NCBI RefSeq assembly: GCF_020405225.1
Contig: NZ_CP084472.1
Span: 2,170,001-2,234,000, forward strand
Source of the DNA: Natrinema sp. DC36
GTDB lineage: Archaea; Halobacteriota; Halobacteria; Halobacteriales; Natrialbaceae
Length of the DNA stretch: 64,000 nucleotides
Direction: 5' to 3'
Shown here: positions 1 to 64,000 of the stretch, one piece after another
How positions within the stretch are numbered: position 1 is the first letter of the stretch
Layout: each line of letters starts with the position of its first letter
The notes under the pieces: model-generated
What the model was told of the DNA's origin: nothing
Seen by the model: the letters and a program-made list of their open reading frames with translations, nothing else
The model's database searches: none
Program-made: the position numbers and the translations under genes

Positions 1-144
1 CGACGATTTGATCGAGCCGACGACCGCCGGATCCGGCCTGACGTAGGCAACGTCGCCTTCGACGGCGGTGACGACTCCGACCGTCTCGTCGGCGTCGTTC
101 TCGATGGGCTTGCCGACATCGTCGTCCGAAAACGTAGCACACAT
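1..144 (-). CDS. PRC-barrel-like small protein, C-terminus cut by window edge
   Basis: The minus strand encodes 48 codons from an ATG at 144 and runs off the left edge. The start reads MCATFSDDDVGKPI, followed by a segment ending with VGVVTAVEGDVAYVRPD. This short beta-rich pattern (G-K-x-I, then V-G-V-V-T-x-V, then A-Y-V) resembles the small PRC-barrel-type proteins common in haloarchaea, which are thought to bind other proteins or RNA. The family call is from memory of the pattern; only the N-terminal half is visible, so function cannot be given. Confidence 0.5.
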   Translation of the reverse strand, partial: MCATFSDDDVGKPIENDADETVGVVTAVEGDVAYVRPDPAVVGSIKSS

Positions 145-270
145 ACCATCTGTTATCGCGACTCGAGGCAAGCCGGTGGTGCCTGCAACGGCCAGTCGAC
201 GCCGAGGGAAGATACCGGTCTCCGACCGCACTCGAGCCGCCAATCGATCGAAAACCGCACCTCGAGGCTG

Positions 271-486
271 TCAGTCGAGCGGAAAACACAACGGCGCGCC
301 CATGCCGCCGAACGCGTCACGCGATCGATTCCCGTCAGGGAAGTCGTCCGGAACGACGACGGTCTCTCCGCCCTGCTCGGCCGGTCGGTCGCCGAACTCC
401 CGCAGGTCGCGGCCCTCGAGCCCCGTCGAGAGCAACAGCGTCTCGACCGCGTCGTTCACGAGGGCGTCGTCGTTCGCGAGAGACAT
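271..486 (-). CDS. small hypothetical protein, 71 aa
   Basis: An open frame of 71 codons starts with MSLANDDALVNDAVETLLL and ends MGAPLCFPLD. It is acidic in its first half, as expected for a haloarchaeal protein, and lies in the same direction as dcd downstream of it. I recognise no domain, membrane segment or metal motif. The acidic composition and the lack of a better frame opposite support it being real, but a start further inside is possible. Function unknown. Confidence 0.5.
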   Translation of the reverse strand: MSLANDDALVNDAVETLLLSTGLEGRDLREFGDRPAEQGGETVVVPDDFPDGNRSRDAFGGMGAPLCFPLD

Positions 487-581
487 CGGTAGCGTGGGTA
501 TCCCGGCTACGAGTGACTCGGAAGTGAATCCCGTGTCGGCGCGTTCAGCCGTCGACGTTCGGCTGGCTCTCGCGACCGGGT

Positions 582-1184
582 TCAGTCCTCGCGCTCGAGT
601 TGATCGCCGCCGAACTCGTCGTCGCTCTGAATCCGGGAGGCCTGCGGCCCGTCCTGATCCTGGTACTTCGAGCCGCGCTCGCTGCCGTAGGGCCGCTCCG
701 CGGGCGTCTTGAGTTCGGTAAAGGTGAGCTGCGAGATGCGCATTCCCGGTGTGAGCGCGACCGGTGCGGAGCCGAGATTCGATAGCTCGAGGGTGATTTG
801 ACCGCGATAACCGGGATCGCAGAGGCCGGCAGTTGCGTGAACGACGACAGCGAGCCGTCCCAACGACGATCGGCCTTCGACGTGGGCGATCAGATCGTCC
901 GGAATCTCGACGCGCTCGTGGGTCGTCCCCAGCACGAAATCTCCGGGGTGCAGGATGAAATCGTCGCCGTCCTCGACGAGCGTTTCGGTGACGTAGTCGT
1001 CGACCTCGTCCTCGGAGTTGGGGTGGATGCAGGGGATGTTCGTCCGCTGGAACTCGAGGAACTCCCGACCGAGTCGGAGGTCGACGCTCGCGGGCTGGAT
1101 CTGCAGTTTCGGATCGTCGAGGGGGTCGACGACGAGGTCGCCGGCCTCGAGGCGCTCGAGGATGTCCGCATCGGAGAGGATCAT
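582..1184 (-). CDS. dcd: dCTP deaminase
   Basis: A 200-residue protein of the dCTP deaminase/dUTPase trimer fold. It deaminates dCTP to dUTP in pyrimidine nucleotide synthesis; some archaeal members also hydrolyse dUTP to dUMP. Family motifs are clear: R105-SSLGR-110 (phosphate binding), H116-ATAG (substrate pocket) and G-Q-I-T-L-E133-L, whose Glu is the catalytic base. Length fits the family (about 190-205 aa) and the start MILSDADIL is the usual N-terminus. The last 30 residues are a charged tail typical of halophiles. Deaminase alone versus bifunctional enzyme cannot be decided from sequence here. Confidence 0.95.
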
Positions 1185-1311
1185 ACCGTGTCAGAGCGAG
1201 TACGGGGCCCTAAATTTCCCGGTCCGAGTTCGGCTCTGAGCGATCGGTGTGACTGTCACCCCTTCGTTCTATACCCCCATCAGAATTCACCGCGTTTGCG
1301 CAGCCAATCAA

Positions 1312-1318
1312 TTTAATA
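1312..1318 (+). promoter_or_regulatory. TATA box for the gene at 1343
   Basis: TTTAATA sits 25 nt before the ATG at 1343, the spacing of an archaeal TATA box from a leaderless transcript. It supports the choice of 1343 as start codon. Confidence 0.6.
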
Positions 1319-1342
1319 GCCTCTCCGAACGTAGGAACGCAC

Positions 1343-2158
1343 ATGAGGGGGCAGAAGGGGGTATTCAATGGGAACGCGGCGGTTCTCCATCAGCGAGGAG
1401 TCAGAACACCGCTTCCGGACGCGGAGGCAGAGCGGGTCTTTCACGAGAACATGATGCTCATCGCGGACGCCCAGGAGCGAAAGGCGGACCTGCTCGCCGA
1501 TCCGGATGTCCCACTGTTGAACGCCCACGAAGCGGAAATCGATCTAATCGCTGAGAGCTTCGAACGGCGACTCCGTCGGATCGCCGGTGACGACTACCGC
1601 GAGGCCGCGATGGCGTACAACCGTGGTGAGCGCGATGACCTGATCGGAGCGCTCGCCGCATACTACTTCGAGGGGCTGTGGCGAATCCAGCAGCGGACCA
1701 CTGTGACGGACATGCTGTTTGCACCCATCATACTCCGTTATCCCGAGTGCTTCACGGTGAACATCCGATTTGCCAGCGGGTACACCACGACGAAATCGAT
1801 TCGCTACGAGTCGCCGGAACACTCGACGGAAGAGCTAGATGACGAGTACGCCGAGACGTACTACGAGGAGAGTCTGTACTCCCAGCGGCAGGCAGCGGAG
1901 TATATCAGAGAAATGGCACGGATCATCCGCGAGGCGTTCCCCCATCCCGACGAAACCTCGTTCGAGGAGCGCAAGTACGGCGGGATCGTCTATGCCGGCG
2001 GTCGGCGCGGCTCGGTCTTTTCTACGATGCTCGAGCGCGTCGAGCCGGATCCGGATCGGTTTTCGGATCCCGTCACCGAGTCGACACTCATCGAAGCGGG
2101 GCCGGAAGCGAGACGAACGGAACGAGAGCTCTGTCTCGACGGCGAAATCGTTTGCTAA
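1343..2158 (+). CDS. hypothetical cytoplasmic protein, 271 aa
   Basis: A 271-residue soluble, acidic protein with no signal peptide or membrane segment. The N-terminal half looks helical (residues 25-110, with a run like [11 protein letters not shown]), and the middle holds aromatic-rich stretches such as [17 protein letters not shown] recognise no catalytic motif or named family. The start is supported by a TATA box 25 nt upstream; a later ATG at the MMLIADA position is possible but would lack a promoter at the right distance. It stands alone, convergent with the small gene at 2217. Function unknown. Confidence 0.65.
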
Positions 2159-2216
2159 CTCGTCGCAATTCCCAGCGAACGGCGACTCAGTACGCCCGTT
2201 GTGCAAGGCGGGATCG

Positions 2217-2495
2217 CTACGTATCCCGGAGCGACGCCGCGATGGACTCGAGCTCCGCTTTCCGGAAGGGGCGCTCGGCGGCGTCCGGATCGTCCCCCAC
2301 CTCGAGATCGCTCCGTCGGCGAACGGCCGCTCGCATCTCCGATTTCGGGGGCAGACGGTTCGTCTCGATATCAGCGCCCACGGCGTCACAGATCGCGGCG
2401 AGCGCTTCCTTGGTGAACGCGGTCGATTCGACGCGTTCGTACCGCCCCACGGCTCGTCGGATCTCGTTCCGGAGGTCGTCGACAGTCGGTGACAT
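2217..2495 (-). CDS. small conserved-type hypothetical protein, 92 aa
   Basis: The open frame extends to 2714, but the upstream part is low-quality (Arg- and Ser-rich), while from the ATG at 2495 it reads like a real acidic haloarchaeal protein: [20 protein letters not shown], ending IAASLRDT. Secondary structure looks all-helical with many charged residues, so it may be a small helical adaptor or DNA-associated protein. I know no function. It is divergent from pth2, 169 nt away. Confidence 0.7.
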
Positions 2496-2664
2496 ACGGA
2501 CGGAGAGGTACCGAGCCGTGCTGTACATTTCGGTCGACCGCCAACTGTCCTTCTTCGTCTCCCGCCGTGGTCTTCGTCTCACGCCATGTCGGCGAGCACA
2601 GCCCCGCCGTCGGGCGGGGCCGCAGATAGTCAATGCTAACACCGCCCCCGTCCTCGTCTCGGCC

Positions 2665-3003
2665 ATGAAACAGGCAATCGTCGCTCGCACCGACATCGGC
2701 ATGGGAAAGGGCAAACTCGCCGCACAGGTCGCTCACGCATCGCTGTCGGCCTACGAGAAGGCGGACAGCCAGCTACAGGATCAGTGGAAACAGGGCGGCC
2801 AGAAGAAGGTCGTCTTGAAGGGCCAGAGCGAGCGCCAACTGCACGAACTCTCCGAGATCGCCAAAAGCGAGGGGATTCCGACCGCCATCATCCGGGACGC
2901 CGGACACACCCAACTCGAGCCCGGGACCGTCACCGCGCTGGCCGTCGGCCCGGCGGCGGACGGCCGCGTCGATAGCGTGACCGGCGAACTCTCGCTGTTC
3001 TAG
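2665..3003 (+). CDS. pth2: peptidyl-tRNA hydrolase, archaeal Pth2 type
   Basis: A 112-aa protein that cleaves the ester bond of peptidyl-tRNA released by stalled ribosomes, recycling tRNA. The Pth2 signature is intact: N-terminal KQAIVART, then [14 protein letters not shown] (residues 12-25, catalytic/tRNA-binding), and later [12 protein letters not shown] with the conserved Asp. Length equals the archaeal norm (about 112-120). The ATG at 2665 is chosen because everything upstream in the open frame is Arg-rich noise. Its stop codon overlaps the stop of the convergent transporter gene by 4 nt. Confidence 0.95.
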
Positions 3004-4007
3004 TCCGATCGGTAGCCGCGGGGTTCCTCCCTGACCGCCGACTCGTCGTCGGGAAGCGACGCGTCGGTGATGGCGTCCGGAAGCATCCCGTCAATGAGGG
3101 CGCTCGGGAGCAGCGAGCGGACGTCGATCGAGGCGCTTCCCAGGACCGCGAAGCCGGCGAAGATCGTCAGGAAGCCGGCGATCGCGAGCGCGTCGATGGT
3201 CTCGCCGAGCAGCGCCCAGCCGCCGAGCGTCGAGACGACGGGGACGACGTAGAAGATCAGGTTCGCGCGGATCGCGCCGGCCGTGTCGATGAGGCCGAAG
3301 TAGGCGATGTACGCGATGACGCCGGCGAAGATGCTGACGTAGGCCAGCGCCAGAACCGCTTCGGTGGACCACGTAATCGCGGCCGCCGACTCGCCGCTCG
3401 CCCAGGCCAGCAGGTGGCTCAGCGCCGCGGCGAAGGGCAGTCCCCAGGCGACGCGGACCGTGCTCGAGAGATCGCTGTCGGCCCGGCGGATGAGGACGGC
3501 CCCCAGCGCGGCGGCGATCGCACCGGCGAAGAGGATCCCCTTTCCGACGGCACCCCCCAGCAGGTTCGCGGGGTCCGGGCTCACGACGAGGCCGACGCCG
3601 AGCAGGCCGAGTCCCATACCGGCCGCGCCGCGCGGAGAGAGGCGCTCGTCGGAGAGCAAGAACGCGGCGAACACCGGCGTCATGATCGGGTTGAGGCTGT
3701 ACACGATCGAGGCGACGGCGCTGGTGACGTACTGCTGGCCGACGAACAACAGCGCGTTCGTCAGGCCGATCGCGAGCACGCCGGTCGCGAGGATGGCCCC
3801 GACGTCACCGCGCGTCCGCGGAAGCAGTTCCGACCGAGACGACGTCAGACCGACGTACGCCAGCATGACGACGGCGGCGATGTCGAACCGAAGGGCGACG
3901 AACAACAGCGGCGGGAAGTAGGCGAGTCCGGCCTTCGCGGCGACGAACGTCCCGCCGAAGAACAGACTCGAGAGGGCGAAGAAGACCGCGGTGCGACGAG
4001 AGACCAT
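3000..4007 (-). CDS. DMT-superfamily (EamA) transporter
   Basis: A 335-aa membrane protein with about ten hydrophobic helices in two repeated EamA halves; the second half begins near the [17 protein letters not shown] segment. The N-terminal signature [16 protein letters not shown] and [11 protein letters not shown] match the drug/metabolite exporter group. The cargo cannot be predicted. The C-terminal 40 residues are a hydrophilic acidic tail. A paralog of similar type lies at 24262. It overlaps pth2 tail-to-tail by 4 nt. Confidence 0.85.
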
Positions 4008-4190
4008 CTACGCCGTCACCTCCGAACGGACCGTGTGCGCCGAGCCGATATCGGCCGACGCGTGAATAACGAGAATCATCGTACTACACCGTAAGAGAGC
4101 CGGGTATATAGTTTCGTTCAGAAATCATTTCGAGGGAAGAAAGAGTGGCGGGCGGGGAAATAGCTGGGACCCGCGACAGACCGCCAGACC

Positions 4191-4205
4191 GTGAAAACCT
4201 TTCAC
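4191..4205 (+). promoter_or_regulatory. palindrome, possible operator
   Basis: GTGAAA and TTTCAC are separated by ACC, giving a perfect 6-bp dyad 40 nt before the start of the regulator gene at 4246. Its place suggests an autoregulatory site. This is inference from position alone. Confidence 0.35.
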
Positions 4206-4245
4206 GCTGCGAAAACGATTTCCCGCGGCGGCCCGGAGTGTCCGT

Positions 4246-5040
4246 ATGGAATCGGCGCTCGAGGAGATCGAGTTCCTCGCGCTCTCGGCGAACCGCGTCG
4301 AGGTGCTCGGACTGCTGGCGGAGGGACGACACACGCGCAACGAACTGGCGGCTTCGACCGGCGCCTCGCAGGCGACGCTGGGACGGATCCTCGGCGACTT
4401 CGAGGATCGATCGTGGATCAGACACGACGGCAGCGAGTACGTCGCGACCGCCACGGGTCGGCTCGTCGCGGAGGGGTTTACCGACTTGCAGGAGATCCTC
4501 GAGACGGAGGGCAAGCTCCGCGATATCGTGGACTACCTGCCGACGCACGCGATGGACTTCGATCTGCGGCGGCTCTCGGACGCCACGATCACGGTCCCCA
4601 GCGCGACGCGGCCGAACGCGCCGCTGAGTCGGTTACTCGATTTCATCCGCGACGGTGACGACGTCCGAACGTTTTCTCACACGTTCAACGGACAAACGCT
4701 GCACGTCGTCCGGGAACGCGTGACCGCCGGCGACCAGCGGTTCAGAGGGGTCTTCGGCCGCAACGCGATCGACGCGCTGGCCGACGAGTCGGAGCTTCGA
4801 GACCAGCTCGAGGCCCTGCTCGCGGCCGAGGACGCCGAAATCAGGGTCCGAGAGGAGGGCGTCCCGATCGCGATAATGATCGTCGACGAACTCGTCTATC
4901 TGCTCTTGCGCGACGAGAACGGCATCCTCCGGGCCTCCGTCGACACCGACGACGCTGCTGTCCGGTCGTGGGCCGAGGACTCGCTGGATCACTACTGGCG
5001 AACGGCGACGCCGCTCGAGGGCGAGACGCTGTCCGACTGA
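4246..5040 (+). CDS. winged-helix regulator with FilR1-type sensor domain
   Basis: A 264-aa transcription regulator. Residues 1-75 form an ArsR/MarR-like winged helix (LSANRVEVLGLLAEGRHTRN, then STGASQATLGRILGDFEDRSWI). The rest matches the middle domain seen in FilR1-like haloarchaeal and methanogen regulators, including the late motif VPIAIMIVDELVYLLLRDENG. Such proteins usually sense small molecules, and the effector is unknown. It is divergent from the transporter at 3000-4007, so control of that gene or of itself is plausible; a dyad lies at 4191-4205. Confidence 0.85.
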   Translation: MESALEEIEFLALSANRVEVLGLLAEGRHTRNELAASTGASQATLGRILGDFEDRSWIRHDGSEYVATATGRLVAEGFTDLQEILETEGKLRDIVDYLPTHAMDFDLRRLSDATITVPSATRPNAPLSRLLDFIRDGDDVRTFSHTFNGQTLHVVRERVTAGDQRFRGVFGRNAIDALADESELRDQLEALLAAEDAEIRVREEGVPIAIMIVDELVYLLLRDENGILRASVDTDDAAVRSWAEDSLDHYWRTATPLEGETLSD

Positions 5041-5076
5041 GGATCAGTTGGAGGGACGGGTGGTCGGGTCCGAACG

Positions 5077-6747
5077 CTACGCTGGAACCGGCTTGGTCTG
5101 TGCTGGGTCGGCTGTCACCGACTCGAGCACCGGTGCTGGCCGTGCGAGCGCGAGCGGGTCCGATCCCGTCACGATCGATGCGGGTTCCGGCCGCGTCTCC
5201 TCCTCTTCCTCGGTCTGTTCGACGACGTACTTCTGGCCGACCGTCGACGCCTGCAGACTATCGACGGGCGCGTGGTTCTCGGTCAACACCGGCACGTCGT
5301 CGGTCCTGGGTTCGTCCATGTAGGCGTCGATCTCGCCGCTCAGGTCGAGTCCCACGTCGCGGCGCTCGTTTCGCTCGGCGAGGTCGGCTTCGGTGAAGTC
5401 GGTGTCAGCTTTCGTCGCGACCACTTCGATGTTCTGGACCGAACCCGTGTTCGAGGTACGGAAGCTGTAGGTCGACGCGAACGCCTCGTCGATCGTCTTG
5501 TACTGCGCCCGGTAGAACTCGGAGCCGGCCCCGCTGGGCGAGGCGATGACGTTCGCGAGGAAGACGCCGTCATCGGTGAGTCGGTCCTCGGCCAGTTCCA
5601 TGAACCCCAGCTGCGTCAGGTGGATCGGGACCTGATCCTTCTGATAGGCGTCGAGGATGATCAAGTCGTAGGTCTCGTCGGTATCCCGGAGGAACCGGCG
5701 TCCGTCCGCCGTGTGGGCGGTCATGTTCTCACCCTCCTCGAGGCGGAAGTAGTCCTTCGCGGCCTGCGTCACCGCGGGATCGAGTTCGGCCACGTCGACG
5801 TCGACGTCGTATTTCCGTTCGAAGTCCTTCGGTCCGGTATAGCCGCCCCCGCCGATGAACAACACGTTCTCGACCTCGTCGGGATCGTCGACCATCAACA
5901 TCGGCAGGTGGAAATATCGCGTGTACTCGAAGACGTGTCGGTCGGGATCGTCGAGATCCATCGCGCTGTGGCGCGCGTCGTCCAGATACAGCTTTCGGAC
6001 GTCGCCGTCGTCGATGACCTCGAGTTCTTGATAGGCCGTCTGAGTCTGGTAGACGACGTCGCCGCGGTGGTCGAACGTTACCGGCCCGAGACCGGCCGCG
6101 ACGACGAGCAAGAGCGCGATCGCGACGCTCGCCGCCGCCGGCCGCGGGGAGAGGGCGGGGAGCGTGAGCGCAAACGCGGTTCCGACGAGGACGAGCCCGA
6201 ACAGGAGCCCGATCATGTCGATGCCGAGCGTCGGAATGAGGAAATACGTCGTCGCACCCGCGCCGACGATGCTGCCGATGGTGCCGAGCGCGTAGACGTG
6301 CCCCGACGCTTCGCCGATCCCCTTCTTCTCGGAGAGTTGGGCCGCGTACGGGCTGATAAAGCCCAGCAGATAGGTCGGCGGTCCGAAGAGGATGAGCACG
6401 GCCGGGAGCGAGGCGTACCGGGCCGGGAGCGGCATCGCAGACGCCGAGAGCAACAGTTGCCCGCTCCCGTAGACCACGATGGCGACGTAGGCCGCCGTCC
6501 CGAGCAAAATCCAGGTCATTCGACGGTTCGAGGCCGTTTCCGCTCGCTTCCCGCCCTGCCAGTAACCCAAGCTCAGCGCGGCGAGGAAGACGGTGATGAT
6601 GCTCCCCCAGGTGTAGATACTGCTGCCGAACTGGGGGGCGATGATCCGGCCCGCGAGAATCTCCAGCCCCATACTGGTGACGCCGGAGACGAACACCGCA
6701 ACGTCGGGTTTCGTCGGTCGGTAGCCGGACAGCTGCCGCGTACTCAT
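5077..6747 (-). CDS. membrane-fused spermidine synthase-like protein
   Basis: A 556-aa fusion. Residues about 15-220 contain seven or more membrane helices (VAVFVSGVTSMGLEILAGR at the N-terminus is typical), followed by a Rossmann domain of the spermidine synthase family with the nucleotide-binding loop GGGGYTGPKDFERKY and VDVDVAELDPAV, and LIILDAYQKDQVP. Such fused proteins are widespread in haloarchaea; their product is not established and aminopropyl transfer is not certain. The start MSTRQLSGYRP is preceded by no better candidate. The C-terminal 60 residues are Glu/Pro-rich. Confidence 0.85.
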   Translation of the reverse strand: MSTRQLSGYRPTKPDVAVFVSGVTSMGLEILAGRIIAPQFGSSIYTWGSIITVFLAALSLGYWQGGKRAETASNRRMTWILLGTAAYVAIVVYGSGQLLLSASAMPLPARYASLPAVLILFGPPTYLLGFISPYAAQLSEKKGIGEASGHVYALGTIGSIVGAGATTYFLIPTLGIDMIGLLFGLVLVGTAFALTLPALSPRPAAASVAIALLLVVAAGLGPVTFDHRGDVVYQTQTAYQELEVIDDGDVRKLYLDDARHSAMDLDDPDRHVFEYTRYFHLPMLMVDDPDEVENVLFIGGGGYTGPKDFERKYDVDVDVAELDPAVTQAAKDYFRLEEGENMTAHTADGRRFLRDTDETYDLIILDAYQKDQVPIHLTQLGFMELAEDRLTDDGVFLANVIASPSGAGSEFYRAQYKTIDEAFASTYSFRTSNTGSVQNIEVVATKADTDFTEADLAERNERRDVGLDLSGEIDAYMDEPRTDDVPVLTENHAPVDSLQASTVGQKYVVEQTEEEEETRPEPASIVTGSDPLALARPAPVLESVTADPAQTKPVPA

Positions 6748-6909
6748 TATCGGACAGTAGCGGTCCCGTAATGAGAACTTGTCGCCTCACCCCGACAGTC
6801 GCCGGAACTCGAGTGACGAGGTCGCTACGGCGCTTCTACGCCGCGATCCGAGCATCGAACTTGCCGCTCGATGCGAATCGTGTTCGCCGGGTCGAGTACC
6901 CCGTCCCGG

Positions 6910-8109
6910 CTAGTTCGTCGTGATGACTTCGATCACGTCCCGCGACTCGACCTCGTACTCTTTGCCCAACTGTCGGTTCGATCGGCAGTCGATCGCGTGC
7001 AGGAAGCCGTCGCCGATGTCGGAGTGGAGGCTGTAGGCGAAGTCCTCCGCGGTCGAGTTCGGGGGGATCAGATAGCAGTCGGGTAGCACCTCGCCGCGTT
7101 CGTTCCCCAGCCCGTTCGCGCCGCCGGGGAACACCGGCGTCACGCCGAGGACGTCGAACAGCGCCGTCTCGAGGGCCGCCTGAACGCCCGTCGCGCCGAA
7201 CTCCTCGAGGAAGTCGCGGATCTGCTCGAGGCCCTGTTTCTGGTCGTCGGAGACGTCACCCAGAATGTCGAAGTCCGCGTCGCCGGGTCGGTAGTCGATG
7301 ACGCCGGCCTGTTCGGCCGACTTCAGCGCCTTTTCGGCGTGGGCGCTGCAGGGGACGATCGTCAGGTGATCGTAGTCAGGATCGCCGGTGATCTCCTCGT
7401 AGTTCGCCTGCGCCTCGGGGGTGTCCATCTTGTTCGCCGCGATGACCATCGGCTTGGTCTCTTTCCGGATCTCGCGGGCCAACTCGAGTTGGTCGTCCGC
7501 GTCCCACTCCGCGGGGTCGAAGCCGACACCGACGCGCCGGATGAGCCGCTTGATCTCGTCTTCGCTGGTCTTGAACGCGCTCATCTGCTCGGCGAGTTCC
7601 TCCTCGATAGCGTCGTCCTCGGTGGTGTAGCCCGTCTCGTAGCGGTTGATCCCCTTCTCGAGGACGCCCAGATACCACTGGTCGAGTTCCTCTTCGAGGA
7701 AGGCGATATCCTCACGCGGATCGTGGCCCTCGGTGGCTTCGCCCTCGGCGTCCGTCTTGCCGGAGAAGTCGACGACGTGGACGAGCACGTCGGTCTCGTT
7801 GAGGTCGGAGAGGAACTGGTTGCCCAGGCCGTTGCCCTCGTGTGCGCCGGGGATCAGTCCGGCCACGTCGACGAGTTTCGTCGGGACGAACCGAGTCCCG
7901 TCGGTACAGTAGCCGACGCTTGGGGTGCACTCCTCGTCGAACTCCGGCGCTGCGCAGTCGACGCGGACGTAGGCCTCGCCCACGCTGGGATCGATGGTCG
8001 TGAACGGGTAGGCCCCCTCGGGCACGTCGTTCATCGTCGCCGCGTTGAAGAAAGAGGACTTGCCGACGGACGGTTTGCCGACCAGTCCGATCCGGTAACT
8101 CGTACTCAT
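6910..8109 (-). CDS. YchF-type (OBG family) GTP/ATP-binding protein
   Basis: A 399-aa translation-factor-class P-loop protein. Visible motifs are the Walker A loop G-L-V-G-K-P-S-V-G-K-S-S near residue 8, the G3 region DVAGLIPGAHEGNGLGNQFL, the NKMD-type specificity motif AANKMDTPEAQ, and a C-terminal TGS-like domain ending VESRDVIEVITTN. The family acts on ribosomes and the stress response; bacterial YchF prefers ATP, while archaeal members are usually called GTPases. The start MSTSYRIGLVGKPSVGK is standard. A decayed copy of its first 25 codons lies 170 nt upstream (8210-8354). Confidence 0.9.
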   Translation of the reverse strand: MSTSYRIGLVGKPSVGKSSFFNAATMNDVPEGAYPFTTIDPSVGEAYVRVDCAAPEFDEECTPSVGYCTDGTRFVPTKLVDVAGLIPGAHEGNGLGNQFLSDLNETDVLVHVVDFSGKTDAEGEATEGHDPREDIAFLEEELDQWYLGVLEKGINRYETGYTTEDDAIEEELAEQMSAFKTSEDEIKRLIRRVGVGFDPAEWDADDQLELAREIRKETKPMVIAANKMDTPEAQANYEEITGDPDYDHLTIVPCSAHAEKALKSAEQAGVIDYRPGDADFDILGDVSDDQKQGLEQIRDFLEEFGATGVQAALETALFDVLGVTPVFPGGANGLGNERGEVLPDCYLIPPNSTAEDFAYSLHSDIGDGFLHAIDCRSNRQLGKEYEVESRDVIEVITTN

Positions 8110-8209
8110 TATCCGTTCCTCGAGCGGCCCGGCTAAACGGGTTTTGTTCCGCTCTCAGAGAGATATGCGAAAACATGCCACGGTGAGGGCAGACCGTCCA
8201 TCCCCGGCT

Positions 8210-8354
8210 CCGTCGTTCATCGTCGCCGTCGCAGAATCGCTCTGCGATTCTACGGCCCGTCAAAGCGACGCTCTGACAATGGCGTTGAAGAAAGCGGACT
8301 TGTCGACGGAGGGGTTGCCGACCAGTCCGATCGGTGACTCGTACTCAGTATCCG
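8210..8354 (-). pseudogene. decayed duplicate of the ychF 5' end
   Basis: The segment 8282-8354 matches 8042-8115, the first codons and start region of the adjacent ychF gene, at about 67 of 74 positions with one deleted base. A second block, 8210-8227, matches 8023-8040 (17 of 18). In ychF the two blocks are contiguous. In the copy they are split by 54 extra bases holding two hairpins (8228-8281). Read in the ychF frame the insert keeps frame but brings a TGA stop. The copy is a local duplication that later decayed; it encodes nothing functional. Confidence 0.75.
8228..8281. repeat. 54-bp paired-hairpin insertion element
   Basis: This insert splits the ychF duplicate. It holds hairpin 1 (stem AGAATCGC, loop TCT, 8233-8251), a 7-nt spacer, and hairpin 2 (8259-8277, ends GTCA and TGAC, one mismatch in the stem, 3-nt loop). 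The comparison with intact ychF gives its exact limits. The same layout recurs inside dphB at 18189-18239. Confidence 0.65.
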
Positions 8355-8498
8355 GAGTGGGCGAGCAGCGCCGACACGGGTTTCCGTCCGACGACGGAAT
8401 GGTATGGGTATCCCTGGCACGGAAGCATCCAAATCGGCTCGGCTCTCGTGAGACATCAGTACGGACGAGTTAGTACGGACCGCCGGATCGGACTCGAT

Positions 8499-9473
8499 CT
8501 AGACGTGCGTCGTCGGCTCGGCGGCCGTCTCGATGTCGAGTTCGCCGGCGACGTCCGCCAGGAGGTCGCCCTTGACCTCCGAACTCCGCCAGCCGATTTC
8601 GGCGACCAGCGGCGGCTCGAACTCCGAGCGGATCGTCTCGAGGCGTTCCGTTTCCGTCTCGACGCGCTCGCGGAGGTAGCGAGCGCCGCGGCCGTTCTCG
8701 TCGGGGTCTGGCGACGGCGTGAGTTTGTTGGCGACGAGACCGCGGACCGCGAGGTCCTTCTCCCGGAGATCACTGATCGCTCGCTCGGTTTCGTTTAGCG
8801 ACAGTTCGTCCGGGTTCACAACGAGGAAAAAGGCGGCGTCGTCGTGCAGTGCCGAGCCGGCGAAGTCGAAGAACTCCTTGCGTTGCTGGAGCCGCGCGAG
8901 GACAGGGTCGCCCTCCATCACGCGGCGCGGCTCGTTGTTGCCGATCGCGGCCTTCTCGAAGAGGTCGATACTCGTCCGTCGCTTGTGCATCAGCCGGTCG
9001 ATCCAGCCCTCCAGCAGGTCGGGAAGTCCGAGGAGTCGGAGCGTGCTCCCCGTCGGCGAGGTATCGAAGACGACGCGATCGTACGGCTCCGAGTTCCGCA
9101 TCACGTCGACAAACCGGTCGAACAGCGCCGATTCGTAGGCCCCCGGCGTCCCGTGGGACATCTCGAGTTGGCGGTTGATTTCGTTGACCATCGACGCTGA
9201 TACCTGCTCCGAGAGGTCCTGCCGGATCTCGTCGAGGTGGCGCGTCACCTCGTCTTCGGGATCGATCTCCATTGCGTCGAGCCCGTCGATTCCCGCGACC
9301 GATTGCGAGGAGTCGTCAAACGGTTGATCGAACACGTCGGTGACGGAGTGGGCCGGGTCGGTCGAGACGACGAGGGTTCGCTGGCCGTCGCGCGCACAGC
9401 GAAGCGCATACGCACAGGAGACGGTCGTTTTTCCGACGCCGCCCTTTCCACCGAAGAAGACGAACGGCTCCAT
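8499..9473 (-). CDS. ArsA-family ATPase
   Basis: A 324-aa P-loop ATPase of the ArsA/GET3 group. The ATG at 9473 is chosen because it places the deviant Walker A loop FFGGKGGVGKTTVS at residues 4-17, where the family has it; the longer open frame upstream is noise. Also visible are STDPAHSVTDVF (switch I), DTSPTGSTLRLLGLP (switch II) and VANKLTPSPD. Archaeal relatives serve in tail-anchored protein targeting or anion extrusion; no arsenite Cys cluster is seen, so I favour a GET3-like or unknown role. Its start overlaps the stop of the upstream small gene by 1 nt (TGATG), an operon sign. Confidence 0.9.
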   Translation of the reverse strand: MEPFVFFGGKGGVGKTTVSCAYALRCARDGQRTLVVSTDPAHSVTDVFDQPFDDSSQSVAGIDGLDAMEIDPEDEVTRHLDEIRQDLSEQVSASMVNEINRQLEMSHGTPGAYESALFDRFVDVMRNSEPYDRVVFDTSPTGSTLRLLGLPDLLEGWIDRLMHKRRTSIDLFEKAAIGNNEPRRVMEGDPVLARLQQRKEFFDFAGSALHDDAAFFLVVNPDELSLNETERAISDLREKDLAVRGLVANKLTPSPDPDENGRGARYLRERVETETERLETIRSEFEPPLVAEIGWRSSEVKGDLLADVAGELDIETAAEPTTHV

Positions 9474-9769
9474 CAGAAGTGGTACTGCTGTCCCTTGCGT
9501 TCGAGGTACGTTCCGCGGTCCCACAGCCGCCGCTCCCACGATTCGAACTCGTCCTCGAGGTAGGGGAGTAGTTCCGCGGTGTAGTACGAGACCGGTGATG
9601 GGATGCCGAACGCGTCCGGGAAACACGCCAGAATGAACGCGTCCTCGGCGTCTTCAGCTTCCTTCTCGATCTTCTCGTAGGCCGGGTGCGAGATCATCCC
9701 GTGGTAGAGCCCCCGCAGCCACTCGTCGAGCGTCTCGCGAAAGGCTTCGATCCGATCGGCCAGATCCAT
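9473..9769 (-). CDS. small partner protein of the ArsA-type ATPase, 98 aa
   Basis: An acidic helical protein starting MDLADRIEAFRETLDEWLRG, with an aromatic-rich middle (IPSPVSYYTAELLPYL) and a C-terminus ending GQQYHF. A TTTTTAG box 24-30 nt upstream of the ATG at 9769 supports this start over an upstream one at 9790. Translation is coupled to the ArsA-type gene through a 1-nt overlap. I recall the same pair in other haloarchaea, which suggests a physical or functional partnership, but no function is known to me. Confidence 0.8.
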   Translation of the reverse strand: MDLADRIEAFRETLDEWLRGLYHGMISHPAYEKIEKEAEDAEDAFILACFPDAFGIPSPVSYYTAELLPYLEDEFESWERRLWDRGTYLERKGQQYHF

Positions 9770-9843
9770 GTCCGTACGTCTGTACCGCACGCTAAAAACC
9801 CTCGTGGCTCGGTTTCAAGGCGCTGCGATCCCAGTGACAGGAT

Positions 9844-11094
9844 ATGAAAACGGACACGGGCGAGGAAATCCCGGTGACGATCCTCTCCGGCAGTCTGGGT
9901 GCCGGCAAGACGACGCTGCTCAATCACCTGCTGTCGGACGCCGGCGACCGGACGCTGGCGGTTCTCGTCAACGACATGGGCGAGGTCAACGTCGACGCCG
10001 AACTCGTCGCCGAGGGGTCGGAACTCGAGCTCGATGACGGCGTCGCGGAACTCTCGAACGGGTGCATCTGCTGTGAACTTCAGGACGACCTTGAGACCGC
10101 CGTGGTCAGGCTGGCTCGCGACCGATCCTTCGACCACCTCGTCGTCGAGTCGTCGGGCATCTCCGAACCCGCGCCCGTCGCGCGGCTGTTCACGACCGAG
10201 TCCCGCGTCGCCGCACTCTACGACGTCGACACGCTCGTGACGGTCCTCGACACGCCCGCCTTCCTCGAGGCCTTCGCGGGCGAAGAACGGCCGGAGCGTC
10301 GGGGGAACGAGGACGACCGTCCGCTTTCGGATCTGCTCGTCGAGCAGGTCGAGGTCTCGAATCTCGTCCTCCTGAACAAGGCGGACCTGTGTTCCGACGC
10401 GGAACTCGCGGAGGCCGAGGACCTCGTCCGCGCACTCCAGCCCGAGGCCGAGACGATCCCGACGGAGTTCTCGGTGGTCGATCCCGACCGGCTGCTCGGT
10501 GCCGGCCTGTTCGATCCCGGGCGCGTGAACGACCTTCCGGGCTGGAAGCGAGCGCTCGAGTCGGCCGACGGCGATCAGGACCACGGCGAGAGCGAGCACG
10601 CTGATCACGACGACGGCCAACGGGACGAGGAGGATCACCGCGGTCATCACCACCCCGACGAGGTGTACGGCGTCTCGTCGTTCGTCTACCGGTCTCGCCG
10701 GCCGTTCCATCCCGAACGGTTCGCTGACTTCCTCCGGGACCTTCCGCGATCGATCGTCCGCTCCAAGGGGACCGTCTGGCTCGCAAACAACGAGATGCGG
10801 GTGTCGATCGCTCAGGCCGGTCCGTCCGTCAGGGCCACCGCGCAGGGCCCCTGGATCGCGAGCCTCCCCGAGGTCGAACGCAACATGTACCGGTCGAATC
10901 GACCGAACCTCGAGTGGCACGACGAGCACGGCGACCGCCGGACCGAACTCGTGTTCATCGGCACCGACTACGACGAGTCGACGCTCCGGGCGGCGCTCGA
11001 GGACGCGCTCGTCACCGACGGAGAGCGGGAGACGGATCTCGACGGCCCCTTCCCCACCGAACAGGGCGACGAGACCGTTATCCGAGAGCCGTAG
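9844..11094 (+). CDS. CobW/COG0523-family metal-trafficking GTPase
   Basis: A 416-aa G3E-family GTPase. It has a Walker A loop G16-SLGAGKT, the metal-binding C74-x-C76-C77 motif within SNGCICCEL, the Walker-B-like ESSGISEP, and the NKAD specificity motif LLNKADLC. Between the GTPase and the C-terminal CobW domain is a His/Asp-rich loop (about residues 238-275) with HHH and many HxD pairs, a likely zinc or nickel store. Such proteins insert metal into client proteins, often under zinc limitation. It faces a zinc-ribbon gene tail-to-tail with no gap. Confidence 0.9.
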   Translation: MKTDTGEEIPVTILSGSLGAGKTTLLNHLLSDAGDRTLAVLVNDMGEVNVDAELVAEGSELELDDGVAELSNGCICCELQDDLETAVVRLARDRSFDHLVVESSGISEPAPVARLFTTESRVAALYDVDTLVTVLDTPAFLEAFAGEERPERRGNEDDRPLSDLLVEQVEVSNLVLLNKADLCSDAELAEAEDLVRALQPEAETIPTEFSVVDPDRLLGAGLFDPGRVNDLPGWKRALESADGDQDHGESEHADHDDGQRDEEDHRGHHHPDEVYGVSSFVYRSRRPFHPERFADFLRDLPRSIVRSKGTVWLANNEMRVSIAQAGPSVRATAQGPWIASLPEVERNMYRSNRPNLEWHDEHGDRRTELVFIGTDYDESTLRAALEDALVTDGERETDLDGPFPTEQGDETVIREP

Positions 11095-11298
11095 TCAGCA
11101 CGCACAGTCGCGGCCGGTCGAGCGCTCGAAGCGCATCTCCGCGCCGCAGTCCGGACAAACCGGCTCCCCCTCGAGATCGGCGTCCCTGATCCGAACGGCG
11201 CAGTCGTCACACCAGTAGGCCCCCTCGGAGTCGTTGGCGGGGCGGTCCTTCGGTGCGGTTGATGCGAGTGCCGCTTTCACCGATTCGATGAGTTCCAT
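11095..11298 (-). CDS. small zinc-ribbon protein, 67 aa
   Basis: Two CxxC knuckles are visible: YWCDDCAVRI and PVCPDCGAEM, with further cysteines at the tail (GRDCAC). This is a rubredoxin/zinc-ribbon fold of the kind found in many haloarchaeal small proteins. It is probably a structural or regulatory zinc protein; target unknown. Its stop codon is directly adjacent to that of the CobW-type gene on the other strand. Confidence 0.8.
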   Translation of the reverse strand: MELIESVKAALASTAPKDRPANDSEGAYWCDDCAVRIRDADLEGEPVCPDCGAEMRFERSTGRDCAC

Positions 11299-11398
11299 AG
11301 TCGATCGTTCGTCTGTAACGCCGATACTATTGTGCGATAAATTAGCACGCTTTCGCGATCGCGCGGTTCGCGCCGGACGTACCGACCGGTCGCGTCTG

Positions 11399-11719
11399 CT
11401 AACCGACGACTAACGGGACCGCGAGCGCGACGATTAGCGCCGTGAGGATCGGAATGAGGTAAAACAGTCGTTCGGCGCGGACGGCCGACGGGACGGCGCC
11501 GATCGTCTCCGGCCGAGCGGTCCACACCTGACGGTGGAAGGCGACGACGGAGGCAACGGCGAACAGCGCGCCGGAGAGCGCGATAGCGGTCTCGAGCGAC
11601 AGCCCCAGCGCCTGTCCGTACAGCGGACCGAATGACAGCAGGATCATGAAGGTGAGCCCGGTGACTACGACGAAGGGCACCGGGTCCACGTGCGATCCGT
11701 GACGGTTGCGAAGTCGCAT
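11399..11719 (-). CDS. small membrane protein, 106 aa, three helices
   Basis: Three hydrophobic segments are visible: VPFVVVTGLTFMILLSFGPL, ALSGALFAVASVVAF and LIPILTALIVALAVPLVVG. The N-terminus is basic (MRLRNRHGSH), as expected for a cytoplasmic start. No functional motif is seen. It sits alone beside a palindromic repeat at 11751. Confidence 0.65.
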   Translation of the reverse strand: MRLRNRHGSHVDPVPFVVVTGLTFMILLSFGPLYGQALGLSLETAIALSGALFAVASVVAFHRQVWTARPETIGAVPSAVRAERLFYLIPILTALIVALAVPLVVG

Positions 11720-11750
11720 ACGAGACGTTCTCCCTCGAGCGACAAAGAGC

Positions 11751-11834
11751 TATAGTAGTCACTGAAACGATTTACGCGCTGATCGCATCACTGTCATGCG
11801 ATCAGGTGTGTATTGACTTTCAGTGACTACTATA
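11751..11834. repeat. 84-bp palindromic MITE-like repeat
   Basis: The ends TATAGTAGTCACTGAAA (11751-11767) and its perfect reverse complement (11818-11834) form 17-bp terminal inverted repeats. Inside is a second stem, TGATCGCAT (11780-11788) paired with ATGCGATCA (11796-11804). The unit could fold as a long cruciform and contains no ORF. I recall near-identical palindromes scattered in haloarchaeal genomes, so a non-autonomous mobile element is likely. No flanking target duplication is obvious. Confidence 0.75.
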
Positions 11835-11935
11835 TACCGCGCGCCGTCAATCGGATCGAACTCGTCGACGTCGGTGGTGAATTCGCGACCGGCGTTACGG
11901 TGAACAGTTAAGTGGTGGTATCATCGTCTCCCTGT

Positions 11936-12160
11936 ATGAGCGATGGGGACTCCGAGCAGGATGGGTTCGAGGCGGGCGTGTCGTCCTCGCAAGGCGATCC
12001 ACGCGTCCTCCTCGCGATGAACGCCGTCCTGTCGACGCTGTTCGCGTGGACGATCGTCTGGGGGCTGTCGTTTCTGGGATTCGTCGAGTTCGGGATCATC
12101 AACGTCGCTACGGGCGCGATACTGGTGTTCGCGATGACGTATCTCGTGACGATGTCGTAA
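11936..12160 (+). CDS. small membrane protein, 74 aa, two helices
   Basis: The protein starts MSDGDSEQDGFEAG, an acidic halophilic N-terminus, followed by two hydrophobic helices (LLAMNAVLSTLFAWTIVWGL and FGIINVATGAILVFAMTYL). An AGTTAAG box lies about 27 nt upstream of this ATG, which favours it over the upstream start at 11912. No motif gives a function. Confidence 0.65.
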   Translation: MSDGDSEQDGFEAGVSSSQGDPRVLLAMNAVLSTLFAWTIVWGLSFLGFVEFGIINVATGAILVFAMTYLVTMS

Positions 12161-12179
12161 GCGACGCCCGCTCGTCTCG

Positions 12180-12413
12180 CTACCGGCCGTAGATGAGCCG
12201 GCGACCGAGGTCGTCGAGCCGGTCGGTGACGCGCCCCGCCCAGGCGCCTGGCGAGACGCGCCGGAGCATCTCGTCGTCGACCTCGATAGCGGATTCTCCG
12301 AACGCGTCCCGCGTCGACTCGCCGTCGGCATCCTCGTCGTCGCCGGACGAGGCGACATCGACGACCGTCGACATGGAACACCGGCCACAGGCTTCGGTCT
12401 TCTTTCCTCCCAT
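12180..12413 (-). CDS. small hypothetical protein with one CxxC, 77 aa
   Basis: It starts MGGKKTEACGRCSMSTVVDV and has an acidic middle and a basic, amphipathic C-terminus (DRLDDLGRRLIYGR). The lone ACGRC knuckle could bind zinc as a dimer or be redox active. The ATG at 12413 is chosen because upstream sequence in the frame loses the acidic character. Convergent with the 74-aa membrane protein. Function unknown. Confidence 0.55.
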   Translation of the reverse strand: MGGKKTEACGRCSMSTVVDVASSGDDEDADGESTRDAFGESAIEVDDEMLRRVSPGAWAGRVTDRLDDLGRRLIYGR

Positions 12414-12514
12414 GTGTCTCCCTTGCACGATAGTGCGCCTCCGAGGGCTAAAGTCTACTGCCGACTCGAGGGGCTGCGATGACAAGACGGGATATCGGAC
12501 CGGGTCCACCGACG

Positions 12515-12547
12515 ATTATTTGATACCACGATGGTAATCAGTGGTAT
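12515..12547 (+). promoter_or_regulatory. TATA-like box overlapped by TACCA/TGGTA dyads
   Basis: The AT-rich ATTATTTGATA (12515-12525) is followed by three half-sites: TACCA (12524-12528), TGGTA (12532-12536) and TGGTA (12542-12546). ATACCAC and GTGGTAT form a 7-bp dyad with an 11-nt spacer. This looks like a promoter with a repressor-type operator across the transcription start. The regulator is unknown. Confidence 0.4.
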
Positions 12548-12632
12548 GAGAAATAGGGGCACGAAGCCGGGTCAGTTCGAACGGGAGTCGGGTCGTGGAC
12601 GATCGCAGTCGTACCTCGTCGCTACACGATGA
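12546..12632 (+). other. candidate leaderless upstream ORF, 28 codons
   Basis: An ATG about 26 nt past the TATA-like box opens 28 codons whose TGA overlaps the ATG of the next gene (ATGA). The peptide starts MRNRGTKPGQFERES and is strongly basic, unlike typical haloarchaeal proteins, so it may be a translation-coupling leader rather than a working protein. It could equally be a chance frame in the 5' untranslated region. Confidence 0.35.
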
Positions 12633-13237
12633 GCGAAAAAGCGACGCCGGAGGAACTACCGGCGGAAATCCGCGAGGCGGTCCCCGACTGGGACGACGAA
12701 TACCTCGACCGGGTGTCCGACCGGCTGATGTACAACTACGACCTCGAGAAGAATCGCTCCGTCGACGGCGAGCGATGGGACCTCTACGGGGAGATGCGCG
12801 TGCTCAGCCAAAAGCAGTTCTTCCATCCGGCGCTGAGCTACGCCGATCACGAGGCCGAGGAGTACCTCTTCGCCCGGCGCGAATCGCGGCCGACCATCGC
12901 GGAACTCGAGCGGCTCGTCGATCTCGGTCACGAGCTCGCTGACGAGCGCGTCGTCGCCGACGAGGAGCACTTCGGGACGGACTTTACCTTCGTCCTCGTC
13001 GCGGACGAACTGCCGGACGACGTCCGCGAGTTCGTTGCCGACTTCCGCGACCGGACGTTACTGAAGTTCGGTTATCACGGACACTATGAAGTAAATCTCC
13101 TCGTCGTCGTCCCCGAAGCCGAAACGCACGTCGCCAGCGAGGCCGCAGACATCGTGGAGGCGTTTACCCTCTGGGAGGACGTGACCGCAGCCGAGGAGGG
13201 GATCCTCTCGCGGTTCGCGAAACGGTTCTGGCAGTAG
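12629..13237 (+). CDS. hypothetical cytoplasmic protein, 202 aa
   Basis: An acidic soluble protein starting MSEKATPEELPAEIREAVPD. The N-terminal third is helical, with YLDRVSDRLMYNYDLEK; the C-terminal half alternates strands and helices (FTFVLVADELPDDVREFV, YEVNLLVVVPEAETHVA) and ends FAKRFWQ. I recognise no catalytic motif. It is convergent with cstA, 72 nt apart. A candidate leader ORF and operator precede it. Confidence 0.65.
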   Translation: MSEKATPEELPAEIREAVPDWDDEYLDRVSDRLMYNYDLEKNRSVDGERWDLYGEMRVLSQKQFFHPALSYADHEAEEYLFARRESRPTIAELERLVDLGHELADERVVADEEHFGTDFTFVLVADELPDDVREFVADFRDRTLLKFGYHGHYEVNLLVVVPEAETHVASEAADIVEAFTLWEDVTAAEEGILSRFAKRFWQ

Positions 13238-13309
13238 CAACGGTTCCGAGATAACTGGAAAAACGGATTCGGCGGCGAAAACGGAAACGGAAACGGCGTC
13301 AGCGAGCCG

Positions 13310-15145
13310 TCAGTCGTCGCCCGGTTCGGCCGCAGGCGTCTCGGGGCCGCGACGGACGCTCTGGATATTCTGGTACCCCAGCCTGACGAGCATGAGCGCC
13401 AGCGTGATGAGAACGAGCGCCAGTACCATCTGGACGAACGAGGAGACGAGCGCTTCGGTCGTCTCCGCGCCGCCGTTCAGTATGTTGAGGTAGAGGTTCT
13501 CGTAGAACGCCAGCCACGACAGGCCGAGTACCGTGATCGTCACCATGACCGCCATCGGGACGCCGGTGGAGACGAGCTGTTTGCTGTCGTCCCAGTTGGC
13601 GAGCCAGACGGTCGCGGTGAGCAACGCCAGCGCCGCGAGGAGCTGGTTCGCACCGCCGAACAGCGCCCACAGCGTGACCCACTGGCCGGAGACGACGAGC
13701 AGGTACGCGGGAATGATCTGGATGATCGGGTTCGTGTACCGACCGCGCACGATCGAACCCAGGTCGGCGCTCAGGCCCGTATCGGTCCGTCCGGTAGGCG
13801 TTCCGACGATCTCTTCCATCATGTACCGTCCGAGACGGACGGCCGTGTCGGTCGACGTGAGCAGGAAGCTACAGAGGACCAGCGCCATGAACACGGCACC
13901 GACCGTCTCGGGGATGCCGAGGCTCGTGAAGATGATGCCGCCGCCGGACGCGAAGTTCGGCAGTGCGGTACCGATCCCACCTTCGGGGTTCGCGAAGCCC
14001 CACACGGCGAGCGTCGAGAGCGCGACCGCGGCGAGCAGTCCCTCGCCGAGCATGCCGCCGTAGCCGATCAATCGGGCGTCGGTCTCCTTGTTGAGCTGTT
14101 TGGCAGTCGTCCCGGAGGAGACCAGCGAGTGAAACCCGCTGATCGTCCCGCAGGCGATCGTGATGAACAGTAGCGGGAACAGCGGGAGGAACACGGCATC
14201 GACGCCCCAGAACCCTTCGAAGGCGCTGATCGAGCTGTCGATGACGAGCGGTTCGGACGACGTCCCGAGGAACGTCCCGACGATGATCGCGACGATCGCT
14301 CCGCCGACGCCGGTGTACAGCAGGAACGACGACAGGTAGTCGCGCGGCTGAAGCAACACCCAGACCGGCAGCGCGCTCGCGATCGCGCCGTACACCATCA
14401 CGACGGGGATCCACGCCGCGGTGTTCCCACCGAGTGCGCCTGCACCGGGGATCCACTCGCCGGCGCTGCTGAACAGCACGATCGTCCCGGACGGGTAGTC
14501 ACCGGCGAACAGCGCGAACGGGAACTGAAGCCCCACCCAGACGGCGGCGAAGACCCCCGCGACGAAGAGCACCGTCCCCGGGATGAACGGCCCGTTGAAC
14601 TGGTACAGGTAGACGCCGAACCCCAGCGCCAGCAGGATGTAAATGAACGACGCCGTTACCACCTGCGGGTACGCGTTGAAGACGATCCCGACCACCAGCG
14701 CGAACACCGCCACGACGAGTATGATCGTCAGGAACGCGAACCACAACAGCATGTTCTTGCCGCTCTCCCCGACGTACTCGCCGATCATGTAGCCGATCGA
14801 CTTCCCCTCGTGGCGGAGACTGCCCGACAGCGACACGAAGTCGTGAACGGCACCCATCAGCGGGTTCCCGATAGCGATCCACAGCAGCGCGGGCACCCAG
14901 CCCCACACCGCGCCCGCCGTGATCGGTCCCACGATCGGGGCACCACCCGCGATACTCGAGTAGTGATGGCCCAACAGGACCGGTTTCTTCGATGGAACGT
15001 ACTCCTGTCCGTCCTCGTATTTGTGAGCCGGTGTTTCCGCTTCTTCCTCGAGTTCGACGAACTGCGTGAGGTACCGCGAGTACCCCACGTACCCCATGGT
15101 AAACGTCACTAACACTGCCGCGATGATCCAGATTATCTGAGTCAT
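13310..15145 (-). CDS. cstA: carbon starvation protein CstA (peptide/pyruvate transporter)
   Basis: A 611-aa integral membrane protein with about 16 hydrophobic helices. The family signature KKPVLLGHHYSSIAGGAPIV is at residues 50-70, followed by GPITAGAVWGWVPALLWI. CstA proteins take up peptides or pyruvate when carbon is scarce. The ATG at 15145 is used because MTQIIWIIAAVLVTFTMGYV is the usual N-terminus; the upstream extension MRRRT has no support. The AT-rich region 15146-15320 should contain its promoter. No CstR-like partner is nearby. Confidence 0.92.
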   Translation of the reverse strand: MTQIIWIIAAVLVTFTMGYVGYSRYLTQFVELEEEAETPAHKYEDGQEYVPSKKPVLLGHHYSSIAGGAPIVGPITAGAVWGWVPALLWIAIGNPLMGAVHDFVSLSGSLRHEGKSIGYMIGEYVGESGKNMLLWFAFLTIILVVAVFALVVGIVFNAYPQVVTASFIYILLALGFGVYLYQFNGPFIPGTVLFVAGVFAAVWVGLQFPFALFAGDYPSGTIVLFSSAGEWIPGAGALGGNTAAWIPVVMVYGAIASALPVWVLLQPRDYLSSFLLYTGVGGAIVAIIVGTFLGTSSEPLVIDSSISAFEGFWGVDAVFLPLFPLLFITIACGTISGFHSLVSSGTTAKQLNKETDARLIGYGGMLGEGLLAAVALSTLAVWGFANPEGGIGTALPNFASGGGIIFTSLGIPETVGAVFMALVLCSFLLTSTDTAVRLGRYMMEEIVGTPTGRTDTGLSADLGSIVRGRYTNPIIQIIPAYLLVVSGQWVTLWALFGGANQLLAALALLTATVWLANWDDSKQLVSTGVPMAVMVTITVLGLSWLAFYENLYLNILNGGAETTEALVSSFVQMVLALVLITLALMLVRLGYQNIQSVRRGPETPAAEPGDD

Positions 15146-15477
15146 GGTACGTCTACGCAAATCCAGTGGGTTCGATAACCTTAATTGTTATTTATATTCC
15201 TTGGTGGATATATTCGTATTTTTAATTAGACCCGAGGACAGGGATTTTTGGAAGTAACAGTGCGTCTGAAGGTGAAAATGGAGTGAAATATTATTTCACG
15301 CATATTTTATGATTGATGGCGTAGCTGAACAACCGATACTATCACACGGACTGTCTTCTCAGAGATCGGACAGTCGACAGTCCTCTCAGGGAACGAGTGC
15401 CAGTTTCGGACGAGACCGTCCGAAACGGATCGATTTACTCCCAGATGCGGCCGGGAACGGTACAACGGGCAGACACA
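15146..15477. other. intergenic, AT-rich cstA promoter region
   Basis: The first 170 bases are markedly AT-rich (for example TTAATTGTTATTTATATTCC near 15180), as expected for promoter and regulatory DNA of cstA. Further on, GGACTGTC and GACAGTCC (about 15348-15380) form an imperfect dyad. The open frame from 15309 on the plus strand is Arg/Ser-rich and I do not accept it. No RNA gene is seen. Confidence 0.4.
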
Positions 15478-16545
15478 CTATTCCAGAACCGCTTCGAGCG
15501 CGTCCATCGTCCGGTCGACGCGGTCGACACGCGCGTTGTGTCCCATGTGACCGATCCGGAGGATATCGTCCTCGAGGTCGCCGAGGCCGGTCGCGAGGAC
15601 GATATCGTGCTCGGCGGCCAGCGTTTCTTGGAGCGCTCGTGCGCGTCCGTCGACCTCGAGTGCCGTCACGGTCGGCGACGATCGCGCCTCGTCGGGGAAC
15701 GGAGAGAGTCCGAGGTCGGCCGCTCGCTCGCGACACCGCCGCGCGGCCGCTTCGTGGCGCTCGAAGACGGTCTCGAGGCCCTCCTCGAGCAACAGATCGA
15801 TCGCCGTCTCGAGGCCGTACAGGTTCGTGACGAGGTGCGTATAGGGAAACCACTCCTCGTCGGCGGCGTCGCGCCACGGCTCGAGGTCGGTGTAGAGGCT
15901 ATCGGTCTCGAACGACTCGATCTTCGCCCAGGCGCGGTCGCTGACCGAGCAGACGGTCAGCCCCGGCGGTGCACTGAAACACTTCTGGGAGGCACCCAGA
16001 CAGACATCGATTCGCTCCGTCGGGACCGGCACCCCGCCGAGCGAGGAGACCGCATCGACGACGCTGATGACGTCGTGTTCGTCGAGCAGGGCGAGGACCG
16101 GCTCGATATCGTTGAGCACGCCCGTCGGCGTCTCGCAGTGGACCAACGTCGCCACGTCGAACGAGCCCCGCTCGAGGCGGGACTCGACTCGCTCGAGGTC
16201 GAGCGGCTCGTGCCACGGCGCGTCACAGACCACCGCCTCGCCGTCGGCCATCTCGACGAAGTCGGCGAACCCCTCGCCGTAGAGGCCGTTCGCGAGACAG
16301 AGCACGCGGTCGCCCGGTTCGACCAGCGACGCGACGGCGGCCTCGAGGCCGAGGATGCCCTCGCCGCCGAGGATCGCAATGTCGTCGTCGCCGTAGATCG
16401 CCTCGAGCTTCGCGCTCAGACCGCGATAGAACTCGAAGAATTCCGGCTCGACGTCCGGGTTCGGCGTCGGCTCGCTCATCCGCTCGCGGACGGCCGCCGG
16501 CACCTCGGTCGGCCCGGGCGTCATGCGCAGTCGATCGTCGGTCAT
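15478..16545 (-). CDS. class V PLP aminotransferase (alanine-glyoxylate/serine-pyruvate type)
   Basis: A 355-aa fold-type I PLP enzyme. The N-terminus MTDDRLRMTPGPTEVPAAV is the hallmark of this family. LGASQKCFSAPPGL carries the PLP-binding Lys188; SVVDAVSSLGG provides the Asp that pairs with the pyridine nitrogen; GGEGILGLEAAVASLVEPGD binds phosphate. Such enzymes transaminate alanine or serine with glyoxylate or pyruvate; the substrate cannot be fixed here. The ATG at 16545 is chosen from the conserved N-terminus; the upstream open frame is antisense to the Rieske gene. Confidence 0.9.
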   Translation of the reverse strand: MTDDRLRMTPGPTEVPAAVRERMSEPTPNPDVEPEFFEFYRGLSAKLEAIYGDDDIAILGGEGILGLEAAVASLVEPGDRVLCLANGLYGEGFADFVEMADGEAVVCDAPWHEPLDLERVESRLERGSFDVATLVHCETPTGVLNDIEPVLALLDEHDVISVVDAVSSLGGVPVPTERIDVCLGASQKCFSAPPGLTVCSVSDRAWAKIESFETDSLYTDLEPWRDAADEEWFPYTHLVTNLYGLETAIDLLLEEGLETVFERHEAAARRCRERAADLGLSPFPDEARSSPTVTALEVDGRARALQETLAAEHDIVLATGLGDLEDDILRIGHMGHNARVDRVDRTMDALEAVLE

Positions 16546-16647
16546 ACGGTGGATACCGGCGCGTTCAAGCATAAAACCACTCGAGTCGAGTGGAGGAGTC
16601 TCGTCTCGAGAGCGCTTTTCCGTTCGGCGCGCGTATCCCCGCTCGAG

Positions 16648-17076
16648 ATGAGCGAGCGCCGACGGCTCACGACCGTCGAGACGGTTCACGAGAACCGGTC
16701 GTGGCTGTTCACGATCCGAGATCAGTACGGCGAGCCGGACGAAGCGATCCTCGTGCCGTGCGACGACGGCGTCGAGGCGTGGATCAATCGCTGCACCCAC
16801 GAGGCCCAGCGATTCGATACGGGCCGCGGGGCCGCGATGCGGGACGGACGGATCATCTGTCCGAAACACGGCTCGATGTTCGACTCCTGCTCGGGCTATT
16901 GCGACAACGGCGAGGCGGCGGACACGACGCTCTCGTCGATCGACGTTACCGTGGACGACGGGACCATCTATCTGACTGACGACGACGTGACCTTCGCCCA
17001 CGAGGGCGGGGTCGACGAGGGCGACGACGAGGACGATGACGACAGCCCCGCGTCGACCTCCCACATCGGGTTCTGA
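16648..17076 (+). CDS. Rieske [2Fe-2S] ferredoxin-like protein
   Basis: A 142-aa protein with one Rieske domain. Cluster ligands are C49-x-H51 (NRCTHEAQ) and C71-x-x-H74 (CPKHGSMF). Extra cysteines follow at 81 and 85 (CSGYC). There is no signal peptide or membrane anchor, so it is a soluble ferredoxin-type electron carrier, not a bc1 subunit. The last 25 residues are a poly-Asp/Glu tail. It is divergent from the aminotransferase and followed by RidA in the same direction. Confidence 0.85.
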   Translation: MSERRRLTTVETVHENRSWLFTIRDQYGEPDEAILVPCDDGVEAWINRCTHEAQRFDTGRGAAMRDGRIICPKHGSMFDSCSGYCDNGEAADTTLSSIDVTVDDGTIYLTDDDVTFAHEGGVDEGDDEDDDDSPASTSHIGF

Positions 17077-17157
17077 CGGGGGAGTTCACACGCTTCGGGA
17101 AGCGGACCGCTATCGGTCTTCGACATGACTTTTCACGGTTCACCTCGCGGGTATCGT

Positions 17158-17547
17158 ATGGACAGACGGACCGTCTCGAGCGGCACCGAGTGGGAACCGA
17201 CGGTCGGCTACTCTCGGGCCGTCCGGGCGGGATCACAGGTCCACGTCTCCGGGACGACGGCGACCGGCGAGGACGGAAGCGTCGTTGCCCCCGGCGACCC
17301 GTACGCCCAGACCGTCCGGGTGCTCGAGATCGTCGCGGACGCGCTCGAAGAGGCGGGCGCGACGCTCGAGGACGTGGTCCGAACGCGCATCTACGTCACC
17401 GATATCGACAACTGGGAGGCGATCGGCGAGGCACACGGGGAGGTCTTCGCCGACGTTCGCCCGGCGTGTAGCATGGTCGAGGTCCAGCAGTTGATCGATC
17501 CCGAGCACCTGGTCGAGATCGAAGCGGTGGCGGTCGTCGACGGATAA
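17158..17547 (+). CDS. RidA/YjgF-family protein
   Basis: A 129-aa protein; RidA proteins hydrolyse reactive enamine/imine intermediates released by PLP enzymes. Motifs are [17 protein letters not shown] near the N-terminus, R at [11 protein letters not shown] and the C-terminal [20 protein letters not shown], where the usual Glu of the active site is kept. The ATG at 17158 gives the family length; the upstream ATG at 17125 adds a basic extension. Its position near a class V aminotransferase is consistent with metabolite-damage control, though they are on opposite strands. Confidence 0.88.
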
Positions 17548-17675
17548 CAATCCACCGCCGTTTCTGCCGGTTCTCGTCTGCGAACGGGATCCGCGACGGG
17601 AGGCTGCCGATTTCGATCCGCAAGCACGGCACCCGTCTCGAAAGCGTATTCCGGGTACTGGCACTATGGCTCCCC

Positions 17676-18500
17676 ATGCTCACCTTCATCGGCCTCGGTC
17701 TCTACGACGAGCGCTCGATCACCGTCGAGGGCCGGGACGCCCTGCGGGCGGCCGACCGCGTCTACGCCGAGTTCTACACCAGTCAGCTGATCGGGACGAC
17801 GATCGACGACCTCGAGTCCCACCACGACCTCGAGATCGAGGTCCGGGATCGCGCCGGCGTCGAACAGCATCCCGACGACATGCTCGCAGCGGCCGAGGGC
17901 GAAGACATCGCGTTCCTGACGGCGGGCGATACGATGATTTCGACGACCCACGTCGACCTCCGGCTGCGCGCTCACGACCGCGGAATCGAGACGCGGGTGA
18001 TCCACGGCGTCACCGCCCAAACGGCCACCAGCGCGCTGACCGGACTCCAGAACTACCGCTTCGGCAAGGCCACCACCCTTCCGTTTCCGTACGCCCACGG
18101 GGCCGAGGGACTCCCGGCGAGCGTCACGGAGACGATCGACGACAACCGTGCAGACCGGCTGCACACCGTCGTCTACCTCGATATCAAGGTTGGATACGAT
18201 CCAACCAGCAGTCAGAACTCTTCGAGTTCTGACGACAAAGCCGAACGCGGGGAGTACATGACCGCCGACGTCGGTGCCGAACTGCTCGCAGCGGAGTACC
18301 CCGACCTCGTAGGCGTCGTCGTCGCCCGCGCGGGCAGCCCCGACCCACTCGTCGAGGCCGGAACGATGACCGAACTGGCGGACCGCGAGTTCGGCGACCC
18401 GCTACACCTGCTCGTGATCCCCGGGGAGTGTCACCTGCTCGAGGCCGACGCGTTAGTCGAACTGGCCGGTGCGGATCGGGACGCCCTCGAGATCGCCTGA
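17676..18500 (+). CDS. dphB: diphthine synthase with a 17-residue inserted segment
   Basis: A 274-aa SAM-dependent methyltransferase that trimethylates the modified histidine of elongation factor 2 in diphthamide synthesis. The N-terminus MLTFIGLGLYDERSITVEG, the AFLTAGDTMISTTHVDLRL region and VIHGVTAQTATSALTGLQNY are standard, and the C-terminal VVVARAGSPDPLVEAG is intact. The conserved LDIK-AERGEYMTA junction is interrupted by 17 residues rich in Ser (codons 18189-18239), encoded by a double-hairpin insert that keeps the frame. The insert falls in a surface loop by homology, so the enzyme may remain active. Length is otherwise normal. Confidence 0.9.
   Translation: MLTFIGLGLYDERSITVEGRDALRAADRVYAEFYTSQLIGTTIDDLESHHDLEIEVRDRAGVEQHPDDMLAAAEGEDIAFLTAGDTMISTTHVDLRLRAHDRGIETRVIHGVTAQTATSALTGLQNYRFGKATTLPFPYAHGAEGLPASVTETIDDNRADRLHTVVYLDIKVGYDPTSSQNSSSSDDKAERGEYMTADVGAELLAAEYPDLVGVVVARAGSPDPLVEAGTMTELADREFGDPLHLLVIPGECHLLEADALVELAGADRDALEIA
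18189..18239. repeat. 51-bp paired-hairpin insertion inside dphB
   Basis: Two perfect hairpins with 3-nt loops lie in tandem: stem GGTTGGAT with loop ACG (18188-18206) and stem GTCAGAACTC with loop TTC (18211-18233), 4 nt apart. The 51-bp length keeps the reading frame and adds 17 codons. The architecture matches the 54-bp insert at 8228-8281, including GTCA/TGAC ends on the second hairpin. Confidence 0.65.
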
Positions 18501-18621
18501 CGGCGGTTGAGGCTCGGTGACGACGACCGGTTCAGCGGCCGGTATCGTCCTCCCGAACGACCGCGTTTCGATCGGAAACGGACGCCGAGGGATTTACGGT
18601 CGGTGCGGGAAAGCATGGGCC

Positions 18622-19455
18622 ATGAGCGGTCCGGAGGTCACGGACGGTGGGGTCCGCCCCGAGGGGTCGACGGGAGCCGGCGACGGGCACGACCTCGATC
18701 GGGAGACGATCGAGTTGGCCCGAGAGGAGCTTCGAACGACATTCGAGTATCAGGTCGAGCGCGTCCAGGAGATCGACGAGAAGGCGATCGAGATCTTGAA
18801 GGCGAACCTCCTGTTGATCGGGCTGGTCGTCACCGGCGGCTCGATCGTCGTCCAGACGGATATCGACGTCGCGGCCTTCGTGAACCCCTTTACGATCGCC
18901 AGCGCATTGCTCCTGCTGGGCTCGACGGGACTCGCGGGGGTGACGTACACGGCCTCCAACCTCCGGGGCGGCATCGACGGCGACGCGGTCGAGACAGCAC
19001 TCGCGACGGCACGAGCCGAGTCGGCGGACGCAGATCGGTTCGAGGTGCGACTGCTTCGAAGCTACGGCCGGTGGATCGAGTACAACGCGCGGGTGACCGC
19101 CGTCAACGACATGTTCGCGACGATCACCGTCCTCATGGTGATCGCCGCCTTCGTCTACGTGGTCGCGGGAATCGGCGTCGGCGCACTCGGCCCGTCGACG
19201 CTCGTCTCGGCGGTCGTCTTCCTCGCGCTCACGGCCGCGCTGCTGTGGCTCGGAGCCTTCGCGTACTACATGGACCACCTCGGCGCGAACGACGAGCACT
19301 GGGAGGGGACGTTCGACGGCGTCCGGATCTCGAAGGGCGTCACCCGGAAGCGCGGACTGTCGACGCTGCGGTCGATGCGCAGCGAGGGCGCTACCGACGA
19401 ACGGGAGGAAGAAGCGGCCGCGGAGGGAGTCCCGGAGCGAAGCTCCGAGCGCTGA
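18622..19455 (+). CDS. four-helix membrane protein, 277 aa, unknown function
   Basis: The N-terminal 55 residues are acidic and soluble, followed by a coiled-coil-like stretch (IELAREELRTTFEYQVERVQ). Two membrane hairpins are visible: ANLLLIGLVVTGGSIVVQ with FTIASALLLLGSTGLAGVTY, and MFATITVLMVIAAFVYVV with LVSAVVFLALTAALLWLGAF. The layout of paired helices separated by a cytoplasmic helical linker recalls SLATT- or Pycsar-TM-type effector modules, but I have no motif proof. The last residues coincide with a GGAGC/GCTCC palindrome. The start MSGPEVTDGG suits halophile style. Confidence 0.65.
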   Translation: MSGPEVTDGGVRPEGSTGAGDGHDLDRETIELAREELRTTFEYQVERVQEIDEKAIEILKANLLLIGLVVTGGSIVVQTDIDVAAFVNPFTIASALLLLGSTGLAGVTYTASNLRGGIDGDAVETALATARAESADADRFEVRLLRSYGRWIEYNARVTAVNDMFATITVLMVIAAFVYVVAGIGVGALGPSTLVSAVVFLALTAALLWLGAFAYYMDHLGANDEHWEGTFDGVRISKGVTRKRGLSTLRSMRSEGATDEREEEAAAEGVPERSSER

Positions 19456-19482
19456 ACCGGATCGACACCACGGCTTCCGGCC

Positions 19483-20562
19483 CTACAGGACGGACTCGAG
19501 CCGATCCATGAAGTCGCCGGGGACCTCGACGTGGGGCGTGTGACCGACGTTTCCGAAGACGACTTCCTCGAACTCGCCGCCGCGGTCGGCGTAGCGCTCG
19601 AGGACGGCGCGGGTCTGGTCGACCATCGGCTGGGGCGGGAAAACGTCCTCGCCGGGCCACTCCGGGAGTTCGCCCATTCGGCCGAGCGTGCCCAGATCGA
19701 AGAGGGAGGCGTTCGAGACGATCTGGTCGGAATCGCCGCGGATCCACAGCACGGGCGGTTTGTCGTCGGGATCGATCTCGGTGATCGCCTCGAGATCGCA
19801 GTACTTCGGCGAGATGGCGTTGTTCACGCCCGTTTTGCCCGGCGCGATGCCGGGCCAGTTCTCGCTCGGCTTTGAGGACCCCGGATAGTTCCCGTCGCCG
19901 GTCGCCGTATCGAGCATCCCCGTCAGGTACGATTCCTCGCGCTTGCCGTCGAACTCGTGGGTCGGGTCGACGTAGTAGGTTCGCAGGACCGTTCGGGGGG
20001 AGGTCCGTCCCTCCTCGCTTCGGTCGCGGTCGGCCAGCCCCGCCACGAACGCGTCGTTGCCGATCCCGCCGCCGGAGCCGGCGTAGTCGTCGAAACACGG
20101 CGTTCCCTCCGTATCCTTCGTCCCGCCGAACCCGTACGGAGAGAGCGGATTGACCAGCACGAGCGAGGCGACCGCCTCGGGGTGGTCGATCGCGTACCGC
20201 ATCGCGACCCCGCCGCCGTTCGACCAGCCGACGAGGACGATCGGCTCCGCGAGGCCGAGTTCGTCGACGAACACTCGGAGGTCCTCCGCGAAGTCGCCGA
20301 GCCCGTTCGTCGCGTCGACCGGTTTCCTCTCCGAGTCACCGTACCCTCGGAGATCGGGCGCGATCGCGCGGTGGCGATCCGGCAAGTCGACCATCACGTC
20401 CTCGAAGAACCGTGAGGATGAGACGTTTCCGTGGCAAAAAAGGACGGTTTTTCCCTCGGCGGCGGCCCGATTTGATTCGCCCGATTCGAGGTAGTGGGTC
20501 TCGAGTCGGTCCGTTTCCGCGGTTCGCGAGTCGACCCCGGCGAGGGTGTCGTCTCGAGGCAT
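19483..20562 (-). CDS. alpha/beta hydrolase, 359 aa
   Basis: An alpha/beta-hydrolase-fold enzyme with the oxyanion motif HGN at residues 44-46, the nucleophile elbow GW-S114-NGG, the acid in RGDSDQIVS and the His in GNVGHTPHVE. About 130 residues between strands 6 and 7 form a large cap domain. Substrate is unknown; carboxyl-ester or epoxide hydrolysis are both possible. The start MPRDDTLAGVD is used because the upstream extension adds only MVPAA. It ends 27 nt from the convergent membrane protein. Confidence 0.85.
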   Translation of the reverse strand: MPRDDTLAGVDSRTAETDRLETHYLESGESNRAAAEGKTVLFCHGNVSSSRFFEDVMVDLPDRHRAIAPDLRGYGDSERKPVDATNGLGDFAEDLRVFVDELGLAEPIVLVGWSNGGGVAMRYAIDHPEAVASLVLVNPLSPYGFGGTKDTEGTPCFDDYAGSGGGIGNDAFVAGLADRDRSEEGRTSPRTVLRTYYVDPTHEFDGKREESYLTGMLDTATGDGNYPGSSKPSENWPGIAPGKTGVNNAISPKYCDLEAITEIDPDDKPPVLWIRGDSDQIVSNASLFDLGTLGRMGELPEWPGEDVFPPQPMVDQTRAVLERYADRGGEFEEVVFGNVGHTPHVEVPGDFMDRLESVL

Positions 20563-20651
20563 GGCCGCCGGTACCACGGCCCCCGTGATAACTCTCCGGC
20601 CGAATCCGTGTCCCTCATCGAGCCGACGGCGGCGACGGCGACGACCGCGGT

Positions 20652-21911
20652 TCAGTCATCGGCCGTGACGCCGGACCGCGATCGCCGACCCGACCGTCGG
20701 CGGAGTACCGCGCCGATGAGGGCAGCGAACGCGGCACAGGCGGCGACGACGGCGAACAGCATCGCCGGCGTCGACCGCGTCAGGACAAGGCCGGCCAGCG
20801 ACGAGCCGACAGCACCGACGCCGAAGATCGCCGTGTAGGAGTAGCCGAAGGAGAGCCCCCTCGCGTCGGCCGGCGTGTACGCCGAAATCGCCTCCTGGTT
20901 GATCGGCGCGATCATGAACGTGAGGAATCCAAGCAGGCCGGCGACGACAAGCAGCGGCGCGAGCCCCGCGTTCGCCGACGGAACGAACGCGATCGCGACG
21001 GCGGCCAGTGCGGCGTAGCCGCCCAGCAGCACGGTCTCGAGGCGCCCGCGATCGACGAGTTTCCCACCGACGTACTGGCCGACGCCCCCCACTAGCAACA
21101 GTCCGGAGTAGACGTACTGACTCGGCTCGAACGAGCGGCCGACCAGCGCCACCGGATCGAACAGCGGCAGGTCCGCGAGGATGTCCGGCAGGAACGTAAA
21201 CGTCGCCCGGTAGTAGACGCCATAGAGGATTCCCGTCGCGAACACGAGGGCGAAGCCGACGGTAAACAGCCGCCGGGAACTGGCGATGAACGCCGCGAGA
21301 CTGCGAGGTTGCACGCGCTCGGTCGCAGTGGCGTCCGCGTCTCGGGCCGCACTCCCGGCGGTCTCGTCGAACTCGAGGCGCGCGCCGACGGCCGCCGCCA
21401 CGAGGACCGGCACCAGAAGCAGGGCCGCGACGGTCCGCCAGCCGACGAACGCCAGCAGGACCGCTGCGAGCAACGGTCCGGTCGCGACGCCGACGTTGCC
21501 CGCAGCGCCGTGGTACGCGAACGCGGTTCCTCGTGCTTTCGCGCCGCGGCTGAGCAGCGCCAGCCCGGCCGGGTGATAGAGACTCGCCGCTGTCCCCCAC
21601 AGTAACAACCCGATCGTTAGCACCTCGAGCGTCGGCGCGACGCTGACCAGCGCGAACGAGCCGGCCATACCGAGCAGGCAGGCGAGCACGAGCCGTTTGG
21701 AACTGATTCGGTCGGCGAGCAATCCGCTCGGCAGCGCACCGATCCCGACCAGCGCGTAGCTCGCACCGACGACGGTGCCCAGAAGCGCCGCTGTCGTCGA
21801 AAACTCCTCGAGCCAGATCACGACGAAAATCGGAATGACGAGCTCGTAGGTGTGGAAGGTCGCGTGGCCGAGCATGGCGAACGCGGTCACCGCCCTGTCG
21901 TTTCGGTCCAT
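20652..21911 (-). CDS. MFS transporter
   Basis: A 419-aa protein with twelve hydrophobic helices arranged as two six-helix bundles around an acidic loop (AARDADATATERVQPRS, about residue 200). The loop between helices 2 and 3 reads GLLADRISSKRLVLA, the major facilitator signature GxLxDRxSxK/R. Specificity cannot be predicted. Its start lies 47 nt from the end of leuB and may share its transcript. Confidence 0.85.
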   Translation of the reverse strand: MDRNDRAVTAFAMLGHATFHTYELVIPIFVVIWLEEFSTTAALLGTVVGASYALVGIGALPSGLLADRISSKRLVLACLLGMAGSFALVSVAPTLEVLTIGLLLWGTAASLYHPAGLALLSRGAKARGTAFAYHGAAGNVGVATGPLLAAVLLAFVGWRTVAALLLVPVLVAAAVGARLEFDETAGSAARDADATATERVQPRSLAAFIASSRRLFTVGFALVFATGILYGVYYRATFTFLPDILADLPLFDPVALVGRSFEPSQYVYSGLLLVGGVGQYVGGKLVDRGRLETVLLGGYAALAAVAIAFVPSANAGLAPLLVVAGLLGFLTFMIAPINQEAISAYTPADARGLSFGYSYTAIFGVGAVGSSLAGLVLTRSTPAMLFAVVAACAAFAALIGAVLRRRSGRRSRSGVTADD

Positions 21912-21958
21912 ACGAATGCTGACTGTGAGGGAGCTCCCGTGAGTCGCGGGACGGGCCG

Positions 21959-22939
21959 TTACAGCCGGTCGATGATCGCGTCGGTCACGTCCTCGGTCGA
22001 GGCGTCCCCGCCCAGATCGGGCGTCCGCGGCCCGTCGGCGAGCGTCGCTTCGACGGCCTCGTGAACGGCGTCGCTCTCCTCGTCGTGGCCGAGGTACTCG
22101 AGCAGCATGGCGGCGGAGATGATCGTCGCGGCGGGGTTCGCGACCCCCTGTCCAGCGATGTCCGGTGCGGTGCCGTGGACGGGCTCGAACAGCGCACGGT
22201 CGGGGCCGATGTTGGCCGAGGGGAGCAGGCCGAGGCCGCCGACCAGTCCCGCTGCGAGGTCCGAGAGGACGTCGCCCGCGAGGTTCGGGCAGACGACCAC
22301 GTCGAACTGTTCGGGGTCGAGACAGACTCGCGTCGCGAAGGCGTCCATGAGCACTTCGTCCGTTTCGACGCCCTGCTCGTCGGCCACCGACTTGACGGTG
22401 TCGCGGAAGAGGCCGTCCGTCTCGCGCATGACGTTGGCCTTATGGACGATCGAGAAGCCGTCGTGTTTGTCGCCGGCGACGAAGTCGCAGGCGAACTCCC
22501 CGAGGCGTTCGGAGGCGGACTCCGTGACGACTCGAGTTAGCGTCGAGACGTCTTGCGTCAGTCGATCTTCGTGACCCGCGTAGACGCCCTCGGTGTTCTC
22601 CCGCAGGAAGACCAGATCCGTCTCGGGGCGGACGGCGTCGATCCCAGGATATGCCGTCGCGGGCCGAACGTTGACGAACGAGTCGACCGCCGTCCGGAGC
22701 GGCAGGATGACGTCCGCGGCCGTCTCGCCGGCCGCGCCGAACAGCGTCGCGTCCGCCGACGCCGCGAGGTCGTAGGTCTCCTGTGGCAAGGCCTCACCGG
22801 TCTCTTCTTCGACCGCGTCGCCCGCGTCGGCCTCGACGAACTCGAAGTCGATCGCGAGGGCCTCGAGGACCTCGACCGCTGCGGGCGTCACTTCCTGTCC
22901 GATCCCGTCGCCCGGAATGACGGCGATTTCGTGAGTCAT
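21959..22939 (-). CDS. leuB: 3-isopropylmalate dehydrogenase
   Basis: A 326-aa member of the isocitrate/isopropylmalate dehydrogenase family; it oxidises and decarboxylates 3-isopropylmalate to 2-oxoisocaproate in leucine synthesis. Motifs are the N-terminal [19 protein letters not shown], the substrate Arg region [12 protein letters not shown], the Lys/Tyr-like [12 protein letters not shown], the metal-binding [11 protein letters not shown] and the NAD loop [19 protein letters not shown]. Context (leuA, leuC, leuD upstream) supports LeuB over isocitrate dehydrogenase. It is separated from leuD by two unrelated genes. Confidence 0.92.
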
Positions 22940-23111
22940 GCCCTATCTTCTACCGCACGCTGAAAAGAGGGTATCGATGTCTCGGAGCCTGCCGGTTCGA
23001 AACTCCCCGAGAACGACGACACCGGATCGAAGCCGGAACGGGAGTCAGCCTACGAGATTCGGCCCACGCCTCGATCGGGCCGTAACCGACGGATTCGATG
23101 GGATACGAACG

Positions 23112-24173
23112 TCACGACTCGGAACGAGAGGTTCGCGCGAGGAGGGATCCGGCTACCACGGTGAGTGCCATCACGGCCACGATCGTCGCCGTCGCAAATT
23201 TCGATATCGATATCGGTAGCGGTGCCGGAAGCGCCACGGTCACGGTCGCCGTCTCCTCGCTCTCGACCGCACCGGTCGCGACGCTCGACGCTTCGAACGC
23301 CGGAGCGGACGCCGCGACGGTATACGATTCGCCGGTGCCGGGAACGGTCACCGCGAGCGTCCCGGCGTCGTCGGTCGTCGATGCAGCGTCGAACGCGGCC
23401 TCGTCGCGTGTGATCGAAACGGTCGCGTTCTCGATCAGCTCTCCGTCCTCCGTTTCGACGACGACCTCGAGGACGGCGTCCCCCCGTAGCGCGATCGATT
23501 CGACGCGTCCCTCACCCGTCGACGGAGAGACGGTTCGCCGGTCTTCGACGTAGCCTGTGGCGTGCACGCGGAGTTCGTAGTCGCCGCGAGACGGAACGTT
23601 CTCGATCCGATACGTTCCATCGCTGACGCGGACGCCCGAGTACGTGCCACGGGCTCCGGTCGCCTCGACCGTCGCCGATTCGATCGGCTCGTCGAAGTGT
23701 GCGTCCGTGACCGCGACTGCGATCGATCCGACGCCGGCGAGCGAGACGTCGACTGTGGCCGTCTCGCCGGCAGGAACGGTCGTCGTTTCGGTGGTCGGTT
23801 CGTACCCGCGTTTCTCGACGGTCACGGCGTAGTCCCGATCACCCGGGAGACCGGCGAGTTCGAACGCTCCCTCGGAATCCGTCGTCGTCTCGTCAGTTTG
23901 GCTGTCGCCGATGACTGTAACCGAAGCGTTCGAAATCGGCTCGCCGGTCTCCGCGTCCGTTACCGTCCCCGCGATCGACGTCTCGTTTCCCGCGGATTCG
24001 TCGCGGGTCGGCGTCAGTGTCGCCGATCGGGGATCGTCGCCGCCGGCAGCCCCTGGCTGCGAGACAGCCGCCACGGAGGCGCTCGAGACGACTGCGCTGG
24101 CGACGACGAGCGCGAGTGCTATCAGCACGATCCCCACCCGGAATCGGGATCGCTCTCTGGCCCCGATTGACAT
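23112..24173 (-). CDS. secreted, membrane-anchored protein with carboxypeptidase-regulatory-like repeats
   Basis: A 353-aa surface protein. Residues 10-35 form an N-terminal hydrophobic signal or anchor; the body contains at least three CarboxypepD_reg-type beta-sandwich repeats, each with a GxVxDAxTGEPISNASVTV-like start, for example IAGTVTDAETGEPISNASVT. A C-terminal helix (TATIVAVMALTVVAGSLLA) anchors it, with a short basic tail inside. The outside part has several N-x-S/T sequons. It may act in the cell envelope. ATG at 24173 is preferred over 24185. It interrupts the leu operon. Confidence 0.75.
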   Translation of the reverse strand: MSIGARERSRFRVGIVLIALALVVASAVVSSASVAAVSQPGAAGGDDPRSATLTPTRDESAGNETSIAGTVTDAETGEPISNASVTVIGDSQTDETTTDSEGAFELAGLPGDRDYAVTVEKRGYEPTTETTTVPAGETATVDVSLAGVGSIAVAVTDAHFDEPIESATVEATGARGTYSGVRVSDGTYRIENVPSRGDYELRVHATGYVEDRRTVSPSTGEGRVESIALRGDAVLEVVVETEDGELIENATVSITRDEAAFDAASTTDDAGTLAVTVPGTGESYTVAASAPAFEASSVATGAVESEETATVTVALPAPLPISISKFATATIVAVMALTVVAGSLLARTSRSES

Positions 24174-24261
24174 TACGAGAACCAAACGGACCGGTGCGGT
24201 TAAGCGTAGTTATCGGGCTCGGCCGCGGGATGGCTCCGTGACTACCGCGAACAGCCGCGTC

Positions 24262-25176
24262 TCAGGGACTGCCGACACCGGTCGAGAACCCGACCGCCTC
24301 GGCGAGCGCGCGCCGCTTGAGCAGGACGAAGCCGACCGCGACCAGCCCGAAGCCGCCGACCGTCAGGACGCCGATCTCCTCACCGAGCAGGAAGACGCTC
24401 GCGACCGTCGCCACGATCGGGACCAGGTAGCCGATCAGCGCCGCCTCGAACGCGCCGTGTTCCTCGAGGATGGAGAAATAGATCATGAACGCGATGGCGG
24501 TCGCAAACACCCCGAGGTAGAGCAGGGCGCCCACGGAAACGGGTCCGAGCACGTCGGCACTGGGAAACTCGCCGGCGCCCAGACTGACGGCGTGCAAGAC
24601 CACTCCACCGACGAGCATCGACCAGCCGACCAGCGGCAGTTGCTCGAGCGTCGGCTCAGCTCGCTGGATCAGGACGCCGCCGAGCGCGACGCTACACACC
24701 TGCCCGACGATGAGCAGTCGCGCGGCAGTGTCGCCCGCTAGCAGGTTCCCCGGATCGGGCTGGACGACGAGGCCGACGCCCAGAAAACCGATGGCGGCGC
24801 CGACGGCCCCGAGCGGCGAGAGCCGTTCGCCCAGCAGCGGGATCGCCCACAGTGCGGTGACGATCGGAACCAGTCCCTGCAAGATTGCGGCGACCCCGCT
24901 CGGAACCGTCTGCTGGCCGAGGAAGAGGAGCCCGTTGCCCGCGATGAGGAAGACGCCACCGCCCGCGACCGCGGCCAGATCGTTCCGCGCGGTCGGCCGC
25001 CACTTCTCGACCCGAACGACGGCCGCGGTCAGTAGTAAGATCGCCGCGATGTCGTATCGAGCGGCTGCGAACAGCAGCGGCGGAAGGTACTCGAGGCCGA
25101 TCGAAATCGCGGGAAAGGAAAATCCCCAGAGAACGGCCAGCAACACGAAAAGCGACGCATCGAGAGCGCGAGACAT
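24262..25176 (-). CDS. DMT-superfamily (EamA) transporter
   Basis: A 304-aa protein with ten hydrophobic helices in two EamA repeats. LFVLLAVLWGFSFPAISIGL and LFAAARYDIAAILLL match the N-terminal repeat, and GALLYLGVFATAIAFMIYFS the second. Its halves align by eye with those of the transporter at 3000-4007, indicating paralogy. Cargo unknown. It lies inside the branched-chain amino acid locus, so amino-acid export is a guess only. Confidence 0.85.
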   Translation of the reverse strand: MSRALDASLFVLLAVLWGFSFPAISIGLEYLPPLLFAAARYDIAAILLLTAAVVRVEKWRPTARNDLAAVAGGGVFLIAGNGLLFLGQQTVPSGVAAILQGLVPIVTALWAIPLLGERLSPLGAVGAAIGFLGVGLVVQPDPGNLLAGDTAARLLIVGQVCSVALGGVLIQRAEPTLEQLPLVGWSMLVGGVVLHAVSLGAGEFPSADVLGPVSVGALLYLGVFATAIAFMIYFSILEEHGAFEAALIGYLVPIVATVASVFLLGEEIGVLTVGGFGLVAVGFVLLKRRALAEAVGFSTGVGSP

Positions 25177-25357
25177 GGGGGGATATATGCCTCAGTATCC
25201 GAAGTATCTCGCGATTTCCGCGCCTTCCTGCCGCTTCCGGTGTGGCACCACGACGCAAATCGGCTGTTCAGGGCGAGATGGACGACTCGAGTCGTGACGC
25301 GAGCGGCGGTCGAACGTGATGAACAGTCGAAAACGAGTCGCGAAAATTGCGCTCTCC

Positions 25358-25993
25358 TTACTCGGCTTCCGGAATCGCCGCGTCGTCGACGTACGGCAGT
25401 TCTCGAGCCTTCTCGCGGACCGCGCCGGCGTTGGACTTCATCAGCGCCGTCGTGTCCCAGACGCCGTCGACGAGCGCCTTGCGCTGGGCGTCGTCGACGG
25501 TCACGTCGATCGTGGTCTCGCCGTAGGTCACTTCTTCGGCCTCGATGTCGATATCGATCTCGCCGTCGGGGTTCGCGGTAACCCAGTCCTGGAGGTCCTC
25601 GATCGTCTCGCTGTCGGCCGTCACGGTCGGGATGCCGAGCGCCAGACAGTTGCCCGCGAAAATTTCGGCGAAGCTCTCGCCGATAACCGCATCGATCCCC
25701 CAGCGCATCAGGGCCTGCGGCGCGTGCTCTCTCGAGGAGCCACAGCCGAAGTTCGAGTTGACGACCATCACCGAGGAGTCCTGGTAGCGGTCCTCGTTGA
25801 ACGGATGTTCTTTCTGATTGTCGTCGTCGTCGAATCGCAGATCGAAGAACGCGAATTCGCCCAGTCCGTCGAAGGTGACGACCTTCATGAACCGCGCGGG
25901 GATGATCTGGTCGGTGTCGATGTCGTTACCCCGAATCGGAACGCCGGAGCCGGAGACGTAGTTGACCTCGGGAATCTCCACTTCGTCCGTCAT
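25358..25993 (-). CDS. leuD: 3-isopropylmalate dehydratase small subunit
   Basis: A 211-aa swivelling-domain subunit that joins LeuC to isomerise 2- to 3-isopropylmalate. Motifs: [33 protein letters not shown], and [20 protein letters not shown], all near-perfect. The ATG at 25993 overlaps leuC's stop by 4 nt (ATGA), so the pair is translationally coupled. The open frame upstream is antisense-like noise and is ignored. The C-terminus extends about 40 residues beyond the bacterial norm, as usual in haloarchaea. Confidence 0.94.
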
Positions 25994-27411
25994 GCGAGGT
26001 TCACCTCCTTCAGATCGCGCACGTCGGAGACTTCCCCGTTGATCGCCGCCGCCGCGACCATTCGGGGGCTCATCAGGACGGTCCGTCCGTCCTTCGAGCC
26101 CTGCCGGCCGACGAAGTTCCGGTTCGAGGAGGAGGCACAGGCCTCGTCTCCCTCGAGCTGGTCTTCGTTCATGCCGAGACACATCGAACAGCCGGCGTTT
26201 CGCCACTCGAAACCGGCTTCCTCGAAGGTGTCCTTGAGGCCCTCTTCCTCGGCGGTCCGCTGCACGCGCTGGCTGCCGGGGACGACCATCGCGCGGACGT
26301 CGTCGTCGACCTGTCGACCCTCGACGATTCGAGCGGCGCGTCGCAGGTCCGGCAGGCGAGCGTTGGTACAGGAGCCGAGGAAAGCAACATCGATATTGTA
26401 CCCTTCCATCGTGTCGCCAGGCTCGACGCGCATGTGTTCTTGGGCGCGTCGGGCGGTGTCTTGTTTCTCTTCCGGCAGCGACTCCGGTTCCGGAATCGGA
26501 TCGGAGATGCCGACTCCCTGCCCGGGCGTGGTCCCCCAGGTGACGACCGGCTCGAGTTCGTTCGCGTCGATGTGGACGACGTCGTCGTATTCGGCGTCCT
26601 CGTCGCTGCGAATGGATTCCCAGTAGGGTTTGAGTTCGTCGAACTTCTCCGGGTTCTCCTGGAAATAGTCGGTCTGCTCGAGCCACTCGTAGGTGGTCTC
26701 GTCGGGGTTGACGTAGCCCGCACGAGCGCCGCCTTCGATCGACATGTTACAGATAGACATCCGCCCTTCCATCCCGAGGTCCTCGATGGCCTCGCCGGCG
26801 TACTCGTAGACGTAACCGACGCCGCCTTCCGTTCCGAGCCGGCGGATGATCTCGAGGATAACGTCCTTCGCTTCGACGCCGTCGCCGAGTTCGCCGTCGA
26901 TCTGGATCTTGCGGACCTTCTGTTTCTCCATGGCGACGGTGCCCGTCGCGAGCACGTCGCGGATCTGGGAGGTCCCGATGCCGAAGGCGAGCGCGCCGAA
27001 CGCGCCGTGTGTCGAGGTGTGGGAGTCCCCGCAGACGATCGTCTTGCCGGGCTGGGTGATCCCTTGCTCCGGTCCGATGACGTGGACGATCCCCTGATCG
27101 CCCGTCGTCGGGTCCGAGAACTCGATGCCGGCCTCGCGGACGTTTTCCTCGAGTTCGGCCATCATCTCCTCGGCCGCGTCCTCCTTGTAGGGACGGGACT
27201 GGTCGGCCGTCGGCACGATGTGGTCAACCGTCGCGTGGGTCAGCTTCGGAAAGGCGACCTCGAGGTCGCGCTCGCGGAGCATCCCGAACGCCTGCGGGCT
27301 CGTGACCTCGTGGATGAGGTGGAGCCCGACGAACAGCTGATCCTGTCCGGTCGGCAGGCGGGTTACCTTGTGTCGATCCCAGACCTTGTCGTACAGTGTG
27401 CCCTTGCTCAT
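25990..27411 (-). CDS. leuC: 3-isopropylmalate dehydratase large subunit
   Basis: A 473-aa aconitase-family protein binding a [4Fe-4S] cluster; it forms the isomerase with LeuD. Cluster cysteines lie in [11 protein letters not shown] and CSMCLGMN; other signatures are [32 protein letters not shown] and the [11 protein letters not shown] active-site arginine loop. The start [16 protein letters not shown] is the conserved N-terminus. It overlaps the preceding 96-aa gene and the following leuD by 4 nt each, a tight operon. Confidence 0.94.
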
Positions 27412-27698
27412 TCCTCTACTACCGTGTCGCTATCGGACTGACGTCCGTGTTCGGTCCCGCGCTCGAAGACGCGGTTTGCGTCGTCGGCCCGCTTCGGCGG
27501 CGTGTGGTCGACGTCGCTCATCGTTCCGTTCGTGTCGGTACTTTCGTCCGCTCCGTCAGCCTCGGTCGTCTCCGACGTGCCGCCGTCGGCGGCGACGATC
27601 GGCCCGCGGCTGAACAGCCGGCCAGCCGTCTCCCCCGTGTAGGGATTCGTATGGCTGATCTCGCCCAGTGTGTCCGTCGTATTGTCGTTTTCGCTCAT
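27408..27698 (-). CDS. 96-aa acidic protein embedded in the ilv-leu operon
   Basis: Located between ilvC and leuC; its last codon overlaps the leuC start by 4 nt, and it follows ilvC by 19 nt, so it is certainly co-transcribed. The sequence is largely disordered and Thr/Asp/Glu-rich, with two short ordered-looking motifs: [20 protein letters not shown] and [11 protein letters not shown]. These look conserved-type rather than random, and I recall similar short genes in other haloarchaeal leu operons. It may be an assembly or regulatory factor for the isomerase; no function is established. Confidence 0.75.
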
Positions 27699-27717
27699 GG
27701 TTGCTCGGGTTGCGGTG

Positions 27718-28770
27718 TTAGTCGTCCGCCTGCACCTTGGCGGACTCCTCTTCGTCCTCGGTTTCCTCCTCCTCGGCCCAGGCGAACAGTTCGCGCAGTC
27801 GCTCGCCGACTTCCTCGATCTCGTGGTCCTTCTCGGCCTGGTTGAGCTGCGTGTAGACTGGCCGGTTGGCCTGATTCTCGGAGATCCACTCGGTCGCGAA
27901 CTCGCCGTTCTGGACCTGATCGAGCACTTCTTCCATATTCTCTCGGACGTGATCGTCGATCACGTCGTCGCCCCGGGTGAGCCCGCCGTACTCGGCGGTG
28001 TCGGAAACGGAGTCCCACATCGCGCCGAGCCCGCCCTCGTACATGAGGTCGACGATGAGCTTCATCTCGTTCATGCACTCGAAGTAGGCCATCTCGGGAC
28101 TGTAGCCGGCGTCGACCAGCGTCTCGTAGCCGGTTTTGATCAGCTGGGCGATGCCGCCACAGAGGACGGCCTGCTCGCCGAAGATGTCCGTCTCGGTCTC
28201 CTCGCGGAACGTCGTCTCGACGACGCCGGCGCGCGTACAGCCGATGCCCTTCCCGTAGGCCAGTGCGCGCTCCGTCGCGTTCCCGGTGTAATCCTGATAG
28301 ACCGCGAGCAGTCCCGGCGTTCCCTCGCCGTTCTCGTAGTTGCGCCGGACGAGATGCCCCGGCGACTTCGGCGCGATCATCGTCACGTCGACGTTTTCGG
28401 GCGGCTGAATCTGGTTGAAGTGGATGTTGAACCCGTGGGCGAACTGCAGCGTGTTCCCCGCCTCGAGTTCGGGTTCGATCTGTTCGTAGACGGCGGGCTG
28501 GACGGTGTCGGGGACCAGCACGGAGACGACCTCCGCCCGGGCGGCGGCCTCGGCCGGCGTCGCGACGGTCAACCCGTCCGCTTCGGCGGCCGACCGCGAG
28601 GATGAGTTCTCGCGCAGGCCGACGATCACGTCGACCCCGCTGTCGTCGAGGTTCTGTGCGTGTGCGTGGCCCTGGCTGCCGTAGCCCAGCACGGCCACGG
28701 TCGCGTCGTCGAGCGTCGATACGTCTGCGTCGTCGTCGTAGTAGATGTCGGTGTTGAAGTCGTCAGTCAT
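27718..28770 (-). CDS. ilvC: ketol-acid reductoisomerase
   Basis: A 350-aa class I enzyme of valine, isoleucine and leucine synthesis that converts acetolactate or acetohydroxybutyrate to dihydroxy acids with NAD(P)H. The Rossmann loop [19 protein letters not shown] is near residue 30, followed by [13 protein letters not shown]; catalytic metal ligands lie in [12 protein letters not shown] and the C-terminal knot ([19 protein letters not shown]). The glutamate-rich tail of 25 residues is halophile-type. Overlaps the ilvN stop by 8 nt. Confidence 0.95.
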
Positions 28771-29428
28771 TGGTAGCTGTCTCTGTGTATTGTCCGTCGT
28801 AGTTCGCCTCGTCGGCGGGCTGTCCCGTCGAATCGGAGCCGGCGGTCCGATCGGTGCCGCGAGCCAGCGCCGTCGTCCCGGTCCGGGAAATCTCCCGAAT
28901 CCCGAACTGGCTGAAGGTATCGATCGCGGCCTCGATCTTCTGACGCGCGCCGGTCACTTCGACCGTCGCCGTCTCCGGACTCGAGTCGACCGTCTTGGCG
29001 TTGTACATGTCCGCCACGGCGGCGACCTCGGCCGGTCGCTCCGCGTCGACCTTGATCAGCGCCAGTTCCCGACGCATCGCGTCGGGCTCGAGTTCGCGCA
29101 CGGAGATGACCGGCACGAGTTTGCGCAGTTGCTTTTCGACCTGATCGATTCCCGGATCGGGTTCCTCGACGACGATCGTGATTCGAGCGCGTTCGTCGTC
29201 TTCGGTCGGGCCGACGGTCAGGCTCTCGATGTTGAACTGCCGGCGCGAGAACAGCCCCGAGACGTCCGAGAGGACGCCCGGTTCGTGTTCGACCAGCGCC
29301 GAGATGACGGTGCGCCGGGGCTCGTGGGTCACCTCGATCTCCGGATCGATGCGAATGCCCTGTTTGTTGCGCCGTCCCGCGGGGGTCGGGCGCGTTTCGG
29401 GTTCGGGCCCGTCGAGACCGCGTTTCAT
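28763..29428 (-). CDS. ilvN: acetolactate synthase regulatory subunit
   Basis: A 221-aa protein with an N-terminal ACT domain ([33 protein letters not shown]) that binds the feedback inhibitor, and a C-terminal domain ([20 protein letters not shown]). It activates and controls IlvB. The ATG at 29428 is preferred to a GTG at 29437, because the latter lies inside the stem of the structure at 29430-29526. It overlaps ilvC by 8 nt. Confidence 0.92.
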
Positions 29429-29429
29429 G

Positions 29430-29526
29430 CGAAACACCCCGTGATGCGCTGAACGAAGTGAAGCGCATCTCGAGACGGCAGAGCCGTCTCGGTGTTTCGG
29501 TTGCAGTCGGACGCGGTTTGTCCGAC
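29430..29526 (-). promoter_or_regulatory. branched palindromic structure in the ilvB-ilvN gap
   Basis: Of the 100-nt gap, nearly all is self-complementary. An outer 9-bp stem (CGAAACACC at 29430-29438 with its complement at 29491-29499) encloses two hairpins: GATGCGCT/AGCGCATC (29443-29469) and CGAGACGGC/GCCGTCTCG with loop AGA (29471-29491). A third, GTCGGAC/GTCCGAC, lies at 29506-29526. On the transcript this forms a three-way junction ending one base before the ilvN ATG. It may control IlvN dosage, or be a repeat relic. Confidence 0.55.
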
Positions 29527-29528
29527 GG

Positions 29529-31349
29529 TCATAGCTGGTCCTCCGTCAGTGCGAACTGACCGTTGTCGCCGCCGCTTGGCACCATCGGGTAGACGTTGGC
29601 GTCGGGATCGATATGAACGTCGATTACCGACGGGCCGTCGTAGGCGATCGCGGCGTCGATCGTTTCGGCGACGTCGTCGTAGTCGTCGATCCGGTAACCG
29701 CTCGCACCGAAGGCCTCCGCGAGCTTGTCGAACTCGGGCATCCAGTGGTAGTCCGACGCGGAGTGACGGCCGTCGAAGAAGGCGTCCTGCCACTGTCGGA
29801 CCATGCCGATGTACTCGTTGTTGAGCACGGCGACCGTGATGTCGAGGTTCTCGCGGACGGCGACCGACAGCCCCTGCAGCGTCATCAGGAACGAGCCGTC
29901 GCCGTCGATGCAGACGACCTCCTGATCGTCGTCGGCCGCGAGTCGCGCGCCGATCGCCGAGGGCAGCCCGTAGCCCATCGTCCCGAGCCCGTGACTCGAG
30001 ACCCAGGTGCGGGGCTCGGTGTAGGTCCAGTACTGACAGGCCCACATCTGATGTTGGCCGACGCCGGTGGTGACGATCGCTCGGTCGCTCGTGGCCTCGT
30101 CGAGCGCCTCGACGACGAACTCCGGCTGGACCGGCTCGTCCTCGGGCGCGTCGTAGGCCATCGAGTAGTCGGATTTCCACTGCTGGCACTGGGCGCGCCA
30201 CTTCGTTGCTTCTGGCGCGGCGTCGACGGCTTCGGAGAGCTGCTCGACGACCGTTTCGGCGTCGCCGACCAACGGGTAGTCCGCGTGGATGTTCTTCGAG
30301 ATCTCCGCGGGGTCGATGTCGACGTGGATGAGCTCCGCGTCGGGCGCGAAGGTCTCGATCCCGCCGGTCAGCCGGTCGTCGAATCGGGTCCCGATCCCGA
30401 TCAGCGTGTCGCAGTGGGTGATCGCCATGTTGGCGTAGCCGGTGCCGTGCATGCCCGCCATCTCGAGGGAGAGTTCGTGATCCTCGGGGAACGCGCCGAT
30501 GCCGGGCATCGTGGTGATGACCGGGATCTCGTGTTCGATGGCGAACTCGCGGCAGGCCTCGCTGGCCTCGCCCTTGATGACGCCGCCGCCGAGCAACATG
30601 GCAGGGCGGTCGGCGTTCTCGATCCGCTCGGCCGCGGCCGCGACGATCTCCGGATCCGCACGTTCTTGCACCTGATAGGTGTCAGGAACCTTCGGATCGT
30701 CGGGCTCGCGGTCGGTCTCGCCGTTCGTGATGTCTTTGGGCAGGTCGACCAGGGTCGGTCCCGGCCGGCCCGCGCCGGCGAGCGCGAACGCCTCGCTGAC
30801 GTCGCTGCCGACGCGATCCGAGTCGCTCGCGAAGGTGTTGTCCTTCGTGATCGGCGTCGTGACGCCCGTGGTGTCGGTCTCCTGGAATGCATCGTTGCCG
30901 ACGAACTCCGTCGGGACCTGCCCCGTCAGCGCGAGCAGCGGATCCGAGTCCATGTCGGCGTCCGCGATGCCGGTGACGAGGTTTGTCGCGCCCGGCCCCG
31001 ACGTCGCGAGGCAGACGCCCGGCTCGCCGGAGACGATGCCGTAGGCGTCGGCCGCGTGGGCCGCGCCCTGCTCGTGGGCCATCGTCACGTGACGGATGTC
31101 CGAGTCGTAGAGCGCGTCGTAGACGGGCATGATCGCCCCGCCCTGAACGCCGAAGGCGTACTCGACGCCCGCGTTCTCGAGCGCGCGAACGACGGCTTCT
31201 GCGCCCGAGGTGACGGGATCGAGCGTCGTGTCAGCGTCGCCGGCCGCCGCGTCGTCCTCGGTGGCCGCGTCGGGTGCGGCGCTGTCTGTGATCTGGTCGT
31301 CGTCCTGTTCGTCGTCCGGTGGTGAGACCTTTGCTGCGCGTTCGCTCAT
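29529..31349 (-). CDS. ilvB: acetolactate synthase large (catalytic) subunit
   Basis: A 606-aa thiamine diphosphate enzyme making acetolactate and acetohydroxybutyrate. The N-terminal TPP-site Glu is in MAHEQGAAHAADAYG, substrate and FAD regions follow (SGPGATNLVTGIADADMDS, FQETDTTGVTTPITK), and the TPP/Mg motif GDGSFLMTLQGLSVAVRENL with NNEYIGMVRQWQ is intact. About 45 acidic residues precede the catalytic fold. A leader peptide candidate lies upstream at 31474-31560. Co-transcription with leuA is possible but the 323-nt gap suggests its own promoter. Confidence 0.94.
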   Translation of the reverse strand: MSERAAKVSPPDDEQDDDQITDSAAPDAATEDDAAAGDADTTLDPVTSGAEAVVRALENAGVEYAFGVQGGAIMPVYDALYDSDIRHVTMAHEQGAAHAADAYGIVSGEPGVCLATSGPGATNLVTGIADADMDSDPLLALTGQVPTEFVGNDAFQETDTTGVTTPITKDNTFASDSDRVGSDVSEAFALAGAGRPGPTLVDLPKDITNGETDREPDDPKVPDTYQVQERADPEIVAAAAERIENADRPAMLLGGGVIKGEASEACREFAIEHEIPVITTMPGIGAFPEDHELSLEMAGMHGTGYANMAITHCDTLIGIGTRFDDRLTGGIETFAPDAELIHVDIDPAEISKNIHADYPLVGDAETVVEQLSEAVDAAPEATKWRAQCQQWKSDYSMAYDAPEDEPVQPEFVVEALDEATSDRAIVTTGVGQHQMWACQYWTYTEPRTWVSSHGLGTMGYGLPSAIGARLAADDDQEVVCIDGDGSFLMTLQGLSVAVRENLDITVAVLNNEYIGMVRQWQDAFFDGRHSASDYHWMPEFDKLAEAFGASGYRIDDYDDVAETIDAAIAYDGPSVIDVHIDPDANVYPMVPSGGDNGQFALTEDQL

Positions 31350-31469
31350 CGATTGCCTCCCGCCGGTGTGCGGCGATCGGGTGGTGTACGGTAGTGTGTC
31401 ATCTGCTGGGGTAGTGATCGCTCGGAGAACGATGCGGATTCCGGTCCGAAGCTACGAGGTACTGAAAAT

Positions 31470-31560
31470 GGGGCTAGAACGCCCCTACAATACGAATCGG
31501 AGCGAGCGCGCTGGTGCCGACCGTGCGAACGCGAGCCGACAGGGGAGCGCGGACCGTCAT
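31470..31560 (-). promoter_or_regulatory. candidate leader ORF and terminator-like hairpin before ilvB
   Basis: On the minus strand, AAGGATTATG (about 31588-31598) resembles a TATA box some 30 nt before an ATG at 31560. It opens 28 codons ending TAG at 31474. Eight of the 28 residues are Val, Leu or Ile, with I-R-I-V just before the end. The stop lies inside a GGGGC/GCCCC hairpin (31470-31485) followed by ATTTTC. This is the layout of ribosome-mediated attenuation for a branched-chain operon. The gap 31350-31672 holds no other feature. Confidence 0.45.
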
Positions 31561-31672
31561 TACTGTCTACGTAGCTCCCTCGAGGGTCATAATCCTTACG
31601 AGTCGCATCTGTCCGTCCGATCGAGCGCGACAGCAGGGGCTCGCGGCCGGTGGCAAACGGTGAAGACATTCC

Positions 31673-32906
31673 TCAGGCGCGCACCTCCTCCTGATCCTGC
31701 TGGCGTTCGACGCCAGCCTCTTCGGCGAAGCGCTCGAGGATGTCGACGGTCACGCGGCGCTTCTCGGCCCCGTAGTCCTTGACGCGGCGGGTGACCGCCC
31801 TGACCTGCTCGTCGGTGGGGTCGAAGCCGCACTCGACGAGCCGCTCCCGGACCGAGTGGGTGCCGGTGTGTTTCCCCATGACGAGCTTGCGCTCGGCACC
31901 GACCATCTCGGGGGTCATGACGCCGGGTTCGAAGGTGTCGGAGTTTTCGATGACGCCGGCGGCGTGGATGCCGCTTTCGTGGGAGAAGGCGTTGTCGCCG
32001 ACGATGGGCTTGTTGCCCGGCGTCGCCATTCCGCTCTTCTCTTCGACGATCTCCGACAGTTCGGTGATGCGCGTCGTGTCGATCCCCGTATCGCACTGGT
32101 AGAGCGACTCGACGGCCATCACGTACTCCTCGTAGGCGGCGTTGCCGGCCCGTTCGCCGATGGAGTTGACCGACACCTGCGCCTGAGCCGCGCCGGCCTC
32201 GATACCGGCCAGCGCGTTGGCGGTGGCCAGCCCGAAATCGTCGTGCGTGTGAACGTCGACCCGCGCGTCGGTGTGGGCACAGACCTTTTCGATCATGGCC
32301 CGAAAGCGGGTCGGCGTCGCGACGCCGCACGTGTCCGGAATGTTGATCCAGTCGGTACCAGCCTCGGTGACCGCTTCGATGACCTCGAGCAGGTACTCCT
32401 CGTCGGTTCGAGTCGCATCCATCGGCGAGAACATGCAGGTCGCGCCCGCCTCCGTGATGCGTTCGACCGAGTCGACTGCGCGCTGTACGACTTCCTCCCG
32501 GGTGGCGTGCATCGAATCCTCGATCTGGACGTCGCTGGTGGACACGAACGTGTGTACCATCTCGACGCCGGAATCGAGCGCCGCTTCGATGTCACCGTCG
32601 ACGACGCGGGCTAACCCGCAGGTCGTCGAACTGGTGGACGAAGCGATATCACGAACGGCCTCGAACTCCGCGTCGGAGTTGACGGGGAACCCGGCCTCGA
32701 TGACGTGGGTTCCCATCTCGTCCAGGATGGACGCGATCTGCCGTTTGTCGTCGTAGGAAAACGATGTGCCGGGCGACTGCTCGCCGTCCCGGAGGGTCGT
32801 ATCGAAGACACGTGCTGACTCTATTTCGTCAGTGGAATCTAACGTGCCCTGGAAGAACTCGACCCCCCTGATTGGTATCAGAGGATGGGCTGTCTTGTGA
32901 AGACAT
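31673..32906 (-). CDS. leuA: 2-isopropylmalate synthase (LeuA-type), start disrupted or unusual
   Basis: A DRE-TIM metallolyase that condenses acetyl-CoA with a 2-oxo acid. Motifs are VFDTTLRDGEQSPGTSF, HTHDDFGLATANALAGIEAG, SVNSIGERAGNAAYEE and NAFSHESGIHAAGVI. At about 420 residues it lacks the C-terminal allosteric domain, so (R)-citramalate synthase is an alternative. The start is a problem: a strong TATA box (about 32934-32941) sits 30 nt before an ATG at 32906, but that ATG is one frame off. Losing one G from the G6 run at 32863-32868 would join it to VEFFQGTL. Otherwise the frame opens to an ATG at 33013, upstream of the TATA box. Confidence 0.88.
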
Positions 32907-32933
32907 TGTATCTGAACCCGAGGTGCGACGAGA

Positions 32934-32941
32934 TATATAAA
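32934..32941 (-). promoter_or_regulatory. TATA box of leuA
   Basis: On the minus strand the bases read TTTATATA, the best TATA box in the window, 28-35 nt before the ATG at 32906. It places transcription start at or next to that ATG and argues against translation from 33013. Confidence 0.65.
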
Positions 32942-32949
32942 CCTAACGC

Positions 32950-33401
32950 TGTGAGCGGCGGACAGCGGTCGCGAGCCGTGCCAGTACCGATCGGACTCGG
33001 TGCGAAACCGCACGACGGCGACGGCCTATTATCTGATGGTATCTCCTAATACTGTTTAGGCGCTCTCCAGCAATCTGCCCCGAATATCGAGTATCGGACC
33101 CCAATTATCGGCCGTTCGATCTCGTTTGCCCCGTTCGAGCGCTGGCGCGCGGTCGCCTATGGACGTTCGACCACTGCACCCATCCTTAAGTGAGGAAAAT
33201 ATGACTTGCTGTGATTTTCGGCGACGATAGTAGATATTCATCCAGCATCCGTCGATAACGGTACTGATCGACCGACAAGTGGGCGGAGTTTCCGCGGTCC
33301 TCGCGAGCATAGCACCCCGCACCGAGAGGGGACTCGAATCGACGGAACGGAGCAGTCGCGCGTGTGAGCGTTTTATGCCCGGTCGTGGTAGGACCGCGCG
33401 C
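32950..33401. other. intergenic between leuA and the ferritin-like gene
   Basis: About 450 bases without a convincing gene. The open frame 33056-33421 on the minus strand is Arg/Ser-rich and overlaps the promoter of the next gene, so I do not accept it. AT-rich patches near 33027-33055 and 33185-33240 may hold regulatory sites for leuA. TTTTATG (33371-33377) is a TATA box for the gene at 33402. No tRNA-like fold seen. Confidence 0.4.
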
Positions 33402-33857
33402 ATGACGACCGACGAGATCACCGACCTGCTAACCGGGGCGTATATCGACGAATTCGAGACCGTGATGAACTACCAGACCAACGCGATCGTCCTCGACGGC
33501 ATCCACGCCGAGGAGGTCAAGACGAGCCTCGAGGAGGACATCCAGGAGGAACTCGACCACGCGCGGATGCTCGGCGAGCGACTGAAGCAACTCGACGAGT
33601 CGCCGCCGGGGTCGGAGTCGTTCGAGGCCAACCAGCACAGCCTCCAGCCGCCCGAGGACACCACTGACGTCCAGTCGGTCATCGAGGGCGTTCTCGAGGC
33701 AGAGGAGGACGCCATCGAGACCTACCGGTCGTTGATCGAGGCCGCGACCGAGGCCAACGACCCGGTCACGGAGGACGTAGCGGTGACAATTCTCGCCGAC
33801 GAGGAGGCCCACCGAACCGAGTTCCGCGGCTTCCAGAAGGAGTTTCCGATGGACTGA
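33402..33857 (+). CDS. ferritin-like/rubrerythrin-type protein, 151 aa
   Basis: A four-helix-bundle protein with the di-iron ligand pattern: Glu in YIDEFETVMNYQ, E-x-x-x-E-x-D-H (EEDIQEELDHARML), Glu in LEAEEDAIETYR, and D-E-E-A-H in ILADEEAHRTEF. This matches the ferritin-like superfamily, without the rubredoxin domain of true rubrerythrin. It could store iron or detoxify peroxide. A TATA box 25-31 nt upstream of the ATG at 33402 gives a leaderless transcript. Acidic and soluble. Confidence 0.82.
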   Translation: MTTDEITDLLTGAYIDEFETVMNYQTNAIVLDGIHAEEVKTSLEEDIQEELDHARMLGERLKQLDESPPGSESFEANQHSLQPPEDTTDVQSVIEGVLEAEEDAIETYRSLIEAATEANDPVTEDVAVTILADEEAHRTEFRGFQKEFPMD

Positions 33858-33859
33858 GT

Positions 33860-34030
33860 CGTCGCCTTCGATAGCAACCGCGAGCGAATCCGAAGGGTGA
33901 GCGAGCGGGCCGACGACCGATGTGAAGGCTCGCGTAGCGAGCCGAAACGGAGGGAGGAGTGCTTTTGATCAACCTTTTGCCGAGTGCGGTCGCTTTGCGA
34001 CCGCACACAGAGTAAAAGGTTGGAGGCGAA
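33860..34030. repeat. palindrome-rich dispersed repeat block
   Basis: Between two genes lie a GGCTCGC/GCGAGCC hairpin with loop GTA (33927-33943), then a nested structure: outer arms CAACCTTTT (33970-33978) and AAAAGGTTG (34014-34022) enclosing a 10-bp hairpin with stem GTGCGGTCGC and loop TTT (33984-34006). I recall this type of block, with GGGAGGAGTGCTTTTGATCA before the stem, in many haloarchaeal intergenic regions. It could also terminate the ferritin-like gene. Confidence 0.6.
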
Positions 34031-34062
34031 CGTTTTTCTCGTCCGGGTTCGACGCTCGCCAT

Positions 34063-34353
34063 ATGAGCGATTTCGACCTCGACCTTCGGACCGTCGAGGA
34101 GCACATCGACGACGAACTCGAGCTCGAGGGCAGTATCATCCTTGGTTTCCTCGATGGAGAGACGCCGGACGAGGAGTGGCTCGAGGCGATTTCGAAGGGG
34201 AACGTGCTCGTGCTCAACGTCGAAGGAGACGTGAACGAACTGGCCGCGGGATTCGCTCGAGACGTCAAGGAGTCCGGCGGGAATCTCGTTCACTTCCGGG
34301 GGTTTCTGCTCGTGACGCCGCCGGGCGTGGACGTGAGTACGGAACGGCTTTAG
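34063..34353 (+). CDS. small conserved protein, 96 aa (DUF5779-like)
   Basis: It starts MSDFDLDLRTVEEHIDDELE and contains GSIILGFLDGETPDEEWLEA, then NVLVLNVEGDVNELAAGFAR and NLVHFRGFLLVTPPGVDV. The alternating strand-helix pattern suggests a small alpha/beta fold. I recall this as a haloarchaeal family of unknown function labelled DUF5779, a call made from memory. It follows the repeat block and stands alone. Confidence 0.75.
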   Translation: MSDFDLDLRTVEEHIDDELELEGSIILGFLDGETPDEEWLEAISKGNVLVLNVEGDVNELAAGFARDVKESGGNLVHFRGFLLVTPPGVDVSTERL

Positions 34354-34430
34354 AACCGAACCGAGTTGGGTTTTCACGAAGTACCGGTCGACGTGAGAGG
34401 GCATTCTGCTATCGCTGGCGACACGGAAGG

Positions 34431-34547
34431 GCCACATCCTCCCCAGCCGATTCGTTCGCGCCTCGCGGCGCTCACTGCATCCCTCGCGTGTATTTGAGCG
34501 ACGACTCGCCACTGGCTCGTCGTCGCACCGCACGCGCCACCGCACGG
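34431..34547 (+). repeat. dispersed repeat, copy 1
   Basis: It begins GCCACATCCTCCCCAGCCGA and ends CGCGCCACCGCA. The same two boundary motifs in the same orientation bracket 37607-37779, with different interiors. Inside is a CGACGA/TCGTCG stem. It contains no ORF that I trust. Conserved ends with variable middles suggest a non-coding mobile element family. Confidence 0.55.
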
Positions 34548-34576
34548 TGGTTCCCCGGTCCGAAGCGCAGACGCGC

Positions 34577-35263
34577 TCACGGTGCGGTAAACGTCAGGAA
34601 GTGACCGTCCGGATCGCGGACGACGACCTCCTCGTCCGACTCCCGCTCGAGCGAACCGATTCGATCGCGCACCGCCTCGAGCGCCGCTGCCGGGTCGTCT
34701 GTCTCGAATCCGAGGTCGACGTGGACGCCCCCCCGGGCGTCGGCGATTCCGAGGTGAGGTTCCCAGAGCTCGAGGGCCATCGGCCCGTGGAGTCTGACGC
34801 GCTTGCGGTCGTCGCCTTCGTCGACAGTTTCGAATCCGAGATCCTCGTAGAAGGCCTGCGCGCGCTCGAGATCCGCGACCTCGAGGACGACCTCGAAGAT
34901 GCCGTCGATTCCCGGCCCCGCGACGTCCTGCTGGCCGAGTTCGACGCAGTTGCCGTCGGGATCGTACAGGTAGAGCGACCGGGAGGGGCCGAAGCGCGCC
35001 TCCTCGAGGTCGTAGTCGTCGTCGAGGCGGTCCCACCAGTCGTCGTACTCAGATTTGGGGATCGAGAACGCGAAGTGCGTGTGGAGCCCGCCCCGCGGGA
35101 GCGCCGCCGGTCGTCGGAGCACGAGATCGGTGTCGCCCGCCGCGAAGACGAGTTCGTTCGCCCCGCGCTCGCGCCCCGTCAGTCCCAGGGTCTCCTCGTA
35201 GAACGTCCCCGCTGCCTCGAGGTACTTGGCCTCGAGAGCGAGCCAGGCGAGCCCGGTTAGCAT
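34577..35263 (-). CDS. two-domain VOC (glyoxalase/dioxygenase fold) protein
   Basis: A 228-aa protein with two vicinal-oxygen-chelate modules. The first runs LAWLALEAKYLEAAGTFYEE to SLYLYDPDGNCVELGQ, the second EVVLEVADLERAQAFYEDLG to VVRDPDGHFLTFTA. Metal ligands of such enzymes are His and Glu on each module; H in GGLHTHFAFS and Glu in CVELGQ are candidates. Substrate unknown; related proteins act on catechols, methylglyoxal adducts or antibiotics. The ATG at 35263 is preferred to the one at 35290 because LTGLAWLAL begins the first strand. Confidence 0.85.
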   Translation of the reverse strand: MLTGLAWLALEAKYLEAAGTFYEETLGLTGRERGANELVFAAGDTDLVLRRPAALPRGGLHTHFAFSIPKSEYDDWWDRLDDDYDLEEARFGPSRSLYLYDPDGNCVELGQQDVAGPGIDGIFEVVLEVADLERAQAFYEDLGFETVDEGDDRKRVRLHGPMALELWEPHLGIADARGGVHVDLGFETDDPAAALEAVRDRIGSLERESDEEVVVRDPDGHFLTFTAP

Positions 35264-35365
35264 ACGTGACCGTACGCGCGGGAAGTGCAAAGTATGTTGG
35301 CTGCTCCTTGCTCGAGCGCGGCCGACCGCCGAGGTTTATGCAGCGACGGCCCGTAGGATGGCGGT

Positions 35366-36049
35366 ATGACTTCCCGCGTCGACGAACGCGAAACCGAGTA
35401 CCGCGAGATCGACCGCTTCGAGAACGGCGTCGGCTGGATCGCCCACCCCGACGAACGGATGCAACGCGCGAGCCACGCCCTCGCGGTCGACGGCGAGGTC
35501 TGGGTGATCGACCCGGTCGACGCCGAGGGGATCGACGACCTGTTCGCCGAGTTCGGCGACGTGACCGGCGTCGTCGTCACGCTCGACCGGCACAAACGCG
35601 ACGCGGCGGCGGTCGCGGACCGCCACGACGTCCCCGTCTACCTCCCCGAATTCTTCGACGGCGTCACCGAGGACATCGACGCCGCGGTCGCTCGCTTCGA
35701 CGACGAACTCTCCGATACCGGGATCCGCGCCATCACGGTCGTCGACAACCGCGTCTGGCAGGAAGTCGCCCTCTACAACCCGGCCGACGGGACGCTCGTC
35801 GTCCCCGAAACGGTCGGGACGGTGGCGTTCTTCCGAGCCGGCGACGAGGAACTCGGCGTCCATCCGATGTTGCGACTCACTCCGCCGCGAACGCCTCTCC
35901 GCGGCGTCGCACCCGAGCGCGTGCTCGTCGGCCACGGCACCGGCGTGATGGCGGACGCCGCGCGCGTCCTCGAGACCGCGCTCGCCAGCTCCAGAAAAGG
36001 TGCGCCACGGTTGTACGCTACCACGGCCCGGGAGCTGCTTCCAGTGTGA
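35366..36049 (+). CDS. metallo-beta-lactamase-fold-like protein lacking the HxHxDH motif
   Basis: A 227-aa protein in which the order of strands mimics an MBL fold: HALAVDGEVWVIDPVDAEGI, then GVVVTLDRHKRDAAAVADRH where the metal-binding HxHxDH loop would be, then VPVYLPEFFD and the late RVLVGHGTGVMAD. Only H-K-R-D remains of the metal motif, so a zinc hydrolase activity is doubtful. Possibly a structural or redox-type relative. The family name is inference from pattern only. Confidence 0.65.
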   Translation: MTSRVDERETEYREIDRFENGVGWIAHPDERMQRASHALAVDGEVWVIDPVDAEGIDDLFAEFGDVTGVVVTLDRHKRDAAAVADRHDVPVYLPEFFDGVTEDIDAAVARFDDELSDTGIRAITVVDNRVWQEVALYNPADGTLVVPETVGTVAFFRAGDEELGVHPMLRLTPPRTPLRGVAPERVLVGHGTGVMADAARVLETALASSRKGAPRLYATTARELLPV

Positions 36050-36148
36050 ACTACCCCGGTCTACTCGCCGCCTTCGGCCGCTCCGTGAGAGCGGGGACGT
36101 GGCACCCTGACCGCTACCGCTAAACTCCCGGCCACCCAAAAGGGCCCT

Positions 36149-36571
36149 ATGGTCTACGTAACTCGCGCTCTCGTCGACGTCCTGCTGGACCTGGCGAGCG
36201 ACGCCGATCCCAACGACGTGACGACCGGCGTTTCGGTCACGCCGGCGAGCGAACTCGAGGGTGCGGACGCGATTCCGCCCGAAACACCCGTTTTCACCGA
36301 CTTCTTTCTCCCCGACCCCGACAACTCCGTCAACGCCGTCTTCGGCGTCGATCTCTCGACGCCCGCGCGCCAGGCTCAAGGCCGGTTCGTCTCCCACCCC
36401 GTCGGCGAGCTCGAGGTGACGCGCCGGGACCACCTGGCAGAAGTCGTCTTCGTCGCCGTCCCGCCGTGGGGAACCGACGACCGGTCGTTCGCCGCGTTCG
36501 GCCGGAGCGGCGATCGGCGGCCCCTCGAGATCATCGACGCCTCGCCGCCGGGGCAGTCATTGACGGACTGA
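36149..36571 (+). CDS. conserved-type hypothetical protein, 140 aa
   Basis: It starts MVYVTRALVDVLLDLASDAD and includes FTDFFLPDPDNSVNAVFGVD and RFVSHPVGELEVTRRDHLAE, ending in a Pro/Ser-rich tail. The fold looks alpha/beta. The F-V-S-H-P stretch and the strand order remind me of JAB-like domains, but the metal motif E...HxHx7S is absent. I recall close relatives in other haloarchaea with no known role. Confidence 0.7.
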   Translation: MVYVTRALVDVLLDLASDADPNDVTTGVSVTPASELEGADAIPPETPVFTDFFLPDPDNSVNAVFGVDLSTPARQAQGRFVSHPVGELEVTRRDHLAEVVFVAVPPWGTDDRSFAAFGRSGDRRPLEIIDASPPGQSLTD

Positions 36572-36652
36572 CCAGAACACGTCCGTTGCGTACGCGGTCC
36601 ACTCTTCGTCAGGCGGTGAGACCCACAGCGACTCAGGGCAGTTCAGGGCGGG

Positions 36653-36862
36653 TCACTCGAGATAGCCCAGCCCGCGGAGCTGTTCGGTGATCTCTTCGAA
36701 CTCGGCTTCGGTGAGTTCGCCCTCCCTCTGGTGCTGGATGACGATGCTGCGCAGCAGGAATCGGACGAGGTCGCTCGTGCTCTGGAAGCTGGTTCCCTCG
36801 ATTGTTTCCTCGACGCGGTCCGCGAGATCCTTCGGAATCGACACCGTGGTATAGTCGGTCAT
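36653..36862 (-). CDS. ribbon-helix-helix DNA-binding protein, 69 aa
   Basis: A classic small RHH regulator: the strand TTVSIPKDLADRVEETI, then the helices FQSTSDLVRFLLRSIVIQHQ and LTEAEFEEITEQLRGLGYLE. It should dimerise and bind short palindromes. No toxin gene is next to it, so an antitoxin role is not supported. The ATG at 36862 gives the compact domain; the longer open frame is noise. Confidence 0.82.
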   Translation of the reverse strand: MTDYTTVSIPKDLADRVEETIEGTSFQSTSDLVRFLLRSIVIQHQREGELTEAEFEEITEQLRGLGYLE

Positions 36863-36955
36863 ACGCCATACTCCGTCGCGGGCCCCAAATGCGTGTCGAC
36901 AGGTCGGTGGTCGCCGCCGAACCGGTGACCGATGGCTCACGCGGTTGTCGGCCAG

Positions 36956-37047
36956 GGTTGCCGTTGGCTGCGGTTTCCGTTGGCCGCGGTTGCCGTTGGC
37001 CGGAATTGTTGGTAGCCGAGGGCAGTGGACAGTTGACAGTGGGCAGT
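36956..37047. repeat. short degenerate tandem repeats
   Basis: Three 16-bp units of the form GGTTKCCGTTGGCYGS stand in tandem at 36956-37003, followed by two GGGCAGT boxes 21 nt apart (37020-37047). They fall upstream of the gene at 37158. Too few and too short for a CRISPR; they may be replication slippage or protein-binding sites. Confidence 0.5.
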
Positions 37048-37157
37048 AGGCGGTTGCCAGTGTCGGCAGCGTTCGACTAACGGTCACTGTTCGGTGACAC
37101 TCCGCTGCCGTCTCCACAGGCATTTTTATATCCGGCTCCGTAGCGGGAGGTACAGGT

Positions 37158-37487
37158 ATGGGAGTCCGGCCACCATCGAGCGGAGACGACGAGGAACCCG
37201 ACAGTATCGAGTTCGGCATCGCGGCCGTCGACGCTCATCTCAGCGAGTCCGACCTCTCCTTTCCGGCCACGAAGGACGACGTCAGAGCCGAGATCGGCCA
37301 CGAGAACGTTCCCTACGACGTTCACGGGAACGACGTGCCCCTGAGTGAGATGCTCGCCGAAGTCCCAACTGACCAGTTCGACTCGCGTCAGGAGCTGTTG
37401 AACGCGCTCCACCAGCCCTTCGAGGAATACCGCCGAAACAACTCGAACGGGGTCGTCGCCCAGTTCCGCTCGCTGTTGCCCTTCTGA
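37158..37487 (+). CDS. small conserved-type hypothetical protein, 109 aa
   Basis: It starts MGVRPPSSGDDEEPDSIEFG, then has a SFPATKDDVRAEIGHENVPY segment and a helical C-terminus, RQELLNALHQPFEEYRRNNS, ending VAQFRSLLPF. This pattern resembles small haloarchaeal DUF5789-type proteins, though I am not certain. No membrane segment. Function unknown. Confidence 0.65.
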   Translation: MGVRPPSSGDDEEPDSIEFGIAAVDAHLSESDLSFPATKDDVRAEIGHENVPYDVHGNDVPLSEMLAEVPTDQFDSRQELLNALHQPFEEYRRNNSNGVVAQFRSLLPF

Positions 37488-37606
37488 GTTTTCACTGTCG
37501 AAGAAATATCTCTGACAGCAGACAATAGCGGTGTCAGTAGAAGATCTATATTTGCAAAGTGGAAACGCCGATGACGAGCGTCCTGCTACCTGGGCAACAC
37601 GGAGTC

Positions 37607-37779
37607 GCCACGCCCTCCCCAGCCGATTCTCTCGCTCCTGTCGTCGCTCGCTCATCCACTGGAAGACGCTTTGCGTCTTCCAAGCAGTCACTCGCTACAC
37701 TCGTGACGACCTCGCACGGCTTCGTACCGTGATTCGCCTTTCGCTCATCCCGGTACGGCGCGCGCCACCGCATAGCGGT
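37607..37779 (+). repeat. dispersed repeat, copy 2
   Basis: It begins GCCACGCCCTCCCCAGCCGA and ends GCGCGCCACCGCA, matching the ends of the repeat at 34431-34547. The interior is longer and holds a 9-bp hairpin, stem GGAAGACGC with loop TTT (37661-37681), and a CACGG/CCGTG stem. The 374-bp gap 37488-37861 has no gene apart from this element. Confidence 0.55.
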
Positions 37780-37861
37780 TGATCGGTTGAGAGCGATACA
37801 TGGATCTGCTGGGCTAGCTGGTAGACCGCGACGCCCTTTCGCCCGTTTCCGTCTTCGGCCA

Positions 37862-38869
37862 TCACTCGTCGTTCGACTCTCGAGCGATTCGCTCGAGTCG
37901 CCGCCGCTGCTCGCGGTGGAGGGTCACGAGCATGTCCGAGAGGACGCCGAACATGAGGAGCTGGACGCCCAGCAGGATGGCGGCCGCCGAGGCGAGGGCC
38001 ATGACTTCGTGGCTCTGGGTGTACTGAATCCACTCCCAGAGGACGTAGACAGCGATGAGACTGCCCGAGAGAATACCGGCGACCCCGAGACTGCCGAAGT
38101 AGAACAGGGGGTTGTTCGTCTTGGCCAGCGAGTACAGCGTGAGCAGGATCGTTCCGCCGTCTGTGACCGGGTGGAGGTTGGTTTCGGACTCGTCGGGCCT
38201 AGCGCTGTAACTGACCGGGACGACCGTCGTCTCGACCCCGTGTTTGACGCACTCGACGGCGAGTTCGGTCTCGATCGTGAACCCGTCGGAGTCGAGCGAG
38301 AGCCGTTCGAACGACTCGACGGTGAACGCTCGGTAGCCCGAGAGGATGTCCTCGTAGTTGGCGCCGTGGACGAACCCGAACGCGCGATTGATCATCCGAT
38401 TACCGAAGCCGTTCAACGCGCGCATCGCGTCGTCGTCCATCTCGGCGAAGCGGTTGCCGATCACGTGCTCGTACCCTCTCGAGAGCGGTTCGACCATTTT
38501 GTCGGCGTCGGCCGGATCGTAGGTGCCGTCGCCGTCGGCCATCAGCACGTAGGGGACGGTAATGTACTCGAGGGCCTCGCGGACGGCCTGGCCCTTTCCG
38601 TCACCGGACTGGACCAGCACCTCGGCACCGCACCCGCGAGCGATTTCGCGAGTGCCGTCGGTCGAGTTGCCGTCGACGATGACGACGTTCGTATACCCCT
38701 GCTCGCGGAAGCCCTCGATCACGTCGGCGATCGTGGCCGCCTCGTCGAGCGTCGGGATGAGAACGCAGACGTCGTCGGGCGAGACCTCGCGGGCGTCCTC
38801 GGTCACGGCGACCTCCCCTGCGCCGTCCGAGAGGATGCTCGAGCCCGCACGAACCGCATCATCTTCCAT
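37862..38869 (-). CDS. aglJ: dolichol-phosphate hexosyltransferase AglJ
   Basis: A 335-aa GT2 enzyme that adds the first sugar to dolichol phosphate in haloarchaeal N-glycosylation. The GT-A domain has VCVLIPTLDEAATIADVIEG, the D-x-D-type VLMADGDGTYDPAD (metal and nucleotide binding), and EDILSGYRAFTVESFERL. Two C-terminal helices (PLFYFGSLGVAGILSGSLIA and VMALASAAAILLGVQLLMFG) anchor it at the membrane, facing the cytosol. The sequence closely resembles what I remember of Haloferax AglJ. It is next to aglM and 16 kb from aglB. Confidence 0.9.
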   Translation of the reverse strand: MEDDAVRAGSSILSDGAGEVAVTEDAREVSPDDVCVLIPTLDEAATIADVIEGFREQGYTNVVIVDGNSTDGTREIARGCGAEVLVQSGDGKGQAVREALEYITVPYVLMADGDGTYDPADADKMVEPLSRGYEHVIGNRFAEMDDDAMRALNGFGNRMINRAFGFVHGANYEDILSGYRAFTVESFERLSLDSDGFTIETELAVECVKHGVETTVVPVSYSARPDESETNLHPVTDGGTILLTLYSLAKTNNPLFYFGSLGVAGILSGSLIAVYVLWEWIQYTQSHEVMALASAAAILLGVQLLMFGVLSDMLVTLHREQRRRLERIARESNDE

Positions 38870-38964
38870 CGCACGGTATTCCCCCGCGTACCCGCAAAAG
38901 GCTACTGATTGCGTAGTGTCGGGGTTTTACGTTGGCCACGCGCGGCGACGCGGTCGACGCCTCG

Positions 38965-40254
38965 TCACCAGGTCAGTCCCTCGTAGACCTCGAGGGACTC
39001 CGCATCGATCTCGATCCGCCGGCCGTCGACCACGACAGAGTGTGCCATCCCCTCGAACGACACGTCATCGAACTCCGGCCAGTCGGTCGCGACGACGGCC
39101 CCGTCGGCCCCCTCGAGCGCGTCCTCGGCCGACTCCGCGTACTCGATCTCGGGATAGTCGGGCCGAACGTTCTCGATCGCGACCGGATCGTAGGCGACGA
39201 TCGCCGCGCCGCGATCCCGGAGGTGCTCGATCACGTCGAGCGCGCGAGACTTGCGCACGTCGTCGGTCCCGGGCTTGAACGAGAGGCCGAGGACCGCGAT
39301 GCGGGCCCCCTCGAGCGGGACGTGCTCCTCGAGGAGGTCCACGAGCCGTCGCGGCTGTTCGTCGTTGACCGCGACGGTCGCATCGAGCAGTTCGGGATCG
39401 TAGCCCTGCTCGCGAGCGCCGGCGCGGAGGGCGTTGACATCCTTGGGGAAACAGGAACCGCCCCAGCCGAGTCCCGAGCGCATGAATCGCTCCGAGATGC
39501 GGTCGTCGAGCCCGACCGCCTCGAGCACCTCGTAGGCGTCCGCGTCGTACTCCCTGGCGATGTTCCCGAGCTCGTTGACCAGCGAGACCTTCGACGCGAG
39601 GAAGGCGTTGTTCGCGTACTTGATGAGCTCCGCCTCGCGGATGTCCGTCTCGACGAGGCCCGTCTCCTCGCGCGCAAGAATGGGCGCGTACAGCTCTCGG
39701 AGGGTCGCTGCGGCCTCGTCGCTCGCAGTGCCGAGGACGACCTTGTCCGGCTCGAGAAAGTCCTCGACCGCGGTGCCCATCCGGAGGAATTCGGGGTTCA
39801 TCGCGAGCTCGAGGCCGTCGCCGATTCGCGTTCCGGATTCTGCCTCGAGGATCGGCCCGACGACGTCTTCGGTCGTGCCGGGCAAAACCGTACTCTTGAC
39901 GACCACGAGGTGCTCGTCGTCCGTATCAGCGAGCGCGCGGCCGAGCGACTCCGCACCGGCTCGCATGATCGCGAGGTCGAGACTGCCACCCTCGGACTGG
40001 GGCGTGGGCAGACAGAGGAACGTGACGTCCGTGTCGCGGACTGCGCCGTAGTCCGTCGTCGCACGGAGGGTCGTGCCCGCGTGATCGGCGATTCGCTCCT
40101 CGAGACCCGACTCGTGAATCGGTGCCTCCCCGGCGTTTATCGTCTCGACGATTTCATCGTCGATCTCGATGTTCGTGACGTCGTGGCCGAGGTCAGCGAG
40201 ACAGGCGGCGATCGTGGTGCCAACGTAGCCGCTGCCGACGATAGAGACGTTCAT
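38965..40254 (-). CDS. aglM: UDP-glucose 6-dehydrogenase family protein AglM
   Basis: A 429-aa enzyme that oxidises a UDP-sugar to UDP-uronic acid in two NAD-linked steps. N-terminal NAD motif: NVSIVGSGYVGTTIAACLAD. The catalytic cysteine is in GLGWGGSCFPKDVNAL, the UDP-binding part in VLGLSFKPGTDDVRKSRALD. UDP-glucose and UDP-N-acetyl-mannosamine dehydrogenases share these motifs; location by aglJ favours AglM, which provides glucuronic acid for the S-layer glycan. 95 nt separate it from aglJ on the same strand. Confidence 0.9.
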   Translation of the reverse strand: MNVSIVGSGYVGTTIAACLADLGHDVTNIEIDDEIVETINAGEAPIHESGLEERIADHAGTTLRATTDYGAVRDTDVTFLCLPTPQSEGGSLDLAIMRAGAESLGRALADTDDEHLVVVKSTVLPGTTEDVVGPILEAESGTRIGDGLELAMNPEFLRMGTAVEDFLEPDKVVLGTASDEAAATLRELYAPILAREETGLVETDIREAELIKYANNAFLASKVSLVNELGNIAREYDADAYEVLEAVGLDDRISERFMRSGLGWGGSCFPKDVNALRAGAREQGYDPELLDATVAVNDEQPRRLVDLLEEHVPLEGARIAVLGLSFKPGTDDVRKSRALDVIEHLRDRGAAIVAYDPVAIENVRPDYPEIEYAESAEDALEGADGAVVATDWPEFDDVSFEGMAHSVVVDGRRIEIDAESLEVYEGLTW

Positions 40255-40439
40255 AGGGGACGGGATGAGGGGTGGACGTTAGACGTTTTTGGGTTCGAGC
40301 GGACCGCGCTCGGCCCGGTTCGTCGACTCGTCCCCGCCGGTCGGTTCCGATCGCCTCTCGAGGACACCGACTTGCCCCGATCGGTGACCGTCACCAACAC
40401 GAAAGCTATTCTTGCGGTTCGAGACTTCTCTAGAGACAC

Positions 40440-41003
40440 ATGCAGGAACCCTTCGGCCAACGCGGCCGTCTCGTGGCGGGCGTCGCCCTCCTCGCGATTC
40501 TGGCCGGGCTCGTCCTGTGGGCGGGCGCGGTCCCCTCTGATCTGATGAGCGGCGGCTATCCGGACGAAGTCGATGTCACCCCGAACCGCGAGGCCTACGT
40601 GGGCGAGCAGGTCGTCCTCGGCGGTCGCGTCGTCGACACGGACCCCGTCGTTATCGCAACGCGCGCCAGCGGCTACGGGAGGTTCACCCTCGTCAACGCG
40701 GACAGCGGACTCCAGAACTCGGACGCGTCCCTCGAGCAGGGTGATCGCGTGAGCGCGTTCGGGACCCTCGAGGACGAGTCGACCCTCGTCGTCGACCGAA
40801 CGACGATCGGCGACGTCTCCGGAACGGCCTACATGCTCGTCGTCTCGTTTTTCGGCGGGCTCTGGGCGTTCGGTCGATTCGCCCGCGACTGGCGCTTCGA
40901 TTTCGGTCGGTTCGCGGTCGTCCCGCGGGACGATCCGCTCTCCCTTCGGGACGTGATCCCCGGGACTCGAGGTGGCGCGAGCGGCGGTGATCGCAGTGAC
41001 TGA
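40440..41003 (+). CDS. membrane protein with OB-like domain, 187 aa
   Basis: An N-terminal helix (LVAGVALLAILAGLVLWAGA) and a second one, YMLVVSFFGGLWAFGRF, flank an outside beta-rich domain (VGEQVVLGGRVVDTDPVV, GRFTLVNADSG, GDRVSAFGTLEDESTLVVD) that resembles an OB fold as in cytochrome maturation or nucleic-acid proteins. No catalytic motif. A TATA-like AAAGCTATTCTTG precedes the ATG at 40440. Coupled to the next gene by an 8-nt overlap. Confidence 0.7.
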   Translation: MQEPFGQRGRLVAGVALLAILAGLVLWAGAVPSDLMSGGYPDEVDVTPNREAYVGEQVVLGGRVVDTDPVVIATRASGYGRFTLVNADSGLQNSDASLEQGDRVSAFGTLEDESTLVVDRTTIGDVSGTAYMLVVSFFGGLWAFGRFARDWRFDFGRFAVVPRDDPLSLRDVIPGTRGGASGGDRSD

Positions 41004-41514
41004 CGTCCTCACGCACGTCATCATCGGCTACGTCATCGGGACGCTCCTGTCGATTCGGTACGCGCGGCTGCGGCGTGCGCACGTGACGCTCGTGATGATC
41101 GGCGCGCTCTCTCCGGACTTCACGAAGATCAACCTCCTGTTCCCGGACGAGTTCGTCAGCTATCTGCTCGACATCCCCTTCTCGTGGGCGCCGCTCCACC
41201 TTCTCGGCGGAACGATCGTCGTGACGCTCTTCGGCTCGCTCCTGTTCGCACCGGAGTACCGCCGGGATGTCGTCGTACTCGTCGCGATCGGTGCGGCGTC
41301 ACACCACGTCCTCGATCTGGGGCTCATGACCTCGACGGGGTACTCCTACGCCGCCTTCTGGCCGCTAACCGAGTACCGACTGCCGGCGGGCGGGCTCTAC
41401 CTGAGCACCGACCGCTGGCCGGCGCTCGTCGCCGGGCTGTGTGCGGTACTCGTCTGGGCGGTCAAGGGGCGGATTGGGACGCGGCGAACTGAAGAGTCGG
41501 CGTCGCTCGAGTGA
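40996..41514 (+). CDS. membrane-bound metal-dependent hydrolase (YdjM-like)
   Basis: A 172-aa protein with four or five hydrophobic helices and the family pattern LTHVIIGYVIGT, IGALSPDFTKINLL and HLLGGTIVVTLF plus SHHVLDLGLMTS. Conserved His and Asp (H-x9, D in SPDF, HH) could bind metal. The start is an unusual GTG; of three GTGs (40972, 40987, 40996) the last places TDVLTHVIIG at the normal N-terminus, overlapping the upstream stop by 8 nt. Function of the family is not known in archaea. Confidence 0.78.
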   Translation: MTDVLTHVIIGYVIGTLLSIRYARLRRAHVTLVMIGALSPDFTKINLLFPDEFVSYLLDIPFSWAPLHLLGGTIVVTLFGSLLFAPEYRRDVVVLVAIGAASHHVLDLGLMTSTGYSYAAFWPLTEYRLPAGGLYLSTDRWPALVAGLCAVLVWAVKGRIGTRRTEESASLE

Positions 41515-41560
41515 GATACTGGACTGAGAAATGTAGACTGGGGGAGTGGATGTGGAAGAA

Positions 41561-41737
41561 CTATTGTCCGTTCCACACTTGTGCACCAGGTGTTCCGCAA
41601 GACGAACAAACAACGGCCTCGTTTCCCTTGTATTGATCTCGAACGAGATGACCTCCGTTACAGAAGGAACACGCAGTCTGTTCAAGAAGCTCTAAGAGTT
41701 TTATAGACTGATCGGTTTGATTTCTGAGGGTTGCCAT
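41561..41737 (-). CDS. small zinc-finger protein, 58 aa (HVO_A0556 type)
   Basis: A short gene that is easily missed. The protein has 58 residues: MATLRNQTDQSIKLLELLEQ, then TACSFCNGGHLVRDQYKGNE and AVVCSSCGTPGAQVWNGQ. Two CxxC pairs (C23/C26 and C44/C47) form a zinc ribbon. It matches my memory of the haloarchaeal HVO_A0556 family of single-zinc-finger proteins. A TTAAGTATA box lies 25-32 nt upstream, so the mRNA is leaderless. Possibly a regulator of the neighbouring agl genes; not shown. Confidence 0.8.
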   Translation of the reverse strand: MATLRNQTDQSIKLLELLEQTACSFCNGGHLVRDQYKGNEAVVCSSCGTPGAQVWNGQ

Positions 41738-41913
41738 AGTTCGGATGAGCGCGTTCCGTATACTTAATGATTCTTGCTATTAACGGTTGGACAGCCATAT
41801 TAGCTGTAGCACTAGATATTGACGACCAACCGACGTATGGACTGATAATAGTTGTAGTATGACTGCATCCGAGGACGAAGAAGTTTATTATCCATCGCTC
41901 ACAACCCTCGTTC

Positions 41914-43056
41914 ATGAATCTGCTTGTCGTGGCTGCTGCCTCGCTTCTTGCGGTGACGGCCGCGCCCTACATTTGCTACCTCCTTCTTTACGCGTGGATT
42001 CGACCAGAGGGGTCACCTGCTGACAAAGAGTCTGCCGAACCGACCGTCAGTATCGTCCTCCCGACGTATAACGAAGAACAGATCGTCGAGACGAAACTCG
42101 AGGACGTGCTCGAACTCGATTATCCGATGGAGAAAGTCGAACTCGTCGTTGTTGATTCTTCGACTGATGATACTCGGACGATCATCCGAGAGTACATTGC
42201 AGATCTCGAGGCGCCCGAGCTGGTGCTGCTGGAGGAGGACGAGCGTCGCGGGCTCGCGCCGGCGCTCAACGACGCCTACGATGCCGCGTCAAATGAGATG
42301 GTCGTCAAGACCGACTGCGACTCCAAGCTCGCGCCGGACGCCCTTCGCGAAGCCGCTGCGAATCTTGCTGACGACGAAATTGCGGCTGTTACCGGCCAGA
42401 ACGTCGAGGTTCTCGGCGGTAGCGAGGTCGAATCAGGGTATCGCGGCGTCCAGAGTCATATCCAGCAACTCGAGTCGCATCTCGATTCGACGCTAATCTT
42501 TCACGGGCCATTCTCCGCATTCGAGAACGGCGCATTGCTCCCGCTCGATCCGAATTCGCTGGCTGATGATACTGAACTCGCGCTGAAGATTCGTCGGCAG
42601 GGTAAGCGCGTTATTTTCGATCCCTCCGTACGGTACATGGAAGCCTCTCACTCCGAGTTCGTAAAACGGCGAAAGCAAAAGGATAGGCGCGGCATGGGGC
42701 TGATTCGACTTCTGGTCCAACACAGCGACGCGCTCGGGAAATACGGGCGGTACGGACGCGTTGTATTGCCGTTCAACTGGTGGTTCATGATCGCCTCGCC
42801 GTGGCTGCTAGCGGCGACGCTCGTAGTCGGAACCGGTGGGGCCATTTCGCTGCTCGGTGTCGGTGGCATAGTGTTGCCCGCTGGAGTCGGCCTGTTTACG
42901 TATCTCGGACAACGAGACCTGCTGGGGCCAGTGCAGGCGCTGTATTCAATCTTCGATACGCAGGTGTCGCTGTTGCGCGCCAGCCTAGAGTTGCTGGTTG
43001 GGGACTCGGATGGGACGTGGGATGTCGACGACGAGTTACGGGAGGCGTTTGAATGA
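41914..43056 (+). CDS. GT2 glycosyltransferase with membrane helices, 380 aa
   Basis: One N-terminal helix, a GT-A domain (VSIVLPTYNEEQIVETKLED, KTDCDSKLAPDAL with the D-x-D equivalent, FENGALLPLDPNSLADDTEL), then QKDRRGMGLIRLL (the R/Q-x-x-RW-like processive motif, degenerate) and C-terminal helices. It resembles polymer-type or dolichol-linked transferases at the inner membrane. A TTTATTATC box 24-32 nt upstream marks the start of the island transcript. It overlaps the next gene by 4 nt. Confidence 0.85.
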   Translation: MNLLVVAAASLLAVTAAPYICYLLLYAWIRPEGSPADKESAEPTVSIVLPTYNEEQIVETKLEDVLELDYPMEKVELVVVDSSTDDTRTIIREYIADLEAPELVLLEEDERRGLAPALNDAYDAASNEMVVKTDCDSKLAPDALREAAANLADDEIAAVTGQNVEVLGGSEVESGYRGVQSHIQQLESHLDSTLIFHGPFSAFENGALLPLDPNSLADDTELALKIRRQGKRVIFDPSVRYMEASHSEFVKRRKQKDRRGMGLIRLLVQHSDALGKYGRYGRVVLPFNWWFMIASPWLLAATLVVGTGGAISLLGVGGIVLPAGVGLFTYLGQRDLLGPVQALYSIFDTQVSLLRASLELLVGDSDGTWDVDDELREAFE

Positions 43057-44132
43057 GAATTTTGTTTATTACGCATAGATATCCACCTCACACTGGCGGT
43101 ATCGAAACGCATGTCCAGGAGATGGCGACGCGACTTGCCAACTGCGGGCACGACATAACCGTGTTTAGTGCTGACTCTGGACCAAATGTGTCGTCGGAAA
43201 ATACTGACGACGGTATTCGCATTCGTCGATTTCGTTCGTTCAGTCCTGGGAATGCCTTCTACGCTGCGCCACAAATGGCGCTTGCCATCCGATGTGCAGA
43301 TGCCGACATCGTACACGCGCACAACTACCATGCACTTTCACTGTTCTTTGCAGCGCTCGGGGTGACAGACGAACAATTCGTCGTGACGACGCACTATCAC
43401 GGTGCGAGCGCGAGCGGGATCCGAGACAAGTTATTATCCCTCTATAAACCACTCGGACGGTGGGCCATCCGGCAAGCAGATGAGGTGGTTGCAGTGAGCG
43501 AGTGGGAGCATAGCCGCCTGCAAGAGGACTTCGGCGTCAACGCGACAGTAATTCCAAACGGCCTCGATGTGGAACGATTCGCGGAGGCCGAACCGGAAAA
43601 TCGAGCACGACCCTACCTGCTGTGTGTTGGACGCCTGGAGGAGTACAAGGGCATCCAGCATGTAATTCGAGCACTCTCGGAGTTACCCGAGTACGATCTA
43701 GCCGTTGCGGGGAGTGGTCCCCATCGAGAAGAGTTGGAACAGATCGCTCACGAGGAGGGTGTCGCTGACCGCGTCGACTTTCTCGGTTTCGTAGACAACG
43801 AGCGACTTCCGGGGTTGTACGCCGGAGCGGACGTGTACGTGACGCTCTCAACGTTCGAGGCATATGGGATGACTGTTGCGGAGGCGTTAGCAGCAGGGAC
43901 GCCGTGTGTGGTGCGGGAGGCTAGTGCACTACAAGATTGGACGAGTGAATCTGCGGTCAAGGGTGTTTCTTCTACGTCGCCGGAGACAATCTCGAGTGCA
44001 CTCCGCGAAGCACTATCGCAGACACCGGATAGCGACATCGAGACGTGGTCGGAAATAGCCACATCTCTCGCCGCTCAATTTCAAGATCATGAGAAGGGAA
44101 ACAGCGATAAGGACTGCGTTCATACCTCCTGA
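43053..44132 (+). CDS. GT4 glycosyltransferase, 359 aa
   Basis: A GT-B fold retaining enzyme. The N-terminal MRILFITHRYPPHTGGIETH is the signature acceptor-side loop; the donor side shows VIPNGLDVERFAEAE, LLCVGRLEEYKGIQHVIRAL and the E-x7-E-type FEAYGMTVAEALAAGTPCVV. It likely adds a sugar to a lipid-linked glycan. Coupled to the upstream GT2 through ATGA. The coding region is less GC-rich than the flanking chromosome. Confidence 0.88.
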   Translation: MRILFITHRYPPHTGGIETHVQEMATRLANCGHDITVFSADSGPNVSSENTDDGIRIRRFRSFSPGNAFYAAPQMALAIRCADADIVHAHNYHALSLFFAALGVTDEQFVVTTHYHGASASGIRDKLLSLYKPLGRWAIRQADEVVAVSEWEHSRLQEDFGVNATVIPNGLDVERFAEAEPENRARPYLLCVGRLEEYKGIQHVIRALSELPEYDLAVAGSGPHREELEQIAHEEGVADRVDFLGFVDNERLPGLYAGADVYVTLSTFEAYGMTVAEALAAGTPCVVREASALQDWTSESAVKGVSSTSPETISSALREALSQTPDSDIETWSEIATSLAAQFQDHEKGNSDKDCVHTS

Positions 44133-44137
44133 TTGTT

Positions 44138-44758
44138 ATGAATTCGAACGTGTCTGTCGTCATTCCTTCTATTAAAGATAACGTGTTGACGCTGGAGAGT
44201 GTCCCCGAAGACGTTCCAGTGACCGTCGAACGCAAGGGATCGCTGAACGAGGCGCGCAACCGCGGGGTTCGGAACGCCGACACCGACATCGTCGCCATTC
44301 TCGACGACGACATCGCGTTCTCCGAAGAGTTGTTCGACGCGCTCGTCGAATCAGTGGACGAGGACGTGCTGCTCGGCGTGGCGGATTGGGAGTTCGGACT
44401 GGTCGCGGGACGCGTGATGATCTTCTATAAGTCGCTCTGGCGTGACGTTGGTGGCTTCGACGAGCGTCTTCGTAGCCACAACGGCGATACGGATTTCTCG
44501 CTGCGAGCCCACGATGCGGGATACTCCGTGAAGACGGTCCCACGAGATCTGTTCTGTCACAAGGACCACGAGCGCTCGATCACGACATGGGACCGCGCAT
44601 GGCGACTGGCGTATCTCTCCAGGAAGCACGTCCGATATGCGCCGTACATCCTGAGTTCGACCGTTGCGTACAATCTCGGTTTGGAAGCAGGGGTAAGTAA
44701 GGAGCAGAGTCTGCCCCCATCGATTAGTCCTACGGTCGACGAACTTGAGATCGAGTAA
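44138..44758 (+). CDS. short GT2-type glycosyltransferase, 206 aa
   Basis: A compact GT-A protein: VSVVIPSIKDNVLTLESVPE, RKGSLNEARNRGVRNADTDI (donor binding), the metal motif AILDDDIAF, and GGFDERLRSHNGDTDFSLRA with the catalytic-base-like Asp. It lacks membrane helices and is shorter than usual GT2 enzymes by about 40 residues. Its stop overlaps the next start (TAATG), so it is part of the island operon. Confidence 0.8.
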   Translation: MNSNVSVVIPSIKDNVLTLESVPEDVPVTVERKGSLNEARNRGVRNADTDIVAILDDDIAFSEELFDALVESVDEDVLLGVADWEFGLVAGRVMIFYKSLWRDVGGFDERLRSHNGDTDFSLRAHDAGYSVKTVPRDLFCHKDHERSITTWDRAWRLAYLSRKHVRYAPYILSSTVAYNLGLEAGVSKEQSLPPSISPTVDELEIE

Positions 44759-45810
44759 TGGACACCATCGCACTAACTGGTACCTTCAATACGTCCGACA
44801 CCGGACCATCGCGGGTTTTAGAGGGGTTGTCGGGAGCGCTTGCAGATACTGGACTCGAGGTACACGCGTTTACGCACGGCGACCGAGACGAGCATCCTCA
44901 CTCTGACGTGCACGTCACTCGTTTCGAGAAGACCCCGCAGTCGGTTCCTGGCTTCTTCTCCTACTTCAAGTGGGTTCGGAACCAGGTTCGTGACCTCGAT
45001 CCAGACCTGGTTCACCCGCTCGAGGAGTACCCATTCGAAGCAGACGTCCGGACGGTGCAGTGGACGTCAGACAGTTACGAACGCTGGCGACTCTGCCGGG
45101 ACGACTTCCGGGGATACGGCTATTTCGCAGGCGATATTCTGCTGAACGTAGCGAATCGAATCGGAGCAGCTCGGACAGACACAGTCGTCGCGTCGAGTCC
45201 GGAGACCAAGCGCCAGATGGAGAGGTATTGGAAATTTTCACCCGATACAGTGATTCCGCTCGGCATCGATGCTGAAACACGGACACCGCCATCCGAAGTT
45301 TCAGACCCACCATGTATTCTCCTGCCTGGTCGAATCACGCCGAAGAAAGGCCAGCGTGAGTTCTTGAAAGGGCTCGACCCAGAGAGCCGGGATTATCAGG
45401 TCGATATTGTCGGTGGTGTTAGTGATAGGGAGTACTGGGACTCAATGGCAGAGTGGCACGACCATCATCACGGGTTCGTCTCTCGAGGGGAGTTGACACA
45501 ACTCTATAAGAATGCGGATGTTGTAGTAATACCGGCCATTCATGAAAACTTTTCGATGACAGCGTTAGAGGCGATCGCCAATGGTTGCCTGCTGGTTATC
45601 ACGAATGCCTGTGGATTCGCATTGTTCAAGTCTGTTCAAGAATCAGAGGGGGTCACCATAGTTCCGAATGGCACAGAAACCGCGCCGGTTGTAAAACGAT
45701 TAATACAAGAAATTGAGTTGAATAGGTTGAAGAGATCTTCATATAGTTTATCTCAGAATTTTACTTGGTATAAAATTGCTAGAGAATACAAGATAATTTA
45801 TGGGAGATAG
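44758..45810 (+). CDS. GT4 glycosyltransferase, 350 aa
   Basis: GT-B fold: N-terminal TGTFNTSDTGPSRVLEGLSG, then VIPLGIDAETRTPPSEV, CILLPGRITPKKGQREFLKG and the donor-site HENFSMTALEAIANGCLLVI. Base composition drops toward the 3' end (last 250 bases are AT-rich), marking the start of the AT-rich part of the island. Likely cytoplasmic, acting on a lipid-linked sugar. Confidence 0.86.
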   Translation: MDTIALTGTFNTSDTGPSRVLEGLSGALADTGLEVHAFTHGDRDEHPHSDVHVTRFEKTPQSVPGFFSYFKWVRNQVRDLDPDLVHPLEEYPFEADVRTVQWTSDSYERWRLCRDDFRGYGYFAGDILLNVANRIGAARTDTVVASSPETKRQMERYWKFSPDTVIPLGIDAETRTPPSEVSDPPCILLPGRITPKKGQREFLKGLDPESRDYQVDIVGGVSDREYWDSMAEWHDHHHGFVSRGELTQLYKNADVVVIPAIHENFSMTALEAIANGCLLVITNACGFALFKSVQESEGVTIVPNGTETAPVVKRLIQEIELNRLKRSSYSLSQNFTWYKIAREYKIIYGR

Positions 45811-45837
45811 GGAAGATCGCTGGTTAAATACCAGTCA

Positions 45838-46896
45838 TTAATTGACCTGTGATAGGAGAGAGTTAAATCGACCGACAAAGTTTGTCTCTTCCGTTCCTTC
45901 TTGATAGTCCATAGCAATTCTTCGACTCTCTTCACGTATGCTACGCAAATCACTTTCAGGACGTTTAAGATTCCTTTTCATAGCCGATCGAACCGATTCC
46001 TTCGTCGTATCAACGACTTGTTCTCGCGACACATCTGAGGTCAATTTTCGCGTTCCAGTATACTTACTAACAATAGTGGGAACACCGGCCATCATCGCTT
46101 CAATTGTCGAAACCGGGAACGGATCACAGTGTGCAGGGTGTATATGTAAATCAGAGGATGTAAAGAAATCTGGAAGCGATTCTACGAAGCCATGAACTAA
46201 AACACGTTCGCAATCCTGAAAGCGAGAGTTCTGCCCACGCCCAGCGATATGCAGTTCGTACTGTTCGAAATCCGCGACAATGTCCTTCCAAGCCTCTACA
46301 ACCAATTCGACCCCTTTTCGAGGTCGGTTTTCAGCTAATACGGTTATCCATCTTCCTTGATTGGAGTGTTCAATCTGGGCAAACTCATTTGCACGCTCTT
46401 TTGGAACAAACGGATGGACTACTCGGGTGGGAATCTCAGCAAAATCTAGTATTTGATTCTCCAAGAGTTTCGAAACTGTAATTACTCCATCTACGTAGCG
46501 TCGTAATAGCTCTCGTAGCATTTTTCCATCCGCTGTCCTCTCAACAACACCAATTGGCCACTTTCTCCCCCATGCCATTCGAGGGTACTGCTTCGCCCCT
46601 AGAAATCGACAGGTAGCGTGAAGATAGATTATTGTGGAATTGGGGGCTTTACGCTTGAGTTTCGGCAAGAAATATAGATGTTTTGGTTTTTCTAGGAGGT
46701 ATACATCTGATTCGGGGAGAGTACCTACGCGGAGCTGCGAGAGACCGTTACAAAATGTTTTATTTAGGGGACTAGGTAGTGAGGAGTATTCGAGATGTAT
46801 GATCGAATCTGCAACAGAACTCATCCATTCTCGGTGAACTGGATGCACTTCCTCTTCTCCACTGGAGTTTTGAGAGAAGACAGCGGCAATAGACAT
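45838..46896 (-). CDS. GT4-type glycosyltransferase on the opposite strand, 352 aa
   Basis: A GT-B protein encoded against the direction of its neighbours. The donor half is clear: WITVLAENRPRKGVELVVEA, LHIAGRGQNSRFQDCERVLV, DLHIHPAHCDPFPVSTIEAM and AGVPTIVSKYTGTRK. The N-terminal half is divergent and lacks the usual Gly-rich loop. Codon use is AT-rich and unlike the chromosome. This suggests recent transfer. The acceptor is unknown. Confidence 0.82.
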   Translation of the reverse strand: MSIAAVFSQNSSGEEEVHPVHREWMSSVADSIIHLEYSSLPSPLNKTFCNGLSQLRVGTLPESDVYLLEKPKHLYFLPKLKRKAPNSTIIYLHATCRFLGAKQYPRMAWGRKWPIGVVERTADGKMLRELLRRYVDGVITVSKLLENQILDFAEIPTRVVHPFVPKERANEFAQIEHSNQGRWITVLAENRPRKGVELVVEAWKDIVADFEQYELHIAGRGQNSRFQDCERVLVHGFVESLPDFFTSSDLHIHPAHCDPFPVSTIEAMMAGVPTIVSKYTGTRKLTSDVSREQVVDTTKESVRSAMKRNLKRPESDLRSIREESRRIAMDYQEGTEETNFVGRFNSLLSQVN

Positions 46897-47015
46897 AGCA
46901 GGAATCGTTGCTGGCTATTCTTAAATGATTCGGGAGCCACAGATTCCACCATATTATATAAATAAGGCCTCCAGTAATGGAATAGATTATACCGGAAGGG
47001 AATAATTGGTGGTAC

Positions 47016-47690
47016 ATGCACGGGAAATCGTCCTTGATACGTCGAATTCTAAGAATTCCCTACAATAGAGTGGCACGACCTTTTCTCCCCACTAAAATAG
47101 CAGTGTACAACGGTGTGCCAGTGAAGGAGGCCCCGCTTTTTGACCAAAAAGTGACCTTTCCAGAATATGAGGGAGCACTTATTGAGGCGGTTCGGAGATA
47201 CGGGAGTAGGGGAGATAGTATTACACAGGTCGGGGGTGGGAAAGGTGTGTCTGCCGTAGCGTCTGCTCATGTTGTCGGGCCGAATGGAAACGTAATTGTC
47301 TATGAGGGTGGAAAAGATTATACAGACAAGATCCGACGAACTCTTGCTCTAAACGACGTTCAAGATATAGTTAAGGTTCGAACAAAAATTGTCGGGGAAG
47401 ACCGCGATGTGTGGGGAAATTCTACTGGTGTAGAAACAATTCCTCCTGAGGAACTCCCCGACTGTGATTTGTTGATTCTCGATTGTGAAGGAGCGGAGCA
47501 AAAGATTCTCCCCCGAATTGAGTGTAATCCGGCAACGTTAATTGTTGAGACACACGGTGAACTAGGTTCGCCTACTGAGGATGTGAAGGAAAAAGTAAAG
47601 CAACGTGGATATAAAATTGAAGAAGTTTCACCCGAAGTACCCAAGGACGATATCTACGTCCTTACTGCCTCCCTGAACAAAAAGCGATAG
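47016..47690 (+). CDS. FkbM-family methyltransferase, 224 aa
   Basis: SAM-dependent methyltransferase with a somewhat altered motif I (ITQVGGGKGVSAVASAHVVG), acidic VYEGGKDYTDKIRRTLALND, and the FkbM hallmark DLLILDCEGAEQKILPRIEC. FkbM enzymes O-methylate sugars or uronic acids. In an N-glycan locus a likely role is methyl-esterification or O-methylation of a glycan sugar, as AglP does in Haloferax. AT-rich codons. The start MHGKSSLIRRILR has no alternative close by. Confidence 0.82.
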   Translation: MHGKSSLIRRILRIPYNRVARPFLPTKIAVYNGVPVKEAPLFDQKVTFPEYEGALIEAVRRYGSRGDSITQVGGGKGVSAVASAHVVGPNGNVIVYEGGKDYTDKIRRTLALNDVQDIVKVRTKIVGEDRDVWGNSTGVETIPPEELPDCDLLILDCEGAEQKILPRIECNPATLIVETHGELGSPTEDVKEKVKQRGYKIEEVSPEVPKDDIYVLTASLNKKR

Positions 47691-47719
47691 TATAAATTCG
47701 CACACAACATTAGCACCAT

Positions 47720-49033
47720 ATGACCCGAATTGCTCTCGTCGTTCTAGATACTTTGCGGAAGGATGCGTTTGACGACCACTTTGACTGGCTTCCTGGCCAT
47801 CGTTTTGAGAACGCTTGGTCTCCAAGTCATTGGACAGTTCCCGTGCATGGTTCACTATTTACTGGAAAATATCCGACTGAACACGGAAGTTTGGCAAACT
47901 CGAAACCGCTCACCTGTAGCGATTCAACACTGTCCGAGACACTGGTTTCGGAGGGATTCTCAACCAGAGGATTCTCTGCAAATCCATTTGTGACTCCTGC
48001 ATTCAACTTCGATAGGGGATTCCAGACGTTTGACGGTTCTTTCGACAATCTCCCGATGTTCGACAAGATCCTCGACTGGAGAGCATTCCACGAGGAGTAC
48101 GGAGACGAAGGAATCCGCCGATTTGGAAGAGCATTATTGAAATGTTTCCAGAAGGACGTAGACACCGCTCGGTCACTCAAGGTCGGTCTCCAAATAAAGC
48201 TGCGTGAAGCCAGAGACCGTCAAGATAAAGATAGTGGTATTACCGAAGCGATTGAGTGGCTCAAGAGTCAAAGACTCAATGAAGACGAATTTGTCTTTTT
48301 CAATCTAATGGAAGCACATGCTCCCTATGATATGATTCCTCAGGAGTATGTCTCTGGCTCGGCACCAAGTGAACTTGGTCTCCAGCACCACTTTGAACCG
48401 CTAGATGAATCTCAAACGGCTGAGGCATACAATGCAGCAGTCTCTTACCTCTCTGACGCCTATAGGAAATTGTTTGCAGATCTTACCAGGCGGATGGACT
48501 TTGTGATCACACTTGGAGATCACGGAGAGCTACTTGGGGAGCATGCGTACTACGGTCACGAATACGGTCTATTTCCTGAACTGACTCATGTCCCCTTGGC
48601 AGTATCAGGAGAGGGGTTGGAAAACACGGAACGTGATTCGGTGGTCAGTCTCCTTGATGTTTATCCGACTGTGCTCAAACTCGCCGGAATTCACTCTAAT
48701 CGAAGAGGGGAGTCGTTATTAGAGGAGAAAAGGGGGAGCCGGACGTACCTGACTGAAGGTCACGGACTTCCCCAAGACAGAGTTCAGAAGCTTTCTAAAA
48801 TGGGACACAATGTTGAGAGATACGATTCTGTATTCCGAGGTATCGTCACAACTGACGGCTACGAGTACGAATCCATAGATGGTTGGGAATTATGCGGCGC
48901 CCATACGTCAAATAAATTCAAGGATGAATTGGATGATCTTGTAGAACGGCTTGAAGAATCTTCTGAAACGTCGGATAGACCGGATATCTCACAAGCAGCA
49001 CTTGAACGACTTAAAGCAAATGGCTATGCATGA
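47720..49033 (+). CDS. alkaline-phosphatase-superfamily (sulfatase-like) enzyme with Thr nucleophile
   Basis: A 437-aa protein. Metal ligands are visible in IALVVLDTLRKD (Asp10) and ITLGDHGELLGEH (Asp, His), with H-x-Y-G-H after it. The nucleophile loop reads SHW-T39-VPVHGSLFTGKYP, where sulfatases have Cys/Ser-x-Pro-x-Arg. Thr with no formylglycine residue and His for Arg points to a phospho- or phosphoglycerol transferase chemistry rather than a sulfatase. The C-terminus ends in coiled Glu-rich helices (LDDLVERLEESSETSDRPD). Confidence 0.8.
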   Translation: MTRIALVVLDTLRKDAFDDHFDWLPGHRFENAWSPSHWTVPVHGSLFTGKYPTEHGSLANSKPLTCSDSTLSETLVSEGFSTRGFSANPFVTPAFNFDRGFQTFDGSFDNLPMFDKILDWRAFHEEYGDEGIRRFGRALLKCFQKDVDTARSLKVGLQIKLREARDRQDKDSGITEAIEWLKSQRLNEDEFVFFNLMEAHAPYDMIPQEYVSGSAPSELGLQHHFEPLDESQTAEAYNAAVSYLSDAYRKLFADLTRRMDFVITLGDHGELLGEHAYYGHEYGLFPELTHVPLAVSGEGLENTERDSVVSLLDVYPTVLKLAGIHSNRRGESLLEEKRGSRTYLTEGHGLPQDRVQKLSKMGHNVERYDSVFRGIVTTDGYEYESIDGWELCGAHTSNKFKDELDDLVERLEESSETSDRPDISQAALERLKANGYA

Positions 49034-49065
49034 TGTGTTCCATTAGTAAGGTGAACTCTCGAAAC

Positions 49066-49088
49066 TTCTGATGTGGAAAACATCAGAA
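49066..49088 (+). terminator. 9-bp hairpin after the sulfatase-like gene
   Basis: TTCTGATGT (49066-49074) pairs perfectly with ACATCAGAA (49080-49088) across a 5-nt loop, 33 nt after the stop codon at 49033. It may end that transcript or control the next gene, whose TATA-like TTTTAACATAG follows at about 49114. Confidence 0.45.
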
Positions 49089-49149
49089 TGAGGCCGGTTT
49101 TAAATGTGATAGGCTTTTAACATAGCTCTTCTAACACAGGTTAATTAAA

Positions 49150-50079
49150 ATGGGGTTGAATGAATGGGTTCACGAGTCAAAGGCAGAGGTCACTGAATTT
49201 GGCATCAGTGGTGCCCGGGGGGCTTTCTCGAAATTGATGGTCGGCGGTGCAAAGCGACTTGATCAATCCGTCAACTACGGAACGTCACAGTTTGAGCCGG
49301 ATTGGGATGTGCTCATTCTCCTCGATAGCTGCCGACCTGACTACCTTCGGCAAGTGGACCAGGAGGAGGACTTCAACTGGATTAAGGAGATAGACACCCG
49401 ATATTCGCCGGCGTCGTCCAGTATCGAGTGGGTGAACAAGTGTCTCAAAACGCTGCCGGCTGACGAAAAGGAGGAACTGGCAATCGTCTCCGGTAACGGA
49501 TAGACCGAGCAGGAACTTGACGAATCAGAGTTCCACTCCGTAGAGACGCTCCTGGAGACGTACTGGGACGAAGAACGCGGCATTCTCCCGCCCGAAGTGG
49601 TTACGGATCACGCGATTCGCCGCTGGCGTGAGGATAATCCAGACCGAATGCTTGTCTGGTACATGCAACCGCACACGCCGCACCCGAGCATCAATATCGA
49701 GTACGAGTTTAACACCGATATGGGTGATGTGACAGTCGACTGGACGGAGACAGAGTACGCTCGTGTCGGGGTGCTGTCCGACGAGGAACTTCGAAGCGGG
49801 TACAAAGAGACGCTAAAACTAGGGCTAGAGGAGGTGGTGGTACTTGCGGAGAATCTCGCAGCGGACAACGTCTACCTCTCAGCCGACCATGCCGAACTCC
49901 TCGGGGAGTGGGGGCTGTATGAACATCCGAGGTGGGCACCGATTCCACGTCTGAAGCGCGTCCCCTGGGTCAAAGTTGACGCGAAAGACGACGGAACGAG
50001 AACCCCTGAAGCCATGGACGAATATGAGAACGAATCTGACCTGGAAGACCGGTTGCAGGCACTCGGGTACAAGGCGTAA
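49150..50079 (+). pseudogene. sulfatase-like gene interrupted by an in-frame amber codon
   Basis: Two parts in the same frame (117 and 160+ codons) flank a TAG at 49501-49503, codon 118 of about 310. The first half has WDVLILLDSCRPDYLRQVD (metal-binding Asp), and the second MLVWYMQPHTPHPSIN and NVYLSADHAELLGEWGLYEH (metal-binding Asp-His), the halves of one alkaline-phosphatase-superfamily enzyme. The stop sits in the SGNG-stop-TEQEL context; relatives I remember have Tyr at that place, so TAC or TAT to TAG is likely. No other lesion is visible, so this is recent. Confidence 0.8.
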
Positions 50080-50168
50080 CGGGCGCACTCGGACGGCTCT
50101 GCGGAGCCGAACCGTTTGAGTACTACAATGGGCTTATCTGATCGTATCCGAAACCAACGCGGAAAGCA

Positions 50169-51356
50169 ATGATACGTGTCCTTGCAGCACCGACCGAAGT
50201 CGTTCTCTATTCGGGGGGTTATGCCCGAACATACCGGTTGCTCCGAGAAGTTGATGCAGACGATATCAGCGTGAATGTACATGTGAACCATCTCAGTGCG
50301 GACTCTAGCGTGTTTCCGTCGAACGTCTCTGTTCGGTCCCACGACAAACCGAACCGACTCTTCTACTTCGCGTCACTCTACAGAGAACTCTACAGGGAGG
50401 TCCGCTCTGAAGAGGTTGATGTCTACCAACATGCCAACCTCGGGTTCCGAGAGTTCAATCCCGCCGTCCTGCTCCCGCCCGATATGGACACGCCGTTCCT
50501 CATCGGTCCCGCAGAGGGCGGGCACGCTGTCCCGTCAGCCGAATTCAAGCGAGTACTGGCGCGGCAGATAGATCGTGACGTTCCGAGTATACTCGAGGCA
50601 TTCGCTCCACGTGCAGCAGAACCCGTCGTGCGGAACGGCCTCGACCCGATACGTGAGCGGTTGTTCGGCGCGACACTCGAACGAGCAGATCGAATCGTCG
50701 CTGTGCACTCGAATGCGAAGGAACGCTTCGAACAGTACACCGATGCCGAGAAGATAGACGTGATTCCGTACGGCGTCGATATGGAGAAGTTCCCGTTCCG
50801 AGCTGCCCCCGGGAACCAGTCGTTCGTCACCGTCGGGAATCTCATTGAACGGAAGGGTCACCGGTTCCTGCTCGACGCGATGACGACGGTAACGGAAGAG
50901 TTCCCGGACGCAGAACTCCACGTCGTCGGTACCGGACCGTTGCGTGAGGACCTCGAGGCACGAGTTGCGACGGCTGGCCTCGAGGACTCGGTGACGTTCC
51001 ACGGGTTCGTCGAGGACGAGAAACTCCTCAGGTTGCTGCACCGTGCTCGCGCGTTCGTACACTCTTCCCTCTCGGAAGGGTTTTCCCACGTCAGACTGGA
51101 AGCGATGTCCGCCGGGTGTCCCGTGATCGGAACGGATGTCTCGGGCGCACGCGACCTCACGCGCCACGGCACTGACGGCTACATCGTACCGACCGGTGAT
51201 GCGGACGCGCTGGCGGACTCAATGCTCGAACTGCTCGCGGACGATAAACTGGCCGAGGAGATAGGACGGAACGCCCGCGAGAAGATCGAACGGGACCACG
51301 ACTACGAGAAGATAGGCAAACAATATCTCGAGATCTATCGCAGACTGGCCGACTAG
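50169..51356 (+). CDS. GT4 glycosyltransferase, 395 aa
   Basis: A complete GT-B enzyme. VIPYGVDMEKFPFRAAPGNQ, FVTVGNLIERKGHRFLLDAM, LHVVGTGPLREDLEARVATA and the donor loop SSLSEGFSHVRLEAMSAGCP, with the paired Glu residues. The N-terminal acceptor half has EVVLYSGGYARTYRLLREVD, with the Gly-Gly loop. GC content is back to the chromosomal level, unlike the genes at 45.8-49 kb. It follows the amber pseudogene by 89 nt. Confidence 0.9.
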   Translation: MIRVLAAPTEVVLYSGGYARTYRLLREVDADDISVNVHVNHLSADSSVFPSNVSVRSHDKPNRLFYFASLYRELYREVRSEEVDVYQHANLGFREFNPAVLLPPDMDTPFLIGPAEGGHAVPSAEFKRVLARQIDRDVPSILEAFAPRAAEPVVRNGLDPIRERLFGATLERADRIVAVHSNAKERFEQYTDAEKIDVIPYGVDMEKFPFRAAPGNQSFVTVGNLIERKGHRFLLDAMTTVTEEFPDAELHVVGTGPLREDLEARVATAGLEDSVTFHGFVEDEKLLRLLHRARAFVHSSLSEGFSHVRLEAMSAGCPVIGTDVSGARDLTRHGTDGYIVPTGDADALADSMLELLADDKLAEEIGRNAREKIERDHDYEKIGKQYLEIYRRLAD

Positions 51357-51407
51357 GAAGTATTAGAAACCGCGTGTACTAAGCGACCCAAGGAAAACAC
51401 TACGTTA

Positions 51408-51854
51408 ATGACCGTTGTAGTTCTCGCAATTGATGCGATCAACCATGCATCGATCGACCACTTCGATTTAGACGCACTCCGATTACAGATGGATGTCGGA
51501 TGCCATATACACATTCTTGATGCTGCTGGCCACGTGTACGCTAAGGATGAAGAGAAATTGAGCGAATTCTACCACTGGGTCAATACTCGTGTCAGTGATA
51601 TTCAGGTCCTGCTGCGCGAGGACGACGAACTTTTGCTTCTCGGAGACCAAGAGATCGAAACAAAATTCCTCGATGACGAAACGCCGGGACAACATTCGTG
51701 GCGCCCCCACGTTGCGTCTACCGACGATACTGTACCAGTGGATGTCGTAGATGTCCGTGAGTGGGTAGAGTCCCGTCTTGGTGATGTAGCACGAGAGGGA
51801 GAGTCCATGGAGCTGCCCGAAGAACACCTCCGCGACTTGGGTTATATACAGTAA
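51408..51854 (+). pseudogene. internally deleted copy of the adjacent phosphatase-superfamily gene
   Basis: 148 codons, open. Residues 1-27 (MTVVVLAIDAINHASIDHFD...) align with residues 1-27 of the next gene's product. Residues 29-148 (CHIHILDAAGHVYAKDEEKL to LRDLGYIQ) align with its residues 176-299. About 147 residues are missing, in frame, including the nucleophile Thr region. The metal-binding S-D-H-G of the neighbour is G-D-Q-E here. Catalysis is therefore impossible; the frame survives without function or with a changed one. Confidence 0.8.
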
Positions 51855-51856
51855 CG

Positions 51857-52756
51857 ATGACACTGGTTATCCTTGGTCTTGACGCGCTCGACGCGGCACT
51901 CGTCGAGCAATTCGATATAGATACACTGCAGTTGCAGAATCACGGAAAGATGGAGACTGTTGCCGAGATGCGCGACCAGCCGTATACACCGGAAGCCTGG
52001 GCGACAATTGCGACAGGAGTCGACCCCCGTGACCACGGTGTAAGCGGTGGAACGAGTTCGTGGGACAACCCCCTAGTCGATTTTCTCTCGAATTTTACCG
52101 GCCAGCTCACTATGTCGATGCGGTCGGATCTTGGAAATCTCGTCGAGCGGGTGACTGGCGCAGAGTATACGATCGCGGAAGTCGACGTACCGCATATGTT
52201 CGAGGGGGATGATCGAATCGTCCATAACTGGCCAGGAGTCCACAATGGCGAGGAACTGAAACGTGCATGGAATATAATGTGGCGGGAGGGGCAGACGAAC
52301 GCTGAGTTCGATCGCGATATTTGCGGGCTTGCGGCCGAACAGTTCGGTTGGGCGCGCGAAATGCTTGAACATGACATTGCTGTCGCCGGTGTTCATATTC
52401 ATTTGCTGGACGCAGCGGGTCATGCGTACTGTGATGAACGAACACGGCTCCGCGACACGTACAAACGAGCCGGTGAATTCGTTGCTGAGATTCGTGACGC
52501 GCTCAACGACGACGATGACTTACTTGTACTGAGTGACCACGGAATGGTCGTCGAGTGGTACGGGGACGAAGACGACCGCGGACTGAGCTCAGGTAGCCAT
52601 TCATGGCGGGCGTTCGCAAGTTCTACATGCGATTCTGTCCCTCGAACTGTCTTTGATGTCCCAAAGTGGGTTGACAGGAATGCCGGAGAGGTACAAAACA
52701 ATTCTGAGCGCCTCGATATTAACGAAGAGCGGCTCCGTGATCTCGGTTATATATGA
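51857..52756 (+). CDS. alkaline-phosphatase-superfamily phosphodiesterase-like enzyme, 299 aa
   Basis: Related to type I phosphodiesterase/nucleotide pyrophosphatase. Metal ligand Asp9 (VILGLDALD), the nucleophile candidate Thr44 in QPYTPEAWATIATG, HIHLLDAAGHAYCDE (Asp, His) and LLVLSDHGMVVEW (Asp-His). It is small for the family and soluble. In this locus it might add or remove phosphate-linked groups on glycan intermediates; that is inference. It overlaps the flippase gene by 4 nt and follows its own deleted paralog by 2 nt. Confidence 0.82.
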   Translation: MTLVILGLDALDAALVEQFDIDTLQLQNHGKMETVAEMRDQPYTPEAWATIATGVDPRDHGVSGGTSSWDNPLVDFLSNFTGQLTMSMRSDLGNLVERVTGAEYTIAEVDVPHMFEGDDRIVHNWPGVHNGEELKRAWNIMWREGQTNAEFDRDICGLAAEQFGWAREMLEHDIAVAGVHIHLLDAAGHAYCDERTRLRDTYKRAGEFVAEIRDALNDDDDLLVLSDHGMVVEWYGDEDDRGLSSGSHSWRAFASSTCDSVPRTVFDVPKWVDRNAGEVQNNSERLDINEERLRDLGYI

Positions 52757-54192
52757 GTGCGGGAGAGGCGGACTTCGGCGTTGAGATTTCGAAAGGCGTC
52801 CTCGCGAAGTTCGTCATGGCCGCCATCGGATTTCTTGGATCGATTATTTTCGCTCGCACACTCGGGCCAAGCGGCTATGGGACGTTCTACGTCGTTATCA
52901 CCCTTGTTAACGTTCTTGATAATCCCGTAACTGGCTGGGGTGTCGCGTGTAAGAAGCGTATCTCCGAAAGAGGATTCCCGACTGCAGAAGCACTCGGTTC
53001 TGGGCTCCTCGGCGCGGCAGTACTTTCAATAGTCCTCATTCCTCTTATGTTTTTGTTCCAGCAGTACACGGGAATCTACGATCTATCAGGGTTACTTGCT
53101 CCCTTTAGTGTGCTCTTCATAGCCATCTGTTTTTTTGCAGTGACGAATCGGATTCTCTCAGCACGGTCCAACTTCTCGGCCGCTGAATGGGCCGATACTC
53201 TTCGATCATTGTTTACGACGCCACTTCAGTTAGTATTCGTCCTTCTGGGCTTCGGGACCGCTGGAATGGTATACGGATTGGCAGTTGCGACGGTTCTGAC
53301 TGTCCCTTACATCTTGTATCGTATCGGCGTGCGACCTGCACGACCGTCTCGGGAGTCATTGGCCAATATCACGTCGTACGCGAAATACAGCATTCCAAAC
53401 GGATTCATCGGAACTACGCAATCACGGGTGGACATTCTTCTCCTTGGTGCACTACTCTCCTCGGCAACAGTCGGGGAGTATCAAGTCTCGATGCAGCTCA
53501 CGATGGTAGGAACGTTCATCGGTGGGGTCGCATCGATGGGACTGATGGCACGAGTGAGCGACCACTGGAGCCGTGACAAGCCTGACGCGATAATTGACGA
53601 TGTCACTAACTCACTCGGCTACGCGAGTGTCCTTGCCATCCCGATTTTCTTCGGCGCTGCTGCAATGCCGAATGACCTCCTTGTGACAGTGTTCGGACCA
53701 CAGTACTCCGGTATTGGCCTCGTTCTTATCGGATTAGCGTTCTTCCGCGTGCTGAACATGCAATCGTCGCAGTTAGCATCGACAATCGCTGGCCTAGATC
53801 GGCCAGATATCAATACGCGAATTGGATTGATTGTCCTCATCCTGAACGTTGGTCTCGGCTACACTCTACTGCTCAAATACGGGATCCTGGGTATCGTTGC
53901 CGCGACGGTTATCTCTGAAGTCGTAAGGTACACGGCGCTTTCATACACGATTAAACAGTATTTTCTGGACATCTCCCTGTTCACCCAGCCGTTACGACAC
54001 CAACTGCTTGCTGGTGCCACAATGTTCGTTCTCGTTGACCGGCTGCACGGTATTACTGGAGTTTCATGGTGGGGAGAACTGCTGGTTCTTATCGGTCTCG
54101 GTGGACTCGTCTACTTTGTGAGTCTCATAGCGATTAGTGAGTCATTCCGAATCACTGTCAGGGGTGTTCTTTCGGACGCGTTGTCGGATTAA
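52753..54192 (+). CDS. polysaccharide flippase (Wzx/AglR-like), 479 aa
   Basis: Fourteen or so hydrophobic helices of the MATE-like polysaccharide transporter fold. VLAKFVMAAIGFLGSIIFAR and LGPSGYGTFYVVITLVNVLD are the conserved start, where G-x-x-x-Y-G-x-F is typical. It should flip the lipid-linked glycan across the membrane so AglB can use it, as AglR does in Haloferax. Its position last in the island operon, just before aglB, fits. Confidence 0.88.
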   Translation: MSAGEADFGVEISKGVLAKFVMAAIGFLGSIIFARTLGPSGYGTFYVVITLVNVLDNPVTGWGVACKKRISERGFPTAEALGSGLLGAAVLSIVLIPLMFLFQQYTGIYDLSGLLAPFSVLFIAICFFAVTNRILSARSNFSAAEWADTLRSLFTTPLQLVFVLLGFGTAGMVYGLAVATVLTVPYILYRIGVRPARPSRESLANITSYAKYSIPNGFIGTTQSRVDILLLGALLSSATVGEYQVSMQLTMVGTFIGGVASMGLMARVSDHWSRDKPDAIIDDVTNSLGYASVLAIPIFFGAAAMPNDLLVTVFGPQYSGIGLVLIGLAFFRVLNMQSSQLASTIAGLDRPDINTRIGLIVLILNVGLGYTLLLKYGILGIVAATVISEVVRYTALSYTIKQYFLDISLFTQPLRHQLLAGATMFVLVDRLHGITGVSWWGELLVLIGLGGLVYFVSLIAISESFRITVRGVLSDALSD

Positions 54193-54289
54193 GCTGCCTC
54201 ACCAAGATTGTTCAACCAGATAGTCATAACTGTCGCTTAGAAAAATGACTCGTAAATCTTCATCGACGGTGGAATTCGGTGAGGTGAGG

Positions 54290-54358
54290 ATAAGCCTTTT
54301 CCATCAATTGTCACAGAATTCTCGTCCGCACGGCGGGGAGGAAAGTCAAAAGGCTTAT
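54290..54358. promoter_or_regulatory. aglB promoter with an 11-bp inverted repeat
   Basis: ATAAGCCTTTT (54290-54300) and AAAAGGCTTAT (54348-54358) are perfect inverted repeats 47 nt apart. The right arm overlaps the TATA-like CTTATTCTTG, about 29 nt before the aglB ATG at 54385. The mirrored left arm could be a second promoter on the other strand or a looping operator. Confidence 0.45.
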
Positions 54359-54384
54359 TCTTGACTTGTGGTTGGTACTTGCTA

Positions 54385-57312
54385 ATGAGCACCGACACCG
54401 AACGCGTCGAGGACGGGACCGAAACGTCCGTCCTCGAGTCGTTCCGAGACTGGTATCACCTCCCCGTAATCGGGGTCGTGATGCTGTTTATGGTCTGGTT
54501 GCGAACCCAGTCGTACGATCGGTTCGTCACCGAGGACGGAACGCCCGCCCTGGCGGGGGTCGACTCGTGGTATCACTGGCGGACGATCAACTGGACGGCG
54601 GAAAACTATCCGCACACGATGCCGTACGAGGTCTGGACGGGGTTCCCGACCGGCACCTACGTCGGCCAGTTCGGCACGCTGTTCGACCAGCTCATCGTCA
54701 CCGTCGCCATGATCGTCGGACTCGGCGATCCGTCGCAGCAAACCCTCTATACGGTCTCGCTGCTCTCGATTCCGGTCATGGCCGCGCTCGTCGCGATCCC
54801 CGTCTTTTACGCGGGTCGGCGGCTCGGCGGCACGATCGGTGGCATCGTTTCCGTGCTCGTGCTCGCACTTGCGAAGGGGCAGTTCCTCTCTCGATCGACG
54901 GTGGGCCAACTCGACCACCACGTCGGCGAGGTCCTGTTCATGGCGATCGCGGTCCTCGCGATGATGGTCGCGCTCACCGTTGCCGAACGGGAGAAGCCGA
55001 TCTACGAACTGGTCGTCGACAGGGACTGGGATGGACTCCGACGGCCCGCCATTTACAGTGCTCTCGCCGGACTCGCGCTCACGCTCTACATCTGGGTCTG
55101 GCCGTCGGCGATCCTTCTGATCGGTATCTTCGCCATCTTCTTTACCGTGCAGCTCTGTCTCGATTACCTCCGCGGTGTCTCACCGGATCACGTCGCTTTC
55201 GTGGGCGCGGTGAGCCTCGGCGTGACCGCCCTCCTGACGATATTACTCATGGAACAGCCCGGCAGCACAGGCTCGACCAACTTCGGGTTGCTCCAGCCGC
55301 TCAGCGCCGTCCTCGTGGCCGCCGGCTGTGTCTTCATGGCCTGGCTCGCACGCGAATGGAATAATCGCGGCCTCGAGCGCCAATACTACCCCGTCGCGAT
55401 CGGCGGACTCATCGTCGCGACGTTCGTCGTGATGTGGCTCGCCGTCCCGAGTCTGTTCGACTCGATCATCGGGAACGCGACGCGTCGCATGCTACCGTTC
55501 GGCGGGACGGCGACGGACCTCACCATCGCCGAGGCCCAGCCGCCGGAGGACTTCTTCAACCGCGTCTTCACCGAGTTCGGGAGCGCGTTCTACACGATGC
55601 TCGCCGGGCTGGCCTTCCTCGCGATTCGGCCGCTCCTCGGTCGCAAATTCCGCGCCGAGCACACGCTGGTAATCGTCTGGACGGTGTTCCTGATCAGCAT
55701 GGCCGCGACGCAGGTGCGCTTCATGTACTACCTCACGCTCGCGGTCGCGGTGGTCAACGCGGCGTTCATCGCGGAAATCACCCGCCTCTTCGACCTCGAC
55801 CTCGAGAGCAGTCTCGACTCCGTCAGACAGGTCGAGACCTATCAGGTGATCGTCGTCCTGCTCGTCGTCTTGCTCCTCTTCGCACCGCTCCTGCCACCGC
55901 TCGCGCAGGCGACCGCGTGGGATCAAGGCAAACAGACCGGTGTGAGCGGGAGCACGATGAACTGGGAAGAATCGAACCACTGGCTCAAAGAGAACACGCC
56001 CGCACCGGGGAACTACGGCGGCGCGAACAACGCCGACGAACTCGACTACTACGGGACGTACACTCCGGGTGACGGTAACTACGAGTATCCGGAGGGAGCC
56101 TACGGCGTCATGTCGTGGTGGGACTACGGCCACCTGATAACGACTCAGGCCGAACGGATTCCGCACTCGAACCCGTTCCAGCAGAACGCGCGGTCGTCGT
56201 CGGCATATCTGACCGCCGAGTCCGAGGAGCGGGCGGAACTGATCCTCGACGCGATCGCTGCGGGCGAACCGGTCGCCGATCGCTCCACCGAGGAACTCCG
56301 GCAGGCGACTTCGGGCAGTGATTCGGGCGAGGATGTCCGATACGTGATGATCGACAACGAGATGGCCGGGCAGAAGTTCAGTCCGATCACGCAGTGGTCC
56401 GGACCCGACTACGGCCACTACATCAATAATGAGGAGTTCGCGTTCGGTGGGAACCAGACGCAAGCGCTGCCGACCGCCAACGAGAACTACGACAATACGA
56501 CGCTCTCGTCCTTGTACCTGCAGGATGCGGCCGGGATGGAGCACTACCGGTTAGTCCACGAGAACGACAAGTACGCGATCGTCGGCGGCATGGGTATCAG
56601 GGGACAGGCCATTCCCCGCTACTCCCTGCAGCTTCGGGGCTCCGGATGGACGAACCAGACGCGGGCGATCCAACAGCAGCTAGCGCAGGCCCGTAGCAAT
56701 AATCAGGTCTATCAGGGCCTCGGAAATCCGGTGTGGGACGGTCATGTCGTCTCATCGGTGAAAACCTACGAGCGCGTCGAGGGGGCGACGATCACCGGGA
56801 GCGTCGACGATGCCGACGACATCGACCCTGCTAACGCGACGGCCGTCGTAGCGGTCGATCTCGAGACAGATACCGGACGGACGTTCACGTACAGACAGCA
56901 GGCGTCGCTCGCGGACGACGGGAGCTTCGAAGTGACAGTCCCGTACGCGACCAACGACGAGCTGGGCGTCGAGGACGGCTACACCGACAGCAGCGTCGAG
57001 GCGACCGGTAACTACACCATCAGCGTCTTCGAGTCCGGCGAACAGGGACTGCGGCAGTTCACCGGAGAGACGACCGTTCCCGAGCCCGCAGTGGTTCAGG
57101 GCGAGACCGTCAGCGCCGGCGGCCTCGAGGAGGTCGAGAATCCGTCCGGCAACGAAACGACCGGGAACGAAACGTCGGGTAACGAAACCACCGGTAACGA
57201 GACCGACGACGGAAGCACGGACGCGGACGGCACCAATTCGTCTGACGAGGGGACCGCCGACAACGGGACCGCAAACGCGTTCGAGCCGGTTGCAGCAGAG
57301 CGAGCACACTAA
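54385..57312 (+). CDS. aglB: oligosaccharyltransferase AglB (STT3 family)
   Basis: A 975-aa membrane enzyme that moves the assembled glycan from dolichol phosphate to Asn of N-x-S/T on exported proteins. About 13 N-terminal helices, an acidic D-S-W-Y-H-W motif in the first outside loop, the catalytic WWDYG motif (MSWWDYGHLI, near residue 577) and the DxxMxxxK-type DNEMAGQK follow. The outside C-terminal domain is beta-rich and ends in a tail of repeated N-E-T sequons. The ATG at 54385 fits the TATA box; the TTG at 54361 is rejected. Confidence 0.94.
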   Translation: MSTDTERVEDGTETSVLESFRDWYHLPVIGVVMLFMVWLRTQSYDRFVTEDGTPALAGVDSWYHWRTINWTAENYPHTMPYEVWTGFPTGTYVGQFGTLFDQLIVTVAMIVGLGDPSQQTLYTVSLLSIPVMAALVAIPVFYAGRRLGGTIGGIVSVLVLALAKGQFLSRSTVGQLDHHVGEVLFMAIAVLAMMVALTVAEREKPIYELVVDRDWDGLRRPAIYSALAGLALTLYIWVWPSAILLIGIFAIFFTVQLCLDYLRGVSPDHVAFVGAVSLGVTALLTILLMEQPGSTGSTNFGLLQPLSAVLVAAGCVFMAWLAREWNNRGLERQYYPVAIGGLIVATFVVMWLAVPSLFDSIIGNATRRMLPFGGTATDLTIAEAQPPEDFFNRVFTEFGSAFYTMLAGLAFLAIRPLLGRKFRAEHTLVIVWTVFLISMAATQVRFMYYLTLAVAVVNAAFIAEITRLFDLDLESSLDSVRQVETYQVIVVLLVVLLLFAPLLPPLAQATAWDQGKQTGVSGSTMNWEESNHWLKENTPAPGNYGGANNADELDYYGTYTPGDGNYEYPEGAYGVMSWWDYGHLITTQAERIPHSNPFQQNARSSSAYLTAESEERAELILDAIAAGEPVADRSTEELRQATSGSDSGEDVRYVMIDNEMAGQKFSPITQWSGPDYGHYINNEEFAFGGNQTQALPTANENYDNTTLSSLYLQDAAGMEHYRLVHENDKYAIVGGMGIRGQAIPRYSLQLRGSGWTNQTRAIQQQLAQARSNNQVYQGLGNPVWDGHVVSSVKTYERVEGATITGSVDDADDIDPANATAVVAVDLETDTGRTFTYRQQASLADDGSFEVTVPYATNDELGVEDGYTDSSVEATGNYTISVFESGEQGLRQFTGETTVPEPAVVQGETVSAGGLEEVENPSGNETTGNETSGNETTGNETDDGSTDADGTNSSDEGTADNGTANAFEPVAAERAH

Positions 57313-57723
57313 CGCGGCTGTCCGTTCCTCGCGTCGCGGTCCGGTTCTCAACTGGTGCGAAAACCGAGAGCGTTTTTAACCGACTCCGAAATACGACACG
57401 AGCGATGCGAACAGCTCCCTCGGCGTCTCTCGAGGGAGTCTCCACGGAATTGGCCGACATCGCGGCCGGCGATGACCCAGCGGGATAGACCGTCGGAACG
57501 GCCGGCGGTTGTGGTCGTCGCGGCTGTCGCTGGCCCGAATCAGTGGAATTATTGCACCGACACGCTACTGCCCTCGAGTGCGGAACTGTCGCTGAATAGC
57601 CGCTGAAAACCGGGATCCCACCGCCGTCTCCCTTTTCGAGGAGCTCCCTCGTTGAACCATAATAATTCATATATGTAACTATTAGATAGATTTATTTCCA
57701 TTGGCAGTAACCATTGGATTGCA
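57313..57723. other. intergenic between aglB and the 44-aa peptide gene
   Basis: 411 bases. TTTTTAAC (57372-57379) is a good TATA box, 26-33 nt before an ATG at 57405 that opens only 27 codons. The last 70 bases (57655-57720) are AT-rich and hold promoter-like TATTAGATAG and ATTTATTT for the peptide at 57724. No RNA fold or repeat is clear. Confidence 0.4.
57405..57488 (+). CDS. possible micro-ORF, 27 aa
   Basis: From a leaderless ATG behind a TATA box the frame reads MRTAPSASLEGVSTELADIA and ends DDPAG. It is acidic in its second half. There is no second line of support, so it may be a real small protein or just the 5' end of a non-coding RNA transcribed from that promoter. Confidence 0.3.
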   Translation: MRTAPSASLEGVSTELADIAAGDDPAG

Positions 57724-57858
57724 ATGTCCGCGAAAAACGGCATGAAAGACTACCTGGCAAAGCACCCTCGAATGATCGGCGCGCTGTTTACCCTGTTCGT
57801 CCTGCTCAGTCAGGCAGGGTCGGTCGCAGCAGGAAGCATGTCCCAAGTGGGACCCTGA
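57724..57858 (+). CDS. 44-aa single-helix membrane or secreted peptide (DUF7503-like)
   Basis: The peptide starts MSAKNGMKDYLAKHPRMIGA and continues LFTLFVLLSQAGSVAAGSMS, so a basic N-terminus leads into one hydrophobic helix (about residues 18-37) with a short tail. It matches my memory of a haloarchaeal family labelled DUF7503, always about 45 aa. The helix could be a signal sequence or a pore-like transmembrane element. It is convergent with the CHAT protease gene, 83 nt away. Promoter: ATTTATTT about 35 nt upstream. Confidence 0.75.
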   Translation: MSAKNGMKDYLAKHPRMIGALFTLFVLLSQAGSVAAGSMSQVGP

Positions 57859-57941
57859 TCTCGGGAGACACCCGCTTCGAAGCGTCCCGTCGCGAACAAA
57901 ACTGAACCGTATCGAATCCGCCGTCGCAAAGACCCTTGTTT

Positions 57942-60017
57942 TCAATTCAGGAGCGACGTTCCGACGCCGTCGTTCCAGTGTAACTCGTCGTCGACGACGA
58001 CCGGCAACTCCGTCCAGGTCAGGTATTCCTGAAGCTCCATCGTCTCGACTGGCAACTGCGGCGTGTGGCCCGGAGTGAGATGACAGTCGGATACCGAATC
58101 GATAGGCGACGCCGTCGTAGTTCCCAGTTTGAACTCCTTCGTCGAGTACGATTTGGCGGAAAAATCGTATCCGTCCCCGTCGCGAGAGTCGATCGCGACG
58201 AGCATCGGCGCACCGCCGTCCGACTGGGCGATGTCCGTCGACCCGTCGCCGACGATGAGATACTGCTCTCCGAGCATGTCGTTGTCTCGAGCGATTTCGA
58301 GCGCCCCCCGAAGCGGGAACCCGCGGTTGAGCAGTCTGGCGATGGTCTCGCCGGCCGTGACGGCGTCTTCGTTGATGACGTCGGCGTACGTGCTGACGCC
58401 GCCGAACGCGCCGCGGCGGGTGAGCGCGAGCCCCTGTTCGTATGACCGACACGCGTTCAGGAAGAAGACGCCGAGGTCGACCGACTCGAGGGTTCGGATG
58501 TCGAGATCCCCGTCGGGACAGCGGAGTCCGTCTTCGGTCGCGTGCCCGATGTAGTGAAAGAAGTCGTAGCCGCCGTCGGTTAGCAGCGCGGCCAGTTGCT
58601 CGGACCCGACGCCGAACTCCGAGTCGATTTCGAAGGGGAGGTCCTCCCGGTTGCCGTAGCTGCCGTCGAGCGAGTCGTGTTCGTCCATCATCCGAACGTC
58701 GTTACAGACGAGCAGGAGTTCGATCGACTCGACCGGTTTCCTGTGCTCGAGTTGACTCCGGTACGCTTCGAGCGTCGCCTTCGAGGCCTGCTGGGGAATA
58801 CCGTCCCCGAACCAGGCGTGTTCGACGGACTCGCCCGTCACGGCTGGAACGACGAACTCAGACTCCTCTCGGAGCTGTGAGGGAGAGCGAGACAGTGTCG
58901 CCGACCGAACGAGTTGCGAACTCGTCGTCTCCGGAGTCGGGATCGACTCGGGCGTCCGCCCCCGCGTCTCGCGAACGATCCCGAGTTCGTTGACGACGAA
59001 CGGGAGTAACGAGGCGCTTTCGGGCGCCGACGGCACGTGGGCGGTCAGCGGCCACCGCGGGACGTGAGGTTCGATCACCTCGAAGGGAATCTCGAGGTAT
59101 CGGTCGAGCCGGTGAGAAAGCGGCAACTCGTACGTTTCCGCGAGGTCGAACGGGAGATCGTCCTCGATCGAGGACCGCTCTAGCAGTTCGTACTGAAACA
59201 TCCCGTCCATGCGAACGATCGCGTCGAGAAAGAAAAATCGCTTCAGGAGTCGGGCGATCTCGTCTTCGAACGAGCGGGAAGTCGAGAGCGAGTACTCGAA
59301 GCGCGACGTCTCGAGCATCGGTTCGGTCCCGGGCCGGATCGTCGCCCCGAGGAAGAACGCGAGCGGAGCGGCCTGATACACCGAAGCGTACTCCCGCGGG
59401 ACGGTCAGCGAGATCTCTCCGTCCGGTCGATCGATAGCGTCGGGAATCTCGAGTCGGTCGCCGAGTTCGAGCAACGGCGGATGGCCGCGCAACGTCGGCC
59501 ACGTCCGCTCCGGCGAGGTCGTTTTGAGAGCGGACGGAAGCGCGGAAACGGCCTCCATCATCGATTCGACGTCGGGCGGTGTGGTGATCGTCCCCCGCGG
59601 CCGGTCGTGAAGTGACCGCGCGCCGAGTTCGACCGTCGTCTCTCGATCGGTCGAAATCCGGACCGACGTCAGCCCGATGTCGATCGTGCCCGGTGCGTCG
59701 ATGCGACAGTACAGCTTGATCGGGCCGCTCAACCCGACGAACTGGGTGCGTTCCTCGAGTCGGACCGTTTCACTGGCGTCGAAACTCGCCTCCGTGCGGC
59801 CGGTTTCGTCGTGAACGGTGACGGAGTAGAGCTGGTTGAACGTGAGCGCGTCGGTCTCGAACCGGCACGTCTCGTCGACCGGGAAACAGAACTGCCCCGT
59901 CTCGATGGCGTCGAACGACACCGACCCCGGCGTTTCGATCTGGAGGCGGCGTTGCTCGATGGAATCGTATACCTCGAGCCCGGACGGGTCAGCCGTTTCC
60001 GCGATCTCGATAGTCAT
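57942..60017 (-). CDS. CHAT-domain (caspase-like) cysteine protease, 691 aa
   Basis: The C-terminal third is a CHAT peptidase: VESIELLLVCNDVRMMDEHD, then the His motif DFF-H488-YIG-H492-ATEDG, and the nucleophile VFFLNA-C523-RSYEQGLAL, followed by GGVSTYADVINEDAVTAGET. The first 450 residues are a beta-rich sensor or scaffold part with no repeats that I can name (TIEIAETADPSGLEVYDSIE at the start). CHAT proteases act in programmed cell death and immunity, for example on gasdermin-like pores in bacteria. Here the substrate is unknown. Cytoplasmic, no signal peptide. Confidence 0.85.
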   Translation of the reverse strand: MTIEIAETADPSGLEVYDSIEQRRLQIETPGSVSFDAIETGQFCFPVDETCRFETDALTFNQLYSVTVHDETGRTEASFDASETVRLEERTQFVGLSGPIKLYCRIDAPGTIDIGLTSVRISTDRETTVELGARSLHDRPRGTITTPPDVESMMEAVSALPSALKTTSPERTWPTLRGHPPLLELGDRLEIPDAIDRPDGEISLTVPREYASVYQAAPLAFFLGATIRPGTEPMLETSRFEYSLSTSRSFEDEIARLLKRFFFLDAIVRMDGMFQYELLERSSIEDDLPFDLAETYELPLSHRLDRYLEIPFEVIEPHVPRWPLTAHVPSAPESASLLPFVVNELGIVRETRGRTPESIPTPETTSSQLVRSATLSRSPSQLREESEFVVPAVTGESVEHAWFGDGIPQQASKATLEAYRSQLEHRKPVESIELLLVCNDVRMMDEHDSLDGSYGNREDLPFEIDSEFGVGSEQLAALLTDGGYDFFHYIGHATEDGLRCPDGDLDIRTLESVDLGVFFLNACRSYEQGLALTRRGAFGGVSTYADVINEDAVTAGETIARLLNRGFPLRGALEIARDNDMLGEQYLIVGDGSTDIAQSDGGAPMLVAIDSRDGDGYDFSAKSYSTKEFKLGTTTASPIDSVSDCHLTPGHTPQLPVETMELQEYLTWTELPVVVDDELHWNDGVGTSLLN

Positions 60018-60080
60018 ATGTCTCCGTTGTCATCTCACTCATTCCGCCGCACGGTCAAAAATGATTGTATCGGCCGTCGA

Positions 60081-61247
60081 TCACGGAGCGTCGTCGAGCG
60101 AGACCGCCGTCAGCGATCGGAACGCGACCGTGGGGTACCGCGGTTCGACCGTGCTGGGTTGCCGCCCGCTGTTGTGACCGGGGGACGACAGCTGAACCCG
60201 TTCGATGACGCCTCGATCCGCGAGCTCGTAGAGAAATCGCGTGACCGTGCCGGCGGTTAGGGACGATCGGGCGGCGATAGCGCTCGCTAGCTCGCGGATC
60301 GGGCGGTCACTCGGATCGAGATCGACGAGCGCGAGCAACACCCGTTGTCGAGTGGCCGAAAGTGCGAGCGCTCGAGCGACGTGAACGCCGTCGTCGGGCA
60401 CGTCGGTCCGCGCCGTCTCGAGGTGAGAGGGCTCGATCCGGTCGGCCTCGTCCTCGCTCGCGAGGACGGCGGCGCCGAACAGGGTCGCGAGCGCGTCGTG
60501 GGCGTTCCCGTCGGCCCAGCCGGCCAGTTCACGGACCGCGTCGTGATCGAGTGCGCCCGCCGCGAGTCCCGTCGAGACGCGGTCGGTGACGACGTCGACG
60601 AGTTCGTGATCGCGGTAGGCCGGGACGGTGACCGTCTCGCCCCGGTGATCGTCGGGTTCGGTCCGTCCGACCGCGACGGGAGTGCAGTCCCCGACCGGTG
60701 CCAGCAGCTCGCGGACGCGATCGACCCCGAGCGTCTCGGGCTCGTCGTGGTGGTCGATCGCGACGACGGCGCGCCGATCCGGACGGGACAGCCTGTCCCG
60801 GAGGCGCTCGCGGAGGTCGTCGGTTCCTACGCCGCTCTCGGGCACCCGTTCCGACGAGAGCCCCGACAGCACCGCTCGGTAGAACGCGAAGGGACTCTCG
60901 ACCTGACGGCCGTCGACGGTGACGAACCACGTCGCCGGTTCGGTGTGTCCGCCCCTCGTCGTCGTCTCGATCGCGCGGCTCGAGCCGCCGAACTGCTCGT
61001 TCAACGCGTCGAACATCGCGGTCACGATCGCTGACGTGCCCGATCCCGCCGGCCCGGCGATCGCGACCGGCGGCGGCAGCTCCCCGTCGAAGACCGGCTC
61101 GAGCGCGTCGAGCAGTTGCTCCAGCACGGGGCCCCGACCGACCGGTTCCGGTCGGTGGACGACCGGGCTGAGCTGGTCGCGATCGACGACGATGCGTCGC
61201 CCCTGCCGCGCCGACCGCCGTCGTGCGATTCGCTCCTGAAGGTCCAT
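60081..61247 (-). CDS. Cdc6/Orc1-like AAA ATPase with winged helix, Walker A lysine lost
   Basis: A 388-aa protein. Residues 35-270 form an AAA+ core of the Orc1/Cdc6 type: the N-terminal RPEPVGRGPVLEQLLDAL, P-loop G65-PAGSG-T71-S72 (the lysine of GK[S/T] is Thr) and Walker B RRAVVAIDHHDE. A winged helix (RQRVLLALVDLDPSDRPI, SLTAGTVTRFLYELADRGVI) ends it. It is too short and degenerate for an origin initiator, so a non-replicative role is likely. The stop of glpC overlaps its ATG by 1 nt, and it lies 63 nt before the CHAT gene on the same strand. Confidence 0.8.
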   Translation of the reverse strand: MDLQERIARRRSARQGRRIVVDRDQLSPVVHRPEPVGRGPVLEQLLDALEPVFDGELPPPVAIAGPAGSGTSAIVTAMFDALNEQFGGSSRAIETTTRGGHTEPATWFVTVDGRQVESPFAFYRAVLSGLSSERVPESGVGTDDLRERLRDRLSRPDRRAVVAIDHHDEPETLGVDRVRELLAPVGDCTPVAVGRTEPDDHRGETVTVPAYRDHELVDVVTDRVSTGLAAGALDHDAVRELAGWADGNAHDALATLFGAAVLASEDEADRIEPSHLETARTDVPDDGVHVARALALSATRQRVLLALVDLDPSDRPIRELASAIAARSSLTAGTVTRFLYELADRGVIERVQLSSPGHNSGRQPSTVEPRYPTVAFRSLTAVSLDDAP

Positions 61248-62587
61248 TACTGCGCGTCTGCCTCCGTCGCGGTTCCGACCAGCGCCGCCTCGAGCACCTC
61301 GAGCGTGTGGGTGATCTCGTAGCCGGTCCCGTGTTCCATCTGCATCGAGCAGGTCGGACACTCCGTGAGTCCCGTTTCCGCGTCCGCGTCTTCCATGTGG
61401 TCGAACATTTCCGATCCGATTTTCATGGATGTTTCGTAATTCTCGGCCTTCCAGCCGTACGTCCCGGAGATCCCCGAACAGGAGTCGCCGACGTCGTGGG
61501 CGTCGACGCCGTCGATCGCTGCCAGCACCTCCACCGTCTGCCCGTCGAGGCCCTGATTCCGCGCGTGACACGGCGCGTGGTAGGCGAAGTTCGAATCCGC
61601 GAGCGACCCGTCGATCGACGTCCCCTCCAGTTCGCCCTCGAGGTCCTCGTGAACCCGGAGGTACTCGACGGCGTCCCAGGTGTTTTCGGCGACGTCCTCG
61701 GTCCCCTCGAAGTCGAACAGTTCGGGGTACTCCTGTCGGATCGACATCGAACACGAACTGCAGGAGGCGACGACATCCGCGCCGTCCGCGAGCGCCGCGG
61801 CGAGCTCCCGGACGTTCGTCTCGGCCGACCGGCGCGCATCCTCGAGCATCCCGTTGGCGAACATCGGCGTCCCCGAACAGTGCTGGTCGGGAACCATGAT
61901 CTCGTAGCCGAAGTGTTCGTAGACTCGCACGAGGGCCTTGGCTACCTCTGGCGTGTTGTAGTTCGCGTAGCAGCCGTGGAAGTAAGCGATGCGCTTCTCG
62001 TCGCTCTGAACCTGTGCACCTCCCCTCGCTGTCCACCACTCCCGAAACGTCTCCGTCGCGAACTCCGGCAACTCTCGCTCGCCGGTGATGCCGAGGAGTT
62101 TCTCGCCGAGCCATTGCGTCGCGGAGAGCCCCATCACGAAATTCGTCGTCCGGGGGAACATCGACCCGAGCGGGGCGAGTCGGCGGTAGTTCGCGAGGAC
62201 CCGATTCCGAACGTACTCTCGCGAGAATTTGTCCATCTGTTCCTCGACGTACTCCCCTCGAGCGGTGTTGTGCATCTGCGAGAGGGGAACGTCCGACGGG
62301 CAGGCGCTGTCACAGCGCATGCAGTTCGAGCACTTCATCACCGAGTCGTCGATGTCGTGATCGTCCTGGCGCTTGAGCCGCCACTGCTCGGGGCCCTGGA
62401 ACTTCGGCCCGGGGAACTCGTCGTCCACCTCGGCGACGGGACAGTTCGTATCGCAGGTCGAGCACTTGTAGCAGTCGTCCGCACCCGGCCGGAGGTCCAT
62501 CTCCTCGGCCTCGGGGAACACCTGAATCGGCTCGAACTCGTCGTCGCCCGGTACGCTATCGTCGGTCGGCCGTTCTGCGTCACTCAT
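61247..62587 (-). CDS. glpC: anaerobic glycerol-3-phosphate dehydrogenase, iron-sulfur subunit
   Basis: A 446-aa protein with two [4Fe-4S] ferredoxin motifs, CYKCSTCDTNCPV and CSNCMRCDSACPS, and two CCG domains (HGCYANYN, QHCSGTPMF, CSSCSMSIR; PCHARNQ, CSGISGTYG, CPTCSMQMEH) that may carry a further cluster. It passes electrons from GlpA/B to the quinone pool. The ATG at 62587 gives the normal start. A 151-nt gap follows glpB, longer than usual, and has no other gene. Confidence 0.92.
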   Translation of the reverse strand: MSDAERPTDDSVPGDDEFEPIQVFPEAEEMDLRPGADDCYKCSTCDTNCPVAEVDDEFPGPKFQGPEQWRLKRQDDHDIDDSVMKCSNCMRCDSACPSDVPLSQMHNTARGEYVEEQMDKFSREYVRNRVLANYRRLAPLGSMFPRTTNFVMGLSATQWLGEKLLGITGERELPEFATETFREWWTARGGAQVQSDEKRIAYFHGCYANYNTPEVAKALVRVYEHFGYEIMVPDQHCSGTPMFANGMLEDARRSAETNVRELAAALADGADVVASCSSCSMSIRQEYPELFDFEGTEDVAENTWDAVEYLRVHEDLEGELEGTSIDGSLADSNFAYHAPCHARNQGLDGQTVEVLAAIDGVDAHDVGDSCSGISGTYGWKAENYETSMKIGSEMFDHMEDADAETGLTECPTCSMQMEHGTGYEITHTLEVLEAALVGTATEADAQ

Positions 62588-62738
62588 CAAATCACCTGAA
62601 TCAGTCGGTTGCCGCCGTTCGTGCCGTTCGTCTCGTCCGTGGCGCTCGTATCGACCGTACCGCTCGCGTCGATCGGGCGAATCAAATTGCGCGCGTGCCG
62701 TCGTTCGATTCCGCCGCTCGAGGCGCACACGTCGTCCG

Positions 62739-64000
62739 TCACCGTTCGCCCTCCGAGGCGGCGCGTCGGCCCGCGACGTAGCCCGTCGCGAGCGAGACGC
62801 CGGCGCCCGATTTCTCCGCCGCGAAGTCGTAGCCGCCCAGCACCGCACCCGCCGCCCGGAGGTTCGAAAACTCGGGCTTGTCGGCAGCGTCGAGCGGGCG
62901 GAGGTCGCGGTCGACCGGCAGCCCGAACCGCGCGTAGGGCTGGTCGCCGAAGACGTCGTCGACGAACCAGTCGTAGCGGTCCGCCGCGTGCGGGACGTGG
63001 CAGTCGAAGATCGGTTCGAACACCCGTTCGCGCTCGGACTCGACGCCCTTGCCGACGAGTCCGCCCGTCGCGAGCACGTACTGATCGGCTCGGTGGGGGA
63101 CCTCGGCTCCGTGGCGGTCGACGATGACACGATCGATCCGCTCGGAACCGGTCGCGGTCGTCCCATCACCGTCGGTCTCGTAGTCGACCACGGGGACCCC
63201 CGTCGTCACCCGGACGCCCCGCTCCTCGAGCGCGTCGTACAGGAGATCCTCGAGTCGCATCCCGGGCAGGCTGGGCGGCCCCATCGGAACCTCGAAGACG
63301 TCGACGCCGAGGCGGTCCGCGAGGTCGGCTCTGACCGCGTCGGCCCGCTCGTCGCCGAGGATCGCGGGGAAGCCGACGCGGGACTCGCCCTCGAGGTGGG
63401 ATCGAACGGTCTCGGCGAGCGCCTCGCGAGCGGTCGTCTCACCGGCCGTCGTCGCCACGGACTCGTCGTGGTCGAGCAGGTGCGCGTACCGCGTGATTTT
63501 CGCGTCGTCTCGAGCGATGCCGGGGAACCGAACCGTGACCCCGCGGGCCTCGAAGGGGACGCCCGCCGCCTCGAGGTGGGACGCTGCCAGCGGCGCTTCG
63601 AAGTCCGGCAGCGTCTCGAAGCCCACGAGCAGGGCGTCGCGATCGTCGCTCGCGAGGCCGGCGGCGGTCGAAACCGGATACCTGGCGGTCGGCTTGACCG
63701 TGCCACCGTGGGTCGGGACGAGCGCGTTCGCGTCGGTGTGGGCCCCGCTGTAGGCGTCGCCCGCGATATCGTCGAAGAACTCGAGCGCATCGCGAACCGC
63801 CTCGCTTCCGACGCGCTCGTAGGGGTGTCCGTCGGGGAGTTCTTCAAGCGCGTCGAACGGGTCCACGAGCGGGCCGTCGCCCGTCGGCGTGTATCCGAGA
63901 ACGTCGATCAACCCGCTGGCGTGCCGGAGCGTGCTCTGCTTGGACGAAACCAGCCGAACTTGCACGTCTTCGTCGCGCTCTGTCGCGGCGAGCGCAGCGG
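62739..64000 (-). CDS. glpB: anaerobic glycerol-3-phosphate dehydrogenase subunit B, N-terminus outside window
   Basis: The reading frame continues through the right edge (AALAATERDEDVQVRLV...), so the flavin-binding N-terminus is missing; about 420 codons are visible. It has STLRHASGLIDVLGY, YVLATGGLVGKGVESERERV and FSNLRAAGAVLGGYDFAAEK, and a second GGY(D/G) loop of the GlpB fold. GlpB with GlpA and GlpC oxidises sn-glycerol-3-phosphate in glycerol catabolism. GlpA should lie just beyond the window. Confidence 0.88.
   Translation of the reverse strand, partial: AALAATERDEDVQVRLVSSKQSTLRHASGLIDVLGYTPTGDGPLVDPFDALEELPDGHPYERVGSEAVRDALEFFDDIAGDAYSGAHTDANALVPTHGGTVKPTARYPVSTAAGLASDDRDALLVGFETLPDFEAPLAASHLEAAGVPFEARGVTVRFPGIARDDAKITRYAHLLDHDESVATTAGETTAREALAETVRSHLEGESRVGFPAILGDERADAVRADLADRLGVDVFEVPMGPPSLPGMRLEDLLYDALEERGVRVTTGVPVVDYETDGDGTTATGSERIDRVIVDRHGAEVPHRADQYVLATGGLVGKGVESERERVFEPIFDCHVPHAADRYDWFVDDVFGDQPYARFGLPVDRDLRPLDAADKPEFSNLRAAGAVLGGYDFAAEKSGAGVSLATGYVAGRRAASEGER

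Follow-up and report, generated by a model that had tools for sequence, protein, structure and literature searches.

Why does a haloarchaeal genome carry, in the gap upstream of an intact ychF gene, a second and decayed ychF start that is split by two neighboring hairpins, and how did the interrupting DNA get there? The window, which is the whole stretch of 64,000 nucleotides that we analysed (C1:2170001-2234000 of a 5.1-Mb genome), holds both copies on the minus strand, together with the following features.

6910..8109, minus strand: intact ychF (ychF1), an ORF of 399 amino acids that serves as the empty-site reference.
8212..8350, minus strand: decayed 5' part of a second ychF copy, displaced on our best reading and split by the element; from alignment to intact ychF.
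8228..8281, plus strand: palindrome-pair element of 54 bp, delimited by empty-site comparison; antisense to ychF, with a TGA in the ychF frame.
8230..8254, plus strand: hairpin A, in which 8230-8240 pairs with 8244-8254 (11 pairs, one mismatch, loop TCT).
8259..8277, plus strand: hairpin B, in which 8259-8266 pairs with 8270-8277 (8 pairs, one mismatch, loop GAC, GTCA..TGAC ends).
8351..8480, no strand assigned: region upstream of the broken copy, resembling what precedes native ychF in close relatives free of the duplicate.

Alignment to intact ychF identified 8282-8350 as the start region and 8212-8227 as the codons after it, and showed that the decayed copy has lost its ATG, carries a 1-nt deletion and has an altered P-loop. 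Excision of the 54 bp at 8228-8281 leaves ...TTCTTCAACGCGGCGACGATGAACGAC, the junction found in intact ychF and at the empty site of relatives. The preliminary description had placed 54 bp with two hairpins between bases that stand side by side in intact ychF, and this was confirmed both here and by eight genomes of one genus in which the site is empty. Its treatment of the ychF copy as an in-frame insertion did not hold, as translation of the insert in the ychF frame gives FFNAIVRASL*RAVESQSDSATATMND. The multiple-of-three length of 54 bp does not keep ychF open because the opposite orientation of the element brings in a TGA, and the same insertion accompanies ychF decay in other genomes. The hairpin A and B patterns each occurred once in the window (0.00-0.02 expected from shuffles), and the insert folded as RNA better than shuffled sequences (z-scores −3.5 on the plus and −5.1 on the minus strand). 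Across 11 copies at the ychF site the hairpins were preserved by compensatory changes, though they are not read through in that orientation.

The ychF site was found in several states. The exact 54-bp insert is present in G341 and G304 and a decayed insert in G657, with ychF additionally frameshifted in G304 and G657. In G341, ychF shows no damage other than the insert and is open for 374 codons past it, as might be expected if the insertion were recent or if read-through of some kind occurred. G249 retains only a 5' ychF remnant with the element. Intact ychF adjoins a remnant in the genome studied here, in several relatives, and in G348 and G211. A search of the own genome with ychF1 returned one full-length 100% match and a paralogue at C1:1492980 (46%); a ychF paralogue found elsewhere (44-46%) may, and probably does, buffer loss of the disrupted gene. 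The region upstream of the broken copy gave matches of 83% and 82% in G078 and G071 (L008, L009; query 172-371 covered), and its resemblance to the native ychF upstream of relatives suggests that the intact start was brought in, displacing the older one. Our preferred reading is that ychF was disrupted and then restored, the duplicate in the window being the displaced 5' end of the disrupted gene, adjacent to the restored gene; we infer this order of events from these comparisons.

The insert is not confined to ychF. A second insert with two hairpins, 51 bp long, had been noted in dphB, and its kinship with the ychF insert extends to architecture and to some sequence: in both, hairpin A is followed by a short linker, by hairpin B with GTCA..TGAC and by GAC. 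The dphB site of relatives is empty or holds inserts of other lengths, several of which are double hairpins with altered yet matching arms. We aligned units of many loci and built a covariance model from 32 sequences, with stems shortened to a common length because hairpin A resisted plain alignment. In the own genome, the model matched dphB, purA and the kae1-bud32 copy.

17676..18500, plus strand: dphB (diphthine synthase), an ORF whose closest PDB chain is 2dv4, diphthine synthase.
18186..18236, plus strand: 51-bp family member in dphB (VGYDPTSSQNSSSSDD), sense and in frame (model score 38.9 bits, E 3e-9 in the window).
C1:381531-381581: in-frame unit in purA of the same genome (L174).
C1:2594701-2594745: in-frame unit in the kae1-bud32 fusion gene of the same genome (L176).

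The model matched the ychF copy of the window at 8228-8280 with 20.2 bits, a score to be read with the inclusion of a shortened form of this copy among the 32 sequences. Compensatory changes across the family were strong, with a count that leans to structure owing to the shortened stems and to the selection of sequences with hairpins. The unit of the family measures about 45-61 bp and comprises hairpin A, a GCC-like linker of 4-5 nt, hairpin B (RTCAGA..TCTGAY) and then GAC, with loops mostly of 3 nt. GAC (GTC on the other strand) lies directly beside hairpin B in most copies, in searches that partly selected for it. A pattern search for hairpin B plus GAC in 125 family genomes gave well over a hundred matches and the reversed control few. 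A weak match (18.6 bits) at C4:114018 in the own genome (L178) marks a related double hairpin within a gene that looks like an IS6-type transposase.

Model matches (E ≤ 0.001, with E-values that are rough) occurred in 305 of 391 Halobacteria genomes, with named hosts including Halolamina salifodinae, Halobaculum gomorrense and Halorubrum sp. A sample of 295 genomes of the phylum, about 240 of them from other classes, gave a match in 39, all of them Halobacteria, with no match outside this class among the matches listed. Viral contigs searched with two exact patterns gave no match. The ychF insert is a member of this palindrome-pair family, which is restricted to Halobacteria as far as tested. 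A search for further copies, proposed when the two inserts were first described, led to purA and kae1 in the own genome, to most Halobacteria, and to near-identical units in the unrelated genes thpR, purK and acyl-CoA dehydrogenase, whose likeness is difficult to account for unless units are copied from site to site.

This distribution bears on whether the hairpins are instead a conserved regulatory RNA pair in the ychF leader. Their position upstream of ychF in several genera, the good RNA fold and the compensatory changes are consistent with a leader, whereas the junction pattern occurred in only 12 of the 391 genomes, three from one unrelated sequence type (L267), the family unit also lies inside coding genes, and an Rfam search with five loci gave no match up to E 1. 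We consider a leader RNA very improbable.

Coding sequence is where many of the units reside. Among 79 sites with distinct flanks, 40 lie within open sense ORFs and 31 have a clear coding signal on both sides, as called from codon-position GC. The frame was kept at all 31 (p = 1.6e-15 against 1/3, with sites in homologous genes of different genomes not being fully independent), 29 units were in sense orientation against 2, and 28 of the 29 sense units started at a codon boundary. An Asp precedes the unit at 25 of 37 sites, and the sense unit reads ..SSSAxQTQSDD.., a hydrophilic acidic linker. If translated, the dphB unit would give the VGYDPTSSQNSSSSDDK stretch of DphB and the purA unit the AAEQSSASNQNSPSSDDG stretch of PurA; the units in purA and purD are insertions of ~17 residues relative to solved homologues. 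Host genes also include argG, thpR, purK, trpA, kae1, acyl-CoA dehydrogenase, an NAD-kinase-like gene, ABC transporters, histidine kinases, tnpB and others, with most names read from translations and PDB matches backing dphB, purA, trpA, purD and one histidine kinase. The multiple-of-three length stressed in the preliminary description goes with a kept frame in these genes; the ychF copy has such a length too, but brings an in-frame TGA and lies in a pseudogene fragment. Insertions might be silent at the protein level if the element were skipped in translation or spliced from RNA, and the reading frame of G341 ychF, open well past the TGA, would fit. Skipping would not require the frame to be kept at every clear coding site, however, and ychF decays in G304 and G657, so that silent insertions appear highly unlikely.

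Some units lie at gene ends with the stop codon in the loop of hairpin A, as in an isocitrate dehydrogenase-like gene; in L163 (G072), two tandem units end such a gene, and its last codons and stop are repeated in each. At the N box of a histidine kinase (L250, L249; G156), up to five tandem units of 15 residues (AVEHGST...DD) have hairpins that are well paired but differ from unit to unit.

The sequence after the unit recurs at several sites as the left arm of hairpin A (for example AVEH in histidine kinases), giving the order target, loop, inverted target, hairpin B, target. Over the 79 sites, similarity between the first 12 nt of the unit and the 12 nt after it was 5.76 against 4.88 expected (z 6.1; reached in 0 of 5000 permutations). 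This target-duplication signal is significant overall and variable, being weak or absent at many sites, ychF among them. We rejected hairpin A as an invariable target copy, since the permutation test captures an average effect and ychF deviates from it. The likeness of the left part of the element to the following flank is also what local mutation would produce: immobile palindromes that template switching at quasi-palindromes generates and maintains in tolerant linkers. Arms that change together, the apparently inverted interior of hairpin B in the dphB inserts of two related genomes (L041 versus L042), and the perfect but different hairpins of the histidine kinase tandems point the same way. 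Local mutation does not account for a hairpin B with GAC that is common to unrelated genes throughout the class and absent from the other classes tested, nor for the near-identical units in thpR, purK and acyl-CoA dehydrogenase, and we regard it as improbable. Another account, in which a transposase-independent, class-wide element copies itself by template switching at its target and adds neutral acidic linkers to proteins, is a tentative possibility, less likely than not. Hairpin A would then be partly made from the target, with guidance from short homology in the flanks, for instance GAC|GTC or AACGCG|GCG.

The ychF and tnpB copies have arm sequence and the target AACGCG|GCG in common, which points to flank-guided transfer between tnpB and ychF; with the target common to both, we dropped coincidence as the explanation for the TnpB similarity of the ychF flank. 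The units could derive from IS605/IS1341-type elements, as their remnants or as satellites, with a Y1 (HUH) TnpA moving them: many copies are located inside tnpB or where an IS1341-like element has its right end, and both the palindromes and the haloarchaeal host fit. In Haloquadratum walsbyi, PATEs and SMRs are small transposase-free palindromic repeats, and some PATEs are 52 bp long (PMC3119063). Against such an origin, most coding copies are outside IS genes, the hairpin sequence is unlike the IS right end in L233-L237, and PF01797 is missing from G215, G338 and G048 (13-15 matches each) and present in several genomes without matches. We judge an IS605/IS1341 origin unlikely, and a Y1 transposase as the required mobiliser was rejected on the absence of PF01797 from these three high-copy genomes. 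Two recurrent arrangements were observed in this context: tnpB with an antisense unit directly after the DRDxNA motif of the nuclease domain (L067-L072, L104, L128, L131, L132, L210), and a unit beside a GGCGTTTACGCC hairpin resembling an IS1341-type right end (L133, L147-L149, L164, L211, L212).

Taken jointly, the data are probably explained by tiny palindrome-pair elements that spread as non-autonomous DNA and by a ychF disruption whose remnant lies beside a restored start. A sense, in-phase unit would encode a linker of 15-19 Ser/Gln/Thr/Asp-rich residues that proteins tolerate, and sense, in-phase copies would survive in genes as a result. At ychF, the element would have entered in the opposite orientation between AACGCG and GCGACGATG, and the in-frame TGA of the 54-bp version would have disabled the gene; some lineages keep a disrupted or decaying ychF, and elsewhere, here included, an intact 5' end adjoins the interrupted remnant. 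Flanking sequence most likely guides the copying, through DNA synthesis of a short-homology or template-switch kind. We identified no mobilising or source enzyme and observed no transposition event; the proposal of a mobile miniature element fits the family distribution, from which we infer movement.

Rickettsia is the best-known host of translated palindromic insertion elements. The Rickettsia palindromic elements are dispersed, palindromic, translated, inserted in frame in unrelated genes and without a transposase of their own (PMC10969869), and by behaviour as described they are the nearest analogue. In-frame insertion in unrelated genes is the feature in common, seen at the 31 clear coding sites and in purA and purD but not in the ychF copy. 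They differ in being ~150 bp long and in Rickettsia, an unrelated host, whereas the haloarchaeal units are two hairpins within 45-61 bp in Halobacteria. CGTC-tagged REPs are short hairpins with a GTC tag, often paired and without a dedicated transposase (PMC3733652), and the tagged hairpin recurs here in the GAC adjoining hairpin B. REPs of this kind are bacterial, lie for the most part outside genes and have CCA tails and 4-5-nt loops, in contrast to the largely intragenic haloarchaeal units with mostly 3-nt loops; neither the extragenic preference (half of the distinct sites being in open sense ORFs) nor the Y1 (RAYT) association of REPs (high-copy genomes without PF01797) extends to them. 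PATEs have IS605-type terminal palindromes and no target duplication, and in-frame gene insertion is not among their described features. MITEs are likewise small, non-autonomous and multicopy with inverted-repeat content, but no clear IS terminal inverted repeat or constant target duplication was found in the haloarchaeal units, whose duplication signal is significant on average and variable. We found no report of such archaeal in-frame palindromic insertions in the open-access literature.

The presence of the two-hairpin kind across most Halobacteria would amount to a parallel archaeal way for selfish DNA to introduce linkers into core enzymes, here those encoded by dphB, purA, purD, trpA, thpR and kae1. 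High copy number without a matching transposase in some genomes raises the question of how such small repeats move. The ychF series lets one follow what becomes of an insertion, since a single site is seen empty, hit, decayed and restored. In this series, the remnants of G348 and G211 (L259, L260) contain a second, different double hairpin (GCGAACC..GGTTCGC, GTCGGACC..GGTCCGAC).

Follow-up and report, generated by a model that had tools for sequence, protein, structure and literature searches.

A conserved short leader ORF with a GTA codon abutting a hairpin upstream of ilvB and valS in haloarchaea: a candidate ribosome-based attenuator

Throughout the class Halobacteria, a short open reading frame (ORF) whose valine codon GTA directly abuts a hairpin precedes ilvB, and the same arrangement recurs before valS. 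We consider it likely, from the comparison of these sequences, that it works as a leader-peptide attenuator across the whole haloarchaeal class, sensing charged tRNA-Val at both genes and also tRNA-Ile at ilvB. The comparison shows the ORF, the GTA codon and the hairpin in a fixed order at both target genes; ribosome stalling, the direction of control and the output step are what we infer from this arrangement.

Leader locus in the window

The window (the whole stretch of 64,000 nucleotides analyzed) belongs to a Natrialbaceae-like haloarchaeon, and an IlvB similarity search gave Natrinema as its closest named matches. On the minus strand lie, in this order, the genes that we take to be leuA, ilvB, ilvN and ilvC; the names were assumed from the sequence and, for ilvB, also from the ilvB-ilvN-ilvC order. 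The leader sits between leuA and ilvB, with the following features.

31589..31592, minus strand: TATA-like element TTAT, putative leader promoter, 32 nt upstream of the leader ATG
31474..31560, minus strand: leader ORF MTVRAPLSARVRTVGTSALAPIRIVGAF, 28 codons, from ATG (31560-31558) to TAG (31476-31474) inclusive
31486..31491, minus strand: candidate control codons ATT GTA (Ile24, 31491-31489; Val25, 31488-31486)
31470..31485, minus strand: hairpin GGGGC-GUUCUA-GCCCC, starting directly after GTA, with arms at 31485-31481 and 31474-31470 and a loop of 6
31346..31402, minus strand: second short ORF MTHYRTPPDRRTPAGGNR, with a TGA stop that forms ATGA together with the ilvB ATG
29529..31349, minus strand: ilvB, acetolactate synthase large subunit, the putative regulated gene, assigned from its ORF, its relatives and the presumed name

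An earlier sequence-only reading had described most of this layout. It had placed a leader ORF of 28 codons about 30 nt past a likely promoter, and both were found, the ATG at 31560 on the minus strand and TTAT 32 nt before it. The GGGGC/GCCCC hairpin that it reported about 120 nt before ilvB is also present: the leader TAG falls in the loop and 3' arm, ATTTTC comes next after the hairpin, and the exact distance from the leader stop to the ilvB ATG (31349) is 124 nt. A purine-rich GGGAGG precedes the ilvB start. The hairpin alone folds at −10.2 kcal/mol, and a terminator scan returned it as the single site (shuffled sequences gave 0.2 ± 0.5).

The same reading had counted 8 Val, Leu or Ile among the 28 codons. 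The count is correct, but it is no enrichment over the genes of the window (18.8%, P = 0.14), and neither Leu nor the overall content is conserved in relatives. The whole leader folds no better than its shuffles (z = 0.11). Judged from the single window sequence, the leader is unremarkable and makes a weak case. The ordinary composition and folding energy would suit a functionless coincidence of hairpin and ORF in one genome; this explanation has next to no probability in our view, as it is contradicted by the presence of the leader in 79 of 80 named loci and 377 of 391 genomes and by its recurrence at valS, as described below.

Conservation upstream of ilvB

We compared 80 named haloarchaeal loci that had been chosen by IlvB similarity and not by the leader. 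A short ORF ending in Ile/Val-Val-Gly-Ala/Val plus 0–5 residues was found upstream of ilvB in 79 of them, and the 80th (L077) has merely 60 nt of upstream sequence, too little to read. The genera covered include Natrinema, Natronorubrum, Natrialba, Haloarcula, Halorubrum, Halobellus and Salinarchaeum, among others. At the DNA level, all 79 loci read an Ile or Val codon, GTA GGGG(C/T) and then CCCC; the codon preceding the invariant GTA is an Ile codon in 78. The spacer between GGGG and CCCC measures 8 in 70 loci, 6 in five and 5 in four. Counted from the Ile codon, the ORF ends after 4 codons in 14 loci, 5 in 56 and 9 in nine. Where the leader stop is shifted downstream (9 of 79 loci), the hairpin arms are retained. 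The sequence-only reading had proposed that related genomes be compared for conserved Val, Leu or Ile codons and for a hairpin with variable sequence in between. The ORF and the hairpin were indeed retained before ilvB in these 79 of 80 loci, with the arms kept and the loops varying; as for the codons, GTA (Val) and the Ile before it are conserved, but Leu is not.

The bare pattern GTAGGGGYN{3,8}CCCC has 13 matches in the entire 5.1-Mb genome of the organism itself. The leader is more than chance because it is conserved, in 79 of 80 IlvB-selected loci as against those 13 genome-wide matches. When these stretches were read on their other strand, the pattern matched in 2 of 79, where the near-palindromic element may have been read from the other side. 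A covariance model (R1) built from 52 rows, with genome matches counted at E ≤ 0.01, matched 377 of the 391 genomes of class Halobacteria and 80 of its 86 genera. Of the 14 class genomes that R1 did not match, 13 carry a close ilvB and one (G380) carries only a distant homologue. When a looser pattern was applied to those 13, it recovered the leader in seven and found none in five readable genomes that have ilvB; the match in G264 stops short of the gene start. Outside the order of the window, weak R1 hits occurred in 6 of 124 genomes. Seven stretches were inspected as candidate leaders outside the class and rejected, being chance-like matches within other genes or at the end of another gene.

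In an alignment of the promoter region, TTAT is kept in 24 relatives. Four of the 79 loci have no TATA-like string; in 72 of the other 75, the motif is read in the frame set by the first ATG 22–48 nt past the string, and in 58 of the 75 the element lies 32 nt upstream of the ATG. Changes in the ORF body are not biased towards codon position 3 (52, 64 and 63 by codon position), as expected if only its length and control codons matter, and the stop-free frame is no proof of coding, another frame being equally open in 79 of 79 loci. The case for coding is therefore based on the start, the frame and the ending.

A second target, valS

The genome of the window carries a second copy of the leader, a short ORF ending in SVGFVGAP (TTC GTA GGG GCT CCG TAG CCCC), 138 nt before a gene recognized by eye as, presumably, valS (valyl-tRNA synthetase). 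Other pattern matches in this genome were considered as further copies and set aside, since they lie in long frames or outside the arm/stop register; only the ilvB and valS copies fit. Among 80 genomes with ValS, the valS upstream region was read in 70 (10 were left out), and 38 of these 70 have a valS leader, about 130–225 nt from the gene. Leaders were absent from the other 32, mainly family f4 and genomes with a ValS of only about 44% identity, and a looser search of these 32 added one dubious locus. As the searches demanded GTAGGG, the presence of GTA at valS is by construction. The preceding codon was Phe in 28, Val in six, Leu in two and Arg in two of the 38 valS leaders, and Ile in 82 of 87 ilvB leaders. 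No other observation hints as strongly at what may be sensed: the residue ahead of GTA appears to track the need of the gene, Ile and Val at ilvB and Val alone at valS. A leader common to ilvB and valS suggests that a single signal is sensed, charged Val-tRNA.

In a separate observation, a strongly conserved block, TTTCGACGGATGTATTGT..CCGACCAG..ATTCACCGA..CAACGACC, lies between the hairpin and valS downstream of valS leaders (L166-L194).

GTA codon and peptide ending

GTA is the rarest Val codon: the ilvB genes of these loci contain 3535 Val codons, of which 12 are GTA. In the genome of the window, 30 of 46 tRNA loci were read, and they include one tRNA-Val(UAC) gene. The control codons comprise a single Val and one or two Ile, with no run of them. 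No Leu codon is conserved in the 79 ilvB leaders, and Leu sensing is unsupported. The three positions of GTA are paired in 27, 16 and 32 of 52 rows; with partners so often mismatched, pairing does not explain the invariant GTA. The putative sensor, as it emerges from this comparison, is one rare Val codon, with Ile ahead of it at ilvB, in a predicted regulon that extends to valS.

The ending of the peptide bears on whether the ribosome might instead be stalled by a nascent C terminus (..IVGA) responding to a small molecule and not to tRNA charging. An ending conserved beside the stop, together with a leader stop within the hairpin, would fit such an arrest peptide. In a GGGG-based stem, however, the GGG GCN arm dictates Gly-Ala after Val, and apart from Val and this arm-encoded Gly-Ala we found no conserved C-terminal peptide, the endings including FVGAP, VVGAS, RVGAS, IVRAR, RVRAAMAH and FVGPL. 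Leaders with a shifted or altered arm retain GTA, but have Arg right after the Val (IVRAR, RVRAAMAH) or Pro at the position after that (FVGPL). Arg can thus follow GTA, and the distance from Ile to the stop is variable (4, 5 or 9 codons). We regard the arrest peptide as highly improbable.

Hairpin pairing and downstream sequence

A stem of at least 4 bp begins 0 nt (121 leaders) or 1 nt (4 leaders) after GTA in all 125 leaders, a count that is partly by construction as the search patterns demanded GGG..CC. Loop length varies among leaders and stem pairing is maintained. Arms of the GGGCC/GGCCC type replace GGGGC/GCCCC, with both arms changed, in five valS and three ilvB leaders; in genomes G095, G019 and G085, the valS arms are changed and the ilvB copies are still GGGGC/GCCCC. 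The ilvB set by itself shows no covariation above shuffles (59 of 500 shuffles reach it), because its GGGG/CCCC core never varies.

That invariant core at ilvB, and a near-palindrome at two pathway-related genes, could also mean that GTAGGGG..CCCC is a palindromic DNA operator, a transcription factor site for branched-chain genes to which the ORF is incidental. Several features make this reading highly improbable. The spacing of the arms differs (5, 6 or 8), and the ilvB and valS arms of one genome can differ, which would be difficult for a DNA-binding protein common to both sites. Although the GTA side does not vary, its three positions pair in only 16–32 of 52 rows. Moreover, GTA shares its frame with the ATG nearest the promoter in 72 of 75 loci, and all 79 loci have a stop no more than nine codons on.

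The sequence-only reading had also seen the hairpin as terminator-like, followed by ATTTTC. The comparison did not support a U-tract terminator: runs of at least four T occur within the next 24 nt in only 7 of 79 loci, the T-rich tail being peculiar to this leader and a few others, so there is no conserved U tract. In the 30 nt downstream of the hairpin, C makes up 40%, T 26% and G 15%. A structure search of 20 sequences found no helix competing with the hairpin, that is, no conserved antiterminator.

Two further structures were noted. A CGCGCU/AGCGCG helix lies inside the leader ORF (window 31507-31551, minus strand; A2 columns 10-15 and 49-54); it is present in most of 20 Natrialbaceae, with no covariation, and could be a pause-like element. 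A GGGGGCGCTAGCCCCCC hairpin occurs at G000:C1:2934148-2934162, 14 nt before a gene that by eye resembles that of V-type ATP synthase subunit D.

Proposed mechanism and output

Transcription would begin just upstream of the leader ATG. Since the TATA-like element mostly lies 32 nt before this ATG, and initiation some 25 nt past the element would put the 5' end almost at the ATG, the mRNA is expected to be leaderless or nearly so, and leaderless mRNAs are the usual state in haloarchaea (PMC3986360). The ribosome would read about 20–30 codons and then reach the rare ATT GTA (ilvB) or NNN GTA (valS) abutting the 5' arm. When GTA occupies the A site, the ribosome shields about a dozen downstream bases, which here correspond to the whole 5' arm. 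If Val (or Ile) were scarce, the ribosome would stall with the codon in the A site and its footprint over GGGGC, no hairpin would form, and ilvB or valS would be expressed. If Val were ample, the ribosome would reach the stop and depart, the hairpin would fold, and downstream expression would fall. Because the control codons abut the arm, a separate antiterminator would be unnecessary; the stalled ribosome would itself act as the anti-hairpin.

The output is most likely premature transcription termination, or otherwise a block of translation of the second ORF and ilvB. In Haloferax volcanii, 59% of transcripts stopped in vivo at a hairpin that comes from a coding region, a lower efficiency than that of T stretches (PMC7237163). 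FttA favours U-rich RNA (PMC11616081), which counts against termination at this C-rich tail. The lack of a conserved U tract likewise leaves room for the same sensor to have a translational output, with the hairpin or the released ribosome gating the second ORF and switching ilvB by coupling. The GGGAGG before ilvB would fit this possibility, as would the second ORF, which overlaps the ilvB start as ATGA in 53 of 55 readable loci; these 55 are the loci whose match start begins with ATGA, and 24 more are unreadable, with the ilvB start elsewhere or no ATGA. Translational coupling from this ORF to ilvB is possible. Yet valS lies about 130–225 nt behind its leader, the ATGA overlap was counted at ilvB only, and haloarchaeal hairpins are able to terminate transcription (PMC7237163). 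We treat a translational output as a possible but rather unlikely alternative to termination.

The start of leuA

A search for leaders at the neighbouring gene led to a comparison of leuA starts in 77 loci (76 of the 79 named loci and the window). The relevant features of the window are listed here.

32829-32911, minus strand: leuA start region, with an out-of-frame ATG ORF MSSQDSPSSDTNQGGRVLPGHVRFH (ATG at 32906, stop ending at 32829)
32865-32884, minus strand: hairpin CCTCTGAT-ACCA-ATCAGGGG in the leuA leader, at a run of six G

In all 77 loci, the ATG ORF leads to an invariant TCGAGTTCTTC (zero frame CGA GTT CTT C[C/A]A GGG); relative to this ORF, leuA is read in the +1 frame. An ATG in the leuA frame was found in just two of the 77, and leuA seemingly has no usable start of its own. 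The hairpin has matching changes in Natrialbaceae (CCTCTGAT..ATCAGGGG versus CCTCTGAC..GTCAGGGG). An atypical start of HVO_1510 (leuA2) has been described by Pfeiffer and Dyall-Smith (2021), who proposed that translation begins either at a CTG in frame or, with slippage, at an ATG out of frame, and who speculated on leucine dependence (PMC8305020). Of these two options, our counts would point to the out-of-frame ATG, followed by a programmed +1 frameshift on or close to the Leu codon CTT. They suggest leucine-linked +1 frameshifting at leuA, an idea partly anticipated in print (PMC8305020). The HVO_1510 case concerns the same pathway and an adjacent gene, but it is a recoded enzyme start and not a separate leader, and the discussion of that start does not mention ilvB or valS leaders (PMC8305020). 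Whether the ilvB and valS attenuators and a leucine-linked +1 frameshift at leuA together form an ancient, class-wide archaeal regulon based on ribosome sensing in cis is, in our estimate, an even call.

Relation to known systems and significance

Leader-peptide attenuation, a textbook example of bacterial control, needs coupled transcription and translation, and bacterial ilvL/ilvB leaders are ribosome-mediated transcription attenuators of branched-chain operons. The haloarchaeal leader resembles them in being a short leader ORF that contains branched-chain codons and precedes a biosynthetic gene, in the hairpin at the end of the ORF and in the presumed stalling switch. It differs in that one rare Val codon touches the hairpin in place of a codon run, in being archaeal, likely leaderless and also present at valS, and in that no conserved U tract or antiterminator was found. 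The bacterial attenuator layout recognized by the sequence-only reading holds for a leader ORF with control codons beside a hairpin before ilvB, but not for a U-rich tract behind the hairpin. Unlike the trp/his layout, the haloarchaeal leader has control codons that touch the hairpin, so that the ribosome itself could be the anti-hairpin; lacking a conserved U-tract terminator, this leader is not classed here as a trp-type attenuator, though it would work like one. T-box leaders are bacterial and sense uncharged tRNA. Their targets are similar (amino-acid synthesis genes and aminoacyl-tRNA synthetases), whereas in the haloarchaeal leader the translating ribosome would be the sensor. An Rfam scan of window positions 31000-32000 gave two matches, neither of them a T-box and both far below gathering scores.

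The uORF of Corynebacterium ilvBNC is an example of a branched-chain attenuator (PMC10272879). We found no report of archaeal amino-acid leader attenuation in a literature search whose scope left out most subscription papers and all bioRxiv preprints. By analogy, the logic looks like that of bacterial attenuation, a kind of control known mainly from bacteria that here appears to be archaeal.

Disruption of ilvB1 (HVO_1508) in H. volcanii causes auxotrophy for Val, Leu and Ile (PMC4300041), and the idea of a sensor is directly testable in this species. The extent of transcription-translation coupling in archaea is still debated (PMC8116511), and a conserved archaeal attenuator would give a natural genetic read-out of that coupling.
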